Below are positions 1-64,000 of a stretch of DNA of 64,000 bases, in pieces. The notes under the pieces are model-generated. The model was not told the DNA's origin. It saw nothing but the letters and a program-made list of their open reading frames with translations, and did no database searches. A program made the translations under genes and the position numbers. Source of the stretch: Actinomycetes bacterium (lineage in GTDB: Bacteria > Actinomycetota > Acidimicrobiia > Acidimicrobiales > RAAP-2). Position 1 is the stretch's first letter. Every line of letters starts with the position of its first letter. The stretch covers positions 39,417 through 103,416 of the forward strand of contig JAJXUK010000002.1 of assembly GCA_021782915.1 (NCBI GenBank), given 5' to 3'.

Positions 1-22
1 TCCAGAAGAGGTCAAGTACCAA

Positions 23-911
23 TGTTTCACGTGAAACGCAGAGACGGGCGTGTCGCTTCACGAGCGGCCAGATGCGTGAGGATCCGTGAAATTGCGGGTC
101 TTTCAGTACTGAAGGCTCGTGGTGCTCAGCTCACGCCGGAGTCGCTCAGGGATGTTTCACGTGAAACACCGCTCCGCAAGACCGGACCGTCCAGCTCGAA
201 CAAAATGGTGAGCCGTCGTGGTGGGAGCTTCCCCTGACTGTTCCACGTGAAACACGCCAGCGCGTCAAGGAAGGATGTGAGGCACCGTCCCGGACACTCG
301 ATCCCCGGCAGGGTTCTCGGAGATCCGACCAAGCGTGAGGCCACCCGACAGACTCGCCAGTCGCCCGGTCCAGCGCGCCCGCTGTTTCACGTGAAACATT
401 GCCGCGCAGCGGGCGAGGAACCAGGACTCCGGACTGTGGTGAAAATCAGGGCCGAACCCCCACAACTTCCTTGATCCCGAGTCCAGTGCAGGAGCGCGAC
501 GTTCTCAGCCCTCAGCCACGGGCCGCAGACCAATCGAGGGACGACGCCAGGGGAGTGGTGGTTTCACGTGAAACAGTCCGCCAAGCGGGCGAGGAACCAG
601 GACTCCGGACTGCGGTGAGAGTCAGGACCGAACCCCCACAGCTTCCTTGTTCCCGAGTCCAGTCCAGGAGCGCGACGTTCTCACCCGCGGGCCGCAGACC
701 GACCGAGGGGCGCAGCCAGGGGAGTGACTGTGTCACGTGAAACAGTCCGCGCAGCGGGCGAGAAACCAGAATTCCGGCCCGTGATGAGGGTCAGGGCCGA
801 AGCCCTACTGTCCTCGATCCCGAGTCCAGTCCAGGAGCGCGACGTTCTCACCCGCGGGCCGCAGACCGACCGAGGGGCGCAGCCAGGGGAGTGACTGTTT
901 CACGTGAAACA
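23..911. promoter_or_regulatory. parS: parS centromere array: 7 sites matching TGTTTCACGTGAAACA or near variants
   Basis: Sites at about 23-38, 153-168, 239-254 (TGTTCCACGTGAAACA), 383-398, 560-575, 729-744 (TGTGTCACGTGAAACA) and 896-911. They lie next to rsmG and the origin, as expected for ParB binding sites. Confidence 0.95.
383..911. repeat. Three imperfect tandem repeats of ~167-177 bp, each with one parS
   Basis: Recurring blocks gcgggcgag(g/a)aaccag, gagtccagt(c/g)caggagcgcgacgttctca, gggccgcagacc and gccaggggagtg. parS sites are spaced 177, 169 and 167 bp apart. Confidence 0.9.
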
Positions 912-912
912 G

Positions 913-1530
913 TCAGAACAGGGGACGTTTGGCGGGAATCCCGCTTCGTCGGGGGAACTGGGGTGGCGTCTCGGCGTCCTTGCGCAGGATGCGGAACTTG
1001 AGGCCATGAACGAAGTCACCCTCATCCACCAAGCCCAGCTCCCTCAGTCCCTTGCCACTCCATCTCTCCTCACGCTCCGGAGGCTCTGAGACGACTAGAA
1101 GACCACCCACGACGAGGAACCGGGCCGCGCACTCGGCGGTCACCGCTGGAGGGCCAAAGGAGCGAGAAGTCACGAGGGGAAAGAGAGCCTCCAGGCCTGC
1201 TGACCTGGCCAAATCCTCGGCCCTACCTTCCTCGACGCGGGCCCGGCCCGGTGCATCCGGCCATGCCAACACCTCGCGCAAGAACGCAACGCGCTTGGCC
1301 ATGGAATCAAGGAGGACGGCTTGGCTCCTCCAGATCTCCAGCAGAACCAGTCCAGGGAGCCCACCACCGCTCCCCAAGTCCAGAAAGGTGCTCGGGGGCG
1401 TCTCCCGACGACTCGCCCACGCCGCCACGAATCCCCTGGCGTGCGAAATCTGCGGCTCGATCGCCCCGGGGCCTAAAAAGCCCCGCGCCCTCGATTCCTC
1501 GAGGGCGCGGGTCAACCAATCAGATGTCAC
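913..1530 (-). CDS. rsmG: 16S rRNA (guanine-N7)-methyltransferase RsmG (GidB)
   Basis: FLDLGSGGGLPGLVL SAM-binding motif, VTSRSFGPPAVTAECAARFL; position next to jag/yidC. Confidence 0.92.
   Translation of the reverse strand: MTSDWLTRALEESRARGFLGPGAIEPQISHARGFVAAWASRRETPPSTFLDLGSGGGLPGLVLLEIWRSQAVLLDSMAKRVAFLREVLAWPDAPGRARVEEGRAEDLARSAGLEALFPLVTSRSFGPPAVTAECAARFLVVGGLLVVSEPPEREERWSGKGLRELGLVDEGDFVHGLKFRILRKDAETPPQFPRRSGIPAKRPLF
1482..1511 (-). terminator. Terminator-like hairpin (13-bp perfect stem, 4-nt loop, followed by GCTTTTT) inside the rsmG 5' coding region
   Basis: Minus strand: CCCGCGCCCTCGA GGAA TCGAGGGCGCGGG GCTTTTTAGG. Confidence 0.55.
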
Positions 1531-1537
1531 GAGACGA

Positions 1538-2461
1538 TTATGCCGGGCTCACCACCACGAAGCGGCGAGGCTCCTCGCCCTCGGAGCGGGTCACGACTCC
1601 ACTTACCTCCGTCAAAGCGTCGTGAACGGCCTTGCGGTCTGCAGCCGACATCGGCTCAAGTGCCCTCTCCTCACCGGTCTCGAGAACCTCGGCGGCCACC
1701 TTGCTGGCGAATCGGCCCAGAGCCTCGACACGGCGCTCCCGGTAGCGGGCGACGTCCACGAGGATCCGATCCGTGCGCCCCGGTGACTTGGACTGAACCA
1801 CCGTGCGCGTGATCTCCGCGAGGGCCTGGAGCGTCGTCCCACGAGGGCCGACCAAGATGCCCAGCTCCGTGGGGGGATTCGCGTCAATCGCGATCTCCAC
1901 GGTCTCCTCGTCCAATTCGCGGACCGAGACCTCCGCTTGAATGTTCATCGACTGAAGCAGGCCCTCGAGGAAGCCCTTGGCAATCGTCCCCTGCTCAGCC
2001 AGAGAGATTCCCTCTGCCATGTTTTCCTCCTTGTTGACCGATTTCTCTTCCCGGGCCCGTGGCACGTCCTTGGCGCCTTCGGCTCTCTTGGCCTGAGGTG
2101 ACGTGGTGGCCGTCTTGGCCCCACCCCTGGCACCGGACTTGCGGGTTCTGGAACCCGGTGCTCCCTCAGTCTCACCGCTTCCGAGTGACGTCTTCTCTGA
2201 CATCTTCTCGGTGCGCGGCTTGGTGCTGCGAGCGCCACGACGCTCCTCGCGGGCTCCGCCCCGGCGCGGGCGCTTGGGCCGCGGCGCCGTGGGCCGAACC
2301 CGGGCGCGAACTCGGGCCTCACCCTTGACTCGCCCGAACAGTCCCTGGCGTGGTTCTTCCAGGATCTCTACTTCGGCGTCATCACGGTGCACACCCAGAT
2401 GGGCCAGGGCACGTTCGGTGGCCTCATCCACGGTCTTTCCAGTGGTCTCAATCCATTCCAT
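1538..2461 (-). CDS. jag: Jag/KhpB family RNA-binding protein (Jag-N, KH, R3H)
   Basis: N-terminal WIETTGKTVDEATERALAHLGV...VEILEEPRQGLFGRVKGEARVRARV (Jag-N); KH domain NPPTELGILVGPRGTTLQALAEI; R3H-like LEPMSAADRKAVHDAL. Confidence 0.92.
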   Translation of the reverse strand: MEWIETTGKTVDEATERALAHLGVHRDDAEVEILEEPRQGLFGRVKGEARVRARVRPTAPRPKRPRRGGAREERRGARSTKPRTEKMSEKTSLGSGETEGAPGSRTRKSGARGGAKTATTSPQAKRAEGAKDVPRAREEKSVNKEENMAEGISLAEQGTIAKGFLEGLLQSMNIQAEVSVRELDEETVEIAIDANPPTELGILVGPRGTTLQALAEITRTVVQSKSPGRTDRILVDVARYRERRVEALGRFASKVAAEVLETGEERALEPMSAADRKAVHDALTEVSGVVTRSEGEEPRRFVVVSPA

Positions 2462-2466
2462 GCGGA

Positions 2467-3399
2467 CTAATGCTTTCTCTTGCGCTTCGACTTTGACCGC
2501 GGGTGAGGCGGTGGCTTCATAGTTGAGGGTTTCGCGGTGTCGCTGTCGGCCGTCGGCTTCTCGGGGGCCGGCTGCTCGGATTTGCTCGCCGATGGGATGG
2601 CCTTCTCACCGGCCTTGTTCGGGTTCGACACTCCAGTGCGGAACATTATGTCCTGAGTAATTATGCGAATGATCGTAGAAATAATCATATACAGGACGAC
2701 GGCCGTGGGAATCACCAGGTAGAAGTAGGCGAAGAACACGGGCAGCAGGCGTTGCATCGTGAGCTGCTGACTCGGAATCGCCTGGCCGGACTTTCGATTC
2801 CGATTGTTCATCTGGGCCATCTGGAAGTACTGGAGGCCCACCGCCGCGGCCACCATCACGTAGAAGGGGAGTGCGGCACCAAAAGAACCGTGGCTGGCCA
2901 GGGGCTTAAGGTTGAAGTCCATGCCGAAGACGTTGATCTGACCGTTGGAGGCGATCAGGTTGTGGTACATCTTCGAGCCGGTCGGGATGTAGCGCGGTTG
3001 AGCGAGGCCCGCCGCCGTCTTGTTCGCCAGGCCACGAATGACGCTGTAGAGAATGAAGAGGAACGGGGCCTGCAGCAGAACGGGCAGACATCCCCCAATG
3101 GGGTTCGCGCCCTCTTCGCGATACAGACGCATCAGCTCCTCATTGAGGACTTGACGGTTCTCCGGCCCCTTGTACTTCAGCTGGAGTTTCTTGATCTCCG
3201 GTTGGAGCTTCTGCATCGCCATCATCGAGCGCGTGCTCTTGACCGTGAACGGCGTCAGCGCGCCCATGATCACGATCGTGAGCAGGGTGATCGCGACGGC
3301 GTAGTTGGGGATCAGCCCGTAAAAGAAGGCCAGGAGCCAGCCGAAGAGGTGAAAGATTGGCTGAAAGATTGAACCGACGGTATGGAAAAGCGACGACAT
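2467..3399 (-). CDS. yidC: Membrane protein insertase YidC/Oxa1
   Basis: TVKSTRSMMAMQKLQPEIKKLQLKYK, NPIGGCLPVLLQAPFLFILYSVI; synteny. Confidence 0.96.
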   Translation of the reverse strand: MSSLFHTVGSIFQPIFHLFGWLLAFFYGLIPNYAVAITLLTIVIMGALTPFTVKSTRSMMAMQKLQPEIKKLQLKYKGPENRQVLNEELMRLYREEGANPIGGCLPVLLQAPFLFILYSVIRGLANKTAAGLAQPRYIPTGSKMYHNLIASNGQINVFGMDFNLKPLASHGSFGAALPFYVMVAAAVGLQYFQMAQMNNRNRKSGQAIPSQQLTMQRLLPVFFAYFYLVIPTAVVLYMIISTIIRIITQDIMFRTGVSNPNKAGEKAIPSASKSEQPAPEKPTADSDTAKPSTMKPPPHPRSKSKRKRKH

Positions 3400-3402
3400 C
3401 GC

Positions 3403-3648
3403 TCAGTGCTCCTTGTCTGCCTTCTCGGGCACGAGGTCGATGCCGTGCGGACCAAGGGGTCGACACCGACTGATGCGGCGCACGGCCAGGACCGAACCCC
3501 GCCGTGCGCCATGGATTTGAACGGCCTCGAGCGCGTAGTTCGAGCACGAGGGATAGAAACGACACGGCGAAACACGTGCGCCGGTGAGTTTCTGGTAGAA
3601 GCGGATAAGCCGCACGAGGGCTCGAGTGGGCGCCGACTCAGCAGACAT
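3403..3648 (-). CDS. yidD: Membrane protein insertion efficiency factor YidD
   Basis: LIRFYQKLTGARVSPCRFYPSCSNYALEAVQIHGARRGSVLAVRRISRCRPLGPHGIDLVPE. Start set at the internal Met (ORF extends to 3693). Confidence 0.92.
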   Translation of the reverse strand: MSAESAPTRALVRLIRFYQKLTGARVSPCRFYPSCSNYALEAVQIHGARRGSVLAVRRISRCRPLGPHGIDLVPEKADKEH

Positions 3649-3961
3649 CGGCTCGCTCGAGTGAGCGCTGGAGGTGGACGCGAAGTTCGTCATAGGTCAG
3701 ATCCCTGCCGGGCCCTTCAACCTTGACCAGATAAAATCCCTGATCAATTAGGTTGAGCTGCTCATCAAACAACGAGCGCAGCCGGCGCCGGAGTCGATTT
3801 CGCACCACCGCGGAGCCAGTCTTGCGACCGATCGCGTAAGCCACATTCACTCCGGCTTCCGCACCCGCCACGAAGGTGATCCTCAGCGGTCCGCTGCGGC
3901 CCCGTGACGTCGGGTGGGAGAACTGGGCGAACTGGCGTCGGGTGCGAACCCGACCAGGCAT
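3638..3961 (-). CDS. rnpA: Ribonuclease P protein component
   Basis: AYAIGRKTGSAVVRNRLRRRLRSLFDEQ; between rpmH and yidD. Confidence 0.93.
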   Translation of the reverse strand: MPGRVRTRRQFAQFSHPTSRGRSGPLRITFVAGAEAGVNVAYAIGRKTGSAVVRNRLRRRLRSLFDEQLNLIDQGFYLVKVEGPGRDLTYDELRVHLQRSLERADVC

Positions 3962-3965
3962 TCTC

Positions 3966-4100
3966 CTAGACCGTCAACTCGTGTCGGCCCTTGTTACGGC
4001 GAGCCTTGAGCACCGCGCGCCCCGCGCGGGTGCGCATGCGGGCCCGGAAGCCGTGGGTCTTGGCCCTCTTTCGGCTGTTGGGCTGATACGTACGCTTCAC
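3966..4100 (-). CDS. rpmH: 50S ribosomal protein L34
   Basis: Hand translation with GTG start: (M)[43 protein letters not shown]. Absent from the supplied ORF track because of length. Confidence 0.96.
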
Positions 4101-4313
4101 AGAAACCTCATCTCACAGGTGATCGAACAACGACGCCTTGGCTCCTGGAGCCGGCAATCGCCACGTAGACGACGAATCTTACCCGACCGGGCACCGTCCT
4201 CGGCACGGCTGCGAAAACGGGAGTATGGTGACTGCCCCGGGGGCACCTTCAGCGTCCTCGAGGCTGAAGTCGTGCTTGTGGAAAATGTCGGTCGTGGGCT
4301 GTGGAGGAATATT

Positions 4314-5684
4314 GTGCGCAGCGGGGACGAGGTCTGGTCGGCAGTACGCGATTCCTTACGTGGCAACGCATCCGAGGCCGTGTGGTCCGCGGGGCTGAAC
4401 ACACTGAGCCTTGTGGATTACCGAGACGACGAGCTAATCATCGGCGCCCCCAATCGTATTCAGCTCCAGCGAGTTCAACAGCGGTACCTGCCATTCATCA
4501 CCGAGCAAGTTCGGCAAGTCGTTGGCGATCACGTGAACGTCTCGTTAACACTGAGTGACGTCGCGACGGATGACTCCACTGGTGACGTCGTGATGCGAGA
4601 GCCCGCGCGCGAGGAGATCGTGGCGACCTTCGCGGCCAGTGTCGACCGACCCGCTCGCCTGGATCCGCGCATGACGTTCGACTCCTTCGTTCCTGGACCC
4701 TCCAATCGTCTCGCCTTCGCCGCGGCCCAATCTGTTGCTGAAACACCTGGTCGGGCGTATAACCCGCTCATGATCTACGGGAACTCGGGTTTGGGCAAGA
4801 CGCACTTGCTTCACGCCATCGGCAACTACGTGCACGAGAACTACCCCGGCCGAAAGGTGCTGTACGTCTCCACCGAGACGTTCTTGAACGACTTCATTCG
4901 CGCAATCCAAACGCGCACGCAACTGGCACTGCACGAGCGCTACCGCGAGAACGACGTACTGCTCATCGACGACATCCAGTTCATGGAGACTCGTGGCGAG
5001 ACGTTCCACGAAGAGATCTTCCACACATACAACTCCCTGCACGGTGAGGGAAAGCAGATCGTCCTGACCTCAGATCGTTCCCCGCGCGACCTCGCGGGTC
5101 TCCAGGAGCGCTTCCGTAGCCGGCTGCTGCAGGGACTGGTTACGGAGATTGATCAGCCGGACCTCGAGACTCGCATCGCGATCCTGCACTCCAAGTCAGA
5201 GCGAGAGGGTATTGAGCTGCCGCGCGAGGTCGCGGAGTGGATCGCCCAGCGCGTGCGTGACAACATCCGTGAGCTTGAAGGCTCGGTGACGATGTTGCGC
5301 GCCTTCGCCAATCTTCGCCAGGAGCCGATCACCCTCGAGCTCGCGAAGAACCACCTCACCAATCTGGGTCACGATCAGGTTTCGCTGAAGCCCGAGACAA
5401 TCCTGCACGCCGTGTCGGAGTTCTACGGGATCTCCGTCGATGAGATTCGTGGCTCGAAGCGGCTCCGCCCGCTCGTGCACGCGCGACATGTAGCGATGTA
5501 CCTGATCAGGGACCTTCTTGATAACTACTCCTACCCAATGATCGCTCGTATCTTCGATGGGCGCAACCACACAACGGTGATCAGTGGCGTTGAGAAGATC
5601 AAGGAGCAGCTCACCGTCAACAGCGAGCTGCTCAGTCAGATCAACCAACTGAAGCGTCAGCTCCAGGGAGAGATCAAGGTCTGA
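4314..5684 (+). CDS. dnaA: Chromosomal replication initiator protein DnaA
   Basis: NPLMIYGNSGLGKTHLLHAIGNY, LLIDDIQFM, FDGRNHTTVISGVEKI. GTG start at 4314 preceded by GGAGG; the longer ORF start at 3876 is unlikely. Confidence 0.96.
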   Translation: MRSGDEVWSAVRDSLRGNASEAVWSAGLNTLSLVDYRDDELIIGAPNRIQLQRVQQRYLPFITEQVRQVVGDHVNVSLTLSDVATDDSTGDVVMREPAREEIVATFAASVDRPARLDPRMTFDSFVPGPSNRLAFAAAQSVAETPGRAYNPLMIYGNSGLGKTHLLHAIGNYVHENYPGRKVLYVSTETFLNDFIRAIQTRTQLALHERYRENDVLLIDDIQFMETRGETFHEEIFHTYNSLHGEGKQIVLTSDRSPRDLAGLQERFRSRLLQGLVTEIDQPDLETRIAILHSKSEREGIELPREVAEWIAQRVRDNIRELEGSVTMLRAFANLRQEPITLELAKNHLTNLGHDQVSLKPETILHAVSEFYGISVDEIRGSKRLRPLVHARHVAMYLIRDLLDNYSYPMIARIFDGRNHTTVISGVEKIKEQLTVNSELLSQINQLKRQLQGEIKV

Positions 5685-5930
5685 CGCACTGTGGCTAAGT
5701 TCACTACAGGTCTGTCGATTTCTCGTGGGGAGCGCTGGGGTGATCCACATGACTTGAGGGTTGAGTCCCGTGGGTTGAATCACCACACCACGCGTCACCC
5801 ACAGTGGGGTGTGGACAATCTTTCGGCTTCGACCAGGGAGTATCGTCATAACTCCCAGAATCCACAGAACTACTACTGCTATACCTTCTCCATTAATGAA
5901 CCACCAACGTCGCCGTAGAAAGGCCCACGG
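5685..5930. other. oriC: Candidate oriC (dnaA-dnaN intergenic)
   Basis: DnaA-box-like 9-mers: TGATCCACA (5741-5749), TTGTCCACA on the minus strand (5810-5818), GAATCCACA (5858-5866), plus an AT-richer stretch before dnaN. Confidence 0.65.
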
Positions 5931-7031
5931 ATGAAGTTCAGATCAGAACGGGACCTCCTCGTAGAGGCCCTTAGTGCCGCTAGTCGTGTGGTCGCCTCAC
6001 GATCGGTTGGCGCAACCTCGGGCATCCTCCTATCGCTCACGGGTAATCAACTCGTGGTGACTGGCACCGATCTCGACATCACGGTTCGCACCACGGTTGA
6101 CGTGATCGGACTCGAGGACGGCGCGGCCGTGGTGCCGGCGCGCCTCGTGGTCGACGCGGTGCGCTCACTTGAGCCGGGTGCGGTCACCGTGAACGCCCAG
6201 GACGAGACCGTTGAGCTCACCCTTGGTCGAGCCAAGTTCTCACTGCGCACGTTTGCAGTCATCGACTACCCGAACCTTCCCCCAGTCACGGGGGTGGTGA
6301 TGGGCGTGCCCGCACTTGATCTGGTGCAGGGCATCAATCAGGTGGTGCGGGCCGCAGCGACGGATGACGCCCGCCCGCTGTTGACTGGAGTTCTCTTCAC
6401 GACCGACGACGGGATGCTCCGCCTCATCGCAACCGACTCGTATCGTCTCGCCGTTCGTGACGTGCCGAGCGTGCGCAACCTAATTGGCACCAGCGACGTG
6501 TTGGTGCCCGCCCGGGCACTTCAGGAGCTCCAACGGGCGGCGGCGAACTTGGTGGCCGATTCGGAGATTGGCGTCACACTAACTGACTCTGAGATCTCAT
6601 TCATCGTAGGAGCGACATCCATTTCTTCGAGATTGATCGATGGCAACTACCCGTCGGTGATGCAACTAATCCCCGCGAACTACCCAAATCAACTTCGCGT
6701 GGCCAAGGACACCCTGTTGGTGTCATTGCGCCGTGCGAAGTTGCTCGCGAAGGACTCCACCTCCTCGGTTCGTCTCGCGATGCACGAGAAGAACATTGAG
6801 ATTCGTACCCAGAGCCATGACGCGGGCGACGTCGAAGACAACGTCGATGCCGACTACGCCGGCGAGGACTTGAGCATCGCCTTCAACCCCACGTTTCTGA
6901 TAGACGGCATCGAGGCGGTCTACGGCGACGAGATCATCCTGGAGATGTCGGACTCGGTGCGTCCCGCCATGGTGCACGGGGTTGACGACTCGCAGTTCCG
7001 GTATCTCCTGATGCCGGTGCGAGTGCAATAG
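5931..7031 (+). CDS. dnaN: DNA polymerase III beta subunit (sliding clamp)
   Basis: MKFRSERDLLVEALSAASRVV..., C-terminal YLLMPVRVQ; synteny. Confidence 0.96.
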   Translation: MKFRSERDLLVEALSAASRVVASRSVGATSGILLSLTGNQLVVTGTDLDITVRTTVDVIGLEDGAAVVPARLVVDAVRSLEPGAVTVNAQDETVELTLGRAKFSLRTFAVIDYPNLPPVTGVVMGVPALDLVQGINQVVRAAATDDARPLLTGVLFTTDDGMLRLIATDSYRLAVRDVPSVRNLIGTSDVLVPARALQELQRAAANLVADSEIGVTLTDSEISFIVGATSISSRLIDGNYPSVMQLIPANYPNQLRVAKDTLLVSLRRAKLLAKDSTSSVRLAMHEKNIEIRTQSHDAGDVEDNVDADYAGEDLSIAFNPTFLIDGIEAVYGDEIILEMSDSVRPAMVHGVDDSQFRYLLMPVRVQ

Positions 7032-7035
7032 TCAC

Positions 7036-8112
7036 GTGGGTCTTCGCGAGCTGGAAGTCCGTAACTTCCGGCTCTTCGATCATCTCGTGGTGCGTCCCGA
7101 CCCGGACGCCATCACGGTCTTTGTATCCGCCAACGGAACCGGCAAGACCTCCGTGCTCGAGGCGGTCTTCGCACTGGCCACCGCGTCGTCATTTCGTACT
7201 GGCACCGCGGGTGACATGATTCGCAACGGGAGCGACTTAGCCGAGGTGCATGGTGTTCTCTTCCATCACGAGCGGCGCGTGTCACTCGACCTGACTCTCA
7301 CCCGTGGGACGCGTACGACCAAGCGCATGCTCGTCAACGGACAACGGCCCCGTTCTCGCGCGGATCTCAGTGAGGCCCTGCCGATCACGATCTTCACCCC
7401 CGAGGGAGTCGACGTCGTGCGCGGCGGACCAGAGGCGCGGCGCTCGTTCTTCTCTATCTTGATGACGGACGTCAAACTTCAGGCCGGAGAGCTCATCGAG
7501 CGCTACGCCCGGGTTCTCAGCCAACGAAACGCCGTGCTGCGCTCGTGGCGAGGTGAGAGACCTAGTCTCCAACAACGCGACGAGATCGCGGTCTGGAGCA
7601 CCGATCTCGCGCATCTGGGAGAGGATCTGGTGCACTCGCGCATGGAGTTGCTCGACGCTCTAGAACCGCGTGTGGCCCAGAGCTACCGTCGTTTGGCCGG
7701 CCAGACCGCTCACGTAGGTCTCGAGTACGTTCCGTCCTGGTCCGGGGTCCTATTCGACGCCCTCGAGCAGACACTCGAAGACGATCGTGTCCGCGGATTC
7801 ACCACGGTAGGTCCCCATCGAGACGACGTGCGGATCCTCCTAGACGAGCGTGACGCACGCCATCAGGCCTCTCAGGGTGAGCAGCGATCCCTGGCCCTCG
7901 CGATCCGCCTCGCTGGCGACGAGCTCGTACGCGAGCGACGAGGAGTCGATCCCCTGGTGCTGCTCGACGACGTGTTCAGCGAACTGGACCCCGGACGGGG
8001 CGAGAGGCTTCTCTCCCTGTTGCCCCCGGGCCAGACTCTGGTGACGACGGCCTCACCGATTCCGTCCGGCCTGCATCCGGCCGTCACCATCGACCTGACG
8101 GACATGGCGTGA
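7036..8112 (+). CDS. recF: DNA replication/repair protein RecF
   Basis: LRELEVRNFRLFDHL, NGTGKTSVLEAV, SQGEQRSLALAIRLA, PLVLLDDVFSELD. Confidence 0.95.
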   Translation: MGLRELEVRNFRLFDHLVVRPDPDAITVFVSANGTGKTSVLEAVFALATASSFRTGTAGDMIRNGSDLAEVHGVLFHHERRVSLDLTLTRGTRTTKRMLVNGQRPRSRADLSEALPITIFTPEGVDVVRGGPEARRSFFSILMTDVKLQAGELIERYARVLSQRNAVLRSWRGERPSLQQRDEIAVWSTDLAHLGEDLVHSRMELLDALEPRVAQSYRRLAGQTAHVGLEYVPSWSGVLFDALEQTLEDDRVRGFTTVGPHRDDVRILLDERDARHQASQGEQRSLALAIRLAGDELVRERRGVDPLVLLDDVFSELDPGRGERLLSLLPPGQTLVTTASPIPSGLHPAVTIDLTDMA

Positions 8113-8411
8113 GGCGCCGAGACGAGCCCGTGGGCATCAGCGAGGTTCTCAACTCCCTCGCCTCTCGGCTCAAGCGAGTCGACCTGCGCCTCATCGACGA
8201 GATCCGCACCCTGTGGCCGCAGGTCGTGGACGCCTCGCTGGCCTCTTCGTGCACACCCCTTCTCATTCGTGACGGTGTGCTGATCGTGGCCGTTCCCTCG
8301 GGTGCCTACGCGCAGCGCGTGAACGAGGAGACCCCCCGCATCCTGGCCGGCTTCGGTGTGCTGGGCGCAAGAGCGCCCCGGGGGATCAGGACCCGTGTGC
8401 AGAGTGCCTGA
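8109..8411 (+). CDS. DciA-like DUF721 protein
   Basis: Small protein between recF and gyrB: LWPQVVDASLASSCTPLLIRDGVLIVAVPSGAYAQRV; overlaps the recF stop (GTGA). Confidence 0.78.
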   Translation: MRRRDEPVGISEVLNSLASRLKRVDLRLIDEIRTLWPQVVDASLASSCTPLLIRDGVLIVAVPSGAYAQRVNEETPRILAGFGVLGARAPRGIRTRVQSA

Positions 8412-8511
8412 GTAGCCTCTCCCACCCCGGTCTCGGTTCGGATGTGACAGCCATTCGGGTAGGATGAGAGAGGTCAAAAACACCTCGCCGTGGGTATTTT
8501 CGCTGCCCTGA

Positions 8512-10467
<1,956 letters not shown>

Positions 10468-10475
10468 GAGAGACC

Positions 10476-12947
10476 ATGGCCCGCAAGTCGTCCGGAGCGG
10501 ACAGCAACGAGAGCGCGGAGCCCGTGCTCGGCTACATCGAGCCGATCGAGATCAACCTCGAGATGGAGCGCTCCTTCCTGGAGTACTCGATGTCAGTCAT
10601 CGTCAGTCGAGCCCTGCCCGATGTGCGCGACGGCTTGAAGCCCGTGCACCGGCGAATCCTGTACTCGATGTTCGACCAGGGACTGCGCCCCGACCGACCG
10701 CATACCAAGTGCGCGAAGGTGGTGGGCGAGGTGATGGGCACGTACCACCCCCACGGCGACTCGGCGATCTATGACGCCCTGGTGCGCATGGTGCAGGACT
10801 TCTCGATGCGCCATCCCCTCATCGACGGGCACGGCAACTTTGGCGGCACGGGTCCGAACGACGGGGCCGCCGCGATGCGCTACACGGAGTGCCGTCTGGA
10901 CTCTCTGGCCCTGGAGCTACTCGACTCCATTGACGAAGAGACCGTCGACTTCGAGCCGAACTACGACAACACGACCACGCAGCCCTCGGTGCTGCCCTCA
11001 CGCTTTCCGAACCTGCTGGTCAATGGGTCTCAGGGCATCGCGGTGGGCATGGCGACACGCATACCGCCGCACAACCTCGGCGAGGTGATCGACGCCACTC
11101 TGCACCTGCTGGGCAACCCCAGCGCGACCTCGGACGACTTGATGGGCTTCATCAAGGGTCCCGACTTTCCCACGGGCGCCCAGATCCTGGGTCGACAGGG
11201 CATTCTGGACGCCTATCGCACGGGACGCGGCTCGATCAAGACGCGCGCGGTCGCCGAGATTGACGAGCATCGTGGGGCCACCCGCATCGTGGTGACGGAG
11301 TTCCCCTACGAGGTCTCGGTGGAGTCCATCGAGGAGAAGATCGACGAGCTCGTCAAGTCTGGCGATCTCGACGGCGTGGCCGAGGTCCAGAACGACTCGG
11401 CGGGTCGCAAGCCCCGTCTGGTCATTCGCCTGAAGCGTGACGCCAACGCGAACGTGGTGCTGAACAAGCTCTACAAGAACACCTCTCTGCAGAGCACGTT
11501 CGCGGTCAACATGCTGGCCCTGGTGGACGGCGTGCCGCGCACGCTCAACCTGGCTCAGGTGCTGGGCCACTACATCGCCCATCAGGTCGAGGTCATCACG
11601 CGACGCAGCCAGTATCGCCTGGCCAAGGCCCAGGCGCGCGCACACATCGTCGAGGGCCTGCTCAAGGCCATCGACATGCTGGACGCGGTGATCACGGCGA
11701 TTCGGGCCTCGGAGGACCGCTCCAGCGCTCGCGCAGCGCTGATGAGCGCACCCTTCGAGTTCACCGAAGAGCAGGCGAATCACATCCTGGACATGACGCT
11801 CGGGCGCCTGACCCGACTCGGTCGCCGCGAGCTGGACGAGGAGATGGCCCGCCTCCGCGAAACCATTGCCGAGCTCGAGTCGATCTTGGGCTCGGAGCAG
11901 CGGCTGCGCGCGGTGATCGCTGAGGAGATCACCTCGGTGCGCGACAAGTTCGCCGATGCGCGTCGCACGAGCATCGTCAACGACCCCGGTGAGCTGGGCA
12001 CTGAGGACCTGATCGAGGACGTCGAGCTGGTCATCACGATGACGCGGGCTGGCTACATCAAGTCCGTGTCGTCGGACTCGTTTCGCGTCCAGGGTCGCGG
12101 TGGGCGCGGGGTGCAGGGGGCCAAGCTGCGCGACGAGGACTTCGTAGAGCAGATCGTGCACACCTCGGCGCACGCCTACCTGCTGCTCTTTTCGAACCAG
12201 GGCCGCGTGTTCCGCCTGCGGGGCCACGAGATCCCCCTGAAGGAGCGCACCGCCAAGGGCACCGCCGTCGTGAACCTGCTCAACCTGGCCCCGGGCGAGT
12301 CGATTCAGGCCATCGTGGCCACCCGGGACTTCCCCGAGGACAAGTTCTTGCTCTTCGCCACCCGCAACGGCACGGTCAAGAAGACCGCGTTCAGCGAGTA
12401 CGACAAGTCACGTCGTGAGGGCTGGATCGCCATCAACCTGCGCGAGCGTGACGAGGTCGTGCGAGTGGTGGCCACGAGCGGCACCGATGACGTCATGATC
12501 GTGACGCACCGGGGCATGGCCATCCGCTTCAACGAGGCCGAGGTGCGCGAGATGGGTCGTGACGCCACCGGCGTGCGCGGCATCAAGCTCAGGGACGACG
12601 ACCGAGTGATATCGCTCGACGTCATCAGCGATGACGTGGACCTCTTCCTGGTGACAGACGCCGGCTACGGCAAGCGCGTGAAGACTGAGCGCTTCAATCG
12701 CCAGGGCCGCGGGGGTCTCGGCGTTCGTGCCATCAAGCTGACTGCGGCCCGTGGCTTCGTCGCCGCGGCGATGATGGTGCGCTTCACCGACGAGGTGCTG
12801 CTGGTCTCCTCGGGCGGAGTTCTCATTCGCGTGCCCGTGCGCGAGGTGACGTCCCAGGGCCGTGACGCCACCGGCGTGCGCGTGATGAACCTCGACGAGG
12901 GTCACAGCATGGCCACGGCCGCCGTGGTCGCGAGCGAGGACGACTAG
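10476..12947 (+). CDS. gyrA: DNA gyrase subunit A
   Basis: SVIVSRALPDVRDGLKPVHRRILY, GTYHPHGDSAIYDALVRMVQDFSMRHPL. Confidence 0.98.
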   Translation: MARKSSGADSNESAEPVLGYIEPIEINLEMERSFLEYSMSVIVSRALPDVRDGLKPVHRRILYSMFDQGLRPDRPHTKCAKVVGEVMGTYHPHGDSAIYDALVRMVQDFSMRHPLIDGHGNFGGTGPNDGAAAMRYTECRLDSLALELLDSIDEETVDFEPNYDNTTTQPSVLPSRFPNLLVNGSQGIAVGMATRIPPHNLGEVIDATLHLLGNPSATSDDLMGFIKGPDFPTGAQILGRQGILDAYRTGRGSIKTRAVAEIDEHRGATRIVVTEFPYEVSVESIEEKIDELVKSGDLDGVAEVQNDSAGRKPRLVIRLKRDANANVVLNKLYKNTSLQSTFAVNMLALVDGVPRTLNLAQVLGHYIAHQVEVITRRSQYRLAKAQARAHIVEGLLKAIDMLDAVITAIRASEDRSSARAALMSAPFEFTEEQANHILDMTLGRLTRLGRRELDEEMARLRETIAELESILGSEQRLRAVIAEEITSVRDKFADARRTSIVNDPGELGTEDLIEDVELVITMTRAGYIKSVSSDSFRVQGRGGRGVQGAKLRDEDFVEQIVHTSAHAYLLLFSNQGRVFRLRGHEIPLKERTAKGTAVVNLLNLAPGESIQAIVATRDFPEDKFLLFATRNGTVKKTAFSEYDKSRREGWIAINLRERDEVVRVVATSGTDDVMIVTHRGMAIRFNEAEVREMGRDATGVRGIKLRDDDRVISLDVISDDVDLFLVTDAGYGKRVKTERFNRQGRGGLGVRAIKLTAARGFVAAAMMVRFTDEVLLVSSGGVLIRVPVREVTSQGRDATGVRVMNLDEGHSMATAAVVASEDD

Positions 12948-13591
12948 TCGCCGCGGTGATCCCAGGCCCGCTCGAGTGCAGCGAGGTACGCCTCGACCCC
13001 CTGAGCGCCACTGACGAGGAAGGCGTTGTCTAGCACGAGGGCCGGCACGCCCCGCAGCCCGAGGCGCGCGGCGAGAGCCTCGTCGTCACGCACCTCATCG
13101 GCGAAGTCGGCACCGTCGAGCGTGCGGGCTGCGCCCTGGACACCGAGATCCTCGGCGATCGCGAGGAGGGTCGCGCGTTCTCCGACGCATCGGGCCTGCT
13201 CGAAGTGAGCGGCGTAGAGGGCGTCCAGCACGTCGGGTCCGCGACCCTGCGTCTCGGCGAGCTTGACGAGACGGTGGGCGTCGAAGGTGTTGCCCGGCTG
13301 GGCGCTCGCCAGCGACCAGCTCATGCCGTGCTCGGCCGCCTGGGCCTCGAGCCGCGCGTGCATGGAGGTGATCTGCTCGTGGCTGGTGGAGTACTTCTCG
13401 GCCAGCATCTCGACGACGGGCGTCTCGAACACGCGCGGCGCGCTCGGATCCAGTTCGAAGGCGTGGTGGCGCACGCGCACCTGCTCGGCGTGCGCGAAGC
13501 GGCCTAGCGCGGTCTCGAGCTGACGGCGACCGAGGCAGCAGAACGGGCAGACGACGTCGGCCCATAGATCCAGGCTCAGGGTGTCGTCCAC
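12944..13591 (-). CDS. DsbA family oxidoreductase (FrnE-like)
   Basis: LDLWADVVCPFCCLGRRQLETAL...LGLRGVPALVLDNAFLVSGAQGVEAYLAAL; GTG start inferred at 13591. Confidence 0.85.
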   Translation of the reverse strand: MDDTLSLDLWADVVCPFCCLGRRQLETALGRFAHAEQVRVRHHAFELDPSAPRVFETPVVEMLAEKYSTSHEQITSMHARLEAQAAEHGMSWSLASAQPGNTFDAHRLVKLAETQGRGPDVLDALYAAHFEQARCVGERATLLAIAEDLGVQGAARTLDGADFADEVRDDEALAARLGLRGVPALVLDNAFLVSGAQGVEAYLAALERAWDHRGD

Positions 13592-13634
13592 GTCGAATCC
13601 TTCCGCGCGAGCTCTCGACGGGCAGAATAGCGGG

Positions 13635-14930
13635 ATGACGACACGGATCATGAGCGCCGACGAGGCGGTCTCGCTGATTCGCCCGCGCGACAGCGTCGGA
13701 TTCGGATTGGTCACCGCGACGCCGATGAACCTGCTCGCGGCGATGTCGCGGCGCGTGGACTGGGAGGACCTCACCCTCTGCGGGGGTCTCTCCCTCGGGC
13801 GTCACGACGTCTTCGTGCACCCCAACGTGCACTACCGCTGCCAGTTCCTCGGTGGGGCGGATCGGGCCTACAAGGCCGCGGGCGCCGACGTGCAGTACGT
13901 GCCGTCGTTCTTCCGCCACTACGGGGTGATGATGCAGCGCCTCGGCATCCGGGTCATGCTCATGGCTGGATCGATGCCCGACGAGAACGGCGACATCTCG
14001 GTCTCGCTGTACAACGGTGCCACGCTCGAGGAGTGCCGGCGCGCCGGGCGGGACCCCGAGCGACTGCTCTTGGTCGAGGTGTCGCCGCACTACCCGCGCA
14101 CACGGGCCCTGGCCGGGCACGCCAACACCGTCAACGTCGCCGACGTCGATGCGCTGGTCATCACTGACCAGCAGCCGATCCTCTTTCCGAACGAGCCGGG
14201 CACCCCCGAGGACGCGGCCATCGCGTCCTACGCCGCCGCGTTCATCTCGGACGGGGCCACCCTGCAGACGGGCATCGGCGCCGTGCCGAACCTAGTGGCG
14301 CACGCTCTCGTGGAGGGCGCCGGCGGCGACTACGGCGTGCACTCCGAGATGTTCACCGACGGACTCTGCCAGCTCATCAAGGCGGGCAAGGTGACGAACA
14401 CGAAGAAGACGATCAATCCGGGCGTGTGCGTGATCACGTTCGCGGCGGGCTCGCGGGAGACCTACGACTTCATCCACGAGAATCCGATCGTCGCGATGGC
14501 CCCGGTGACCTACACCAACGACCCCGCGGTGATCGCCCAGAACCATCGCATGGTCTCCATCAACTCGGCCCTCGAGGTCGACCTGCTCGGGCAGATCGGG
14601 GCTGACTCGATCGGCTCTCGACAGTTCTCCGGCGTCGGGGGACACCAGGACTTCGTCGAGGGCACCTCGCTGAGCGTCGATCACGTCTCGCTCATCTGCC
14701 TGCAGTCGACAACGACGGTCGAGGGCCGACGGGTGAGTCGCATCACCGGCGCGATGAGCCCCTTCGGCTCGGTCACCTCGCCGCGCCAGCTGGCTGGCGT
14801 GATCGTGACCGAGCACGGCGCGGCCGATCTGCGGGGTCGCACCGTGCGCGAGCGGGCCCTGGCTCTGGCCGACATCGCGCACCCGGAGTTTCGCGACGAG
14901 CTGAGGGAGATCGCGCGCACCCTAGGCTGA
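13635..14930 (+). CDS. Acetyl-CoA hydrolase/transferase (CoA-transferase) family protein
   Basis: ISDGATLQTGIGAVPNLVAHAL...GVHSEMFTDGLCQLIKAG...SINSALEVDLLGQIGADSIGSRQFSGVGGHQDFVEG. Confidence 0.88.
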   Translation: MTTRIMSADEAVSLIRPRDSVGFGLVTATPMNLLAAMSRRVDWEDLTLCGGLSLGRHDVFVHPNVHYRCQFLGGADRAYKAAGADVQYVPSFFRHYGVMMQRLGIRVMLMAGSMPDENGDISVSLYNGATLEECRRAGRDPERLLLVEVSPHYPRTRALAGHANTVNVADVDALVITDQQPILFPNEPGTPEDAAIASYAAAFISDGATLQTGIGAVPNLVAHALVEGAGGDYGVHSEMFTDGLCQLIKAGKVTNTKKTINPGVCVITFAAGSRETYDFIHENPIVAMAPVTYTNDPAVIAQNHRMVSINSALEVDLLGQIGADSIGSRQFSGVGGHQDFVEGTSLSVDHVSLICLQSTTTVEGRRVSRITGAMSPFGSVTSPRQLAGVIVTEHGAADLRGRTVRERALALADIAHPEFRDELREIARTLG

Positions 14931-14934
14931 ACCG

Positions 14935-16533
14935 GTGCTAATCGTCCGCGACCTGGGAATCGAGATCGGGGCCCGCCAGCTGCTGGCCCCGGTCTCCTTC
15001 TCGGTCGGTGACGGTGAGAAGGTCGGTCTGGTGGGGCGCAACGGCGCGGGCAAGTCCACCCTGCTGGCGGTGCTGCTGGGCGCGCGCGCGGATCACCTGC
15101 GCATCAGCGGCACCGTGCAGATCCAGGGCTCGCTGGCCCACCTGCCCCAGGAGCCGGTCCCGCGGGGCCTCGGCGTCGAGGCGATTGGTCTGTCCCACGT
15201 GCTCTCGGCGCGAGGTCTGGACGCACTGGACGCGCAGATGCAGCAGGCGCGACACGACCTGGCCGCCAGTGCCACCGAGGAGACGATTGAGCGGTTCACC
15301 ACTCTGGAGGCGGAGTTCCGCGAGCGCGGGGGCTACGAGGCCGAGAGCGAGGTGTCGCGCCTGGCCGCCGGACTCGGGCTGGCCGAGGATCTCCTGCTGG
15401 AGGACATCGACTCGCTCTCGGGCGGTCAGCGGCGCCGTGTGGACCTGATGCGTGTGCTGTACGAGCGCCCCGACATCATGGTGCTGGACGAGCCCACTAA
15501 CCACCTGGACCGCGCGGCCAAGGGGTGGCTCTTCGACGAGCTCGACCGGTTCGAGGGCACGGTCCTGGTGATCAGTCACGACCTGCCCCTGCTGGACAAG
15601 GCCATCGATCGGGTGCTCTCGCTGCGCGAGGGCCAGCTGCGCGAGTACCGCGGCAACTACTCGAAGTTCCTCGCTCAAGAGGCCGCCCAGATCGAGAGCG
15701 AGGAGAAGCTCGCCAGGGCCCAGGACGCCCAGATCCATCGACTCAAGACCCTCGCCGACTCGATGCGCGGGCAGACCGAGAAGCGCGCGCGTCTGGCCAA
15801 GGTGCTCGATCGCAAGGTCGAGCGACTGCGCGATGACCGCGTCGAGGTGACCAAGCGTGAGCGCACGGTCAGATTCGCGCTGCCGGTTCCCCCGCGCAGC
15901 GGCGACGTGGCCATGACGGTCGAGCACGTTGGCGTCGCCTACGGTGCGCACCGGGTCCTGCGCGACGTCGGCTTCATCTCTCGACGCGAGGACCGCATCG
16001 TGATCGTCGGACGCAACGGCGCCGGCAAGACCTCGCTGCTGCGCTGTCTGGCCGGCGTGCAGCTGGCCCAGGCCGGCGCGGTGCACTTCGGGGCCAATGT
16101 CGTCGTGGGCTACTTCGCCCAGGAGCACGAGCAGCTCGACTTCGACAAGAGCGTGCTCTCGCACCTGGACGGGGCCACCGTGAAGGGGGACCTCGAGCGG
16201 CGCAAGCTGCTCGGGGCCTTCGGGCTGAAGGGCTCGGCCGTCCACCAACTGCCGGGCACGTTGTCGGGTGGCGAGCGGGCCAAGCTGGCCCTGGCGATCC
16301 TGGCCGCCTCGAACGCCAACCTGCTGCTGCTGGACGAGCCCACCAACAACCTCGACCCGGCCAGCGTCGAGGCCCTCGGGACCATGATGCGCTCCTGGCG
16401 CGGCACGATCGTCGCCGTGAGCCACGAGCGCGGCTTCGTCGAGGCCCTCGAGCCGACGCACGCCGTGCTGTTGCCCGAGGAGTTCTTCGACCTCTGGCGC
16501 GAGGACTACATGGACCTCATCGAGCGGCGATAG
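14935..16533 (+). CDS. ABC-F family ATP-binding cassette protein
   Basis: Two Walker A motifs (GRNGAGKST, GRNGAGKTS), two LSGG-type signatures, no transmembrane region. Confidence 0.92.
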   Translation: MLIVRDLGIEIGARQLLAPVSFSVGDGEKVGLVGRNGAGKSTLLAVLLGARADHLRISGTVQIQGSLAHLPQEPVPRGLGVEAIGLSHVLSARGLDALDAQMQQARHDLAASATEETIERFTTLEAEFRERGGYEAESEVSRLAAGLGLAEDLLLEDIDSLSGGQRRRVDLMRVLYERPDIMVLDEPTNHLDRAAKGWLFDELDRFEGTVLVISHDLPLLDKAIDRVLSLREGQLREYRGNYSKFLAQEAAQIESEEKLARAQDAQIHRLKTLADSMRGQTEKRARLAKVLDRKVERLRDDRVEVTKRERTVRFALPVPPRSGDVAMTVEHVGVAYGAHRVLRDVGFISRREDRIVIVGRNGAGKTSLLRCLAGVQLAQAGAVHFGANVVVGYFAQEHEQLDFDKSVLSHLDGATVKGDLERRKLLGAFGLKGSAVHQLPGTLSGGERAKLALAILAASNANLLLLDEPTNNLDPASVEALGTMMRSWRGTIVAVSHERGFVEALEPTHAVLLPEEFFDLWREDYMDLIERR

Positions 16534-16584
16534 GTATTCGGGCCCCAGGGAGCAGTCGCGCGGCGAACCTAGAGTGAGCCGGAG

Positions 16585-18312
16585 ATGCTGGTGCGCCTTC
16601 TCCGTCCGTACCTGCGCCCTCGCGCGGGCCCGATCAGCCTCGTCGTCACGCTCCTCCTGGCCCAGACGTTGGGCAACCTCTACCTTCCCAACTTGAACGC
16701 TGATCTCATCAATCGGGGCGTGGTGGTCGGGAACCTGCACTACATCTGGGTGACGGGCGCGTGGATGCTGCTGATCACCCTGGCGATCAGCGTGGTGGCC
16801 ATGACGGGGGTGTACTGGGCGTCGCGCATATCCATGGGGGTGGGAGCGGACCTGCGCGCCAGCGTGTTCCGTGCGGTGCAGGAGTTCTCCCTGCGCGACA
16901 TGAACGAGTTCGGCACGCCGTCGCTGATCACGCGCAACACCAACGACGTCCAGCAGATCCAGATCTTCCTGCAGGTCGCCTTGACGATGATGGTCATCGC
17001 GCCCATCATGATGATCGGGGGGATGGTCTTCGCGATCCGCGAGGGCGCGCGTCTGCTGCCCCTGCTCGCGGTGGCGGTGCCGCTGATGATCGGCTTCCTG
17101 GGCCTGATGATGATGCGTGTCGTGCCGCGCTTTCGCACGATGCAGGTGAAGATCGACCGACTCACTCAGGTGCTGCGAGAGCAGATCACCGGGGTGCGGG
17201 TGATACGCGCCTTCGTACGCGTACCCCACGAGGCCCACCGTTTCGACCAGGCCAACGCCGACCTGACCGCAACGACGCTCTCGGTGAACCGGCTCTTCGC
17301 TCTCATGATGCCCGTGATGATGGCGATCCTCAACCTGTCCAGCGTCGCGGTCTTGTGGTTCGGTGGGCGCTACGCGGCAGCGGGATCCATGTCCATCGGC
17401 AACCTGACGGCGTTTCTCTCCTACATCCTGCAGATCCTGATCTCGGTCATGATGGCCACGATGCTGGCGATCCTGGTGCCGCGGGCCATGGCCAGCGCCG
17501 AGCGCATCGAGCAGGTGCTGCGCACCCAGCCCACGGTGATCGATCCGCCGGCGCCGCGGCGACCGGGCCGACGCGACGGGAGCGTCGAGCTCGAGGACGT
17601 GTCCTTCGCCTACCCCGGCAGCGAGCGGGCCGTGCTCGCCGGGCTCAGCTTCCGCCTCGAGCCGGGGCGCACCAGCGCCGTCATCGGGGGCACGGGCTCG
17701 GGCAAGTCCACACTGCTGAGCCTGATCCCGCGGTTTCTCGACGCCAGCCAGGGGGTGGTGCGCGTGAATGGCCTCGACGTGCGCGAGCAGGCGCGCGAGG
17801 AGCTGTGGTCCTCGATTGGTCTCGTGCCCCAGGCCGCGTACCTGTTCCGGGGCACCGTGGCGAGCAACCTGCGCGTCGCGGATCCCGAGGCCAGCGAGGA
17901 GGAGCTGTGGCGAGCCCTGGAGGTCGCCCAGGCCTCTGACTTCGTCCGCTCCATGCCGGGGGGCCTCGACGCGCCGATCGACCAGGGTGGCACGAACGTC
18001 TCCGGGGGTCAGCGCCAGCGCCTGGCGATCGCGCGCGCCCTCGTCAAGCGCCCCGTCCTCTACCTCTTCGACGACTGCTTCTCCGCCCTGGACGCGGAGA
18101 CCGACGCCCGCCTGCGCCGCGCGCTCGCCGAGGCCACGGCGCCGTCCACGGTGCTGATCATCTCCCAGCGCGTCTCGACGATCATGCACGCCGAGCAGAT
18201 CGTCGTGCTCGACGAGGGCAGCGTCGTGGGCGTGGGTACGCACGACGAGCTCGTGGCCTCGTGCGCGCCCTATCGCGAGATCGTCGTCTCCCAGCTCGGG
18301 CGCGCCGCGTGA
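16585..18312 (+). CDS. ABC exporter, permease/ATP-binding protein
   Basis: Membrane domain plus GGTGSGKSTLL, VSGGQRQRLAIARAL. Confidence 0.93.
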   Translation: MLVRLLRPYLRPRAGPISLVVTLLLAQTLGNLYLPNLNADLINRGVVVGNLHYIWVTGAWMLLITLAISVVAMTGVYWASRISMGVGADLRASVFRAVQEFSLRDMNEFGTPSLITRNTNDVQQIQIFLQVALTMMVIAPIMMIGGMVFAIREGARLLPLLAVAVPLMIGFLGLMMMRVVPRFRTMQVKIDRLTQVLREQITGVRVIRAFVRVPHEAHRFDQANADLTATTLSVNRLFALMMPVMMAILNLSSVAVLWFGGRYAAAGSMSIGNLTAFLSYILQILISVMMATMLAILVPRAMASAERIEQVLRTQPTVIDPPAPRRPGRRDGSVELEDVSFAYPGSERAVLAGLSFRLEPGRTSAVIGGTGSGKSTLLSLIPRFLDASQGVVRVNGLDVREQAREELWSSIGLVPQAAYLFRGTVASNLRVADPEASEEELWRALEVAQASDFVRSMPGGLDAPIDQGGTNVSGGQRQRLAIARALVKRPVLYLFDDCFSALDAETDARLRRALAEATAPSTVLIISQRVSTIMHAEQIVVLDEGSVVGVGTHDELVASCAPYREIVVSQLGRAA

Positions 18313-20249
18313 GCTTCGGGGCCGGACCGGGTGGCGCCTGGCGCGCGGGCATGGGCGCCAGTGCTGCTCCGCCCGCGCCGGGGGTGAACCTTCGCGCGAC
18401 GCTGGGTCGGCTGATCGAGCGCCTGCGTGCGGAGCGCGTGGCGATGCTCAGCGCCCTGATCCTGGGTGTGGCGGCGGTGGCGGCCAACGTGAGCGGTCCG
18501 TGGATCTTGGGCCGGGCGACCAACGTGCTCTTCAACGGCATCGTGAGCGCTCGGCTCCCCAGCGGCCTGAGCAAGGCCCAGGCCCTGGCCCAGCTGCGCG
18601 CGCACGGTCAGGATCAGATCGCCCGGATGATCTCGACGATGAGCCTCACCCCGGGTGTCGGCGTGAACCTGACGAGACTGGGTCTGATCCTGGGCGTGGC
18701 GGCACTGGCGTACGTCGTCGGCTCGGCCCTCACCTACGGCCAGGGCTACCTCATGGCGGGCGTCGCCCAGCGCTCGATGTATCGACTGCGTCGTGACGTG
18801 GAGGACAAGCTCGCGCGTCTGCCGCTGCGTTACTTCGACTCGCATCCTCACGGTGACGTGCTGAGTCGGGTCACCAACGACATCGACAACCTGACGACCA
18901 CCCTGCAGCAGGGCTTGAGTCAGCTGCTCACCTCGGTGCTCACCCTGATCGGCGTGTTGGGAATGATGGTGTGGATATCACCGTTGCTGGCCGTCATCGC
19001 GGTCATCACGATACCCATCGCGATTCTCCTGAGCCTGCTGGTGGCTCGACGCAGCCAAGTTCACTTCACCACTCAGTGGCGCGAGACGGGCGAGCTGAAC
19101 TCGATGGTCGAGGAGTCGCACACGGGCCACGCCCTGTTACAGGTCTTCGGACGCCGCGCGGCGGCCTCACACGAGTTCGACGGGGTGAATGAGCGCCTCT
19201 ACCACGCCAGCTTCCGGGCCCAGTTCCTCTCGGGCATCATCCAGCCGACGATGCAGTTCGTCTCGAACCTCAACTACGTGGCCATCGCCGTGATCGGGGG
19301 ATATCGCGTGGCCTCGGGGCTCCTCTCCCTGGGTGACGTGACGGCGTTCATCCAGTACACCCGCCAGTTCACGATGCCCATCACTCAGATCGCCGGGCAG
19401 ATGAACATGCTTCAGTCCGGGCTGGCCTCGGCCGAGCGCGTCTTCGAGTTCCTCGATGCGTCCGAGGAGTCCCTCGAGCGCGAGTCGGCCTTCGGCGTGC
19501 CGGGACGTGGCGCGGTCTCGCTGGAGCACGTGGACTTCCGCTACGACCCGGCCGTGGCGCTGATCCAGGACTTCACGTTGGACGTCGCGCCGGGCCAGAC
19601 GGTTGCGATCGTGGGTCCGACGGGGGCGGGCAAGACGACGATGGTCAATCTGCTCGTGCGCTTCTACGAGATCGATGCGGGGCACATCCTGCTCGACGGG
19701 GTCGACTACCGAGACCTCACGCGTGACGAGGTGCGCCAGCACTTCGCGATGGTCCTGCAGGACACGTGGCTGTTCTCGGGCACGGTCCGCGAGAACATCG
19801 GCTACGGCCGTCCCGGCGCCAGTGAGGACGAGATCGTCGCCGCGGCCAGCGCGGCCCACGTGGACGCCTTCGTGCGCACGATGCCCCACGGCTACGACAC
19901 GGTGCTCGGAGACGACACGGCCACCGTCTCGGCGGGTCAGCGACAGCTCCTGACGATTGCGCGCGCCTTCCTGGCCGACCCGGACATCCTGATCCTGGAC
20001 GAGGCGACGAGCAGCGTGGACACGCGCACCGAGGTACTGATCCAGCGCGCGATGGGCGACCTGCGCCGTGGGCGGACCAGCTTCGTGATCGCGCACCGGC
20101 TCTCGACCATCCGCGACGCCGACGTCATCCTGGTGATGGAGCATGGCCGGGTGGTCGAGCAGGGGGACCACGAGGCCCTGCTGGCGGCCGGGGGCGCCTA
20201 CCAGCGCCTCTACGCCAGTCAGTTCGCTGCGGCCGACCCGGCCGCCTGA
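18309..20249 (+). CDS. ABC exporter, permease/ATP-binding protein (probable heterodimer partner)
   Basis: Membrane domain plus GPTGAGKTTMVNLLVRFYEIDAGHILLDG, VSAGQRQLLTIARAFL, DEATSSVDTRTE; overlaps the preceding stop by GTGA. Confidence 0.93.
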   Translation: MSFGAGPGGAWRAGMGASAAPPAPGVNLRATLGRLIERLRAERVAMLSALILGVAAVAANVSGPWILGRATNVLFNGIVSARLPSGLSKAQALAQLRAHGQDQIARMISTMSLTPGVGVNLTRLGLILGVAALAYVVGSALTYGQGYLMAGVAQRSMYRLRRDVEDKLARLPLRYFDSHPHGDVLSRVTNDIDNLTTTLQQGLSQLLTSVLTLIGVLGMMVWISPLLAVIAVITIPIAILLSLLVARRSQVHFTTQWRETGELNSMVEESHTGHALLQVFGRRAAASHEFDGVNERLYHASFRAQFLSGIIQPTMQFVSNLNYVAIAVIGGYRVASGLLSLGDVTAFIQYTRQFTMPITQIAGQMNMLQSGLASAERVFEFLDASEESLERESAFGVPGRGAVSLEHVDFRYDPAVALIQDFTLDVAPGQTVAIVGPTGAGKTTMVNLLVRFYEIDAGHILLDGVDYRDLTRDEVRQHFAMVLQDTWLFSGTVRENIGYGRPGASEDEIVAAASAAHVDAFVRTMPHGYDTVLGDDTATVSAGQRQLLTIARAFLADPDILILDEATSSVDTRTEVLIQRAMGDLRRGRTSFVIAHRLSTIRDADVILVMEHGRVVEQGDHEALLAAGGAYQRLYASQFAAADPAA

Positions 20250-20390
20250 GGCGGCGTCGCATAGGAAGCGCCAATAGCCATTCCCATTATTTTCAATTGG
20301 ACTTCTAGACCTTGCCTCGGTACCGTCGGACTGGAAGGGCTCACGGCCCCACGGTGGGGTCGAGGACCCTTCTGAGCGGAGGTTGGTTTC

Positions 20391-20837
20391 ATGTCAGACA
20401 CCAAGATGCTCAAATCGCGTGAGCCGATCAACGTGCCCTCGTTGTTCCCGTGGATGTCGCGCCAGTGGTTCGACGACTTCTTCCACGACGGGTTCTGGCG
20501 ACCCATGTTCGCCATCGAGGAGTTCCGTGACGGCGACGAGTTGGTGGTGCGAGCTGAGCTGCCTGGCGTCGACCCGGACAAGGACGTCGAGCTTGAGGTC
20601 ATTGACGACATGCTCGTCATCTCGGCCGAGAAGTCCGAGTCGCGTGAGCACGAAGGCGCCGACGTGCACCGCAGCGAGTTCCGCTACGGATCCCTGACGC
20701 GCAACGTGCCGATCCCGCGCGGCGTGAAGGAGTCCGACATCAGGGCCACGTACAGGGACGGGGTGCTGGAGATCCGTATGCCAGTACCCGCGTCGTCCAG
20801 TGGCGCGAGCCACCGAGTCGCCATCAAGCGCTCGTAG
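20391..20837 (+). CDS. Hsp20/alpha-crystallin family small heat shock protein
   Basis: ELVVRAELPGVDPDKDVELEVIDDMLVISAEK...GSLTRNVPIPRGVKESDIRATYRDGVLEIRMP. Confidence 0.92.
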   Translation: MSDTKMLKSREPINVPSLFPWMSRQWFDDFFHDGFWRPMFAIEEFRDGDELVVRAELPGVDPDKDVELEVIDDMLVISAEKSESREHEGADVHRSEFRYGSLTRNVPIPRGVKESDIRATYRDGVLEIRMPVPASSSGASHRVAIKRS

Positions 20838-20851
20838 AGCCTCCCAGGCGG

Positions 20852-20880
20852 CGGCCGGCGATCCGATGGGTCGCCGGCCG
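20852..20880. terminator. Hairpin downstream of hsp20 (10-bp perfect stem)
   Basis: cggccggcga-tccgatggg-tcgccggccg, 15 bp after the stop; no strong T tract. Confidence 0.45.
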
Positions 20881-20949
20881 TTGCCGTTCTACGCGGCACA
20901 GGACGTTCAGCCCTGGGCGCGCGAGGCCGTCGCGCCGTAGCGTGAGAGC

Positions 20950-23250
20950 GTGAGCGAGCAGCGTCGCGTCGGCGTGCCTCGGGCGAGCTGGTGGATCCTC
21001 GGAATCGTCGTGCTCGGCTTGGTCGGTGGCGGTCTCGGTCACGCCGCCGGCTCGTCGCGCCTCGGCGACGGCGCGTGGATCGGCGCGACGGGCGTCGGCG
21101 TGGTCCTCTCCGTGGCCACGATGGTGCGCAGTCTGCGCGCGCGCCGTCTGGGCGTCGACGTCATCGCGTTGCTGGCGCTGCTCGGCGCCCTCGGGGTGCG
21201 CGAGTACCTCGCCGGCGCGGTCATCAGCGTCATGCTTGGCACCGGCCAGGCCCTCGAGGACTGGGCCACCGGACGGGCCCGACGTGAGCTCGCCGCTCTG
21301 CTGGGCCGGGCCCCGAAGCTCGCGCACCGGTATCGCGACGGCTCGCTGGACACCGTCGCCTTAGAGGAGGTCGCCCCGGGGGAGCGATTGATGGTGGCCA
21401 CGGGTGAGGTCGTGCCGGTTGACGGCACGGTCCTCTCGCCGAGCGCCGTGCTCGACGAGTCCGCCCTGACCGGCGAGGCGCTGCCCGTCACGCGCGTCGA
21501 GGGTGATCCCGTGCGAAGCGGTGTGCTCAACGCGGGCGCGCCCTTCGACCTGCTGGCGGTGGCCAGCGCCGAGCAGAGCACCTTCAGCGGCGTCGTGCGC
21601 CTGGTGCAGCAGGCCGAGTCGACCCAGGCGCCCTTCGTGCGTCTGGCCGATCGCTACGCCGTCATCTTCCTCTTCGTCAGCCTGGCCACGGCCGGTCTCG
21701 CCTGGGCGCTGGGTGGCCCGGCGCGCGCGGTGGACGTGCTCGTGGTGTCCACGCCGTGTCCGATGATCCTGGCGGCTCCGGCCGCCTTCATCTCCGGGCT
21801 GTCGCGCGCCGCGCGCCGCGGCATCATCGTCAAGAGCGGGGCGGTGCTCGAGCGCCTGGCCGGGGCGAGCACGCTGCTCATCGACAAGACCGGGACGGTC
21901 ACGCGTGGGCACCCCGAGCTCGCAGAGCTGGTGTTGGGCCCGGGGCAGTCCGCCGACGTCGTCCTGAGCGCGGCGGGATCGCTCGATCAGATGTCCCCGC
22001 ACGTCGTGGCCAGCGCGGTGGTGCGCGCGGCCCTGGACCACGCCGTGCGACTGGAGATGCCCCGGGACGTGGAGGAGGTCGCCGGCAGCGGCATCCGCGG
22101 TCTCGTCGCGGGCCGGCGCGTCGCGGTGGGCAACGAGCGCTGGGTGGGCCTGGCCAGCACGCCGGCCTGGGCGCGCGCGGCCCGCCGACGCGCACGTCGA
22201 GAGGGCTCACTGCTGGTCTACGTCGCCCTCGAGGGCGAGCCGGTCGGCCTGCTGGTGTTCTCGGATCCACTGCGTCACGACTCGGCGCGAACCATTCGTG
22301 CCCTGCGCCAGAGCGGCATCAGGCGCGTCGTCCTGGTGACCGGGGATCGAAGCGACGTCGCCGAGACGATCGGCTCAGTGATCGGCGTGGACGAGGTGCT
22401 GGCCGAGCGCCAGCCCGCCGAGAAGCTCGACGTGGTGCGCCTGGAGGCGCGCCGGGGCCCGACGATCATGGTGGGTGACGGCATCAATGACGCCCCGGCC
22501 CTGGCCATGGCGAGCGTCGGCGTCGCCATGGGTGCCCGCGGCGCCTCGGCGGCCTCGGAGGCCGCCGACGTCGTGCTCACGGTGGATCGTCTGGACCGCC
22601 TCGCCGAGGCCCTGCGACTCGCGCGCCGAACCCGGCGCATCGCGACCCAGAGCGTGCTGGTGGGCATGGGGCTCTCCCTCGCGGCGATGCTCGCGGCGAC
22701 GATCGGCTGGCTGCCGGCGGTGGCCGGCGCGATCCTCCAGGAGCTCATCGACGCCGGCGTCATCGTCAACGCGCTGCGAGCCCTGCGGCCCGGTCCCCAG
22801 GAGGCGCGTCTGACCACGAGGGACTCGCGACTCGCCCAGCGATTCCAGGAGGAGCATCGCGCGGTGCGCGCGGTGCTCGATCAGCTGCACCAGATCGCTG
22901 ACGACGTCAGCGACGACGAGTCGGGCGTAGCGGTGTCCTCGGCGCGGCGGATCCACCAGCGCCTGGTGGACGAGGTGCTGGCCCACGAGCTCGCCGAGGA
23001 GGCCGAGCTCTACCCCGCACTCGAGCGCTTCCTCGGCGGAGCGGATCCGCTCAGCACCATGAGCCGTGCGCACACCGAGATCGCCCACCGCATCCGCCGA
23101 CTCGGCCAGCTGCTCGACGAGCTCGAGACCGACGCGGTGGACGTCGCCGACGTGGTCGATCTGCGCAGCATGCTCTACGGACTGCACGCCATCCTCAGCC
23201 TGCACACGGCCCAGGAGGAGGAGAGCTACCTCTCACTCGGTGAGGAGTAG
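20950..23250 (+). CDS. P1B-type metal-transporting ATPase (P1B-5-like) with C-terminal hemerythrin HHE domain
   Basis: DKTGTVTRGHPE, TGEALPVTR, GDGINDAPALA, TPCP membrane motif, LQELID; C-terminal FQEEHRAVRAVLDQL...HELAEEAELYPALERF...HAILSLHTAQEEESYLSL. Confidence 0.9.
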   Translation: MSEQRRVGVPRASWWILGIVVLGLVGGGLGHAAGSSRLGDGAWIGATGVGVVLSVATMVRSLRARRLGVDVIALLALLGALGVREYLAGAVISVMLGTGQALEDWATGRARRELAALLGRAPKLAHRYRDGSLDTVALEEVAPGERLMVATGEVVPVDGTVLSPSAVLDESALTGEALPVTRVEGDPVRSGVLNAGAPFDLLAVASAEQSTFSGVVRLVQQAESTQAPFVRLADRYAVIFLFVSLATAGLAWALGGPARAVDVLVVSTPCPMILAAPAAFISGLSRAARRGIIVKSGAVLERLAGASTLLIDKTGTVTRGHPELAELVLGPGQSADVVLSAAGSLDQMSPHVVASAVVRAALDHAVRLEMPRDVEEVAGSGIRGLVAGRRVAVGNERWVGLASTPAWARAARRRARREGSLLVYVALEGEPVGLLVFSDPLRHDSARTIRALRQSGIRRVVLVTGDRSDVAETIGSVIGVDEVLAERQPAEKLDVVRLEARRGPTIMVGDGINDAPALAMASVGVAMGARGASAASEAADVVLTVDRLDRLAEALRLARRTRRIATQSVLVGMGLSLAAMLAATIGWLPAVAGAILQELIDAGVIVNALRALRPGPQEARLTTRDSRLAQRFQEEHRAVRAVLDQLHQIADDVSDDESGVAVSSARRIHQRLVDEVLAHELAEEAELYPALERFLGGADPLSTMSRAHTEIAHRIRRLGQLLDELETDAVDVADVVDLRSMLYGLHAILSLHTAQEEESYLSLGEE

Positions 23251-23389
23251 ACCCTCCCGTGGGGCCCTGGATAGGCTTCGCCCGGAGGGGGTGCATGGTG
23301 GAGTCTTTTCGCGGGGCCGATCTCGGCCGGGGCCCCGTCGGCGTCTCTGGCGCCGGAGCCCCGACGTGCACGCGGGCCCGGGCTCGCTG

Positions 23390-23716
23390 ATGTGCCGCTC
23401 CATCACGCCGCTGCGGGGGCTGGAGCCGCCGGCCAGTGCCGCGCAGGTGCGTGACGCCGCCTCTCAGTTCGTGGGCAAGGTGGGTGCGCTCAGCCCGGCC
23501 CAGCGTGAGCGCCCGGAGGCCCAGCGGGCCATCGAGGCCATCGCCCAGGTCGTTGAGGGACTCCTGGATGAGCTGCCGGCGCGTCGGCGTGCTTCGAGCG
23601 TGTCAGCCCCGCGCCGGCGTCTAGGGAACAAGGATGCGCCGGAAGCGCCGCGCGGCGAGACGGAGTCCAGCCAGCCCGACGGCAGTCAGGTAGAGCGCGC
23701 GCAGGCCCATCAGTAG
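23390..23716 (+). CDS. DUF2277 family protein
   Basis: MCRSITPLRGLEPPASAAQVRDAASQFVGKVGALSPAQRERPEAQRAIEAIAQVVEGLLDEL resembles the DUF2277 consensus (MCRNI..L..FEPPAT..EI..AA.QFVRK). Confidence 0.72.
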   Translation: MCRSITPLRGLEPPASAAQVRDAASQFVGKVGALSPAQRERPEAQRAIEAIAQVVEGLLDELPARRRASSVSAPRRRLGNKDAPEAPRGETESSQPDGSQVERAQAHQ

Positions 23717-24409
23717 GGAGAGCTGGCCCAGGGCCAGGCCCCGCATGAGGGTGGCGGACTGGTACAGGGGCGACAGGGACACGATCGCCCCGAGCCAGCG
23801 CGGGTAGAGCGAGATGGGAAAGAACGTGGCCGAGAAGAGGAAGAGCGGCAGCTCTACCAGGGTCGCGAACTCGAAGTCCTGCCAGGAGCGAATGTAGGTG
23901 CACCCGGCCAGTCCCACCCCGGAGAAGGCCAGCCCGGTCAGCAGCGCGGCCGGCCAGCAGAGCACGACCCACGCGCTGCCGACGTCGCCCAGCAGCACCA
24001 TGCAGACGATGAAGGAGGCCGCGTAGAGGGCGGCGCGCGAGAGCGCCCACCAGATCTCCCCGAGGGCCACGTCGCTCACGTCGAGCGGCGTGGCCAGGAT
24101 CGCGTCGTAGGAGTGGGCGATCTTGAGGCGGAAGAAGACGTTGAAGATCGTGTCGATCACGGCGCCGTTCATCATGGAGGTGGCGAGCATGCCGGGCGCG
24201 ACGAAGGCGGCGTAGCTCATGGGGTGTCCGCCGACGTGGATCGTGCCGATGAGCTTGTTCAGCCCGATGCTGATCGAGAGCAGGTAGAAGAGCGGCTCGA
24301 AGAAGCCCGAGACCATCATCAGCCACTGGCGTCGGTAGACGAGCAGGTTGCGTTCGAACACGTGGATCGAGCGGCGCGAGCCGAAGCGCGGCAGGACGCG
24401 AGTCAACAT
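23621..24409 (-). CDS. ABC-2 type transporter permease
   Basis: HVFERNLLVYRRQWLMMVSGFFEPLFYLLSISIGL...YAAFVAPGMLATSMMNGAVIDT; hydrophobic. Confidence 0.87.
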   Translation of the reverse strand: MLTRVLPRFGSRRSIHVFERNLLVYRRQWLMMVSGFFEPLFYLLSISIGLNKLIGTIHVGGHPMSYAAFVAPGMLATSMMNGAVIDTIFNVFFRLKIAHSYDAILATPLDVSDVALGEIWWALSRAALYAASFIVCMVLLGDVGSAWVVLCWPAALLTGLAFSGVGLAGCTYIRSWQDFEFATLVELPLFLFSATFFPISLYPRWLGAIVSLSPLYQSATLMRGLALGQLSLLMGLRALYLTAVGLAGLRLAARRFRRILVP

Positions 24410-25209
24410 CAGTTCACCAGCCGACGGCGCAGCGTGTGGCGACCCCAGAGGAGCCCGGCGACGGCCATCACGCCGAGCACCGCGACGTGCGCGCTCAGGG
24501 CGCCGAGGGACCCGTGGCCGTCGGCGCCCGCGCGAGCCAGGGCGACGCCGTGGTACAGGGGGGCCAGCTGCACCAGCGGGCGCAGGTAGCCCGGGTACGC
24601 CGAGACGGGATAGAAGGTGGCCGAGAAGAGGAACATCGGCACGATGGCGAAGCGGTAGAAGGTGATGAGCGCACCCTCGTTCTCGAGCGTGCAGGTCCAG
24701 GCGACCAGGGGTGCGGCGAAGGCCAGGGCGATGAGGGTGGCCACGAGCGGCAGGCTGAGCGCCCACCACGAGTGCAGCGCGCCGAAGAGCCCGATGATCA
24801 CGGTGTAGATGACACCCGTCGCCAGGGCTCGCGTGCCGACCCAACTCAGCTTGCCGAGCAGGACGTCCTCGGGCTCGAGGGGCGTAGAGATCGCGGCGTG
24901 GTACGTGCGCTGCCATTTGACGGCACCCAGCACGGACCACGTGGACTCGCCCTCGCCGATCTGCATCGCCGTCGTGGCCAGCAGGCCCGGCGCGATGAAG
25001 TCTAAGTAGCTCAGGCCCTGCACGCGCCCCGCGTGCTGGGAGACGAGGTGGCCGACCCCGACGCCCATCGCCGCGAGAAAGAGGAGGGGGAAGACGGCGG
25101 TGCTGATCACCGAGCCACGCCAGGTGCGCGCGTAGAGCACCGCGTGATACCACCAGCTGCGCTGCCAGCGGGCCCAGCCCGCGCTCGGGTGGGCCGTCAC
25201 GTCGCTCAT
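24409..25209 (-). CDS. ABC-2 type transporter permease
   Basis: YARTWRGSVISTAVFPLLFLAAMGVGVG...SYLDFIAPGLLATTAMQIGEGESTWSVLG. Confidence 0.87.
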   Translation of the reverse strand: MSDVTAHPSAGWARWQRSWWYHAVLYARTWRGSVISTAVFPLLFLAAMGVGVGHLVSQHAGRVQGLSYLDFIAPGLLATTAMQIGEGESTWSVLGAVKWQRTYHAAISTPLEPEDVLLGKLSWVGTRALATGVIYTVIIGLFGALHSWWALSLPLVATLIALAFAAPLVAWTCTLENEGALITFYRFAIVPMFLFSATFYPVSAYPGYLRPLVQLAPLYHGVALARAGADGHGSLGALSAHVAVLGVMAVAGLLWGRHTLRRRLVN

Positions 25210-26138
25210 TCGACGAGGGTCCGGCCGGTCAGGCGCAAGAAGACGTCCTCCAGCGAGCTGCGCCGCACCAGCGTGCTCGCCGGGTTGACGCCGGCGCGGC
25301 CCAGCTGGCCGACGACCTCGTCACCGTCATTCACGTACAGCAGGATCCGGTCTGGCAGTACCTCCACGCGTGACGCGAAGCCCTCCAGGGAGGCGCGGAG
25401 GGGCTCGTGCTCGTCCTGGGCGAAGCGCAGCTCCACCACCTCGCGGGTGGAGTGCTGCTCGATGAGCTCGCTCGGCGCTCCCTGCGCCACGATGGAGCCC
25501 TGGTCCATGACGACGAGTCGGTCACAGAGCTGCTCGGCCTCGTCCATGTAGTGGGTCGTGATGATGAGCGTCACGCCCTCGCGCTTGAGCCGGTAGAGCC
25601 GGTCCCAGAGCAGGTGGCGCGCCTGAGGGTCCAGGCCCGTCGTCGGCTCATCCAGGATCAGCAGCTCGGGTCGATTGATGAGGGCGCGCGCGATGGTGAG
25701 GCGCCGCTTCATCCCACCGGACAGGTCGTCGACCTTGCTGTTCGCGCGCTCGGAGAGCTGGACGAACTCGAGCAGCTCGCGGGTGCGCTCCTTGACCTCG
25801 CTCCAGGGCAGGTCGAAGTAGCGCCCGTAGATCTCCAGGTTCACGCGCACGCTCAACTCGAGCTCGAGGGTGTCCTCCTGGGGCACCACGCCCAGTCGCG
25901 CCCGGATCGTTGGGCCGTGGGTGGCCGGATCCAGTCCCAGGATGCGCAGGGTGCCCTGCGAGGGAGTCGAGACCGCCGAGATCATGCGCATGGTGCTGGT
26001 CTTGCCGGCCCCGTTGGGTCCCAGGAAGCCGAAGCTCTCACCACGCCGGACCTCGACGTCGATCCCGTGCACCGCCTCGAAGGCGCCGAAGCGCTTGACC
26101 AGGCCCCGTGCCTCGACGACCAGGTCCTCCACGCTCAC
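25206..26138 (-). CDS. ABC transporter ATP-binding protein
   Basis: GFLGPNGAGKTSTMRMI, LSGGMKRRLTIARALINRPELLILDEPTTGLDPQARHLLWD. Confidence 0.93.
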   Translation of the reverse strand: MSVEDLVVEARGLVKRFGAFEAVHGIDVEVRRGESFGFLGPNGAGKTSTMRMISAVSTPSQGTLRILGLDPATHGPTIRARLGVVPQEDTLELELSVRVNLEIYGRYFDLPWSEVKERTRELLEFVQLSERANSKVDDLSGGMKRRLTIARALINRPELLILDEPTTGLDPQARHLLWDRLYRLKREGVTLIITTHYMDEAEQLCDRLVVMDQGSIVAQGAPSELIEQHSTREVVELRFAQDEHEPLRASLEGFASRVEVLPDRILLYVNDGDEVVGQLGRAGVNPASTLVRRSSLEDVFLRLTGRTLVE

Positions 26139-26205
26139 GTCTCCCTCTCGCCGCGTCGGGGCCGGAGCCCGGATCGCGCCGCGACCATCTGAGGGTAGTC
26201 GGGGC

Positions 26206-28227
26206 TCACGGTGTCGGTGCCGGGCCCGTGGCCTCGGCTCGCCAGAGCGCGTCGAGGTCCACCACCGCGTGTCGCGTGGGTGCCGTCGGCGCCTCGCGCG
26301 AGGGCGCAGACTCCTCGATCACCAGCCCGGCGGCCACGACGTCGTCGACGAAGCGACTCAGCAGCGCGTAGCTGTGACGGTCGTCCAGGGCGCGCCGGTG
26401 GTGGGCCAGGCGCATCGGTGCGTAGAGGCTGAGCCGGTCGCGCGCGCGTGTGATCGCGACGTAGAAGAGTCGCCGCTCCTCCGCGAGGCCCTCGGCGCTG
26501 CCCAGGGCCATGTCGATGGGGATCACGCCGTCGATGACGTGTGGCACGTGCACGTGAGACCACTCGAGGCCCTTGGCCGAGTGAATGGTCGAGATGACGA
26601 CGTAGTCCTCGTCGAGCTCGGGCGGCCCGGCCAAGTCGCTCGTCGAGGCGGGTGGATCCAGGGTGAGCTCGGCGAGCCAGTCCGAGAGCCGGGCGCTAAG
26701 CCCGGCGGCGCTCACGAGGCGCTCGAGGTCGCCCAAGCGGGCCGGTGAGTCGGGGTAGTGAGCACGGATGAGCGGACGCAGGGCGTCGAGGACGGCGTCG
26801 GCCCGCGCGTCCGCCAGCACTCGCTCACGAGCCTGGGCGAGGGTGCGCAGCGTGTCGGCGAGGCTCTCGCGCACCGACGTGGGCGCGGCGAGCACCACGT
26901 CGGCCCAGTGGCTCAGCGGATCACGAGGCTGGGCGCGCACGACCTCGAGCAGGCCGCGGGCCCGGCTCGTGCCGATGCCCGGGTGCAGGCGCAGCAGGCG
27001 GTACCAGGCGACCTCGTCGTGCGCGTTGTCGACGAGACGCGCTGCGGCGATGAAGTCGCGCACGTGTGCGGCCTCGAGGAAGCGCAGTCCGCCGTACTTG
27101 CGGTACGGCACGTGTCGGGCGGACAGCTCGATCTCGACCAGGTCGCTGTGGTGTCCGGCGCGCACCAGGACCGCCTGTTCGCGCAGGGCCACACCCTCTT
27201 CGTGGGCGGCGAGGATGGCGTCGACGATCGCTCGGGCCTCCCCGGGCGCGTCGTGGCTGTGCACCAGTCGGGGAGCTGCTCCGGGGCCGCGGGCGGCTTC
27301 GAGTCGGATGCTCGGGCCCCCCTCGGTGGGGCGCACGGTGTTGGCCACGTCGAGGATGCCCTGGTGCGAGCGGAAGTTGCGCTCAAGGGCGATGACGCGC
27401 GCGTCCGGCAGCTGGGTGAGCAGCTCGCGCAGGTGTCGCGAGTCGGCGCCGCGGAAGCCGTAGATCGCCTGAGCCTCATCGCCCACGACCGTCAGGCCGC
27501 GGCCGTCCGGGGCGAGGGCCCGCACGATGTCGACCTGAATCTGGTTGACGTCCTGGTACTCGTCCACGAGCACGTAGTCGAAGTGGCGCCGCTCGTCGGC
27601 TATGAGCAGCGCGCGCCAGTACAGCAACAGGTCATCGAAGTCCACGACGCCCGTGTCGCGTTTGCGTGCGGTCACTGCGCGAAAGAGCTCTCCCATGGCC
27701 TCGACGTGTCCCGCGCACCACGGGAACTCGGTGGGCACCACCACACCCAGCGCCTCGCCCCGATTCACGCAGCGTGAGTAGATCGTCGCGAGAGTGCTCG
27801 CGCGTGGGAAGCGCTCCGTGATGCCGGCGAGTCCGTGCTCGGCTCGCAGCAGATCCATCAAGTCGACGACCTCGCCCGGGTCGAGCACTCCGAATCCGGG
27901 TGGGAGGCCCACGACCTCGGGATTGGCGCTCAGCACGCGGTGCGCGACGCTGTGAAAGGTGCCACCGACGGCGAGGCGTCCGGCGCCCGAGCCGGCGAGC
28001 GCGCTCGCGCGGCCCAGCATGTCGTCCGCGGCCCGGCGAGTGAAGCTCAGCAGCAGGATCCTCTCCGGCGCCGCGCCGCGCTCGAGTAGGTGCGCCAGGC
28101 GCGCGATGAGCGTGCGCGTCTTGCCGGTCCCGGCGCCCGCGGCCACCACGAGGGCTCCCTCACCGTGCGTGGCCACGGCGCGCTGGGTCTCGGTCAGCCC
28201 GTCGTCCCAGTTGGATAAAGCGAACAC
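26206..28227 (-). CDS. UvrD/Rep-type ATP-dependent DNA helicase
   Basis: VVAAGAGTGKTRTLIARLAHLL, LLSFTRRAADDML, YVLVDEYQDVNQIQVDIVRAL, TVVGDEAQAIYGFRGA, STIHSAKGLEWSHVHV. Confidence 0.92.
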   Translation of the reverse strand: MFALSNWDDGLTETQRAVATHGEGALVVAAGAGTGKTRTLIARLAHLLERGAAPERILLLSFTRRAADDMLGRASALAGSGAGRLAVGGTFHSVAHRVLSANPEVVGLPPGFGVLDPGEVVDLMDLLRAEHGLAGITERFPRASTLATIYSRCVNRGEALGVVVPTEFPWCAGHVEAMGELFRAVTARKRDTGVVDFDDLLLYWRALLIADERRHFDYVLVDEYQDVNQIQVDIVRALAPDGRGLTVVGDEAQAIYGFRGADSRHLRELLTQLPDARVIALERNFRSHQGILDVANTVRPTEGGPSIRLEAARGPGAAPRLVHSHDAPGEARAIVDAILAAHEEGVALREQAVLVRAGHHSDLVEIELSARHVPYRKYGGLRFLEAAHVRDFIAAARLVDNAHDEVAWYRLLRLHPGIGTSRARGLLEVVRAQPRDPLSHWADVVLAAPTSVRESLADTLRTLAQARERVLADARADAVLDALRPLIRAHYPDSPARLGDLERLVSAAGLSARLSDWLAELTLDPPASTSDLAGPPELDEDYVVISTIHSAKGLEWSHVHVPHVIDGVIPIDMALGSAEGLAEERRLFYVAITRARDRLSLYAPMRLAHHRRALDDRHSYALLSRFVDDVVAAGLVIEESAPSREAPTAPTRHAVVDLDALWRAEATGPAPTP

Positions 28228-28267
28228 TTGTTCGATTATACGGTGGCCCGTGACGCGGCCGAGAGCC

Positions 28268-31200
28268 CTAGGGCGCGTGCGTCACGTCGTGGGCGACTCG
28301 GGAGGCGTCCCGCACGTTTCCGAATCCCCTGATGAGCGCCGGGGCCAGCGCGCGCGTGAGGATCTCGTCGTAGTCGGACCCTCCCAGTGAGTTCGCCCAC
28401 GTGCCGAGCGCACTCAGGTAGGTGTCGCGCTCGGCGTCGGCACGGCGGCGCTCGTGGCTGTGTCCGAAGGGGTCCAGTGCCCGTCCGCGCAGTCGGCGCA
28501 TCGCGCGCAGGGCGCGGAACGCGCTGGGTGCGCCGACGCGCACGGCGATCTTCGTGCGCCGGCCACTGTGCCGCCCCCACGCCTTGAGGTGATAGGTCAC
28601 GCGCGCGTCCTCGCCGAAGGCGGCGGCCAGCTCGGTGCGGAACTGGTCGCTCAGGTGCAGGCGGGCCACCTCGTACTCGTCCTTGTAGGCCATCAGGCGA
28701 TACGCCTGCTCGGCCGCGGCCCGCGAGAGGGCCCGGTCCTCGCGCCCGTGGCGCGCGTCGGCGACCAGCAGGGGCCTCAGCGCCTCCACGTAGCGACGCG
28801 CGTAGCCGAGATCCTGGTAGTCGGCGAGGTCCGCGGCACGATCCAGGACCAGCTCACGCAGCTCCGGATTCAGGTCCAGGGTGTCGATGAGGCGCTCTAC
28901 GGGCTCGGCCGGGGGATCCGCGACGGGCGCCACAGCGTCCGAGAGCTGACCGGAGACGGCGGCGCGGCCCACTCGCAGGGCCCGCAGGTTGGCCTCGACG
29001 TCGACGCCGTTGATCTCGATGGCTCGCTCCAGGGCGGCGGGTGACAGGCCGAGCACTCCGCTCTGCAGCGCGGCTCCCAGCAGCAGGACGTTGGCGTGGG
29101 CCTCCGAGCCGACGTGTCGCTGGGCCAGCTCGGCCGCGTCGAGCCACACGTTCTGCTCGGCGCGCGTGCGCGCGTCCACGCGCGCACGCAGCTGTGCCAG
29201 GGTGGGACCCTCGAGGTCCGCGTCGGCCACCTGACGCCCGGTGGGCGTGGTGCTGCTGGTCATGACGGCGACCGTGCGCGTCGCACTCGCGGCGACGAGG
29301 TGGCGGTGGTCGGCGGCCACCAGTGGGTCGGCCCCGAGGTACACGTCGCACTCCTCGGCGCCGAGTCGACTGGTCGTGTCGAGCTCCTCGTCGCTGATGC
29401 GCAGATCCGAGATCACCGCGCCACCCTTCTGGGCAATCCCGGTCTGGTCCATCCCTCGCACGTGCCGGCCCTCGAGGTGCGCGGCCATCGCGATCAGCTG
29501 GGCGGCGGTGAGCACGCCTGTGCCCCCGATGCCGGCGAGGCGCACGGTCACATCGCGTGGCCCGTGCGCGAGCGGCTCGGCCAGCTGCGCACTGTCCGGC
29601 ACGGGCGCGAGCTCGCGGTGCGCCCGTGAGCCGGGCTCGACGCTGACCAACGCCGGGCAGTCGCCCTGCAGACACGAGTAGTCGAAGTTGCACGACTGCT
29701 GGTGGATCTGGGTCTTGCGTCCGCGCCGTGTGGTGATGGGTCGCACGGACAGGCAGTTGGAGAACGCCCCACAGTCACCGCAGCCCTCGCACAGCAGGGT
29801 GTTGATGAAGACGTGCCGACGCGGTGTCTCGGCTTGGGCGCGCTTGCGCCTGCGGCGCAGCTCGGCCGCGCACTCCTGGTCGTGCAGCAGCACGGTCACC
29901 CCGGGGATCGCGGCCAGGCGCTCCTGGGCCTCGATGATGCGCTCACGGGGCCAGACCGTGACGGACGCCGGCAGGTCTCGGTACGCCTGGGGACTGGCCG
30001 TGGTGATCATCACCCGCGCCACGCCCTCGGCGTGCAGGTGACGCACGAGGTCAGCCATCGAGCGCCCGCCGGGAATGGCCTGGCCGCCCGTCATGGCGAC
30101 CGTCGAGTTGACCAGGATCTTGTAGGTGATGTTCACGCCGGCCGCGACGGCGGCACGAATGGCCAGGGATCCCGAGTGCGCCAGCGTGCCATCGCCGAGG
30201 TTCTGGGTGAAGTGCGTCGAGCTGACGAAGGGGGACATGCCGTTCCACATGGCCCCCTCACCGCCCATCTGGAAGCGCCCGACCACGGTGCCCACCTGGC
30301 GCGTTCCCATCTGGATCGCCAGACCATGGCACCCGCTGCCCGAGCCCACGTACGTGCCGGGTGGGACCTTCACACCGGTGCTGTGCGGACAGCCCGAGCA
30401 GAAGTACGCGCTGCGCGCCAAGACCAGTGGCGCCGGGGGCGCGGGACGCGGGCGCTCCAGCCAGGCGCGCACCGCGGCGCTCTCGCGATGCGCGAGCACG
30501 CGCTGGGCCAGCGCGCGCGCGAGCACGTCGGCGTCGACCTCGCCGGTCACGGGGATCAGCGCTCGGCCGTGGTCATCGTGCTGGCCCGTGACCGCCGGAG
30601 CGTCGGGCATCCCGTAGAGCGCATCGCGCACCAGGGTCTCGAGGAAGGCTCGCTTGTCCTCCACCACCAGCACCTCGCGCAGGCCGCGGGCGAAGTCGCG
30701 CACCGTGGCGCGGTCCAGTGGGTAGGGCATTGCGACCTTGAGCAGGCGCACGCCGGTGCGTGCCAGGTCAGGGCCATCGATGCCCAGCGCGTGCAGGGCG
30801 TGGCGCAGCGCGAGGTAGGCCGGTCCGGCGGCGACGACGCCGAGCACGTCGTCGTGCGAGCGCGCGAGCACTCGGTTGAGCTCGTTGGCCACGCCGTAGC
30901 GTCGTGCCATCTCGAGGCGAGGACCGTAGAGACCCGACTCGAGCTCGATCAGCGTGGCGCCAAGAAGCTGGGCGCTCACGCGGTGACGGAAGCTCACCCC
31001 GTCGATCTCCCGGTCAGGCTCCACGACGCGAAAGCCCGCCAGGTCCAGCTCGACGCTCTGAGTCGCGCCGGCGACACTGGCCGAGATGCGCAACCCCGCC
31101 CAGAGCCCGGACGCGCGAGAGAGGGCGATGCCGTGCAGTCCGAGGTGCAACAGGTCGGCCGGATCCGCCGGGCTCAGCACGGGCATGGCGAGCGAGTAGA

Positions 31201-31696
31201 GCGTCGGCTCGGAGGTCGATGGCACGCTCGAGGACGTGGCCTGGGGGTCATCGCCCACGCAGACCAAGACGCCGCCCAACTCGGTGGTACCCATCAGATT
31301 GCCGTGGCGCAGCGCGTCGGAGCCTCGATCCAGGCCCGGAGCCTTGCCGTACCAGATCGCGCTGACGCCGTCGTGGGTGCGCTCGGGCTGCAGCATGGCG
31401 AGCTGGCTGCCGGCCACGGCGGTGGCGGCGAGCTCCTCGTTCAGTGCGGGTCGGTGCACGATGTCGTGCTCGGCGAGCAGAGCCCCCCGTCGCGCCAGCT
31501 CGAGGTCGTAGCCAGCCAGTGGCGAACCGGGATAGCCCGTGACGAATCCCGCCGTGGCCAGTCCGGCGGCAGCGTCAAGGCGACGCTGGTCCAGGGGCAC
31601 GCGTACGAGAGCCTGGACGCCGCTGAGTAGCACCCGCCCCTCGAGCTGTCGATAGCGGTCCTCCAGCGCGACGTGGCGCATAGATTCCTCGCTCAC
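28268..31696 (-). CDS. Indolepyruvate ferredoxin oxidoreductase family protein (fused alpha/beta)
   Basis: GYPGSPLAGYDLELAR, TPP-domain GSGCHGLAIQMG, CEGCGDCGAFSNCLSV, RLAGIGGTGVLTAAQLIAMAA...GMDQTGIAQKGGAVISDLRI. Confidence 0.9.
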   Translation of the reverse strand: MSEESMRHVALEDRYRQLEGRVLLSGVQALVRVPLDQRRLDAAAGLATAGFVTGYPGSPLAGYDLELARRGALLAEHDIVHRPALNEELAATAVAGSQLAMLQPERTHDGVSAIWYGKAPGLDRGSDALRHGNLMGTTELGGVLVCVGDDPQATSSSVPSTSEPTLYSLAMPVLSPADPADLLHLGLHGIALSRASGLWAGLRISASVAGATQSVELDLAGFRVVEPDREIDGVSFRHRVSAQLLGATLIELESGLYGPRLEMARRYGVANELNRVLARSHDDVLGVVAAGPAYLALRHALHALGIDGPDLARTGVRLLKVAMPYPLDRATVRDFARGLREVLVVEDKRAFLETLVRDALYGMPDAPAVTGQHDDHGRALIPVTGEVDADVLARALAQRVLAHRESAAVRAWLERPRPAPPAPLVLARSAYFCSGCPHSTGVKVPPGTYVGSGSGCHGLAIQMGTRQVGTVVGRFQMGGEGAMWNGMSPFVSSTHFTQNLGDGTLAHSGSLAIRAAVAAGVNITYKILVNSTVAMTGGQAIPGGRSMADLVRHLHAEGVARVMITTASPQAYRDLPASVTVWPRERIIEAQERLAAIPGVTVLLHDQECAAELRRRRKRAQAETPRRHVFINTLLCEGCGDCGAFSNCLSVRPITTRRGRKTQIHQQSCNFDYSCLQGDCPALVSVEPGSRAHRELAPVPDSAQLAEPLAHGPRDVTVRLAGIGGTGVLTAAQLIAMAAHLEGRHVRGMDQTGIAQKGGAVISDLRISDEELDTTSRLGAEECDVYLGADPLVAADHRHLVAASATRTVAVMTSSTTPTGRQVADADLEGPTLAQLRARVDARTRAEQNVWLDAAELAQRHVGSEAHANVLLLGAALQSGVLGLSPAALERAIEINGVDVEANLRALRVGRAAVSGQLSDAVAPVADPPAEPVERLIDTLDLNPELRELVLDRAADLADYQDLGYARRYVEALRPLLVADARHGREDRALSRAAAEQAYRLMAYKDEYEVARLHLSDQFRTELAAAFGEDARVTYHLKAWGRHSGRRTKIAVRVGAPSAFRALRAMRRLRGRALDPFGHSHERRRADAERDTYLSALGTWANSLGGSDYDEILTRALAPALIRGFGNVRDASRVAHDVTHAP

Positions 31697-31774
31697 GAGA
31701 TCACGCTAACGAGGCGCCGGACGCGGCTCATGGGGCCCAAGGGCCCTAGTCCCTCGCCGGTGCGTGAGGCTGAC

Positions 31775-32767
31775 TCAGGACCGCCAGTGTCCCAGGAAGC
31801 CCATCTCGACCTCGATGGCCGGCTGCACGGGGTGGCGCTCGAGGTGGTCGAGCAACTCGCTCAGGCGACCTTCGGCCACGCAGATGCTCGAGTCGGCGGC
31901 GCCGTAGTACAGATGTAGCGTCTCGCCGTCCTCTCGCAGGACCCAGCCGCAGGTGAACACGACGTCGGCGACGTCTCCGCTGCGCTCGTACTCCGCTTCG
32001 GGACCGAGGATCCACTCGTTGCTCCGAGCGATGACGTGGCGCGGGTCCGCGGCGTCCAGCAGGGCCAGGCCGAGACGGTAGATCGCGCCGGCCGCGGTGA
32101 CGCGCACACCGTGATAGCAGATCAGCCAGCCCGCGTCGGTCAGCAGTGGCGGCGGTCCTAGTCCGACCTTGTTGGCGTCCCACCAGCCGCCTCGACGCGA
32201 CGGCAGCAGAATGCGTGAGGTGCCCCAGTGGCGAAGATCGGGACTGAAGGAGAGCCAGACGTGCGAGCCGAGGCCGGCCGACGTGGGCGATGGCCGGTGG
32301 ATCAGAGCCCAGCGTCCGTCGAACATCGTCGGGAAGATGGCTGCGTCCTTGTCGTCGGGTGTCATTAAGACGCCTCGACGGCTCCACGTGATGAAGTCCT
32401 TCGTGGTGGCCAGCAGGACGAGCGGACCCGCCGGCGAGTAGCCGACGTAGACGACGAAGTACTCGTCGGCGACCTTGGTGATGCGTGGGTCCTCAATGCC
32501 CCAGTGCTCCTCGAAGCCGTCCAGGTCTGGCTGCAGCCCCCGTTGAGGATCGATGGTCCAGTTGGTGAGTCCGTCGTCGCTCAGGGCCACGGCGAAGGAG
32601 GAGATGCCGGTGCGGTCCTCCACGCGCATCAGCAAGAGCGTCTTGCCCTCGAACAGCGTCGCGCCGGGATTGAAGACGGTGTTGATCTTCATGGGCAGGT
32701 CGGAGGCGGTGATGATCGGATTCTTGTGATAGCGCGTCAGCAGATCGCTGGCGCTGGCGTGGGTCAT
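31775..32767 (-). CDS. GH130-like glycoside hydrolase/phosphorylase
   Basis: NPIITASDLP...VFNPGATLFEGKTLLLMRVEDRTGISSFAVALSDDGLTNW...GIEDPRITKV...HRPSPTSAGLGSHVWLSFSPDLRHWG. Confidence 0.82.
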   Translation of the reverse strand: MTHASASDLLTRYHKNPIITASDLPMKINTVFNPGATLFEGKTLLLMRVEDRTGISSFAVALSDDGLTNWTIDPQRGLQPDLDGFEEHWGIEDPRITKVADEYFVVYVGYSPAGPLVLLATTKDFITWSRRGVLMTPDDKDAAIFPTMFDGRWALIHRPSPTSAGLGSHVWLSFSPDLRHWGTSRILLPSRRGGWWDANKVGLGPPPLLTDAGWLICYHGVRVTAAGAIYRLGLALLDAADPRHVIARSNEWILGPEAEYERSGDVADVVFTCGWVLREDGETLHLYYGAADSSICVAEGRLSELLDHLERHPVQPAIEVEMGFLGHWRS

Positions 32768-33819
32768 GGTGTCTCCTTGATGGGCGATGGGTGCTCTGGC
32801 GTGCGCGCGCGTGGCACACGCGCGTGTCGGAGGCGACGGCGTCGGGTCATGACGGCGACGTAGGCGAGGGTCGACTCGGCCCCCTGATTGGCGTTCACAC
32901 CCGTGGGCGTCAGGCCGTCGAATCCCGCGCCGCTCAGCGGGTCACCGACGGGCACGCCCACGTCGTTGTCACCCTCGAACCACGACGCCGCCGACTCGAC
33001 CACGCGCGCCCAGCGTTCCTGGCCGGTGAGAGAGAAGGCGCGCGCCGCGGCCTCGGCCATCGCCCAGGCCTCGATGGGCTGCTGGTCGAAAGCCGGTGCG
33101 AGGTCCTGCGCGGCGCGTCCCGCGACCGGGGTGAAGCTGAAGTGGCCCTCGAGGCTCTCTCGGGCGACGAGCCACTCGAGCAGCGCCAGGCCCCGGGTCT
33201 CGGCGGCTCCATCGCCCCGGGCGTGGCCCAGAGCGATCATCGCCTCCGCCAGCAGGGCGTTGGAGTAGCTGAGGCGCTCCTCGGGCCAGGGCCAGGTGGC
33301 GTCGTCGCCGGGTCCGGGCAGCGCGGCCGCGGCCGCGGCGAGCACGCGTTGAGCGGCGTCATTCTCCGCGTGCACGCTCAGCAGGCCCAGAGCGCCCAGA
33401 GCGGCGTGCGCGTTCGCGCGCGGGAACTCTGAGCGCCACTCACACGTGGCGGAGAAGAGCGTCTGGGCCCGACGGCGAACCTCGGACCACGGCGCGCGCG
33501 CGCCGGCGACGCCGAGGCCGTGCAGGGCGCGCGCGCTGGCGTCGTCGCTGGGCGGGTCCTCACTCCAGCGCCGACCCGGCAGTCGCCGCAGGCGGAAGCC
33601 CTCGGGGCCCACGTGGGCGTCGTCGAGGAAGTCCAGGGCGCGGTGCGCGAGGGCCCTGGCCCGCTCGCCCGTGAACTCGGAGGCCACCAGCAGGAGTCGG
33701 CCGGCGTCGTCGGTGCAGTATCCCAGGTGCGGGAGCGCACGTGAGCCCTCGGCGTGCTCGACGAGGCCGTCCTCGTCGCTGAGCTGCCAGAGGTGCGCGA
33801 GAGAGACGGGCCGACTCAC
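32764..33819 (-). CDS. Probable (alpha/alpha)6-barrel glycan-active protein of unknown specificity
   Basis: LPHLGYCTDDAGRLLLVASEF...EDPPSDDASARALHGLGVA...EAMIALGHA...QQPIEAWAMAEAAARAFSLTG; overlaps both neighbours by 4 nt. Confidence 0.6.
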   Translation of the reverse strand: MSRPVSLAHLWQLSDEDGLVEHAEGSRALPHLGYCTDDAGRLLLVASEFTGERARALAHRALDFLDDAHVGPEGFRLRRLPGRRWSEDPPSDDASARALHGLGVAGARAPWSEVRRRAQTLFSATCEWRSEFPRANAHAALGALGLLSVHAENDAAQRVLAAAAAALPGPGDDATWPWPEERLSYSNALLAEAMIALGHARGDGAAETRGLALLEWLVARESLEGHFSFTPVAGRAAQDLAPAFDQQPIEAWAMAEAAARAFSLTGQERWARVVESAASWFEGDNDVGVPVGDPLSGAGFDGLTPTGVNANQGAESTLAYVAVMTRRRRLRHARVPRARTPEHPSPIKETP

Positions 33820-35018
33820 CGGAACGGGACCCTCATCACGAGGGATTCGAGCAGGCGGCTGAGCTGCTCGGCCACGGTGGGCCAGGTGAGCGACTCGCCG
33901 ATCGCGCGTGAGTGCACGGCCATGCGCGCGGCGAGGCCGGGCTCGCGCAGCACCCGGCGCAGCGCCAGGCTCATCGACAGTGGGTCGGCGTGCTCCACGA
34001 TGAGCCCGGCGCCGCCGGCGAGCAGTTCGACCGCGTGCGGGAAGCGGGTGGCCACGACGGGGCGCGCCGAGGCGAGGGCCTCGACCAGGACACCGGAGCT
34101 GACCTGCTCGGTCGTCTCGTAGGGCAGCAGCACGACGTCGGCGCTGCGAATGAGCCCGTTCAGCGCGGCGCGGTCCCGATACTGGTCATCGAGGCGCACC
34201 ATGGTCCCGACGCCGAGCTCTGCGGCCAGGGCCTCGAGGCGTCGTCGATAGTGGTCGCCGTTGGCGCGCTCGTGGGGGTGGGTGTGCCCGGCCACGACGT
34301 AGGTCACCGGCGGGTACAGGTCCCTCAGCTCGGCCACGGCGCGTATCGCGTCCTCAATTCCCTTGCCCGGTCCCAGGAGCCCCCACGTCAGTACGAGCCC
34401 GCCGGGTCGGCGCTCGTGGGGTCGGCGCTCGAAGTTGGCCGTGGCCCCGTGGGGCACGAGGGCACCGCGGCGCACGTGGTGGGTGGCGCGCAGGCGCGCC
34501 AGCGCGGACGCGCTGGGCACCACCACGAGCTCCGCGCGATCGAGGAGGCTCTGTACGATCGATCGCTGCTGAGCGCTCGGTGCGACGAGCACCGTGTGCA
34601 GCTCGACCACCAGGGGAACGTGCAGCTCGCGCACGAGATCGAGCACGGCCTCGCCATCGTCGCCGTCGAAGATGCCGAACTCGTGCTGGATCACGACCAC
34701 GTCGCACTCGTTGAGGACGCTCAGGACGTGGCTCATCGTCTGGGGGCGCCCGCGCACCCAGGACGCCGCAACCTCGGCGAGTGCGAACGGGGCCGGTTGC
34801 TCGACGACCCGCACGATGGGCACCTGCCAGCTCGGGCGCGCCTCGAGCAGCGCGGCGCGCACGTTGCGCGTGAAGGTCGCGATGCCGCACTCGGTGGGTG
34901 GGTAGGTGCCGAGCAGCCCGACGCGCAGACGTGGGCTGGGCCACCTGCTCTCGGTGCCCACCGACACTCGTGCCGGGTGACTCCGAGGTGGAACTGCTCG
35001 AAGCGACAGGTCGCTCAT
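33816..35018 (-). CDS. GT4-type glycosyltransferase
   Basis: GTYPPTECGIATFTRNVRAAL, VIQHEFGIFDGDDG, LTWGLLGPGKGIEDAIRAVAELRD, VLLPYETTEQVSSGVLVEALASARPVVATRFPHAVELL. Confidence 0.87.
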   Translation of the reverse strand: MSDLSLRAVPPRSHPARVSVGTESRWPSPRLRVGLLGTYPPTECGIATFTRNVRAALLEARPSWQVPIVRVVEQPAPFALAEVAASWVRGRPQTMSHVLSVLNECDVVVIQHEFGIFDGDDGEAVLDLVRELHVPLVVELHTVLVAPSAQQRSIVQSLLDRAELVVVPSASALARLRATHHVRRGALVPHGATANFERRPHERRPGGLVLTWGLLGPGKGIEDAIRAVAELRDLYPPVTYVVAGHTHPHERANGDHYRRRLEALAAELGVGTMVRLDDQYRDRAALNGLIRSADVVLLPYETTEQVSSGVLVEALASARPVVATRFPHAVELLAGGAGLIVEHADPLSMSLALRRVLREPGLAARMAVHSRAIGESLTWPTVAEQLSRLLESLVMRVPFR

Positions 35019-35113
35019 GGCTTGCCTCCGCCCCTGGGACCATTGTGTCAGTGTGGCGCAGGTGCTCCGTAGGCCCTGATCACGTCGGGCTCAGTGACGC
35101 TGAGGGGGCGAGC

Positions 35114-36247
35114 TCAGTTCGGACGCGCCCGGCGCACGAGGCTCAGCTGCACGAAGCGCATGACGTCACTGGGCGACACGATGCCGACGAGCTGACCGGC
35201 CTCAGTGACCAGGGCACGCGTGCCAGGACCCGTGCCCATGCGCGTGAGCAGCGCGACGACGGGCTCCTCGGGCGTGACCACCGGGATCTGCTCGGGCGCC
35301 AGGGCGACGTCGATGAGCAGCGTCTGGGCCCGGCGAGCCGGCTCGACGAGACGCAGGCGACTCAGGGTGGTGAGCCCAGCCAGGTGGCCGTCGGGGCCTA
35401 CCAGGGGATAGGTGCTGAAGCGGTGGTGGGCCAGCTGACTGTCGAGCAGCTCGGCGACGGTCATGGTCTCGGAGAAGCGCACCGGATTCGGCGTCATCAC
35501 GTCTCTGACGCGCACGCCGCCCAGGGCGCTGCGCAGCGTGGACGACGTGGCCTCGGCGCGCGCGGCCTGGACCAGGAACCAGCCCATGAACACCAGCCAC
35601 AGCCCGAAGACCGTGCCGGCGATGAAGTCCAGAACCCCCAGTGTGATCAGGAAGAAGCCGAGGGCGACGCCCGCGCGCGTCGCGCTCGCCTCGGCACTCT
35701 CGCGCTCGTGGCGGTGGTGCCAGAGGGCCGCGCGTAGGACGCGGCCACCGTCCAGGGGTGCGGCCGGCAGCAGGTTGAATGCGCCCAGGATCACGTTGGT
35801 CCACGCGAGCCAGCCGGCCGCGGCGGCCACCACCGACGTGGCGCCCGCGGGATGGGCGATCCAGGCGAGGAGTCCGAAGAGCCCGGCGAGCACGAAGGAC
35901 GTCAGCGGGCCCACCACCGCGATGCGAAAGTCGGCGCCGGGGCTGAGCGCCTCGCTCTCGAGCTCTGAGACGCCGCCGAAGAGCCAGAGGGTGATGCCGC
36001 GCACTCGGACTCCCTCGTGCAGGGCCATCACCGCGTGGGAGACCTCGTGGGCGAGCAGGCTCGCCATGAAGATGACCGCGCTCGCCGTGCCGACGACCCA
36101 GTACTGCGCGCTCGTAGCGTGAGGCACATAACTCGGCAGGATCAGGTCAGACAGCTCCCAGACGAGCAGCACCAGAATCAGCAGGATGCTCCAGTTGGCG
36201 CCGACCGGCACCCCGGCGATGCGACCGAGCTTGACGTCCTGGTCCAT
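35114..36247 (-). CDS. Site-2 protease family (M50) metalloprotease with CBS domains
   Basis: ASLLAHEVSHAVMAL (HExxH), NLLPAAPLDGGRVLRA, tandem CBS-like region VRDVMTPNPVRFSETMTVAELLDSQ. Confidence 0.9.
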   Translation of the reverse strand: MDQDVKLGRIAGVPVGANWSILLILVLLVWELSDLILPSYVPHATSAQYWVVGTASAVIFMASLLAHEVSHAVMALHEGVRVRGITLWLFGGVSELESEALSPGADFRIAVVGPLTSFVLAGLFGLLAWIAHPAGATSVVAAAAGWLAWTNVILGAFNLLPAAPLDGGRVLRAALWHHRHERESAEASATRAGVALGFFLITLGVLDFIAGTVFGLWLVFMGWFLVQAARAEATSSTLRSALGGVRVRDVMTPNPVRFSETMTVAELLDSQLAHHRFSTYPLVGPDGHLAGLTTLSRLRLVEPARRAQTLLIDVALAPEQIPVVTPEEPVVALLTRMGTGPGTRALVTEAGQLVGIVSPSDVMRFVQLSLVRRARPN

Positions 36248-36371
36248 GTGGCCTCCCTCTCGCGGGGCTGGGCCCAGTATCCCAGGCCGGTCTGCGTGGC
36301 GCGCGTGAGACGAGGCCGTTGGCGGCGCTGCCTCGCCAGCCCTGGGCGCGCGGCAGTGGCCTAGGTCGTGC

Positions 36372-37547
36372 TCACGCGTCGCGCCGGGCCATGCGCCACG
36401 CCCCCAGCGCCGTCCAGCCGACTAACCACGCGACCACGACGAGCCACGCCAGTCCCCGCGACTCGGGAACCACCGAAGCGAATCCGGTGCCGCTGCCCGG
36501 GCCGGTCAGGGCGTGCGGGGCGAGGTGGGCCGTCGCCACGCCGATCACGCCGCGCTGCACGTTGAGCATGTAGGGGATGATGTGGCGCGAGGCGATGGGC
36601 GTGAGCACGACCTCGAGGATCAGCAGCAGGACGACGGCAATGGTGCGCTGGCCGAGCAGGGCCGACAGGCCGACGCCCACCACGACGCCCACCAGGCTCT
36701 CGAGCAGCACCCAGGCCCAGGATTCGAGCAGGAGGGACCACGGCGGACGCTGGGGGACGCTCCGGTAGAGCGGGTAGTCGCTCGCGGCGAGCGCGCGCGC
36801 CGCCGAGGCGATCTGGGCCGGGCTGAGCTTGGTGGGCGTGGGCTGATGTCCGAGCCTGACGATCACCGCCTCGCGCGTCGCGGCCCGCGCGCCGCACGGC
36901 AGAAGCACCTTGACGGGCCCGGTCTGGGGCAAGTTGCACAGCGCCTGCGTCGAGTGCTGAGCCGCCCAGTCCTGGAACTGGGTGGCGTTGAGTCCGAGGG
37001 GAACCTCAGCGCCATTCACGTTGATGGAGCTCGGCGCGGCGAGTGAGGACACCGCGGCGACGACGATGAAGCCGGCCGTGACCATCGGCACCATGATGGC
37101 CAGCGCGGCCGGGATTCGGGCGAAGTAGAGAGCGAGGCGTGATCGACCGGTCACGACCAGGTGTCGGAACATCCCGTCGCCCAGGTCGGCGGTGCCCGCG
37201 GTGCATCCCAGCGTCGCCGACATGATGAAGCCGAAGACGTAGAGCACGGCGACCACCACGCCGGTGAACTGCTGGTATCCGCCGGCCGGGCCGAACTGGC
37301 GCGGGGAGGCCGCGTGCTCAATGAGCCGAACCGTGAAGTAGAGAGTTGGCAGCCCGATCGTCACCGCCGCGAGGGCCACCATGAGCCCGCGGCGCCGGCG
37401 CAGCTCCAGCACCTTCGCGCCGATCAGAGCGCCCGTGGGCATCCACGAGCCGCGCCCGTCTCGCGCGCGCTCTGAGGCCGTGAGCGTCGGTGCACTGGCG
37501 AGGCTCACGCCGAGTCTCCGAGACGACTGGTCACCTGAAGGAACCAC
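36372..37547 (-). CDS. ABC-2 type transporter permease-like membrane protein
   Basis: Multiple hydrophobic segments; downstream of and overlapping an ABC ATPase gene. Confidence 0.7.
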   Translation of the reverse strand: MVPSGDQSSRRLGVSLASAPTLTASERARDGRGSWMPTGALIGAKVLELRRRRGLMVALAAVTIGLPTLYFTVRLIEHAASPRQFGPAGGYQQFTGVVVAVLYVFGFIMSATLGCTAGTADLGDGMFRHLVVTGRSRLALYFARIPAALAIMVPMVTAGFIVVAAVSSLAAPSSINVNGAEVPLGLNATQFQDWAAQHSTQALCNLPQTGPVKVLLPCGARAATREAVIVRLGHQPTPTKLSPAQIASAARALAASDYPLYRSVPQRPPWSLLLESWAWVLLESLVGVVVGVGLSALLGQRTIAVVLLLILEVVLTPIASRHIIPYMLNVQRGVIGVATAHLAPHALTGPGSGTGFASVVPESRGLAWLVVVAWLVGWTALGAWRMARRDA

Positions 37548-38479
37548 TCCTCGAGGGAGGCCCTCACCACCTGGAGCCGGTAGACCCGCACGTCTCCGAG
37601 GACGAGGAGGCGGTTCAGCTCGGCGACCTCCTCGTGACTCGCGCCCTCCACCAGACGCACGCGAAGTCCGGACTCGGTGACCTCGATGGAAGTCACGACA
37701 CGGCTCACGGAGAGCAGGTCCTGAGCCCGCGCGGGCTCTGAGCAGTCGACGTCCACCTCGGTGGCCGCGGCGCCGAGCAGTTCAGCGATCGGGCCCTGGC
37801 GCACGATGCGGCCGCGATCAACGATGGCGACGGCGTCGCACGTGCGCTCGATCTCGTCGAGCAGGTGTGAGGAGAGCATGACGGTACGTCCCTCATCCAC
37901 GAAGGAGCGGATGAGCTCGCGCATCTCCTGCATACCGGCCGGGTCCAGTCCGTTCATGGGCTCGTCCAGCATGAGCAGGTCCGGGTCGCCGAGCAGGCAC
38001 GCGGCGACGCCGAGGCGCTGGCGCATGCCCATGGAGTACTTGGCGACGCGGTCGTCAGCGCGCTGCGAGAGCCCCACCCGAGCGAGCGAGGCGTCGATGC
38101 GCTGACGCGCCAGTGGCTCACGCGCGGCCGCCAACACCCGAAGGTTCTCGCGTCCGGTGAGGTGCGAGAAGAACCGGGGCTCGTCCACGATCGCTCCCAC
38201 GCGCGCGAGGGCGTGGGAGCGATCGTCCGGGACGCGGTGTCCGAGCAGCGACATCGTGCCCGAGTTGGCCCGAGTCAGGCCGAGCAGGAGTCGGATGAGG
38301 GTCGTCTTGCCGGCGCCGTTCGGTCCGAGATAGCCGAAGGCGCTGCCGCGCGGCACGCGCAGGGCGACGTCGTTGACAGCGACGTTGTCCCCGAAGCGCT
38401 TCGTCAGGTTCTGCGTCTCGACCGCCCACGGCGAGTGCGTGGAGACCTCACTGGTGCCGGCTGGTGCGAGGAGGTCCAC
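37505..38479 (-). CDS. ABC transporter ATP-binding protein
   Basis: GYLGPNGAGKTTLIRLLLGL, KYSMGMRQRLGVAACLLGDPDLLMLDEPMNGLDPAGMQEMREL. Confidence 0.92.
   Translation of the reverse strand: MDLLAPAGTSEVSTHSPWAVETQNLTKRFGDNVAVNDVALRVPRGSAFGYLGPNGAGKTTLIRLLLGLTRANSGTMSLLGHRVPDDRSHALARVGAIVDEPRFFSHLTGRENLRVLAAAREPLARQRIDASLARVGLSQRADDRVAKYSMGMRQRLGVAACLLGDPDLLMLDEPMNGLDPAGMQEMRELIRSFVDEGRTVMLSSHLLDEIERTCDAVAIVDRGRIVRQGPIAELLGAAATEVDVDCSEPARAQDLLSVSRVVTSIEVTESGLRVRLVEGASHEEVAELNRLLVLGDVRVYRLQVVRASLEEWFLQVTSRLGDSA
38187..38226. repeat. 16-bp perfect inverted repeat, 8-nt loop, inside an ABC ATPase CDS
   Basis: acgatcgctcccacgc-gcgcgagg-gcgtgggagcgatcgt. Confidence 0.9.
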
Positions 38480-38704
38480 GTCGTGATGCTAGGGATCGGC
38501 GCGCCGATGATGAGATCCGGGACAACCCGGAGTCGGCCTCGGGGTGGCCGGCTTCGTCGGGTGCGGCCTCGAGGCTCTCGTTGGCGAGGCGCGCCCTACC
38601 CCCACTCGGGCCTCCGCGAGTCGGCGCGGCGAGCGAATCGGTTGCGCCAGCGCACGCTCGGTAGCAGGATGCGGGTACGGTCTTCGCTGATCGTGGGGAG
38701 GCAC

Positions 38705-39121
38705 ATGAGTCGCGTCAGCACCTACCTGAACTTCCCGGGCACCGCCGAGGAGGCCTTGACCTTCTATCGCGATCTCTTTGGCACCTCGTTCGTGGGTCCC
38801 ATCGTGCGCTTCTCGGACATGCCGGGCGTGGACGTGCCGGACGATGAGAAGTCGCTTCTGATGCACGCTGAGCTCGAGATCACCGCCGGACACCTGCTGA
38901 TGGCGACCGACATGCTCGCCTCGATGGGCCACGAGTGTCGTGTGGGCAACAACATGACGATCAGTCTGGAACTCGACGGGCGCGACGAGGTGGACCGCCT
39001 CTACGCGGCCCTGAGCGTGGGCTCGACGGAGTTCTCGGCCCCCGCCCAGATGGTCTGGGGTCAGTACTGGTCGACGTGCTTGGACCGCTTCGGTGTGCGC
39101 TGGATGCTGGCTTGCGCCTAG
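38705..39121 (+). CDS. VOC (PhnB-like glyoxalase fold) family protein
   Basis: MSRVSTYLNFPGTAEEALTFYRDLFGTSFVG...NMTISLELDGRDEVDRLYAAL...WGQYWSTCLDRFGVRWML. Confidence 0.87.
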   Translation: MSRVSTYLNFPGTAEEALTFYRDLFGTSFVGPIVRFSDMPGVDVPDDEKSLLMHAELEITAGHLLMATDMLASMGHECRVGNNMTISLELDGRDEVDRLYAALSVGSTEFSAPAQMVWGQYWSTCLDRFGVRWMLACA

Positions 39122-39488
39122 GTCCCATCAACTTCAGATCCAGCGCGCCGGACACGTGGCTCTCCGCACCGGCGCGGCTCGGCCGGTCAGGCAGGGGATC
39201 GTCCTCACGCGAGCGCCACGACCGAGCGCTGGCGCTCGGAGCGATGAGTCGGACGAGTCTGGCGACACTCCTCGCTACCTACGGAGTTGGCCCCAGGACT
39301 CAGGCGACGCGCGTCTCGCGGGGCCGACTCCAGCCTGAGCCGATCGGTGACCCGCAGACCCTTGGTCGTGCTCGTCAAGATCGACGTGTGCCAGGGCACC
39401 AGGTGGTCGTCGGACGTCGGCCCGCCAGTCCGGCGTCGCGCGAACGCGATGTCTAGTCTGTAGGCAATCACGGTCGCGGAGGTGCCCT

Positions 39489-41186
39489 GTGTTGAGTTCG
39501 GATCCTCAGTTGACGCCCCTGTTCGCTCTCGCCGACGAGGTGGTGCAGCGCTGGTGCGCCCTCAGCCCTCTCACGGCAACTGATCTGGGCGTCGAGGGCT
39601 TCGACGACCGTCTGGACGACTTCTCGCCCGCGGGTCGGCGCGCTGTGGCGGCGCTGTGCGAATGGGCGCTGGACTCGCTGGACTCTCTAACGGCCGCTGG
39701 CCCGCATGACGAGGTCGCGCGCTCGGTCATGATCGAGCGACTCTCGAGTCATCTCGAGCTCGAGGCGAACGGCGAGACGGTTCGCAACTTCGGGGTGATC
39801 TTCTCGCCGGCCAGCACCATTCGCCAGTCCTTCGAATTGATGACGTGGTCGGGCCCGCAGGGCGCTCAGGCGGTGCGCGATCGTCTCGATGCCGTGGCGG
39901 ACTCGCTGGAGTCCTGGCGAGCGTCGCTCGAGGCGGCACTGGAGTCCGGAGAGCACACCGCGGCCCGCCACGCACGCGGCGTCGCCGAGCAGATGCGAAC
40001 GATCGCCGACGTGGGCCTTGGCACCCTGGTCGAGCGAGTTGCCGCCGCCAGTGGGCGTACCGTGGGCGAACTAGGCCTCGACGGCGCTCGCGATCGGGCC
40101 GCCGCGGCGTACCGTGCGCAGGCAGACTGGCTCGGGGGCACGTACGCCGAGCGAACGAGAGCCAGTGACTTCGTTGGCGCCGAGCGCTACCGGCGCTGGG
40201 CGCGCTACCACACGGGACTGGAGCTGGACCTCGAGGAGACCTACGCGTGGGGCTGGACGGATCTTCGCCGGATCGACGAGCGCATGTGGGAGCTGGCGGG
40301 CCAGCTGGCGCCGGGCGCGAGCAGTCTCACTGAGGTCGCGGCACGCCTCGACGCCGACGAGCGCTACCGGGTGCGCGGGACCGACGAGCTGCTGGCCCGT
40401 CTTCGCGCTCTCACCGAAGCGACCACCCAGCGCCTGGCGGGCAGCGAGTTCACGATGGACGAGCGCGTGCGCTTCTGCGACGTGCGCCTGGCACCCGAGG
40501 GCTCGGCGGCCGCGCCGTACTACATCCCGCCGAGCGAGGATCTGGCACGGCCCGGCACCACGTGGTTCCCGACGCTGGGCGAGTCCGAGTTCAACTGGTG
40601 GCGCCTGGTGACGGTGTGGTACCACGAGGCAGTGCCGGGACACCACCTCGACGGCGGCGCGCTCGCCGTCAATCGTGAGCGGCTCAGCCGCTTCCAGCGC
40701 ACACTGGCCTGGACGAGCGGCAAGGGCGAGGGCTGGGCCCTCTACGCCGAGCGGCTCATGGACGAGCTCGGGGGCTTCGCCGAGCCCGCCCTCGAGATGG
40801 GATTTCTCATCAGCCAGGCCTGGCGCGCTGCGCGCGTCGTCGTCGACATCGGCATGCACCTGCAGCTCACCGCGCCGCGTGACTTCGGTTCCCTCGCGGG
40901 CCAGGGTGATGTGGGCGGGGCGACGTGGACGCCCGAGATGGCGGTGGCCACGCTCGTCGAGCGTGCCCTCGTGGCGCCCGCGATGGCCCACTCGGAGGTC
41001 GATCGCTACCTCGCTCTGCCGGCCCAGGCGATCAGCTACAAGGTCGGCGAGCGCGAGTGGCTGGGCGCGCGCGAGGAGATGCGCGCCGAGCGCGGAGCGG
41101 CCTTCAGCCTGCGCGACTTCCACGATCGGGCTCTCGCGCTCGGGCCGATGGGCCTGTCGGCCTTCCGTGAGGCCTTGCGGGTTTGA
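39489..41186 (+). CDS. DUF885 family (putative metallopeptidase)
   Basis: VTVWYHEAVPGHHLDGG (HExxxGHH) and TSGKGEGWALYAERLMDELGGF. Confidence 0.87.
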   Translation: MLSSDPQLTPLFALADEVVQRWCALSPLTATDLGVEGFDDRLDDFSPAGRRAVAALCEWALDSLDSLTAAGPHDEVARSVMIERLSSHLELEANGETVRNFGVIFSPASTIRQSFELMTWSGPQGAQAVRDRLDAVADSLESWRASLEAALESGEHTAARHARGVAEQMRTIADVGLGTLVERVAAASGRTVGELGLDGARDRAAAAYRAQADWLGGTYAERTRASDFVGAERYRRWARYHTGLELDLEETYAWGWTDLRRIDERMWELAGQLAPGASSLTEVAARLDADERYRVRGTDELLARLRALTEATTQRLAGSEFTMDERVRFCDVRLAPEGSAAAPYYIPPSEDLARPGTTWFPTLGESEFNWWRLVTVWYHEAVPGHHLDGGALAVNRERLSRFQRTLAWTSGKGEGWALYAERLMDELGGFAEPALEMGFLISQAWRAARVVVDIGMHLQLTAPRDFGSLAGQGDVGGATWTPEMAVATLVERALVAPAMAHSEVDRYLALPAQAISYKVGEREWLGAREEMRAERGAAFSLRDFHDRALALGPMGLSAFREALRV

Positions 41187-41470
41187 TCAGGCGCGCACGC
41201 GCTCGAGCGGGTTCATCTCAGCCACCTTCGCGGCCCGCACCAGGTGGCGCGCGACGTGGTGCACACGCTCGGCCCGGTGGCGCGAGATGCCGTCGGCTCG
41301 CCACGAGAGGCTGTGGCGGTCCCAGTGGGTGCGGGTGCACGTGGCGTGATCGACTAGGTCCGCTGGGCCCGGCCCGAAGGCTCGACAGCGCACGGCGATT
41401 CACAACTCAGACTGCGCGATGGGTCCGCACAGACTCGCCGACGCCCGGCGAGAACTTCCGAGTGATTTTG

Positions 41471-41556
41471 TGGTGGGCGAGGCGGGACTTGAACCCGCAC
41501 ATCCTTTCGAATACAGGCACCTGAAGCCTGCGCGTCTGCCATTTCGCCACTCGCCC
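41471..41556 (-). tRNA. tRNA-Leu (CAG), CCA encoded
   Basis: Minus strand GGGCGAGTGGCGAAATGGCAGACGCGCAGGCTTCAGGTGCCTGTATTCGAAAGGATGTGCGGGTTCAAGTCCCGCCTCGCCCACCA: acceptor GGGCGAG/CTCGCCC, CAG in anticodon loop CTTCAGG, long variable arm, T-loop GTTCAAGTC. Confidence 0.93.
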
Positions 41557-41642
41557 TGGGCCTCAACACTCTAGTCCACCGTGCCGTGGGGCCGACCCAC
41601 GCCCCCGAAAACGCCCGCGGGACCGGTACAGTTGGGGAATCT

Positions 41643-42290
41643 ATGGTTCTCAAGGGTGTGGAAAACCGCCTCGAGCGGCTCTTCGAGCGCACGCTGCAGC
41701 GACCCTTCAAGGGGGGCCTGCAGCCGATTGAAATCGGCCAGCGCATGATCCGTGAGATCGATCTGACCCGTCGACTGTCGAACCAGGGTCCCCTTTCGCC
41801 CAATCAGATTCGCGTCTGGCTGAGCCCGGAGGACGCCGATCGCTTCGAGGGATTCCAGAAGGTGCTGATCAGCGAGTTGGCCGAGACGGTTCGCCAGCAC
41901 GCCATCAGTGAGGGCTACAACTTCGTCGGTCCCGTCGAGGTGGAGGTCTTCATCGACGACGACCTGCATCGGGGCGACGTGGCGGTGCAGACGGACTTCG
42001 CGGCCGGAGAGGCCGAGCCGCGCCTGCTGCTAGACGACGGGCGGACCTTTCGCCTGGGTGACAAGCCCCTGATCGTGGGGCGCAGCCCCGAGGTGGAGGT
42101 GGTGATCAACGACGCCAACGTGTCTCGACGACACGCGGAGTTCTGGCGCACCGCCGACGGGGTCGCGGTACGGGATCTGCAGTCCACGAACGGCACTTTC
42201 GTCAATGGACATCGCATCGCCGCGGTGTCGCTCTCGCCCCGTGATGACGTGACCATCGGGGCGCTGCACTTTAGGATCGAGCTCGCTTGA
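41643..42290 (+). CDS. fhaA: FhaA-like DUF3662 + FHA domain protein
   Basis: MVLKGVENRLERLFERTLQRPFKGGLQPIEIGQRMIREIDLTRR; FHA motif VGRSPEVEVVINDANVSRRHAEF...DLQSTNGTFVNG. Confidence 0.9.
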   Translation: MVLKGVENRLERLFERTLQRPFKGGLQPIEIGQRMIREIDLTRRLSNQGPLSPNQIRVWLSPEDADRFEGFQKVLISELAETVRQHAISEGYNFVGPVEVEVFIDDDLHRGDVAVQTDFAAGEAEPRLLLDDGRTFRLGDKPLIVGRSPEVEVVINDANVSRRHAEFWRTADGVAVRDLQSTNGTFVNGHRIAAVSLSPRDDVTIGALHFRIELA

Positions 42291-42733
42291 GGCTTCTCGC
42301 TGCGACGTCGAACTACGCGGCGCTCGTGCGACCGCTGCAACTGGTCGTGATGGTCATCGCCCTGCTCTTCTTCGTGCGGGTGATGCGCGTGGCCGTGGTG
42401 GAGTCCAAGCCGGTCGACGGGTCCACGCGCCGGCGGCGCGGGGGCAACCTGGCGCTGCGCTACATCGAGCCGCACGAGCACAAGGGCGAGCGCGTCGAGG
42501 TGAGCCCGGCCATCGTGATCGGGCGCAGCCCCGAGTGCGACATCAGCCTGGCGGACACGTATCTCTCCTCGCGCCACGCGCGGTTGGCCAGCGACGATGG
42601 CGATCTCACGCTGGAGGACCTGGGTTCGACGAACGGCACCTACGTGAACCAGGAGCTGGTGCGCGGTCGGGTTCTGCTCGAGCGCGGCGACATCGTCCAG
42701 GTCGGCGGTGTCTTGTTCGAGGTGGTTCGTTGA
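42287..42733 (+). CDS. fhaB: FhaB-like FHA domain protein with N-terminal transmembrane helix
   Basis: LVVMVIALLFFVRVM; IGRSPECDISLADTYLSSRHARL...LEDLGSTNGTYVN. Confidence 0.9.
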   Translation: MRLLAATSNYAALVRPLQLVVMVIALLFFVRVMRVAVVESKPVDGSTRRRRGGNLALRYIEPHEHKGERVEVSPAIVIGRSPECDISLADTYLSSRHARLASDDGDLTLEDLGSTNGTYVNQELVRGRVLLERGDIVQVGGVLFEVVR

Positions 42734-43965
42734 CGCGCTGGCGCTACGCCGCCGCCACGGACACCGGTCTGGTTCGTGACCTTAATGAGGACGCCATCTT
42801 CGTCGACGACGTGATCGCGGTGGTGGCCGACGGCATGGGCGGGCACGCTGCGGGCGAGGTGGCCTCGCAGATCGCGGTGGAGCTGCTGGAGGAGCAGTTT
42901 CATCTGCGACCGAGCGTGGAGGGCCTGGCCACCGCGATCGAGCAGGCCAACAGCCGCATCATCGCTGACGCGCGGGCCACGCCCGAGCACTTCGGCATGG
43001 GCACCACGGTGATCGTCGTCGGGCTGACCGAGGACGCCACCGGTGCCATCACACCGACGCTGTTCAACGTCGGTGACTCACGCGTGTACCAGTTGCGCGA
43101 CGGCGCGCTGCGCCAGCTCAGCGAGGACCACAGCGTGGCCGAGGAGTGGGTGCGCATGGGACGGCTCACGCCCGAGGAGGCCGCGGTGCACCCGCGGCGT
43201 CACCAGCTCACGCGCACACTGGGCGGCGACGAGTCCGTCGAGGTCGACGTGGCTAGCGTCATCGCCCGTCCGGGTGACCGACTCCTGCTGTGCAGTGACG
43301 GGCTGTCCAATGAGTTGAGCGCCGAGGTCATCGCGGAGCTGGCGAGTGCGCCCGTTGCCTTGCAGGAGGCCGTGGACGCGCTGGTCGAGGCGGCGCGGCG
43401 CGCCGGGGGCCGCGACAACATCTCGGCGATCTTGGTGGAGTTCGACGAGGTCGATGAGCCCCTCACGCCGATTCGACGGACGTTCTCGACGGCGCGCCCG
43501 CCGAGTGCGAGCACGAGCGTGACCAGCTCGCGCCGCTCACGGACCCACCAGCGCTTCACCTGGCGGGTTGTTCTGGCCGTGAGCCTCTTCCTTGTCGCGA
43601 TCGGCGCGGGTGTTCTGGTGCTGCACTGGTACGCGTACTCGGCGTACTACCTCGGCGACGACAACGGGATCATCGCGGTCTACCAGGGTCAGCCGAGCGG
43701 GGTGCTCTGGTTCAAGCCCGTCAAGGTCACCGACACCGCCTACGCGGTGGCCCAGCTGCGCGCGCCGGACCAGCGCGCGCTCGCCGCGACGATCGCCGAG
43801 CCCACCCTCTTGGCCAGCCTGCACTACGCGGCGTACCTGCACGGGCTCTGGCGGCTCAGCCAGCCGGCCACGCCGAGCACGACCACGACGGGTCCGCGTT
43901 CGACGACGACGACGCTGGCACACACGACCACGAGACACACGACGACCACGAGGCCCACGGGCTGA
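42730..43965 (+). CDS. pstP: PP2C family Ser/Thr phosphatase (PstP-like) with Thr-rich extracytoplasmic tail
   Basis: AATDTGLVRDLNEDAIFVDD, VVADGMGGHAAGE, LLLCSDGLSNELS, GGRDNISAILVEF; probable TTG start overlapping the fhaB stop. Confidence 0.9.
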   Translation: MTRWRYAAATDTGLVRDLNEDAIFVDDVIAVVADGMGGHAAGEVASQIAVELLEEQFHLRPSVEGLATAIEQANSRIIADARATPEHFGMGTTVIVVGLTEDATGAITPTLFNVGDSRVYQLRDGALRQLSEDHSVAEEWVRMGRLTPEEAAVHPRRHQLTRTLGGDESVEVDVASVIARPGDRLLLCSDGLSNELSAEVIAELASAPVALQEAVDALVEAARRAGGRDNISAILVEFDEVDEPLTPIRRTFSTARPPSASTSVTSSRRSRTHQRFTWRVVLAVSLFLVAIGAGVLVLHWYAYSAYYLGDDNGIIAVYQGQPSGVLWFKPVKVTDTAYAVAQLRAPDQRALAATIAEPTLLASLHYAAYLHGLWRLSQPATPSTTTTGPRSTTTTLAHTTTRHTTTTRPTG

Positions 43966-45461
43966 TGTCGCGACGCCTGACGATCCTCTCGGTGGCCATC
44001 CTGCTGCTCTTCGCCGCGGCCGCGGCCCAGGCGGCCAACGTCCAGTTCTTCCGCGCGCCCGCGCTGGACGCCTCGGGGCTCAACCCACGCAACTCGACGA
44101 CGTCCTCGCAGTTCCCGCGCGGGGGGATCTTCGCGGCCGACGGCTCGGTGCTGGCCCAGTCGGTGCCCACCAACGGCTACTACAAGTGGCGCCGGGTCTA
44201 CCCCTACGGCTCACTCACCTCTGGGGTCGTGGGCTTCGCGGGACCCAACTACGGCACGTGGGCCATCGAGGCCCAGTACAACCAGTACCTGTCGGCCCAC
44301 GCCCAGCCGGCCCGCACCCTCGCCCAGGTCCTGGCGCCGACGAGCGCCGCTGACTCGATCACCCTGACCCTGGAGCCGGCCCTGCAGCGCGTCGCGCGCG
44401 CCGCGTTGTCCGGGCGCGACGGCGCGGCGGTGGTGCTGGACCCGCGTACGGGGGCGGTGCTGGCGATGTACTCGAATCCGTACTACAACCCCACGCCGCT
44501 GACCTCACCGTCCTACCCGGTCGCCGCCGCGGCCTGGAAGGCCGACACCACCAACAACGTCTACGGCTTCCCGCCCCTGGGCCTGGTGGCGACCCAGCAG
44601 ACGTTCCCGCCCGGCTCGACCTTCAAGATCGTCACGACCAGCGGCGTGTTGCGCTCCAAGCCCCAGCTGTGGTTCAAGCAGTACCCGAACGTGGCCACGA
44701 TCCACCTGCCGCAGTCGAACAAGACGCTCTCGAACTTCGGCTTCGTTCCGTGCGGAGGGGACATCGCGGCCATGCTCCCGCCGTCGTGCGACCCGGGCTA
44801 CGCCATGCTCGGACTGGACCTGGGCGGCAACGACCTGGCCGCCGCGGCCAACGCCTACGGGTACAACTCGGTGCCTCCGCTCGACCTGCCCGGTGTGGTC
44901 GCCAGCTACTTCCCCCCGGCCACCTCGTTTGCGAGCAACCTGCCGGGCGTGGCCTACTCGGCGATCGGTCAGCAGAACGTGCGCGCCACCGCGCTGCAGC
45001 AGGCGATGGTCGCCGCGGCCATCGCCAACGGCGGCGCCATCATGACGCCTCACCTGCTCAGCTACGTGACCGCTCCGGACGGCACGGTGCTCAAGCGCTA
45101 CCAGGACTCGATCTGGCAGCAGCCGATCAGCGCGACGCAGGCCGCGCGGATCCTGCCGCTCATGCAGGACGTGGCCAAGTTCGGCACCGCGGCCGGGATA
45201 TTCCCGGCCAACCTCGAAGTCGGCGCCAAGACCGGAACGGCCCAGACCGGCAACGCCGCCAAGAACACCGACGACTGGATGATCGCCTTCGCGCCGGCGT
45301 CGCACCCGACGGTGGCCGTCGCGGTGGTGATTCCCTTCCAAGTGGTCTCGGGCACGGGCGCGGCGGTGGCCGGACCGGTCATGAAGTGTTTGATCGAGGG
45401 GGCCCTGGCCCTGCAGGCTGGTCAGCCCGCGTACGGCACGGCGAGCACGTGCCCGGGCTGA
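43965..45461 (+). CDS. pbpA: Class B penicillin-binding protein (PbpA-like)
   Basis: PPGSTFKIVT (SxxK), GAKTGTAQTG (KTG), FPRGGIFAADGSVLAQS. Confidence 0.9.
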   Translation: MSRRLTILSVAILLLFAAAAAQAANVQFFRAPALDASGLNPRNSTTSSQFPRGGIFAADGSVLAQSVPTNGYYKWRRVYPYGSLTSGVVGFAGPNYGTWAIEAQYNQYLSAHAQPARTLAQVLAPTSAADSITLTLEPALQRVARAALSGRDGAAVVLDPRTGAVLAMYSNPYYNPTPLTSPSYPVAAAAWKADTTNNVYGFPPLGLVATQQTFPPGSTFKIVTTSGVLRSKPQLWFKQYPNVATIHLPQSNKTLSNFGFVPCGGDIAAMLPPSCDPGYAMLGLDLGGNDLAAAANAYGYNSVPPLDLPGVVASYFPPATSFASNLPGVAYSAIGQQNVRATALQQAMVAAAIANGGAIMTPHLLSYVTAPDGTVLKRYQDSIWQQPISATQAARILPLMQDVAKFGTAAGIFPANLEVGAKTGTAQTGNAAKNTDDWMIAFAPASHPTVAVAVVIPFQVVSGTGAAVAGPVMKCLIEGALALQAGQPAYGTASTCPG

Positions 45462-45500
45462 GAACGCCTCGCCGGGCCCAGGACGTAGGCTAGAACGGAC

Positions 45501-47387
45501 ATGGAGCCCGTCAGCGACCCCCGCATTTACTCGTCGCGCTACCAGGTCACTCACCTGATCGCTCGTGGTGGCATGGCGATGGTCTACCGTGCCCAGGACC
45601 TGCTCTTGAACCGGGCGGTGGCGCTCAAGATTCTCTACCCGGAGCTCTCGGCCGACGCCGCCTTCGTCGAGCGCTTTCGCCGCGAGGCCCAGGCCGCCGC
45701 CAACCTCTCGCACCCGAACATCGTGCCGGTCTTCGACTGGGGCGAGGACGACGGGACCTACTTCATCGTCATGGAGTTGATCGAGGGCACGTCGCTGGCC
45801 GAGGTGCTGCGCGACTCTCGGCGCCTGACGCCCTCACGGGCGGCCAACATCGCCGCCCAGGTCGCCTACGCGCTGAGTTACGCGCACCGCGCGGGCATGG
45901 TGCACCGTGACGTCAAGCCGGGCAACATCCTCATCACCGCCGACGCCCAGGTGAAGGTGACCGACTTCGGCATCGCCCAGGCGGTGGCCGTCGAGGATCA
46001 CCTGGCCGAGGCCGGCTCGGTGATGGGAACGGCGACGTACTTCTCGCCCGAGCAGGCCGAGGGCGCCGCGGTGGACGGGCGCAGTGACGTGTACTCGCTG
46101 GGCGTCGTGCTCTACGAGATGGTCGCGGGCCGCCCGCCCTTCGTGGGTGACTCGCCGGTGGACGTCTCGGCCCAGCACGTGCGCGGCGCGGTGCCGCCCC
46201 CGCGAGAGTTCGCCGAGTCGATCCCGGCCGACCTCGAGGCCATCATCATGCAGGCCCTGGCCAAGAACCCGGCCCGGCGCTACCAGAGCGCCGACGAGCT
46301 GCGCGCGGACCTCATGCGCTTTTCCGAGGGCCAGCCGGTGCGCGCGGCGCTCGGCGACGCCGCGTACTTCGGCGCTGACGCGACGCGGTCGGTGCAGACC
46401 GTGACCGGCGAGCGCACTCAGGCCGTGCCGATGATGAGCGGCCCGCGCACCGACGTGCGCCGTCGCGGCAGCCGCAGCGGCCTGGTCGCCACGATCGTGG
46501 TGGTGCTGCTCGCCGCGGCCGGCCTGGGCTACTTCCTGCTTTCGAACAAGACCACGACGACCACGATGCCCAACGTCGTCGGCAAGGACGTGGCCACGGC
46601 CACGGCGACCCTGCAGTCGAGCGGTCTGAGTGTGGGCACGACCAAGCAGGTCCAGTCCAAGAAGCCGATCGGCACGGTGCTCTCGACGAGCCCGGCCGCC
46701 GGGGTGGTCATCACCAAGGGTCAGTCGGTGACGATCACCGTCAGCCTGGGCGTGACGACCTCACCGGTCACCGTCCCGGACGTGACGGGCCAGCCGATCG
46801 CCACGGCGGAGACGACGCTGGTGAACGCGCACCTGATCCCCAAGCTGCAGACCACGCAGACCGCTCCGGCCGGCACGAATCCGAACACGGTGATCTCCCA
46901 GACGCCCCAGCAGGGCACGACCGCCCAGACCGGCGACACCGTGACCCTGATCGTGCTGGCACCCGGCTCGACGTTCGCGATGCCGAACCTGCGCGGCATG
47001 ACCACGGTCAACGCCGGCATCATCCTGGGCCAGAACCAGCTGACGATCGCGCCCACGTCGGTCGAGAAGTGCTCGAACACCGTCTCCTCGGGCCTCGTGC
47101 TGGCGACCGTGCCGGCCGCCGGCTCTCAGGTCAAGGCCGGCCAGGCGATCGAGTTCGTGATCTCCTCGGGCTTCTGCCAGGTCGTGGTGCCCAACGTGAT
47201 CGGCGACAACGAGACCCAGGCCCAGACGGCTCTGCAGGCCCAGGGTCTCGTCCTCGGCCAGGTGACCCAGGCGCTGCCCACGGACTGCCTGACGCCCGAG
47301 CAGTCCGGCTTGATCGCGACCCAGAGCCTCTCGCCGGGCTCCTCGGCGCTCTACAACTCCTCGGTCGACGTCACTATCTGTCCGTAG
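45501..47387 (+). CDS. pknB: Ser/Thr protein kinase PknB with four PASTA repeats
   Basis: HRDVKPGNILI, VTDFGIAQA, SVMGTATYFSPEQA; TM helix GLVATIVVVLLAAAGLGYFLL; four PASTA units. Confidence 0.95.
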   Translation: MEPVSDPRIYSSRYQVTHLIARGGMAMVYRAQDLLLNRAVALKILYPELSADAAFVERFRREAQAAANLSHPNIVPVFDWGEDDGTYFIVMELIEGTSLAEVLRDSRRLTPSRAANIAAQVAYALSYAHRAGMVHRDVKPGNILITADAQVKVTDFGIAQAVAVEDHLAEAGSVMGTATYFSPEQAEGAAVDGRSDVYSLGVVLYEMVAGRPPFVGDSPVDVSAQHVRGAVPPPREFAESIPADLEAIIMQALAKNPARRYQSADELRADLMRFSEGQPVRAALGDAAYFGADATRSVQTVTGERTQAVPMMSGPRTDVRRRGSRSGLVATIVVVLLAAAGLGYFLLSNKTTTTTMPNVVGKDVATATATLQSSGLSVGTTKQVQSKKPIGTVLSTSPAAGVVITKGQSVTITVSLGVTTSPVTVPDVTGQPIATAETTLVNAHLIPKLQTTQTAPAGTNPNTVISQTPQQGTTAQTGDTVTLIVLAPGSTFAMPNLRGMTTVNAGIILGQNQLTIAPTSVEKCSNTVSSGLVLATVPAAGSQVKAGQAIEFVISSGFCQVVVPNVIGDNETQAQTALQAQGLVLGQVTQALPTDCLTPEQSGLIATQSLSPGSSALYNSSVDVTICP

Positions 47388-47408
47388 CGGTCAAGTAGAG
47401 TTCTCGCG

Positions 47409-47675
47409 ATGGCGTCCAAGTCGCGCAAGGCAAAGTCGGTCGGCCGCTACACGGCCCCGGAGCGCAGTGGGCGCTACACCGCGCCGCGTCCGGCCGAGGC
47501 GAGTCACAGCCCGCTGTGGTACCCGTGGATGCTGCTGGACCTGCTGCTCTTCGGGCTGCTGACCATCACGCTCAACTACTTGAACGTGCTGCCCGGGGCG
47601 GTCTCCTCGTGGTACCTGGTGCTCGGGCTCGTCGCGATGTTCGGCGCGTTCCTGCTCGCGACGCGCTACCGCTAG
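47409..47675 (+). CDS. crgA: Cell division protein CrgA
   Basis: MASKSRKAKSVGRYTAP...LWYPWMLLDLLLFGLLTITLNYLNVLPGAVSSWYLVLGLVAMFGAFLLATRYR. Confidence 0.9.
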   Translation: MASKSRKAKSVGRYTAPERSGRYTAPRPAEASHSPLWYPWMLLDLLLFGLLTITLNYLNVLPGAVSSWYLVLGLVAMFGAFLLATRYR

Positions 47676-48854
47676 CTAGCCCAGTCGCTCCAGGATCGTC
47701 GCGTTGGCCAGTCCGCCGCCCTCGCACATCGTGAGCAGGCCGTAGCGCCCGCCGGTGCGCTCGAGCTCGTTGAGCAGCGTCGCCGCCAGCTTGGCGCCCG
47801 AGGCGCCGAGGGGATGCCCGAGCGCGATCGCGCCGCCGTTGACGTTCACGGTGCCCAGGTCCGCGTCGAGCTCCTTGGCCCAGGCCAGCACCACCGAGGC
47901 GAAGGCCTCGTTGATCTCGACCAGGTCGATGTCCTCGAGGCTCATGCCCGCGCGCGCCAGGATCTTCCGGGTGGCCGGGATCGGCCCGGTCAGCATCGTG
48001 ACCGGGTCCACGCCGGCCAGGGCGAAGGCGTGAAATCGAGCCCGCGGCGTGTAGCCGAGCTCGCGAGCGCGGGACTCGGACATGATCAGCACCGCGGAGG
48101 CCCCGTCGGTGATCTGCGAGGAGTTGCCCGCGGTGACGCGCCCACCCTCCTGGAAGGCCGCCTTGAGGTTCGCCAAGACCTCGACGCTGGTGTCGGGGCG
48201 GATGCCCTCGTCCACACTCATGATCTCCTCGGTGGCACGCCCCTCGTCGTCCTTGACGTGCACGGGCACGATCTCGCGCTCGAAGCGGCCCTCCACGGTC
48301 GCGCGCGCGGCGCGCCGGTGGCTCTCGACGCTGAACTCGTCCAGCTCGGCGCGGCTGATGCCCCACTGCTCGGCGATCATCTCGGCGCCGATGCCCTGGT
48401 TGCGCAGGCCCCCGACGGGCGCGTAGCGCTCGGTGAGGCGCGGGCCGAAGGGGAATCCGGCGTCACGTCCGATGGACGAGCCCATGGGCACGCGAGTCAT
48501 CACCTCGACGCCCGCGGCGACGACGACGTCGTAGGCGCCGGCCATCACTCCCTGGGCGGCGAAGTGCAGGGCCTGCTGGGACGAGCCGCACTGGCGGTCG
48601 ATGGTGGTCGCCGGCACCGACTCGGGCCAGCCGGCCGCCAGGACGGCGTTGCGCCCGACGTTGAAGGCCTGCTCGCCGGTCTGTGAGACGCAGCCCATGA
48701 TGACGTCCTCGACCAGTGCCGGATCCAGGTCGTTGCGCGCGGCCAGGGCGCCGAGCACCTCGCTCGCCAGGTCCACGGCGTGCCAATTGCGCAGCTTGCC
48801 GTTGCGCTTGCCACCGGGGCTGCGCACGGCGTCGACGATGACGGCGTCCTGCAT
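47676..48854 (-). CDS. Acetyl-CoA C-acyltransferase (thiolase)
   Basis: VDAVRSPGGKRNGKL, IDRQCGSSQQALHFAAQGVMAG, NVNGGAIALGHPLGASGAKL, CEGGGLANATILERL. Confidence 0.95.
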   Translation of the reverse strand: MQDAVIVDAVRSPGGKRNGKLRNWHAVDLASEVLGALAARNDLDPALVEDVIMGCVSQTGEQAFNVGRNAVLAAGWPESVPATTIDRQCGSSQQALHFAAQGVMAGAYDVVVAAGVEVMTRVPMGSSIGRDAGFPFGPRLTERYAPVGGLRNQGIGAEMIAEQWGISRAELDEFSVESHRRAARATVEGRFEREIVPVHVKDDEGRATEEIMSVDEGIRPDTSVEVLANLKAAFQEGGRVTAGNSSQITDGASAVLIMSESRARELGYTPRARFHAFALAGVDPVTMLTGPIPATRKILARAGMSLEDIDLVEINEAFASVVLAWAKELDADLGTVNVNGGAIALGHPLGASGAKLAATLLNELERTGGRYGLLTMCEGGGLANATILERLG

Positions 48855-48913
48855 GGTCCTGCCTTTCGACTGGTTCTCTCGGCAGCCTAGACCGGGCACA
48901 GTAGGGTCTCACC

Positions 48914-49348
48914 GTGGAGTCGCGGCGCGACATGGACCGGTGGCTGGGTGACGGCGGCATGGCGATCATCGGTGTGCTCGGGGGGCGCTTCAGCGCCTAC
49001 GGCGTCGACGGTGAGGACCTGGGCTGGGTCCAGGGCGAGTTCGCACCCGCCGAGCTGGCCTGCAATCCGCACGGCACGGTGCAGGCCGGGGTGCACACGG
49101 TGCTGCTCGACGCCGCGATGAACTTCGCGATCAACGCGGCCCTGGCGGGCAAGGATCGCACCAGCGCGACCATCGAGATCTCCACCGAGCTCATCCGCGC
49201 GGCGCCGCGCGAGGCGACCTACGCGTTGCGCGGCGAGGTAGTGCGACTCGCGCGTCAGGTGGCCTTCGCCGAGGCGACGATCACGAGCGCGTCCGGCGAG
49301 CTCGTCAGCCGCGCCACCGGAACCTTCCTGGTGCACCGCGAGGCGTGA
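48914..49348 (+). CDS. PaaI-like hotdog thioesterase
   Basis: NPHGTVQAGVHTVLLDAAMNFAINAAL...TSATIEISTELIRAAPRE. Confidence 0.82.
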   Translation: MESRRDMDRWLGDGGMAIIGVLGGRFSAYGVDGEDLGWVQGEFAPAELACNPHGTVQAGVHTVLLDAAMNFAINAALAGKDRTSATIEISTELIRAAPREATYALRGEVVRLARQVAFAEATITSASGELVSRATGTFLVHREA

Positions 49349-49349
49349 G

Positions 49350-50306
49350 CTAGATGTGCTCGGCTGGGACCTGGCCGAGCCGGCCCGCCTGGAAGTCCTC
49401 GAAGGCCTGCTGCAGTTCGGCGCGCGTGTTCATCACGAAGGGCCCGTAGGCGGCCACCGGCTCGCGGATGGGCTCGCCGCCCAGCACTAGCAGCTCGAAG
49501 GCGTGACTGCGCGAGTCTTGCGCGTCCGCCGCGGCCAGCTCGAGGTAGTCGCCGTCGACGTGCACGCTCAGCTGGCCCTCGTGCTGGGCCGCGCGCTCGG
49601 CGCCGACGAAGCCGCGCCCGGCCATGACGTAGGCCAGCGCGTTGTACTCGCGGGGCCACGGCAGGCTCAGACGAGCCCCGGGAAGGAGGCTGACGTGCGC
49701 GAGCAGGATCGGCGTGTGCGTCGAGCCGGGCCCGCCCGCCTCGCCCAGTCGCCCGGCGATGACCCGGATGATCGCGTCAGCGGTCTCGTTGGTCAGCAGC
49801 GTCACCGCGTCGGCCTCGATGTCCTGGTAGCGAGGCGTCGTCATCTTGAGCCGGCTGGGCAGGTTCACCCAGAGCTGGATGCCGTGGAACAGCCCGCCGG
49901 TGTCGATGAGCTCGTCCGGTGGGCGCTCGATGTGCAGGATGCCCGCGCCGGCGGTCATCCACTGCGTCGCGCCGTTCTGGATCACCCCACCGCCGCCGAT
50001 GGAGTCCTGGTGCACGAAGACGCCCTCCATCATGTAGGTGACCGTCTCGAAGCCGCGGTGCGGGTGCCAGGGGGTGCCCTTGGGCTCACCCGGGCCGTAG
50101 TCGACCTCGCCCATCTCGTCCATGTGCACGAAGGGGTCCAGGTCCGCCAGGTCCACGCCCGCGAAGGCGCGCTTGACCGGAAAGCCCTCGCCCTCGAGGC
50201 CCTTCGGGGCGCTAGATATCGACTTCACGCGCCGGGCGCGATCGCCGGGCTGAACGGCGAGCACGCGAGGCAGCTCTAGGGGGTTCTCGACGCTGATCGC
50301 AGGCAC
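49350..50306 (-). CDS. Pirin family protein
   Basis: DLDPFVHMDEMGEVDYGPGEPKGTPWHPHRGFETVTYMMEGVFVHQDSIGGGGVIQNGATQWMTAGAGILHIERPPDE. Confidence 0.95.
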   Translation of the reverse strand: MPAISVENPLELPRVLAVQPGDRARRVKSISSAPKGLEGEGFPVKRAFAGVDLADLDPFVHMDEMGEVDYGPGEPKGTPWHPHRGFETVTYMMEGVFVHQDSIGGGGVIQNGATQWMTAGAGILHIERPPDELIDTGGLFHGIQLWVNLPSRLKMTTPRYQDIEADAVTLLTNETADAIIRVIAGRLGEAGGPGSTHTPILLAHVSLLPGARLSLPWPREYNALAYVMAGRGFVGAERAAQHEGQLSVHVDGDYLELAAADAQDSRSHAFELLVLGGEPIREPVAAYGPFVMNTRAELQQAFEDFQAGRLGQVPAEHI

Positions 50307-50335
50307 GCAGGGAGCCTACCGACGCTGAGAATTGT

Positions 50336-50971
50336 TCAGTCGTCCGCTGCCCGGCGCAGGGTCTCGGGGTCCACCGCGATGAACAGGGCACGCGCGTCGG
50401 CGATCTTCAGGTCGCCCGAGGTCACCGCACCCGCCAGGTGGATCTTGCGACCCTCGCGGGACTCGATCCAGCCACGCGCGGTGATCGGCTCGCCGAGCGG
50501 CGCCGGCGCGAGGTAGCTGATCGAGAGCGTGGCGGTCAGGCCGAAGGCGCCGTTCATCCCCGCCGCCAGGCCCATCGTCTCATCGATGAGCGCGGCGATG
50601 ACACCGCCGTGGCTGCGCCCCGGCGCACCCTCGAAGGCGCGCCCCAGTGTGACGCGCATGGCGGCGATCTCGCCCTCGCGCCAGAGCCGGGCGCCGAGTC
50701 CCATCGGGTTCGCGCCGCCGGCCACCAGTGAGTGCGCGAAGGCCAGCGACGTGGTCGCGGCCTCCTCCTCGGGCACGGGCAGGTCCATCGCCTCGCTGGA
50801 GGCCAGCTGGGTGCGCCACTCGCGGATCGGCTCGGCGCGCACGAGGCCGAGCAGCGAGGCGATCGAGGACTCGAGTGCCTCGAGGGTCGAGTGCGAGAGG
50901 TCGTGGGCGACGAACTCGTGACCGAGCTCGCGCAGCTGGGCGGCCACGTGGGCGCGCCGCTCGGGGCTCAT
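50336..50971 (-). CDS. PaaI-like hotdog thioesterase
   Basis: GAPGRSHGGVIAALIDETMGLAAGMNG...ISYLAPAPLGEPITARGWIESREGRKIHLAGAV. Confidence 0.83.
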   Translation of the reverse strand: MSPERRAHVAAQLRELGHEFVAHDLSHSTLEALESSIASLLGLVRAEPIREWRTQLASSEAMDLPVPEEEAATTSLAFAHSLVAGGANPMGLGARLWREGEIAAMRVTLGRAFEGAPGRSHGGVIAALIDETMGLAAGMNGAFGLTATLSISYLAPAPLGEPITARGWIESREGRKIHLAGAVTSGDLKIADARALFIAVDPETLRRAADD

Positions 50972-52311
50972 GTGCCGGTGTAGAAGGCGTCGCCCGCGCT
51001 CAGGGCGCGGTCGAGGCGGGCCAGTCCGTCGCGGGCCTCATCGGCTGTGATCGTGCACGGGGGCACCACGTGGACGCGATTGAAGTTGGTGAAGATCAGC
51101 AGGCCCTCTCCGCGAGCGGCCGCGACGATGGCGTTCAGAGCCGGCGACGTGGCGCCGTAGGGAGCGAGCGGCTCCCGACTCGCCCGGTCGCTCACTAGCT
51201 CGAGGGCGAAGAAGACGCCCAGGCCGCGCACCTCGCCGATGATTCGGTGCCGCTCGGCCAGCTCGTGCAGGCCCGGGCGCAGGACCTCGTCGCCGATGCG
51301 CTTCGCGTTGCCCACGATGTCCTCGTTCTGCATCGCCTCGATCGTGGCCACCGCGGCCGCGCAGGCCAGCGGGTGGCCCGAGTAGGTGAGCCCTCCCGGG
51401 TAGACGCGGTCGTTGAAGCTCGCGCTGATCGCCTCGTTGAGCACGACCCCGCCCAGGGGCACGTAGCCGGAGTTCACGCCCTTGGCGAAGGTGACCAGAT
51501 CCGGAGCGACGTCGTGGGCCTGGTAGGCGAACCACTCGCCGGTGCGCCCGAAGCCGCACATCACCTCGTCGGCGATGTAGACGATGCCGTAGCGGTCGCA
51601 GATCTCCCGCACGCCGGCGAGGAAGCCCGCGGGGGGAACCATGATGCCCGCGGTGCCCGGCACGGTCTCCAGGATGATCGCCGCGATGGTGCCCGGGCCC
51701 TCGAAGGCGATCGTGGCCTCGAGGCTCTCCAGGGCGCGCTCGCACTCCTCGGCCTCGGTGGTGGCGTGAAAGGCCGATCGATAGAGGAAGGGGCCGAAGA
51801 AGTGCACCACGCCGGCGGTGCCGTGGTCGTTGGCCCAGCGACGCGGGTCCCCGGTCAAGTTGATGGAGGTGGACGTGGCCCCGTGGTAGCTGCGGTACTG
51901 GGCCAGGACCTTGTAGCGACCGGTGTGCAGGCGCGCCATGCGCACGGCGTGCTCCACGGCCTCGGTGCCGCCGTTGGTGAAGAAGACCTTGGCCGCGCTG
52001 TCGAAGGAGCGCTCCAGGATCAGCTCGGCCGCTCGGTAGCGGCTGACGTAGCCGTGCTGGGGTGCGATGGTGCACAACGTGGCCGCCTGCTCCTGAATCG
52101 CCGCCACGACCGCCGGGTGCTGGTGGCCGATGTTGGTGTTCACGAGCTGTGAGGAGAAGTCGAGGAAGCGTGTGCCGTCCTCGGCGGTCACGTACACGCC
52201 GTCGGCGTGCGCGACCATGAGTGGGTTCAGCGTGGACTGGGCGGACCAGGAGTGAAAGACGGAGGACTTCTCGCGTTCGGCGCTGCTCAGGTGGGTGTGG
52301 TCGGTTGCCAT
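50968..52311 (-). CDS. Class III PLP-dependent aminotransferase
   Basis: NTNIGHQHPAVVAAIQ, FFTNGGTEAVEHAVRMAR, YIADEVMCGFGRTGEWFAYQ, TFAKGVNSGYVPLGGVVL, GGLTYSGHPLACAAAVATIE. Confidence 0.93.
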   Translation of the reverse strand: MATDHTHLSSAEREKSSVFHSWSAQSTLNPLMVAHADGVYVTAEDGTRFLDFSSQLVNTNIGHQHPAVVAAIQEQAATLCTIAPQHGYVSRYRAAELILERSFDSAAKVFFTNGGTEAVEHAVRMARLHTGRYKVLAQYRSYHGATSTSINLTGDPRRWANDHGTAGVVHFFGPFLYRSAFHATTEAEECERALESLEATIAFEGPGTIAAIILETVPGTAGIMVPPAGFLAGVREICDRYGIVYIADEVMCGFGRTGEWFAYQAHDVAPDLVTFAKGVNSGYVPLGGVVLNEAISASFNDRVYPGGLTYSGHPLACAAAVATIEAMQNEDIVGNAKRIGDEVLRPGLHELAERHRIIGEVRGLGVFFALELVSDRASREPLAPYGATSPALNAIVAAARGEGLLIFTNFNRVHVVPPCTITADEARDGLARLDRALSAGDAFYTGT

Positions 52312-52413
52312 GGCTGCCTTTCTCCGATAGTCGAACGCTAACGCACTCATCGCGCGGCTCGATTGGCGTTCGCGCTCCTCACTCGCTAGGTTCGGCCTCA
52401 GGAGGTGATGCGT

Positions 52414-53367
52414 ATGAGTCATCGCACCGTCCTTCGTCTCCTGGGCCGTCGCGGCACCGGCGTGATCATGGCGCTGAGCCTGCTGGCGGGCCTGGTGACG
52501 ACCATCTCGGCCACGTCGGCCGGCGCCGTCACGGGAGCGTGCCTGCCGGGTCAGGTGAGCGCCGTGGCCAGCGTGTCGAGTCGCCCCGGGGGCACCACCG
52601 CCCAGTTGGTGATGACCTCCAGGCAGTTCCCGCACTGTCTGTGGGCGGTTCCCACCGGGTACCAGTTCCTCAGCGCGTCTGGCGCCACGATCGGCCCGGT
52701 GGTCTACCCGGTGCCGCACCCGCTGACGACGCACTGGGTCGCACTGAACTACGGGTTCCAGGTTCTGGCCCGGGTGACGACGATGTCCGGGGTCAACTGC
52801 AGCACCCAGAGCGCGGCCAAGGTGCGCGTCAGCGCGCCGGGTCAGGTGAGTCCCCTCGACGTCGGCCTGCCGAGTTCGATCGCGGTCTGCGTGGGTGGCA
52901 CGACGGCCTGGACCAGTGTCGTGGAGAGCCGCGCGGTGGTGCCGCGCTGTGACACCGCTCAGCTGAGCCTGTCGATTGGCGCGCCCAACGGAGCGGCCGG
53001 CACGACCTACTACCCGCTGCGCGTGCGCAACAGCGCGCGGGTGGCCTGCTCGATCTCCGGCTTCGCGCTGGTGCGCGCGTGGCGCACGATGAAGGGCAAC
53101 CCGCTGGGCCCGGTCGCCCGACGCGTCAGTCTGCCGGGCTACGGCGCCGCTATTCGCCTGGCACCGGGCGACTCGGCGAGCGCACTGCTGGGCGTGTCCA
53201 ACGTCGGCAACTACCCTCCGAGGACGTGCAAGCCCGCCGCGGCTGTCGCGCTGTCGGTCTCGGCAGCGAGTGCGCATCTGATCGTCCCGCTGAGCCTGCA
53301 GGTGTGCACGAAGCAGGCCAGCCTGAGCGTGCGAGCCTGGGTGCCGGGGCTGAGCGGCCAGGTCTAG
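52414..53367 (+). CDS. Secreted protein with two DUF4232-like domains
   Basis: Signal-peptide-like N-terminus; two Cys-paired segments, the second CDTAQLSLSIGAPNGAAGTTYYPLRVRNSARVACSISGFA...LSLQVCTKQASLSV. Confidence 0.6.
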   Translation: MSHRTVLRLLGRRGTGVIMALSLLAGLVTTISATSAGAVTGACLPGQVSAVASVSSRPGGTTAQLVMTSRQFPHCLWAVPTGYQFLSASGATIGPVVYPVPHPLTTHWVALNYGFQVLARVTTMSGVNCSTQSAAKVRVSAPGQVSPLDVGLPSSIAVCVGGTTAWTSVVESRAVVPRCDTAQLSLSIGAPNGAAGTTYYPLRVRNSARVACSISGFALVRAWRTMKGNPLGPVARRVSLPGYGAAIRLAPGDSASALLGVSNVGNYPPRTCKPAAAVALSVSAASAHLIVPLSLQVCTKQASLSVRAWVPGLSGQV

Positions 53368-53605
53368 AGCGCACACCCTGGTTCGTGCGCGCGGGCTGTC
53401 CGGGGCTGCGACGAGGGTTCCGCGCCGTCCCGAGAGAGACTCCATTGCGGCGAGGGGCCCGTCACGACGCGTGCCTCGCGAGGTTCGCCGCGAGCGGGTT
53501 CGCACGAGTGACGCGTCCGCACGCTCTGGGATCTCATCCGGCACCGCTCACGCTGCGGGGGCACTGAGGGACTCCACGTGGTGCCTCGACGTGGCTCGCA
53601 GACCC

Positions 53606-55075
53606 CTAGGCGTCGGCGATGAGAATCTCGGGCTCGACCGGCTGGCTCGGGCGCAGTCCGGGCAGGAAGAGGGCGAAGATCACCGCGAGCCCGGCGAAGG
53701 CTGCGCCCACGTGCAGGGCGTTGTGGAACGCGTGCACCTGGGCGTCGAGGGCGTAGGCGGCACCTCCGGGATGCGAGTGTGACAGGTCGTGGCGCACGGT
53801 CGTGGTGGCCACGCTGACCAGTACCGCCAGGCCCACCGAGCCGCCGATCTGCTGGGAGGTGTTGAGCAGGCCCGAGGCCAGGCCCGCGTGGCCGTGGCCC
53901 ACGCTGGCCACCGCGTTGAGCATCAGGGGCACGAAGATGAGCCCCATCCCCAGTCCCATCATGACCAGGGTCAGGAAGACGACCGGGTAGTGCGAGCCGG
54001 CGTGCAGCGTCGCCGCCGTGCTGAGCGCGCCCGTGACCAGGGCCGGGCCGAGGATCAGGAAGGGCTTGACCCCCACGCGCCTCACGAGGCGCGAGACGAC
54101 CTGGCTCGTCGAGGCGACCATGACCGGCACCGGCAGGTAGGCCACGCCGGCCAGCACGGGAGAATAGTGCATCACGTTCTGGAGGAACTGGGTGAGGAAG
54201 TACAGCAGCGAGAGCATCGCCGCGCCCACGAGCATCATGATCGCGTAGCCGATCGCGCGACTCTGGTGGCGCAGGAAGTTCAGCGGGACCAGGGCGGCTC
54301 GGCTGCGTCGCTCCACGAAGACGAAGCCGACCAGCAGTATCACGGCGAGCACGAAGGCGATCACGGTGCTCGCGTGGGCCCAGCCGGCCTCCGGGGCGCG
54401 CACGAAGCCGTAGACCAGGCTGGTCATCGAGGCGGTGATGAGGATCGCCCCGGGCACGTCGAGCTGGCTGTGGGTGGCCTCACCTTGGGGCAGGGCGATC
54501 GGTGCGAGCAGGAGCAGGAGAAGCCCGATGGGCACGTTGACGAAGAAGACCCAGCGCCACGAGACGTAGTCGGTGAGGATGCCGCCCAGCAGCAGCCCGG
54601 TCGCCCCGCCCGCCGCGGTCATGGCGGCAAAGATCGCCATCGCCCGATGCCGGGCCGGGCCCTCGGGAAAGGTCGTCACCACGAGTGAGAGGGCGGTCGG
54701 CGAGGCGATCGCCGCTCCGAGGCCTTGGACCATGCGCGCGCTGATGAGCAGCGCGGGGTCCGAGGCCAGTCCGCCAGCCAGTGAGGAGATCGCGAAGAGG
54801 CCCACACCGATCATGAGCATCCTCCGGCGCCGGAAGAGGTCCCCGAGGCGTCCGCCGAAGAGCAGCAGTCCACCGAAGGCCAAGACGTAGGCGTCGATGA
54901 CCCAGGCGAGACTCGCGCTCGAGAAGCCCAGTGAGCGCTGCAGGGTCGGCAGGGCGATGTTCACGATGGTCAAATCGAGCATCACCATGAGCTGGGCCAG
55001 TGCGATGGTGACCAGGGCGAGGCCCGGGTGGTGGGTGCGCGATGCGCCTGGACTCTGGGTCTGCGCAGTTGCCAC
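53606..55075 (-). CDS. MFS transporter, DHA2 (EmrB/QacA) family
   Basis: LMVMLDLTIVNIALPTLQRSLGFSSASLAWVIDAYVLAFGGLLLFGGRLGDLFRRRRMLMIG; ~14 hydrophobic segments. Confidence 0.92.
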   Translation of the reverse strand: MATAQTQSPGASRTHHPGLALVTIALAQLMVMLDLTIVNIALPTLQRSLGFSSASLAWVIDAYVLAFGGLLLFGGRLGDLFRRRRMLMIGVGLFAISSLAGGLASDPALLISARMVQGLGAAIASPTALSLVVTTFPEGPARHRAMAIFAAMTAAGGATGLLLGGILTDYVSWRWVFFVNVPIGLLLLLLAPIALPQGEATHSQLDVPGAILITASMTSLVYGFVRAPEAGWAHASTVIAFVLAVILLVGFVFVERRSRAALVPLNFLRHQSRAIGYAIMMLVGAAMLSLLYFLTQFLQNVMHYSPVLAGVAYLPVPVMVASTSQVVSRLVRRVGVKPFLILGPALVTGALSTAATLHAGSHYPVVFLTLVMMGLGMGLIFVPLMLNAVASVGHGHAGLASGLLNTSQQIGGSVGLAVLVSVATTTVRHDLSHSHPGGAAYALDAQVHAFHNALHVGAAFAGLAVIFALFLPGLRPSQPVEPEILIADA

Positions 55076-55187
55076 GTCGCTCCTTCGATGAGATCCCCCC
55101 TGAGCCTACGGGGTGGCACCGAGTCGTCCACGCGCTGAAATATCCGCGCGGTGGCGGACAGTATGGGAGAGAGTAAGGGGTGAGGAG

Positions 55188-55706
55188 ATGTTCAGAACGC
55201 TGCGCTACGCGATCATGGTCCTGGTGCTCGGAGGTGTGGGGAGCCTGAGCGGACCCGTGAGCGGACTCGCCGGAGCCCAGACGGTGCCCTCATGTCAGAC
55301 TCGCCAGATCGCGGTGTCGCTGGGACGCTCGAGTGGTGCGGCGGGCACCATCTACCACCCGATCGTCTTCACCAACCGCGGTGCGACGTGCGCGATGTGG
55401 GGCGTGCCGGCCGTGCAGCCCGTCGGTGCGCGGCGCCAGCCCGTCGGCCCGCCCGCGCGCAACGCGAGCATGGGTGAGATGCCCCTGCGCCACGTCCTCG
55501 CCCACGCCCAGTCGCTCAGCGTGGGTGTCGGGGTGGCCGAGACCGGCAACTGGCCCCCGGCGCTCTGCCGGGCACGTCGCGCGATCGGCGTGGTGGTGTC
55601 TCTCGCCCCCTTCGTCGGCGCGCACTTCGTGCCGATGTCGATATCGGTCTGCACGCGCCTGGCCAGCGTCAGCACGCGGCTGCTGAGCCCGGGGCGCGCC
55701 GGTTAG
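55188..55706 (+). CDS. Secreted DUF4232-like protein
   Basis: Signal peptide; CQTRQIAVSLGRSSGAAGTIYHPIVFTNRGATCAMWGVPAVQPV...ETGNWPPALCRARRAIGVVVSLAPFVGAHFVPMSISVCTRLASVSTRLL. Confidence 0.6.
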   Translation: MFRTLRYAIMVLVLGGVGSLSGPVSGLAGAQTVPSCQTRQIAVSLGRSSGAAGTIYHPIVFTNRGATCAMWGVPAVQPVGARRQPVGPPARNASMGEMPLRHVLAHAQSLSVGVGVAETGNWPPALCRARRAIGVVVSLAPFVGAHFVPMSISVCTRLASVSTRLLSPGRAG

Positions 55707-55718
55707 CCGGGGCGCGAG

Positions 55719-56543
55719 TTAGGTCGCCAGGTCGCGCCGGTCGTAGGCCCACAGGGCCCAGGCCAGGAAGGCGAGGGTGACGAGCGCCACGATGCTCAGG
55801 TGCCAGTAGTGGAATCCCGTGCCCAGCGGGTCGACGCTCATCGTGTGCTGCCACAGTGAGAAGTTGCGCGCCGGCTGCAGCCACGAGACCAGAACCGACA
55901 ACGTGGCCACGAGGTACGAGGCCAGGGCCAGGGTCGTGGCCAGGCCCCGCGCGAGGCCCCGGCGACCGGTTGCGGCGCCGACGGCCAGGCCCAGCGTGCC
56001 GAAGGCGAGAGCGAAGAGCCACGAGCCCACGACCGCGGCCGAGAGCGCGGCCCAGCTCACGTGGAGCTGGAAGGCTGGACCGAGGAGCCCGAGGGCAAGC
56101 TCCATGAGCACGCCCAGGGCGGTGACGCCCACCAGCAGCGCGAGCCACTTCTGAATCACGACGCGCCGGCGTGACACCGGCGTGGCCAGGAGCACGTCGA
56201 CCGTGCGACGCTCCTCCTCGCCAGCGACGAGATCCGAGCCCCACAGGACGGCGAAGAGCGTGAGCAACAGGGGCGCGACGAAGGAGAAGACCTCGGTGCG
56301 CAGGTACCCCGCGCCGGTCGTGTAGTCCTCGAGCTGGAAGATCTTGCGCAGGGGCTCGGGGTACGCGTTGATGAGGTCGCCGAAGTTCGCGTTGCCGTGG
56401 ATGGTCGGATAGACGGCGAGCATCACGAGGCAGAAGACAATCAGCCCGCCGGCCCAGCCGACCAGGGAGCTGCGCTGCTCGCGCAGTGATCGTGCCGTGA
56501 TGGTGCGCAGACGTGGCGCGGCGGGGCTAGTGCGACTCGACAC
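55719..56543 (-). CDS. ABC transporter permease
   Basis: RSSLVGWAGGLIVFCLVMLAVYPTI...GSDLVAGEEERRTVDVLLATPVSRRRVV. Confidence 0.87.
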   Translation of the reverse strand: MSSRTSPAAPRLRTITARSLREQRSSLVGWAGGLIVFCLVMLAVYPTIHGNANFGDLINAYPEPLRKIFQLEDYTTGAGYLRTEVFSFVAPLLLTLFAVLWGSDLVAGEEERRTVDVLLATPVSRRRVVIQKWLALLVGVTALGVLMELALGLLGPAFQLHVSWAALSAAVVGSWLFALAFGTLGLAVGAATGRRGLARGLATTLALASYLVATLSVLVSWLQPARNFSLWQHTMSVDPLGTGFHYWHLSIVALVTLAFLAWALWAYDRRDLAT

Positions 56544-57462
56544 GGTCGTAAAAGGCGAGGAAGAGCTCCTCGAGGGTGGGCTCGCGCACCGAGAGGTCCG
56601 TCATGTCCGAGGCCGCGATGGCCCCGACCACGCCGCGCAGGTCGCCGGCGACCTCGAGGTGGGCCTCGTGTCCCTCGATGACGCAGCGCTGCACACCGGG
56701 CAGGCGCACGAGGGTCTCGCGGTCGGGCTCGTGCTCGTAGCGCACGTCGATGAGGTGCGCGGCGCGCTGGCGCAACTCGGCGACCCGCTCGACCGTCGCC
56801 AGCTCACCGGCGCGGATGAGGCCCACGCGATCGGCCACTTCGGCCACCTCGGACAGCACGTGCGAGGAGAGAAAGACGCTGCGACCCTGTGAGGTGGCCG
56901 CGCGCAGCACGTCGTGGACCTGGCGCTGGATCAGCGGGTCGAGTCCGGAGGTCGGCTCGTCCAGCACCAGCAGCTCGGGCCGGCCCATCAGGGCGGCCAC
57001 GATGCCGACCTTCTGGCGATTGCCCCGCGAGAGGGTGCGGATCGGCCGCTGCAGCTCCAGGTCCAGCTGCTCGGCCAGATCCGTCACCTCGCTCCAGGGC
57101 ACGTTGCCGCGTAGGTGGGCGAGGTGCCCCAAGACCTCGCGCGCACTCAGGCGTTCGTAGAGGGCGAGGTCGCCCGGCAGGTAGCCGACGCGACGCCGGA
57201 TCGCCACGCTGTCGCGACGCGAGTCCAGCCCAAAGATGCGGATCGAGCCGGCCGAGGGTCGTATGAGGTCGAGCAGGAGCCGAATCGTCGTCGTCTTGCC
57301 GGCGCCGTTGGGGCCCAGGAAGCCGAACACTTCACCGGGCTCGATTCTCAGGCTGAGCGCGCGCACCCCACCGCCACCGCGATAGAGCTTGGTGACGCCA
57401 TCGATCTGGACCACGGGCTGTGCGGGCGGTGACTCCGAGTGCAGCACAGACGCCTGGAGCAT
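56527..57462 (-). CDS. ABC transporter ATP-binding protein
   Basis: GFLGPNGAGKTTTIRLLLDL, LSRGNRQKVGIVAALMGRPELLVLDEPTSGLDPLIQRQVHDVL. Confidence 0.93.
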   Translation of the reverse strand: MLQASVLHSESPPAQPVVQIDGVTKLYRGGGGVRALSLRIEPGEVFGFLGPNGAGKTTTIRLLLDLIRPSAGSIRIFGLDSRRDSVAIRRRVGYLPGDLALYERLSAREVLGHLAHLRGNVPWSEVTDLAEQLDLELQRPIRTLSRGNRQKVGIVAALMGRPELLVLDEPTSGLDPLIQRQVHDVLRAATSQGRSVFLSSHVLSEVAEVADRVGLIRAGELATVERVAELRQRAAHLIDVRYEHEPDRETLVRLPGVQRCVIEGHEAHLEVAGDLRGVVGAIAASDMTDLSVREPTLEELFLAFYDRVESH

Positions 57463-57770
57463 GTCCACCTCGCGATCCGGCCCAACTCCGACCCTACCGC
57501 GAGTCGGAGACTGGCCTCGGCGCGTGCGACGTGCAGGGGTCAGTGGCGATCGTGGATCACTCTGCTCGTCGCACTGGTCGAGAAGGGTGTGGGCCCGCGC
57601 GATGGCGAGAGAGAACACGCCGCGTCTCAACTCGCGAGATGCCTCCTCGCTCACGGCGCACGATCGCGCCGCCGAGCCGCCTGAGGGCGAACTCACCGAG
57701 GACCCGCGTGCGCTGCGCGAGCAGTGGACCCGGGCGCGCGGGTGGGTCCCGCCGCGGGACGAGGTCGCGA

Positions 57771-58334
57771 CTAGCTCGCCGGCGCCGAGAAGTCCACGTC
57801 GGCCGTCTCGACGGTTCCTCCGGTGCGCCCGGGTGCGCTCTGGTACTTCCAGTACAGGTTCGTGTGAGCGATCACCATGTCCGGGCCGGGCGCGCCGTAC
57901 GCGCTGAGGTCCTCGGTCGTGTGCGCGTCGCCGACCAGCACCGTGTCGTAGCCGCGCACGAGAGCACCGTGCAGAGTCGAGCGGATGCACGCATCCGTCT
58001 GGGCTCCGGTGACCACCAGGCGACCGACCCTGCGATCCGCCAGAATCGCCTCGAGGTCCGTGTCCTCGAAGGAGTCCCCGAAGTGCTTGTGCACGAGTGG
58101 CTCCTCGTCGTGACGCGTCAACTCGTCGACGTACTGCCACTCTTCGGAGTCGGCTACGAGGCCCTCGTCCGAGTGCTGCACCCAGATCACGGGCACGCTC
58201 TCGTTTCGTGCCCGCTGCACGAGCTGATTGATATTGCCGATGACTCGGTCCCGATCGTGCGCCTCCGCCACGACGCCCTTCTGCATGTCGATGACGAGCA
58301 GCGCCGTGCTTGGCCGGTTCTGCAGTGTTGTCAT
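57771..58334 (-). CDS. Isochorismatase-family cysteine hydrolase
   Basis: TALLVIDMQKGVV, VPVIWVQHSDEGL, RLVVTGAQTDACIRSTLHGALVRGYDTVLVGDAHTT. Confidence 0.92.
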   Translation of the reverse strand: MTTLQNRPSTALLVIDMQKGVVAEAHDRDRVIGNINQLVQRARNESVPVIWVQHSDEGLVADSEEWQYVDELTRHDEEPLVHKHFGDSFEDTDLEAILADRRVGRLVVTGAQTDACIRSTLHGALVRGYDTVLVGDAHTTEDLSAYGAPGPDMVIAHTNLYWKYQSAPGRTGGTVETADVDFSAPAS

Positions 58335-58531
58335 GATCCCCCTCCGCATCTACCCAGGGTGGCCCCAGCGCGCAGCGTACGCTCCGGCTGTCACAGTGTG
58401 ACGTCGTCGCACGGGGGTCGCGGTATATGCCGCACACGAGCGCGCCCGCAGAGTGAAAGCGACCTAGAGTGCCGGGAGTCGCCGGGCTCGGTGTCGCCGG
58501 ACGGTGACGACCGGCACCGACGAGTCGAGGG

Positions 58532-59047
58532 GTGGAGTTGACCGTGACGTCTCCGGGCGAGCCGGCGGGCGAGATCGTGATTCGCCGCGTGAGAGCCGAC
58601 GAGAGCGACCAGCTGCTCGCCGACGTGGTGGCGCTCGTGGTGCGTTCGAAGGCGTCGTGGGGCTACGACGAGACCTTCATGGAGCACTTCGGTGCCAGCA
58701 TGGTCCCGGGCTTCTTGGTCGGTCCACGGCGCGTGAGCCTGGTGGCGAGCATCGCGGGCACGTTGGTCGGCGTGGCGGTGATCGACGACGAGGTCTCCCG
58801 GGCCTGGCTCGAGGACATGTGGGTGGAGCCAGAACATTTCGGTCACGGAGTCGGTCGCGCTCTGTGGCGGGCAGCCCTCGGGGTCGTGCTCGGCTGGAGA
58901 CGTGAGGCTCTCGAGCTCGAGTCTGACCCGTACGCCGAGGGCTTCTATCGCGCAATGGGTGCGCGTCGTATCGGATCGAGGGAGTCGACCCTGGTGGCGG
59001 GACGCGAGCTGCCACTGCTTCGATTCGACGTGCGCGGGCCGGGCTAG
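58532..59047 (+). CDS. GNAT family N-acetyltransferase
   Basis: IVIRRVRADESDQL...VGVAVIDDEVSRAWLEDMWVEPEHFGHGVGRALWRAAL...GFYRAMGARRIG. Confidence 0.85.
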   Translation: MELTVTSPGEPAGEIVIRRVRADESDQLLADVVALVVRSKASWGYDETFMEHFGASMVPGFLVGPRRVSLVASIAGTLVGVAVIDDEVSRAWLEDMWVEPEHFGHGVGRALWRAALGVVLGWRREALELESDPYAEGFYRAMGARRIGSRESTLVAGRELPLLRFDVRGPG

Positions 59048-59106
59048 ATCTGCTCGTAGCCAGGTGCTCAGCGCGGTGTCGTGACTTCGTCGGCTAGACA
59101 GAGACG

Positions 59107-59841
59107 ATGACGCGACGCATCCTCGCCACCTCTGGTGGGTTCGTGCCGGGGCCGACCCAGCAGTCAGTGCGGCCCGGGGTGATGCTCCTTGACGCCCTCG
59201 GGCGCACCGGTGCGAGTCGCCCACGCGTCACGTTCGTGCTCACGGCGAGTGGTGACGATCGTTCCTACGCCGCGATCCTCTTTGACGCCTTTAACAGCGT
59301 CGGCTGCGACGTCAGCGAGCTACGCCTCTTCCCTCAGCCGAGCGCACCACCGAGCGCGGCACTGTCCGGGGCGGATCTCGTCTGGGTCGGTGGGGGATCG
59401 GTCGCCAACCTGCTGGCCCTGTGGCGCCTGCACGGCGTGGACGATGCGCTTCGCGACGCCTACGACTCGGCCACGATTTTGGCCGGGGTCTCGGCTGGCT
59501 CGATCTGCTGGCACGTGGGAGGTACAACTGACTCCTTCGGGCCGGACTTGCGGCCCGTGACCAACGGCCTGGGCCTTCTGGCCTTCGGCAACGGCGTGCA
59601 CTACGACTCCGAGGCCCAGCGTCGGCCGCTGCTGCACGAGCTCGTGGCGGCGGGTACCTTGCCGACGTCTATCGCCACGGACGACCACGTCGGCGTGTGG
59701 TACGAGGATGGCGTGCCCACCGAGGTTGTCTCCGACATGCCGCTGCCGGCGGACGGAGCGTCCGCCTACCTCGTCGAGTCCGTTGGTGGCGTCGTCCGTG
59801 AGACTCGTCTCGGTCTGGGACGTCTCGGCTCACTCGGCTAG
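59107..59841 (+). CDS. Peptidase E-like S51 family protein
   Basis: ATSGGF, ADLVWVGGGSVANLLALWRLHGVDDALRDAYDSATILAGVSAGSICWH. Confidence 0.87.
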   Translation: MTRRILATSGGFVPGPTQQSVRPGVMLLDALGRTGASRPRVTFVLTASGDDRSYAAILFDAFNSVGCDVSELRLFPQPSAPPSAALSGADLVWVGGGSVANLLALWRLHGVDDALRDAYDSATILAGVSAGSICWHVGGTTDSFGPDLRPVTNGLGLLAFGNGVHYDSEAQRRPLLHELVAAGTLPTSIATDDHVGVWYEDGVPTEVVSDMPLPADGASAYLVESVGGVVRETRLGLGRLGSLG

Positions 59842-60105
59842 GTGAGGCCAGTGTCGGTCGGCCCGGTGCGCGATGCGCCGTCGGCCTCGAACGTTCCGTA
59901 GCTCAGGTCGGGACGACGCGACAGGGCCACGAGAGAGCCAACGCCGCTCTCGCATGGTTGAGACATCCACTCGCGTACCCGGAGTCCAGGGTGCCGTTGA
60001 CGCGTCGGACTGACGTGGATCATCACGTCGACGGTGCGAGAATCACGTCTGAGAGCGCCTGACGCCGCGTCGAGGTCTGACGCCGTGGACGGGGAGGTCG
60101 AGTCC

Positions 60106-60738
60106 ATGAGCAGGAGCGGGAAACGCGTCGGCGTCACGGTCCTGGTGTGGGCCACGCTCGCGGGACTCGTGGGCCCCAGCGCGCTGGCCGCGGCGTCGAC
60201 GAGCACCGTCTCGCCCTTCCCACGTCTTCTGGTCATGCAGCGTGGCTTGTCACAGTCATCGCTCGTCCGGGCTCGGCCCTGGGGCTCGCCGATGGCGACC
60301 TCGCAGGTCACCGTGGTGGGCGTGACTCCGTCGCAGCCTCGCGTCGAGTGGGGGGTCTGGCGGCGTCACGACGGGCCCACGCTCTTTCCCGTGCGCAGTC
60401 TCGATGGGGGGCATCACTGGAGCGCGGCGGGTCCGATGCTGGCCACGGACTGGGCCGGGGGCTCGCTCTTTTACGTCACCCGAGTCCTCGCCCAGAGCGC
60501 GTCGGCCGTCGTGATGGTGAGCAACGCGGTCATCGACGTGACCACGGACGCGGGGCACGTGTGGTACCAGTACGTGAACGAGCTTGACAACTGGTCGATG
60601 ACGCGCGCCACCCTGGCGGGTGGCATCGGACTTCGCGTCGGCCCGACGTCGTACGCGCAGTTGCCCCCGCACGCCTTCGCTATCTATCGGCTCGAGGTGG
60701 CTCATCATCGGTGGCTACGCGTCCGTCACTCACCGTGA
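60106..60738 (+). CDS. Predicted secreted protein with two Asp-box (BNR-like) motifs
   Basis: Signal-peptide-like N-terminus; SLDGGHHWSAAG and TTDAGHVWYQY fit S/T-x-D-x-G-x-x-W. Confidence 0.55.
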   Translation: MSRSGKRVGVTVLVWATLAGLVGPSALAAASTSTVSPFPRLLVMQRGLSQSSLVRARPWGSPMATSQVTVVGVTPSQPRVEWGVWRRHDGPTLFPVRSLDGGHHWSAAGPMLATDWAGGSLFYVTRVLAQSASAVVMVSNAVIDVTTDAGHVWYQYVNELDNWSMTRATLAGGIGLRVGPTSYAQLPPHAFAIYRLEVAHHRWLRVRHSP

Positions 60739-60983
60739 GGACTCTGCGTGCTGCCGGCGGGATGTAAGGGTTCCGGGTGGTGTTCCACGGGTGCTCGTCG
60801 CGTCCCGTTCTCCGCGGGCCCGGCTGGCTGACGCCGGCTCGTTCGCACCGTCACCGGTGACCGACGCGACGTCGTGACTCTCTGAGGTGGCGACTCTGAT
60901 CGAGGGAGGGCGCCTGCCGCCTCCGTGAGTACGGCTTCGCACTGTCGAGGGCCCTCGCCGCGACGCGTGGGTGAACGAGCGGC

Positions 60984-61592
60984 TCACGGGTCCGCGTCCA
61001 CGGCGCGGTGTCCACGGTTCGTGGATCTGACAGTGCGGGTCACGATCCACGCGTGCTTACCCACTTGGCGAACGCGACTGAACCCCAGGTCCTCGAAGAG
61101 TTCGACGGTCGCGCTGAAGAGGAAGCGGCCTTGCGCCTCGCGCCCACGCGTGGTCTCAGAGATCGCCTCGACGCGACCACCGCCGGCGTCGGCGATTTGC
61201 TCGAGTGCGCCTTTCAGCGCGACGCGAGCGATGCCGTGTCCGCGATGGCCCTTGTCCACGAAGATGCACGCGATGCGCCATCGTGGGGGTGCTGGAGGGT
61301 CCTTGGCGTACTCGCGCATGTGCTTGAGGTCGAGGCTGTCGGCCGGTCCGTACTGGCACCAGCCCTGGGCACGGCCCTCTGGATCGATGACCAGTGCCGC
61401 GAGTGCTCGGCCGCTCAGGACTAGCTGCTCCTTTAAGGCTCGCGGGTCGCTGAGGCCTCGCTGGTACTCGACGTGATTGGGGGCGCACCAGCATCCGCCG
61501 TAGATGCCGTTATTGCGCTCGACCAGGTCGGCGAAGACCTCCCACGTCCCCGCATCGAGTCGATCGATCGTATACATCGAGCGCGCCACCAA
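60984..61592 (-). CDS. GNAT family N-acetyltransferase
   Basis: GGCWCAPNHVEYQRG...ALVIDPEGRAQGWCQYGP...RIACIFVDKGHRGHGIARVALKGALEQIADAGGGRVEA. Confidence 0.82.
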   Translation of the reverse strand: MVARSMYTIDRLDAGTWEVFADLVERNNGIYGGCWCAPNHVEYQRGLSDPRALKEQLVLSGRALAALVIDPEGRAQGWCQYGPADSLDLKHMREYAKDPPAPPRWRIACIFVDKGHRGHGIARVALKGALEQIADAGGGRVEAISETTRGREAQGRFLFSATVELFEDLGFSRVRQVGKHAWIVTRTVRSTNRGHRAVDADP

Positions 61593-61790
61593 CCGGAGTC
61601 TGCCATTCGATGGCAGCCAGCTTCGCGGACGTCGAGATGAATCCCACCCCGCTCGCCTAGCGATCCGCCACCATCACATCGAGGGGGATGTCCAGACGCT
61701 GCATCCAGCTTCCAGCGAAGTTCACGGATGGGCTCGCGCCCTTCTGAACACTGGATCAATGGCCTCGCTGCACCTGTCCGAATCCCTCGC

Positions 61791-61828
61791 GGTGGGGGAT
61801 TTGGGTAAAGGGTGAATTTCCTGGTCGG
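61791..61828 (+). repeat. IS-terminus-like repeat, copy A
   Basis: ggtgggggatttgggtaaagggtgaatttcctggtcgg. Confidence 0.55.
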
Positions 61829-61999
61829 AAACCATGGAGGGTGTGGCCGCGAAGGGGGCAATCACCAGCGAGCGCGGATCTGATCACCAGGAGAACGGGA
61901 GTCTCTCACCAGCACCCTTGAGGAGACGATCACCCAGGGTGCCCCTGCTGCGGGCTCTTGGCTAGCGCCAACGGTGCAGTGCGGTCACCGCTGAACTAC

Positions 62000-62340
62000 T
62001 CAGTATCTTTCGCTCGGAGGATTACGGCGCACCCACTTGGTCCCGGAGTTGGTCGATGTCCTGGTGGAGGGTGAACTCCGTCGCTCACCTAGCATTCTCG
62101 GTTGTCCAGCAAGTTCGATGGCTTGGTTGATGGCAGCGACAATCTCTGATCCGCGACGTAGGCATCCCAGGTATGACATCACTTCGGTAAGAAGTTGGTC
62201 CTCGGTGCGGAAGGGCGTGTCGGATTCAATCCAGCGAATCAACCGGCTGACCGAGAATCCAACTTCCGGAGTCTCCCGACCAGCCGGGCCATCAATGTGG
62301 AAGGAGGCCTTCCCTCGCGCAGCAGGCAGTCGCGCGCTTT
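62000..62340 (-). pseudogene. 3' fragment of a larger gene, possibly a DUF3320-type helicase/ATPase C-terminus
   Basis: Open frame without a start: ...FHIDGPAGRETPEVGFSVSRLIRWIESDTPFRTEDQLLTEVMSYLGCLRRGSEIVAAINQAIELA, flanked by IS-like debris. Confidence 0.35.
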
Positions 62341-62474
62341 AGGATCGCGATTTCCCGCCTGGATGTGGCTCTCGCGGCGCACGCTGCGGCTCGCCTAACC
62401 CGGTGGCGTGATAGACCCAGGTGAGGTCGTTGTGCGCGATGCCTACGAAACGGTCAGTAGCAGGGGGAAAGATC

Positions 62475-63410
62475 ATGATTCTTCGAAGGTGGGCGGTTGC
62501 TCGTCGCGCGAGCGCGGTGATCGTGATGTCGATGGGGCTCGTCAGCGCTTCGGCCAGCGCGTCGAGCGCGCCCTCGGCTCGACACTTCCCCGACGTCGCG
62601 CACGTCACACCGGGCAGCGACTACCTGGCCCTCGGTGACTCGGTCTCCTTTGGCTATCGCGAATCGACGACGGTGCCCGCCCCTGACTACAGTTCGGCCG
62701 CCAACTTCGTGGGCTTCCCCAAGGATGTTGCCTCCGCTCTCGGTCTGCACTTGGCGAACGCCTCGTGCCCCGGTGAGACCTCGTCGAGCTTCCTCAGTGC
62801 CAGCGCGCAGAGCAATGGCTGCGAGAACCACATCAGTGCGACGGGAGGGCTCGCGGCAGGGGGGTACCGAACGCTCTACCCGCTGCACGTGTCGTACACG
62901 GGCAGCCAGATGGTCTACGCACTGCATTTTTTGAAGGTGCACCCGCGAACCACTTTGATCACGCTGATGATCGGGGCGAATGATGGCTTCATCTGCCAGG
63001 AGATCACGACGGACCAGTGCACATCCGGGAAGGAGTTGGCGCCCGTCCTCGCGACGGTCACGAAGAACGTGGCCACCATCTTGCACGGCCTGCGGGTCAC
63101 CGCCCACTACAAGGGTCAGATCGTTCTCGTCAACTACTACTCGACGGACTACTCGAACGCGTTGGCTTCGGCGGGTAGCCAAGCGATCAATCAGGCCCTG
63201 GACCAGGGCGGTGCTGGATTCAACGTGGAGATTGCTGACGGCTACGCCGCCTTCAGCCAGGCGGCCCAGTACTCCGCGGGCAACACGTGCAACGCCGGCC
63301 TACTCACGCAACTGTACACGGGCAGCACCATGACGGGTTGCGGGGTCCACCCGAGCGTGGGTGGACAGGCGATTCTCGCTCAGACGGTGGAGTCCGTCGT
63401 GCACAAGTAG
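62475..63410 (+). CDS. Secreted SGNH/GDSL-type hydrolase
   Basis: Signal peptide; YLALGDSVSFGYRES (GDS block), LITLMIGANDGF (GxND), C-terminal CGVHPSVGGQAILAQTV (DxxH-like). Confidence 0.82.
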   Translation: MILRRWAVARRASAVIVMSMGLVSASASASSAPSARHFPDVAHVTPGSDYLALGDSVSFGYRESTTVPAPDYSSAANFVGFPKDVASALGLHLANASCPGETSSSFLSASAQSNGCENHISATGGLAAGGYRTLYPLHVSYTGSQMVYALHFLKVHPRTTLITLMIGANDGFICQEITTDQCTSGKELAPVLATVTKNVATILHGLRVTAHYKGQIVLVNYYSTDYSNALASAGSQAINQALDQGGAGFNVEIADGYAAFSQAAQYSAGNTCNAGLLTQLYTGSTMTGCGVHPSVGGQAILAQTVESVVHK

Positions 63411-63543
63411 CGTCACGCGGTTCTCACGGTAGTTGGGGTTCTCGGTGACTCGGGGCGCGACTTCGCGCCGAGCGTGTCATCGAGTTCGGCCCTGGGGACT
63501 GTTCGCGCGGCCAGGGTGTCGCTCATTTGCGGGAAGCCTTGTT

Positions 63544-63581
63544 GGTGGGGGATTTGGGCAAAGAGTGTCTGTCCTGTTCAG
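63544..63581 (+). repeat. IS-terminus-like repeat, copy B
   Basis: ggtgggggatttgggcaaagagtgtctgtcctgttcag. Confidence 0.5.
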
Positions 63582-63760
63582 GATGAACCGCCCCTGACGT
63601 AGGCATCCGGATGCAGCCAGCGATCGTCTGTCGAGGCTGTGCCTCCATGCTGCAGCCCTGGGTGTGGCGTAGCGCTGGATCTCGCGGTCAAGGGAGCACT
63701 TGCGGCCCGAGAGGGTCGCGGGGCCCCACCCACAGACAGTTCGCGGGTGCCATCTATCTG

Positions 63761-63852
63761 CCGACCAGGCAAATTTTTGTCCGAACGTTTGGGGGATCTT
63801 TTCCGTAATCCCCCGTGGTGGGGGATTACGACAAAGGGCAAAGTACCTGATC
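63761..63852. repeat. Head-to-head pair of IS-terminus-like repeats (copy D minus, copy C plus) forming a hairpin
   Basis: cgtaatccccc (63804-63814) - gtggt - gggggattacg (63820-63830), flanked by ccgaccaggcaaatt on the left and acaaagggcaaagtacctgatc on the right. Confidence 0.6.
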
Positions 63853-63861
63853 AAACTATCT

Positions 63862-64000
63862 AGCTGAGACCGGCCGTTGACGTCCCTTGAAGTGGTGTAA
63901 TTTCCCCGGTCCTTCGTGAAGGCGGGCCACCGGAGTATTTCTTGATGTGTCCATCCAAGACACGAAGGGAATACTCCGATGACCCACCATGATTTTGACC
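63862..64000 (+). mobile_element. 5' end of a probable IS256-type (mutator-like) insertion sequence, truncated by the window
   Basis: ttgaagtggtgtaatttcc terminus-like segment, hairpin leader, then ATG at 63979 starting MTHHDFD.... Family call is from memory of similar leaders. Confidence 0.4.

Follow-up and report, generated by a model that had tools for sequence, protein, structure and literature searches.

A compact parS array between rsmG and parA in an Acidimicrobiaceae genome: a likely chromosomal centromere whose middle may grow by recombination between its own sites

The rsmG-parA intergenic region of this genome is filled by an array of seven 16-bp parS sites, at positions 23 to 911 of the window, i.e., the whole 64-kb stretch of DNA that was analysed, whose base 1 is base 39417 of a 103-kb contig. 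The first-pass annotation had described seven near-perfect ParB sites, and all seven were recovered on the plus strand with the pattern TGTTTCACGTGAAACA at no more than one mismatch; in shuffled sequence the chance level for this pattern is 0.03 matches per 64 kb at up to three mismatches. Three sites are perfect (site 2, 153-168; site 4, 383-398; site 7, 896-911) and four carry a single mismatch, which falls on the last base of site 1 (23-38, TGTTTCACGTGAAACG), in the left arm of sites 3 (239-254, TGTTCCACGTGAAACA) and 6 (729-744, TGTGTCACGTGAAACA), and on the first base of site 5 (560-575, GGTTTCACGTGAAACA). The two left-arm changes reported earlier are thus real, but as a total of imperfect sites they fall short by two. 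With seven sites within 0.9 kb, the density reaches 7.9 per kb. Site 7 adjoins the rsmG stop codon as previously described, ending at 911 with one base between it and the stop (915-913, minus strand), and sits inside a 24-bp perfect palindrome (892-915) that includes this codon. No Rfam match was obtained within the array, and the sole match within positions 1-6000 (2104-2149, E = 0.45) was dismissed as chance-level.

To the right, the array is bordered by rsmG (gidB; 913-1530, minus strand), whose best family match is TIGR00138 at E = 1.5e-13, under the curated cut-off, and the local gene order is jag-rsmG-parA-parB. Both parA and parB, which had been expected leftward, were found just left of the window: the parA ATG lies 62 bases from window base 1, and parB (G000:C14:37947-38483, minus strand; TIGR00180, E = 2.7e-55) lies 0.8 kb from the window. 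The two genes overlap and share the strand of rsmG, forming an operon that adjoins the array. Judged by its sequence, ParB is a canonical family member with predicted CTPase motifs and a helix-turn-helix: it aligns to the solved structures of Caulobacter ParB (6t1f) and B. subtilis Spo0J (6sdk), and the alignment covers GERRWRA, ENxxR (here ENLHR) and GKSR..V.N.LRLL, so that the CTP-binding and helix-turn-helix regions are kept. A full-length SMC gene (TIGR02168, E = 4.8e-255) is also present in the genome. Rightward of the array, the open reading frames read as rsmG, jag, yidC, yidD, rnpA, dnaA, dnaN, recF and gyrBA. The distance from the array to dnaA and dnaN is approximately 3-5 kb, gyrBA being farther out, and based on this neighbourhood the array is origin-proximal. 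DnaA-box-like sites (TTNTCCACA) occur near the dnaA start and just downstream of dnaA (4277-4285 and 5810-5818); as such sites are few, the origin itself is not clearly marked.

At up to three mismatches, a scan of the genome (a 2.15-Mb draft MAG of 84 contigs, 97% complete and thus with a few percent unseen) returned no parS-like site outside the array, which is therefore the only cluster found; the reversed pattern, used as a control in the same genome and at the same threshold, gave three matches. The first-pass annotation had stated that its reading would fall if parB were missing or if many equivalent sites lay elsewhere; parB is present, and the scan found no other site. The array is very likely the chromosomal parABS centromere of this Acidimicrobiaceae MAG, one of an ordinary kind, with ParB loading at several sites. 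We infer that the seven sites, grouped in a single 0.9-kb segment a few kb away from dnaA, would load ParB-CTP clamps, and that the loaded clamps would slide and condense the flanking DNA, ParA would pull the ParB-loaded region and SMC would be recruited from a single point. ParB at the array would probably also feed back on parAB transcription. The role of a high-density loading platform, as proposed earlier, would be plausible. Some redundancy is to be expected, since C. glutamicum grows normally with one parS (PMC7083940); P. aeruginosa likewise needs only a single parS for segregation (PMC4368675).

The same arrangement is seen across the genus. When ParB is compared, the closest relatives are MAGs of uncultivated Acidimicrobiaceae/Actinomycetes (top ParB identity 87%), and 85 of the 99 genus genomes carry one to eight parS sites at no more than one mismatch; other genera of the wider class usually have none to three. 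In approximately 70 congeners compared, all sites are confined to the rsmG-parA gap, with two to nine per locus. This gap spans 79-2564 bp (median 714) among 63 distinct congener loci and holds two to eight sites at up to two mismatches, or nine in L068 once a third mismatch is permitted. In 42 of the 63 loci, only 0-1 bp separates the rsmG-side end site from the rsmG stop, and in 49 the parA-side end site ends 102-105 bp before the Met of the parA MRVFAV start. A second commonly occupied position, taken by site 2 in the window, lies approximately 235 bp upstream of this Met.

Several further features of these loci were observed. A longer palindrome often encloses the rsmG-abutting parS and takes in the rsmG stop and last codons, as in L061 and in L042, where it is perfect over 40 bp (24 bp in the window). 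Two congeners with no site at one mismatch or fewer (G072 and G131) carry two-mismatch sites such as TGTTCCACGTGGAACA, and this variant occupies most or all sites of the array in L180, L181 and L182, as if by concerted change. The parS-less congeners G048, G130 and G148 (L191, L189 and L190) were rejected as true losses, as parA is cut there by the contig end, and G151, where no parA match was found, likewise counts as a gap and not as a proven loss. The compared genomes are draft MAGs, and as those of G048, G130 and G148 end inside parA beside the array, MAG parS counts are undercounts.

Between species, the spacers are unrelated: when those of the window were searched against the relatives, no match was found, even in its sisters on the tree (L070 and L074). 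The sites and the ends of the array are thus conserved, whereas the DNA between the sites is replaced. Perhaps the extra parS are passive by-products, i.e., short repeats in a permissive location that were multiplied by drift, their number bringing no benefit. The range of two to eight sites across related species would fit such an origin, as would the findings that C. glutamicum and P. aeruginosa manage normal growth or segregation with a single site and that Caulobacter tolerates new parS mainly near its native cluster (PMC5815017). Nevertheless, drift is an unlikely explanation: most sites remain within one mismatch although the spacers have diverged past recognition, which argues that individual sites are under selection, and in the lineages that switched to the variant site most or all sites of the array have switched.

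The parA-side end of the array adjoins a predicted promoter. A consensus -35 hexamer, TTGACC (10-15, minus strand), lies 7 bp downstream of site 1 in the direction of parA, and a predicted -10 element, TTGAAT (L009 9404-9409), falls immediately outside the left edge of the window. In 58 of 74 congener loci, exactly 7 bp separate the parA-proximal parS from a downstream TTGAC, and in as many TTGAAT comes at a fixed spacing after TTGAC; 13 of the 74 (including L066 and L078) have no TTGAC at that spot. Numerous other genera of the family, and some of the class, carry TTGAC downstream of the proximal parS at a distance of 9-14 bp. Because this parS has a fixed place at the predicted parA promoter, ParB may feed back on parAB, and we lean slightly towards the view that the parA-proximal site, held 7 bp upstream of the -35 box, would let ParB repress its own operon. 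ParB is known to repress the genes beside parS3/parS4 in P. aeruginosa (PMC7022226), and a mycobacterial parS overlaps the -10 element of the gidB promoter (PMC2346475).

Taken further, these same observations could make the array mainly a transcriptional operator: its sites would chiefly regulate parAB and shield it from the rsmG operon, and a single site would be enough for segregation. The fixed promoter spacing, its recurrence in related genera and both precedents speak for such a role, but an operator requires one or two sites and not seven. Moreover, both the number of sites and the spacing in the middle of the array change freely, many of the sites are hundreds of bp away from the promoter, and since no other parS was found in the genome, a working parABS would have to use these sites for segregation as well. 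A mainly regulatory array is thus quite improbable, and a centromere with a promoter-anchored end site is the preferred reading.

A feature absent from the first-pass annotation is that sites 4-7 lie in an imperfect tandem repeat (382-914, plus strand; 3.1 copies with a period of approximately 167 bp, range 167-177 bp) of the form parS-X-parS-X'-parS-X''-parS. Similarity among the three spacers is 80-88%, and the flanks beyond the outer sites 4 and 7, the former being the outer border of the repeat, are largely unlike. The repeat unit was found neither elsewhere in the genome nor in relatives. Tandem copies in a MAG could in principle be an assembly artefact, and the three congener drafts that stop inside parA indicate that the region troubles assemblers. 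However, the copies differ by 11-15%, the flank is different at each site and arrays of this kind recur across dozens of independent assemblies, so that an artefact is extremely improbable.

Unequal recombination between two parS copies would be expected to leave just such a tandem duplication, with parS at both borders. Direct spacer duplications, with units of approximately 65 to 190 bp, are found at nine congener loci. Inverted ones would also be expected if the palindromic parS recombined both ways; none was found among the congener loci. On a tree of ParA and RsmG, at least 26 changes in site number and seven changes in duplication state are counted, and clear sister contrasts include L081, with one extra unit of approximately 110 bp, against L072/L118, and L063/L055 against L043. 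It appears likely from these patterns that the length of the array changes through unequal recombination between parS copies, which would leave the outer sites fixed and the middle variable. The duplications in L041, L048 and L117 run past parS; parS is therefore not always the breakpoint, and the proposed mechanism is not universal.

Adjacent sites in relatives are sometimes much closer than in the window. Among spacings of 60 bp or less, 54 of 64 are 34-39 or 44-49 bp, with a few at 26-27 bp. Such spacings correspond to approximately 2.5, 3.5 and 4.5 helical turns, i.e., to opposite faces of the DNA (e.g., L034, L035, L058, L097 and L108). In a post hoc test, close pairs were phased in other Acidimicrobiia (R = 0.61, p~0.003) and more weakly, at a different phase, in other Actinomycetota, so that helical phasing among close parS pairs in relatives is suggestive only. 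The window's own spacings (86-177 bp) show no phasing. Taken together, the centromere could tentatively be likened to a miniature satellite array, in which parS sites would be the recombination seams, units would be gained or lost per lineage, the outermost sites would remain anchored, one at the rsmG stop and the other at the parA promoter, and closely paired sites in Acidimicrobiia would tend to lie 2.5, 3.5 or 4.5 turns apart.

The expansion of bacterial centromere regions is a stated open question (PMC5815017). A genus with dozens of species and two to nine parS in one short gap offers snapshots of expansion along a tree, and recombination at parS would provide a testable mechanism for it. 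In B. subtilis, tight parS clustering is thought to prevent Smc collisions (PMC8357415), and an array that would be a natural single-point loading site for ParB and SMC is a system in which to ask why clusters stay tight. In addition, the promoter-anchored parS provides a system for ParB feedback on parAB.

In the F plasmid, sopC is a tandem array of sites for the centromere-binding protein, built of 43-bp units downstream of sopAB. Both it and the window array are tandem, but sopC belongs to a plasmid and differs in protein and site. For chromosomes, the first-pass annotation regarded parS sites as usually spread over tens of kb, which holds for B. subtilis and C. glutamicum but not for the compact clusters of M. 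xanthus and Caulobacter. The four strongest parS of B. subtilis are approximately 5, 13 and 39 kb apart (for parS spread, see jointly PMC5815017, PMC7083940 and PMC3899335). The ten sites of C. glutamicum (parS1-10) lie 73 kb from oriC (PMC7083940); this system is likewise actinobacterial and origin-proximal, with the same 16-bp consensus and with ParB and SMC, but its sites are dispersed over 35 kb. Gene order is identical in the gidB-parA-parB region of Mycobacterium, where a parS overlapping a promoter has been proposed as a regulator (PMC2346475), although only two sites (at gidB and inside parA) and no array are present. In Caulobacter crescentus the five strongest parS fall within 5 kb and are located in or close to essential genes (PMC5815017), and as in the window all strong sites are close together near the origin. 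Searches of the open-access literature for parS with tandem duplication, or for Acidimicrobiia with ParB, returned nothing relevant, and no description was found there of an array limited to a single gene junction whose two ends are fixed and whose middle expands at parS. The compactness of the window array, on the other hand, has precedent. Myxococcus xanthus carries 22 parS in 3 kb, approximately 4 kb upstream of parA (PMC3899335). That cluster is larger, has a different consensus (TGTTCCACGTGGAACG) and stands at a distance from parA instead of filling the rsmG-parA gap, but like the window array it is a compact, multi-site chromosomal cluster near parAB, of about equal density (7.2 vs 7.9 sites per kb).
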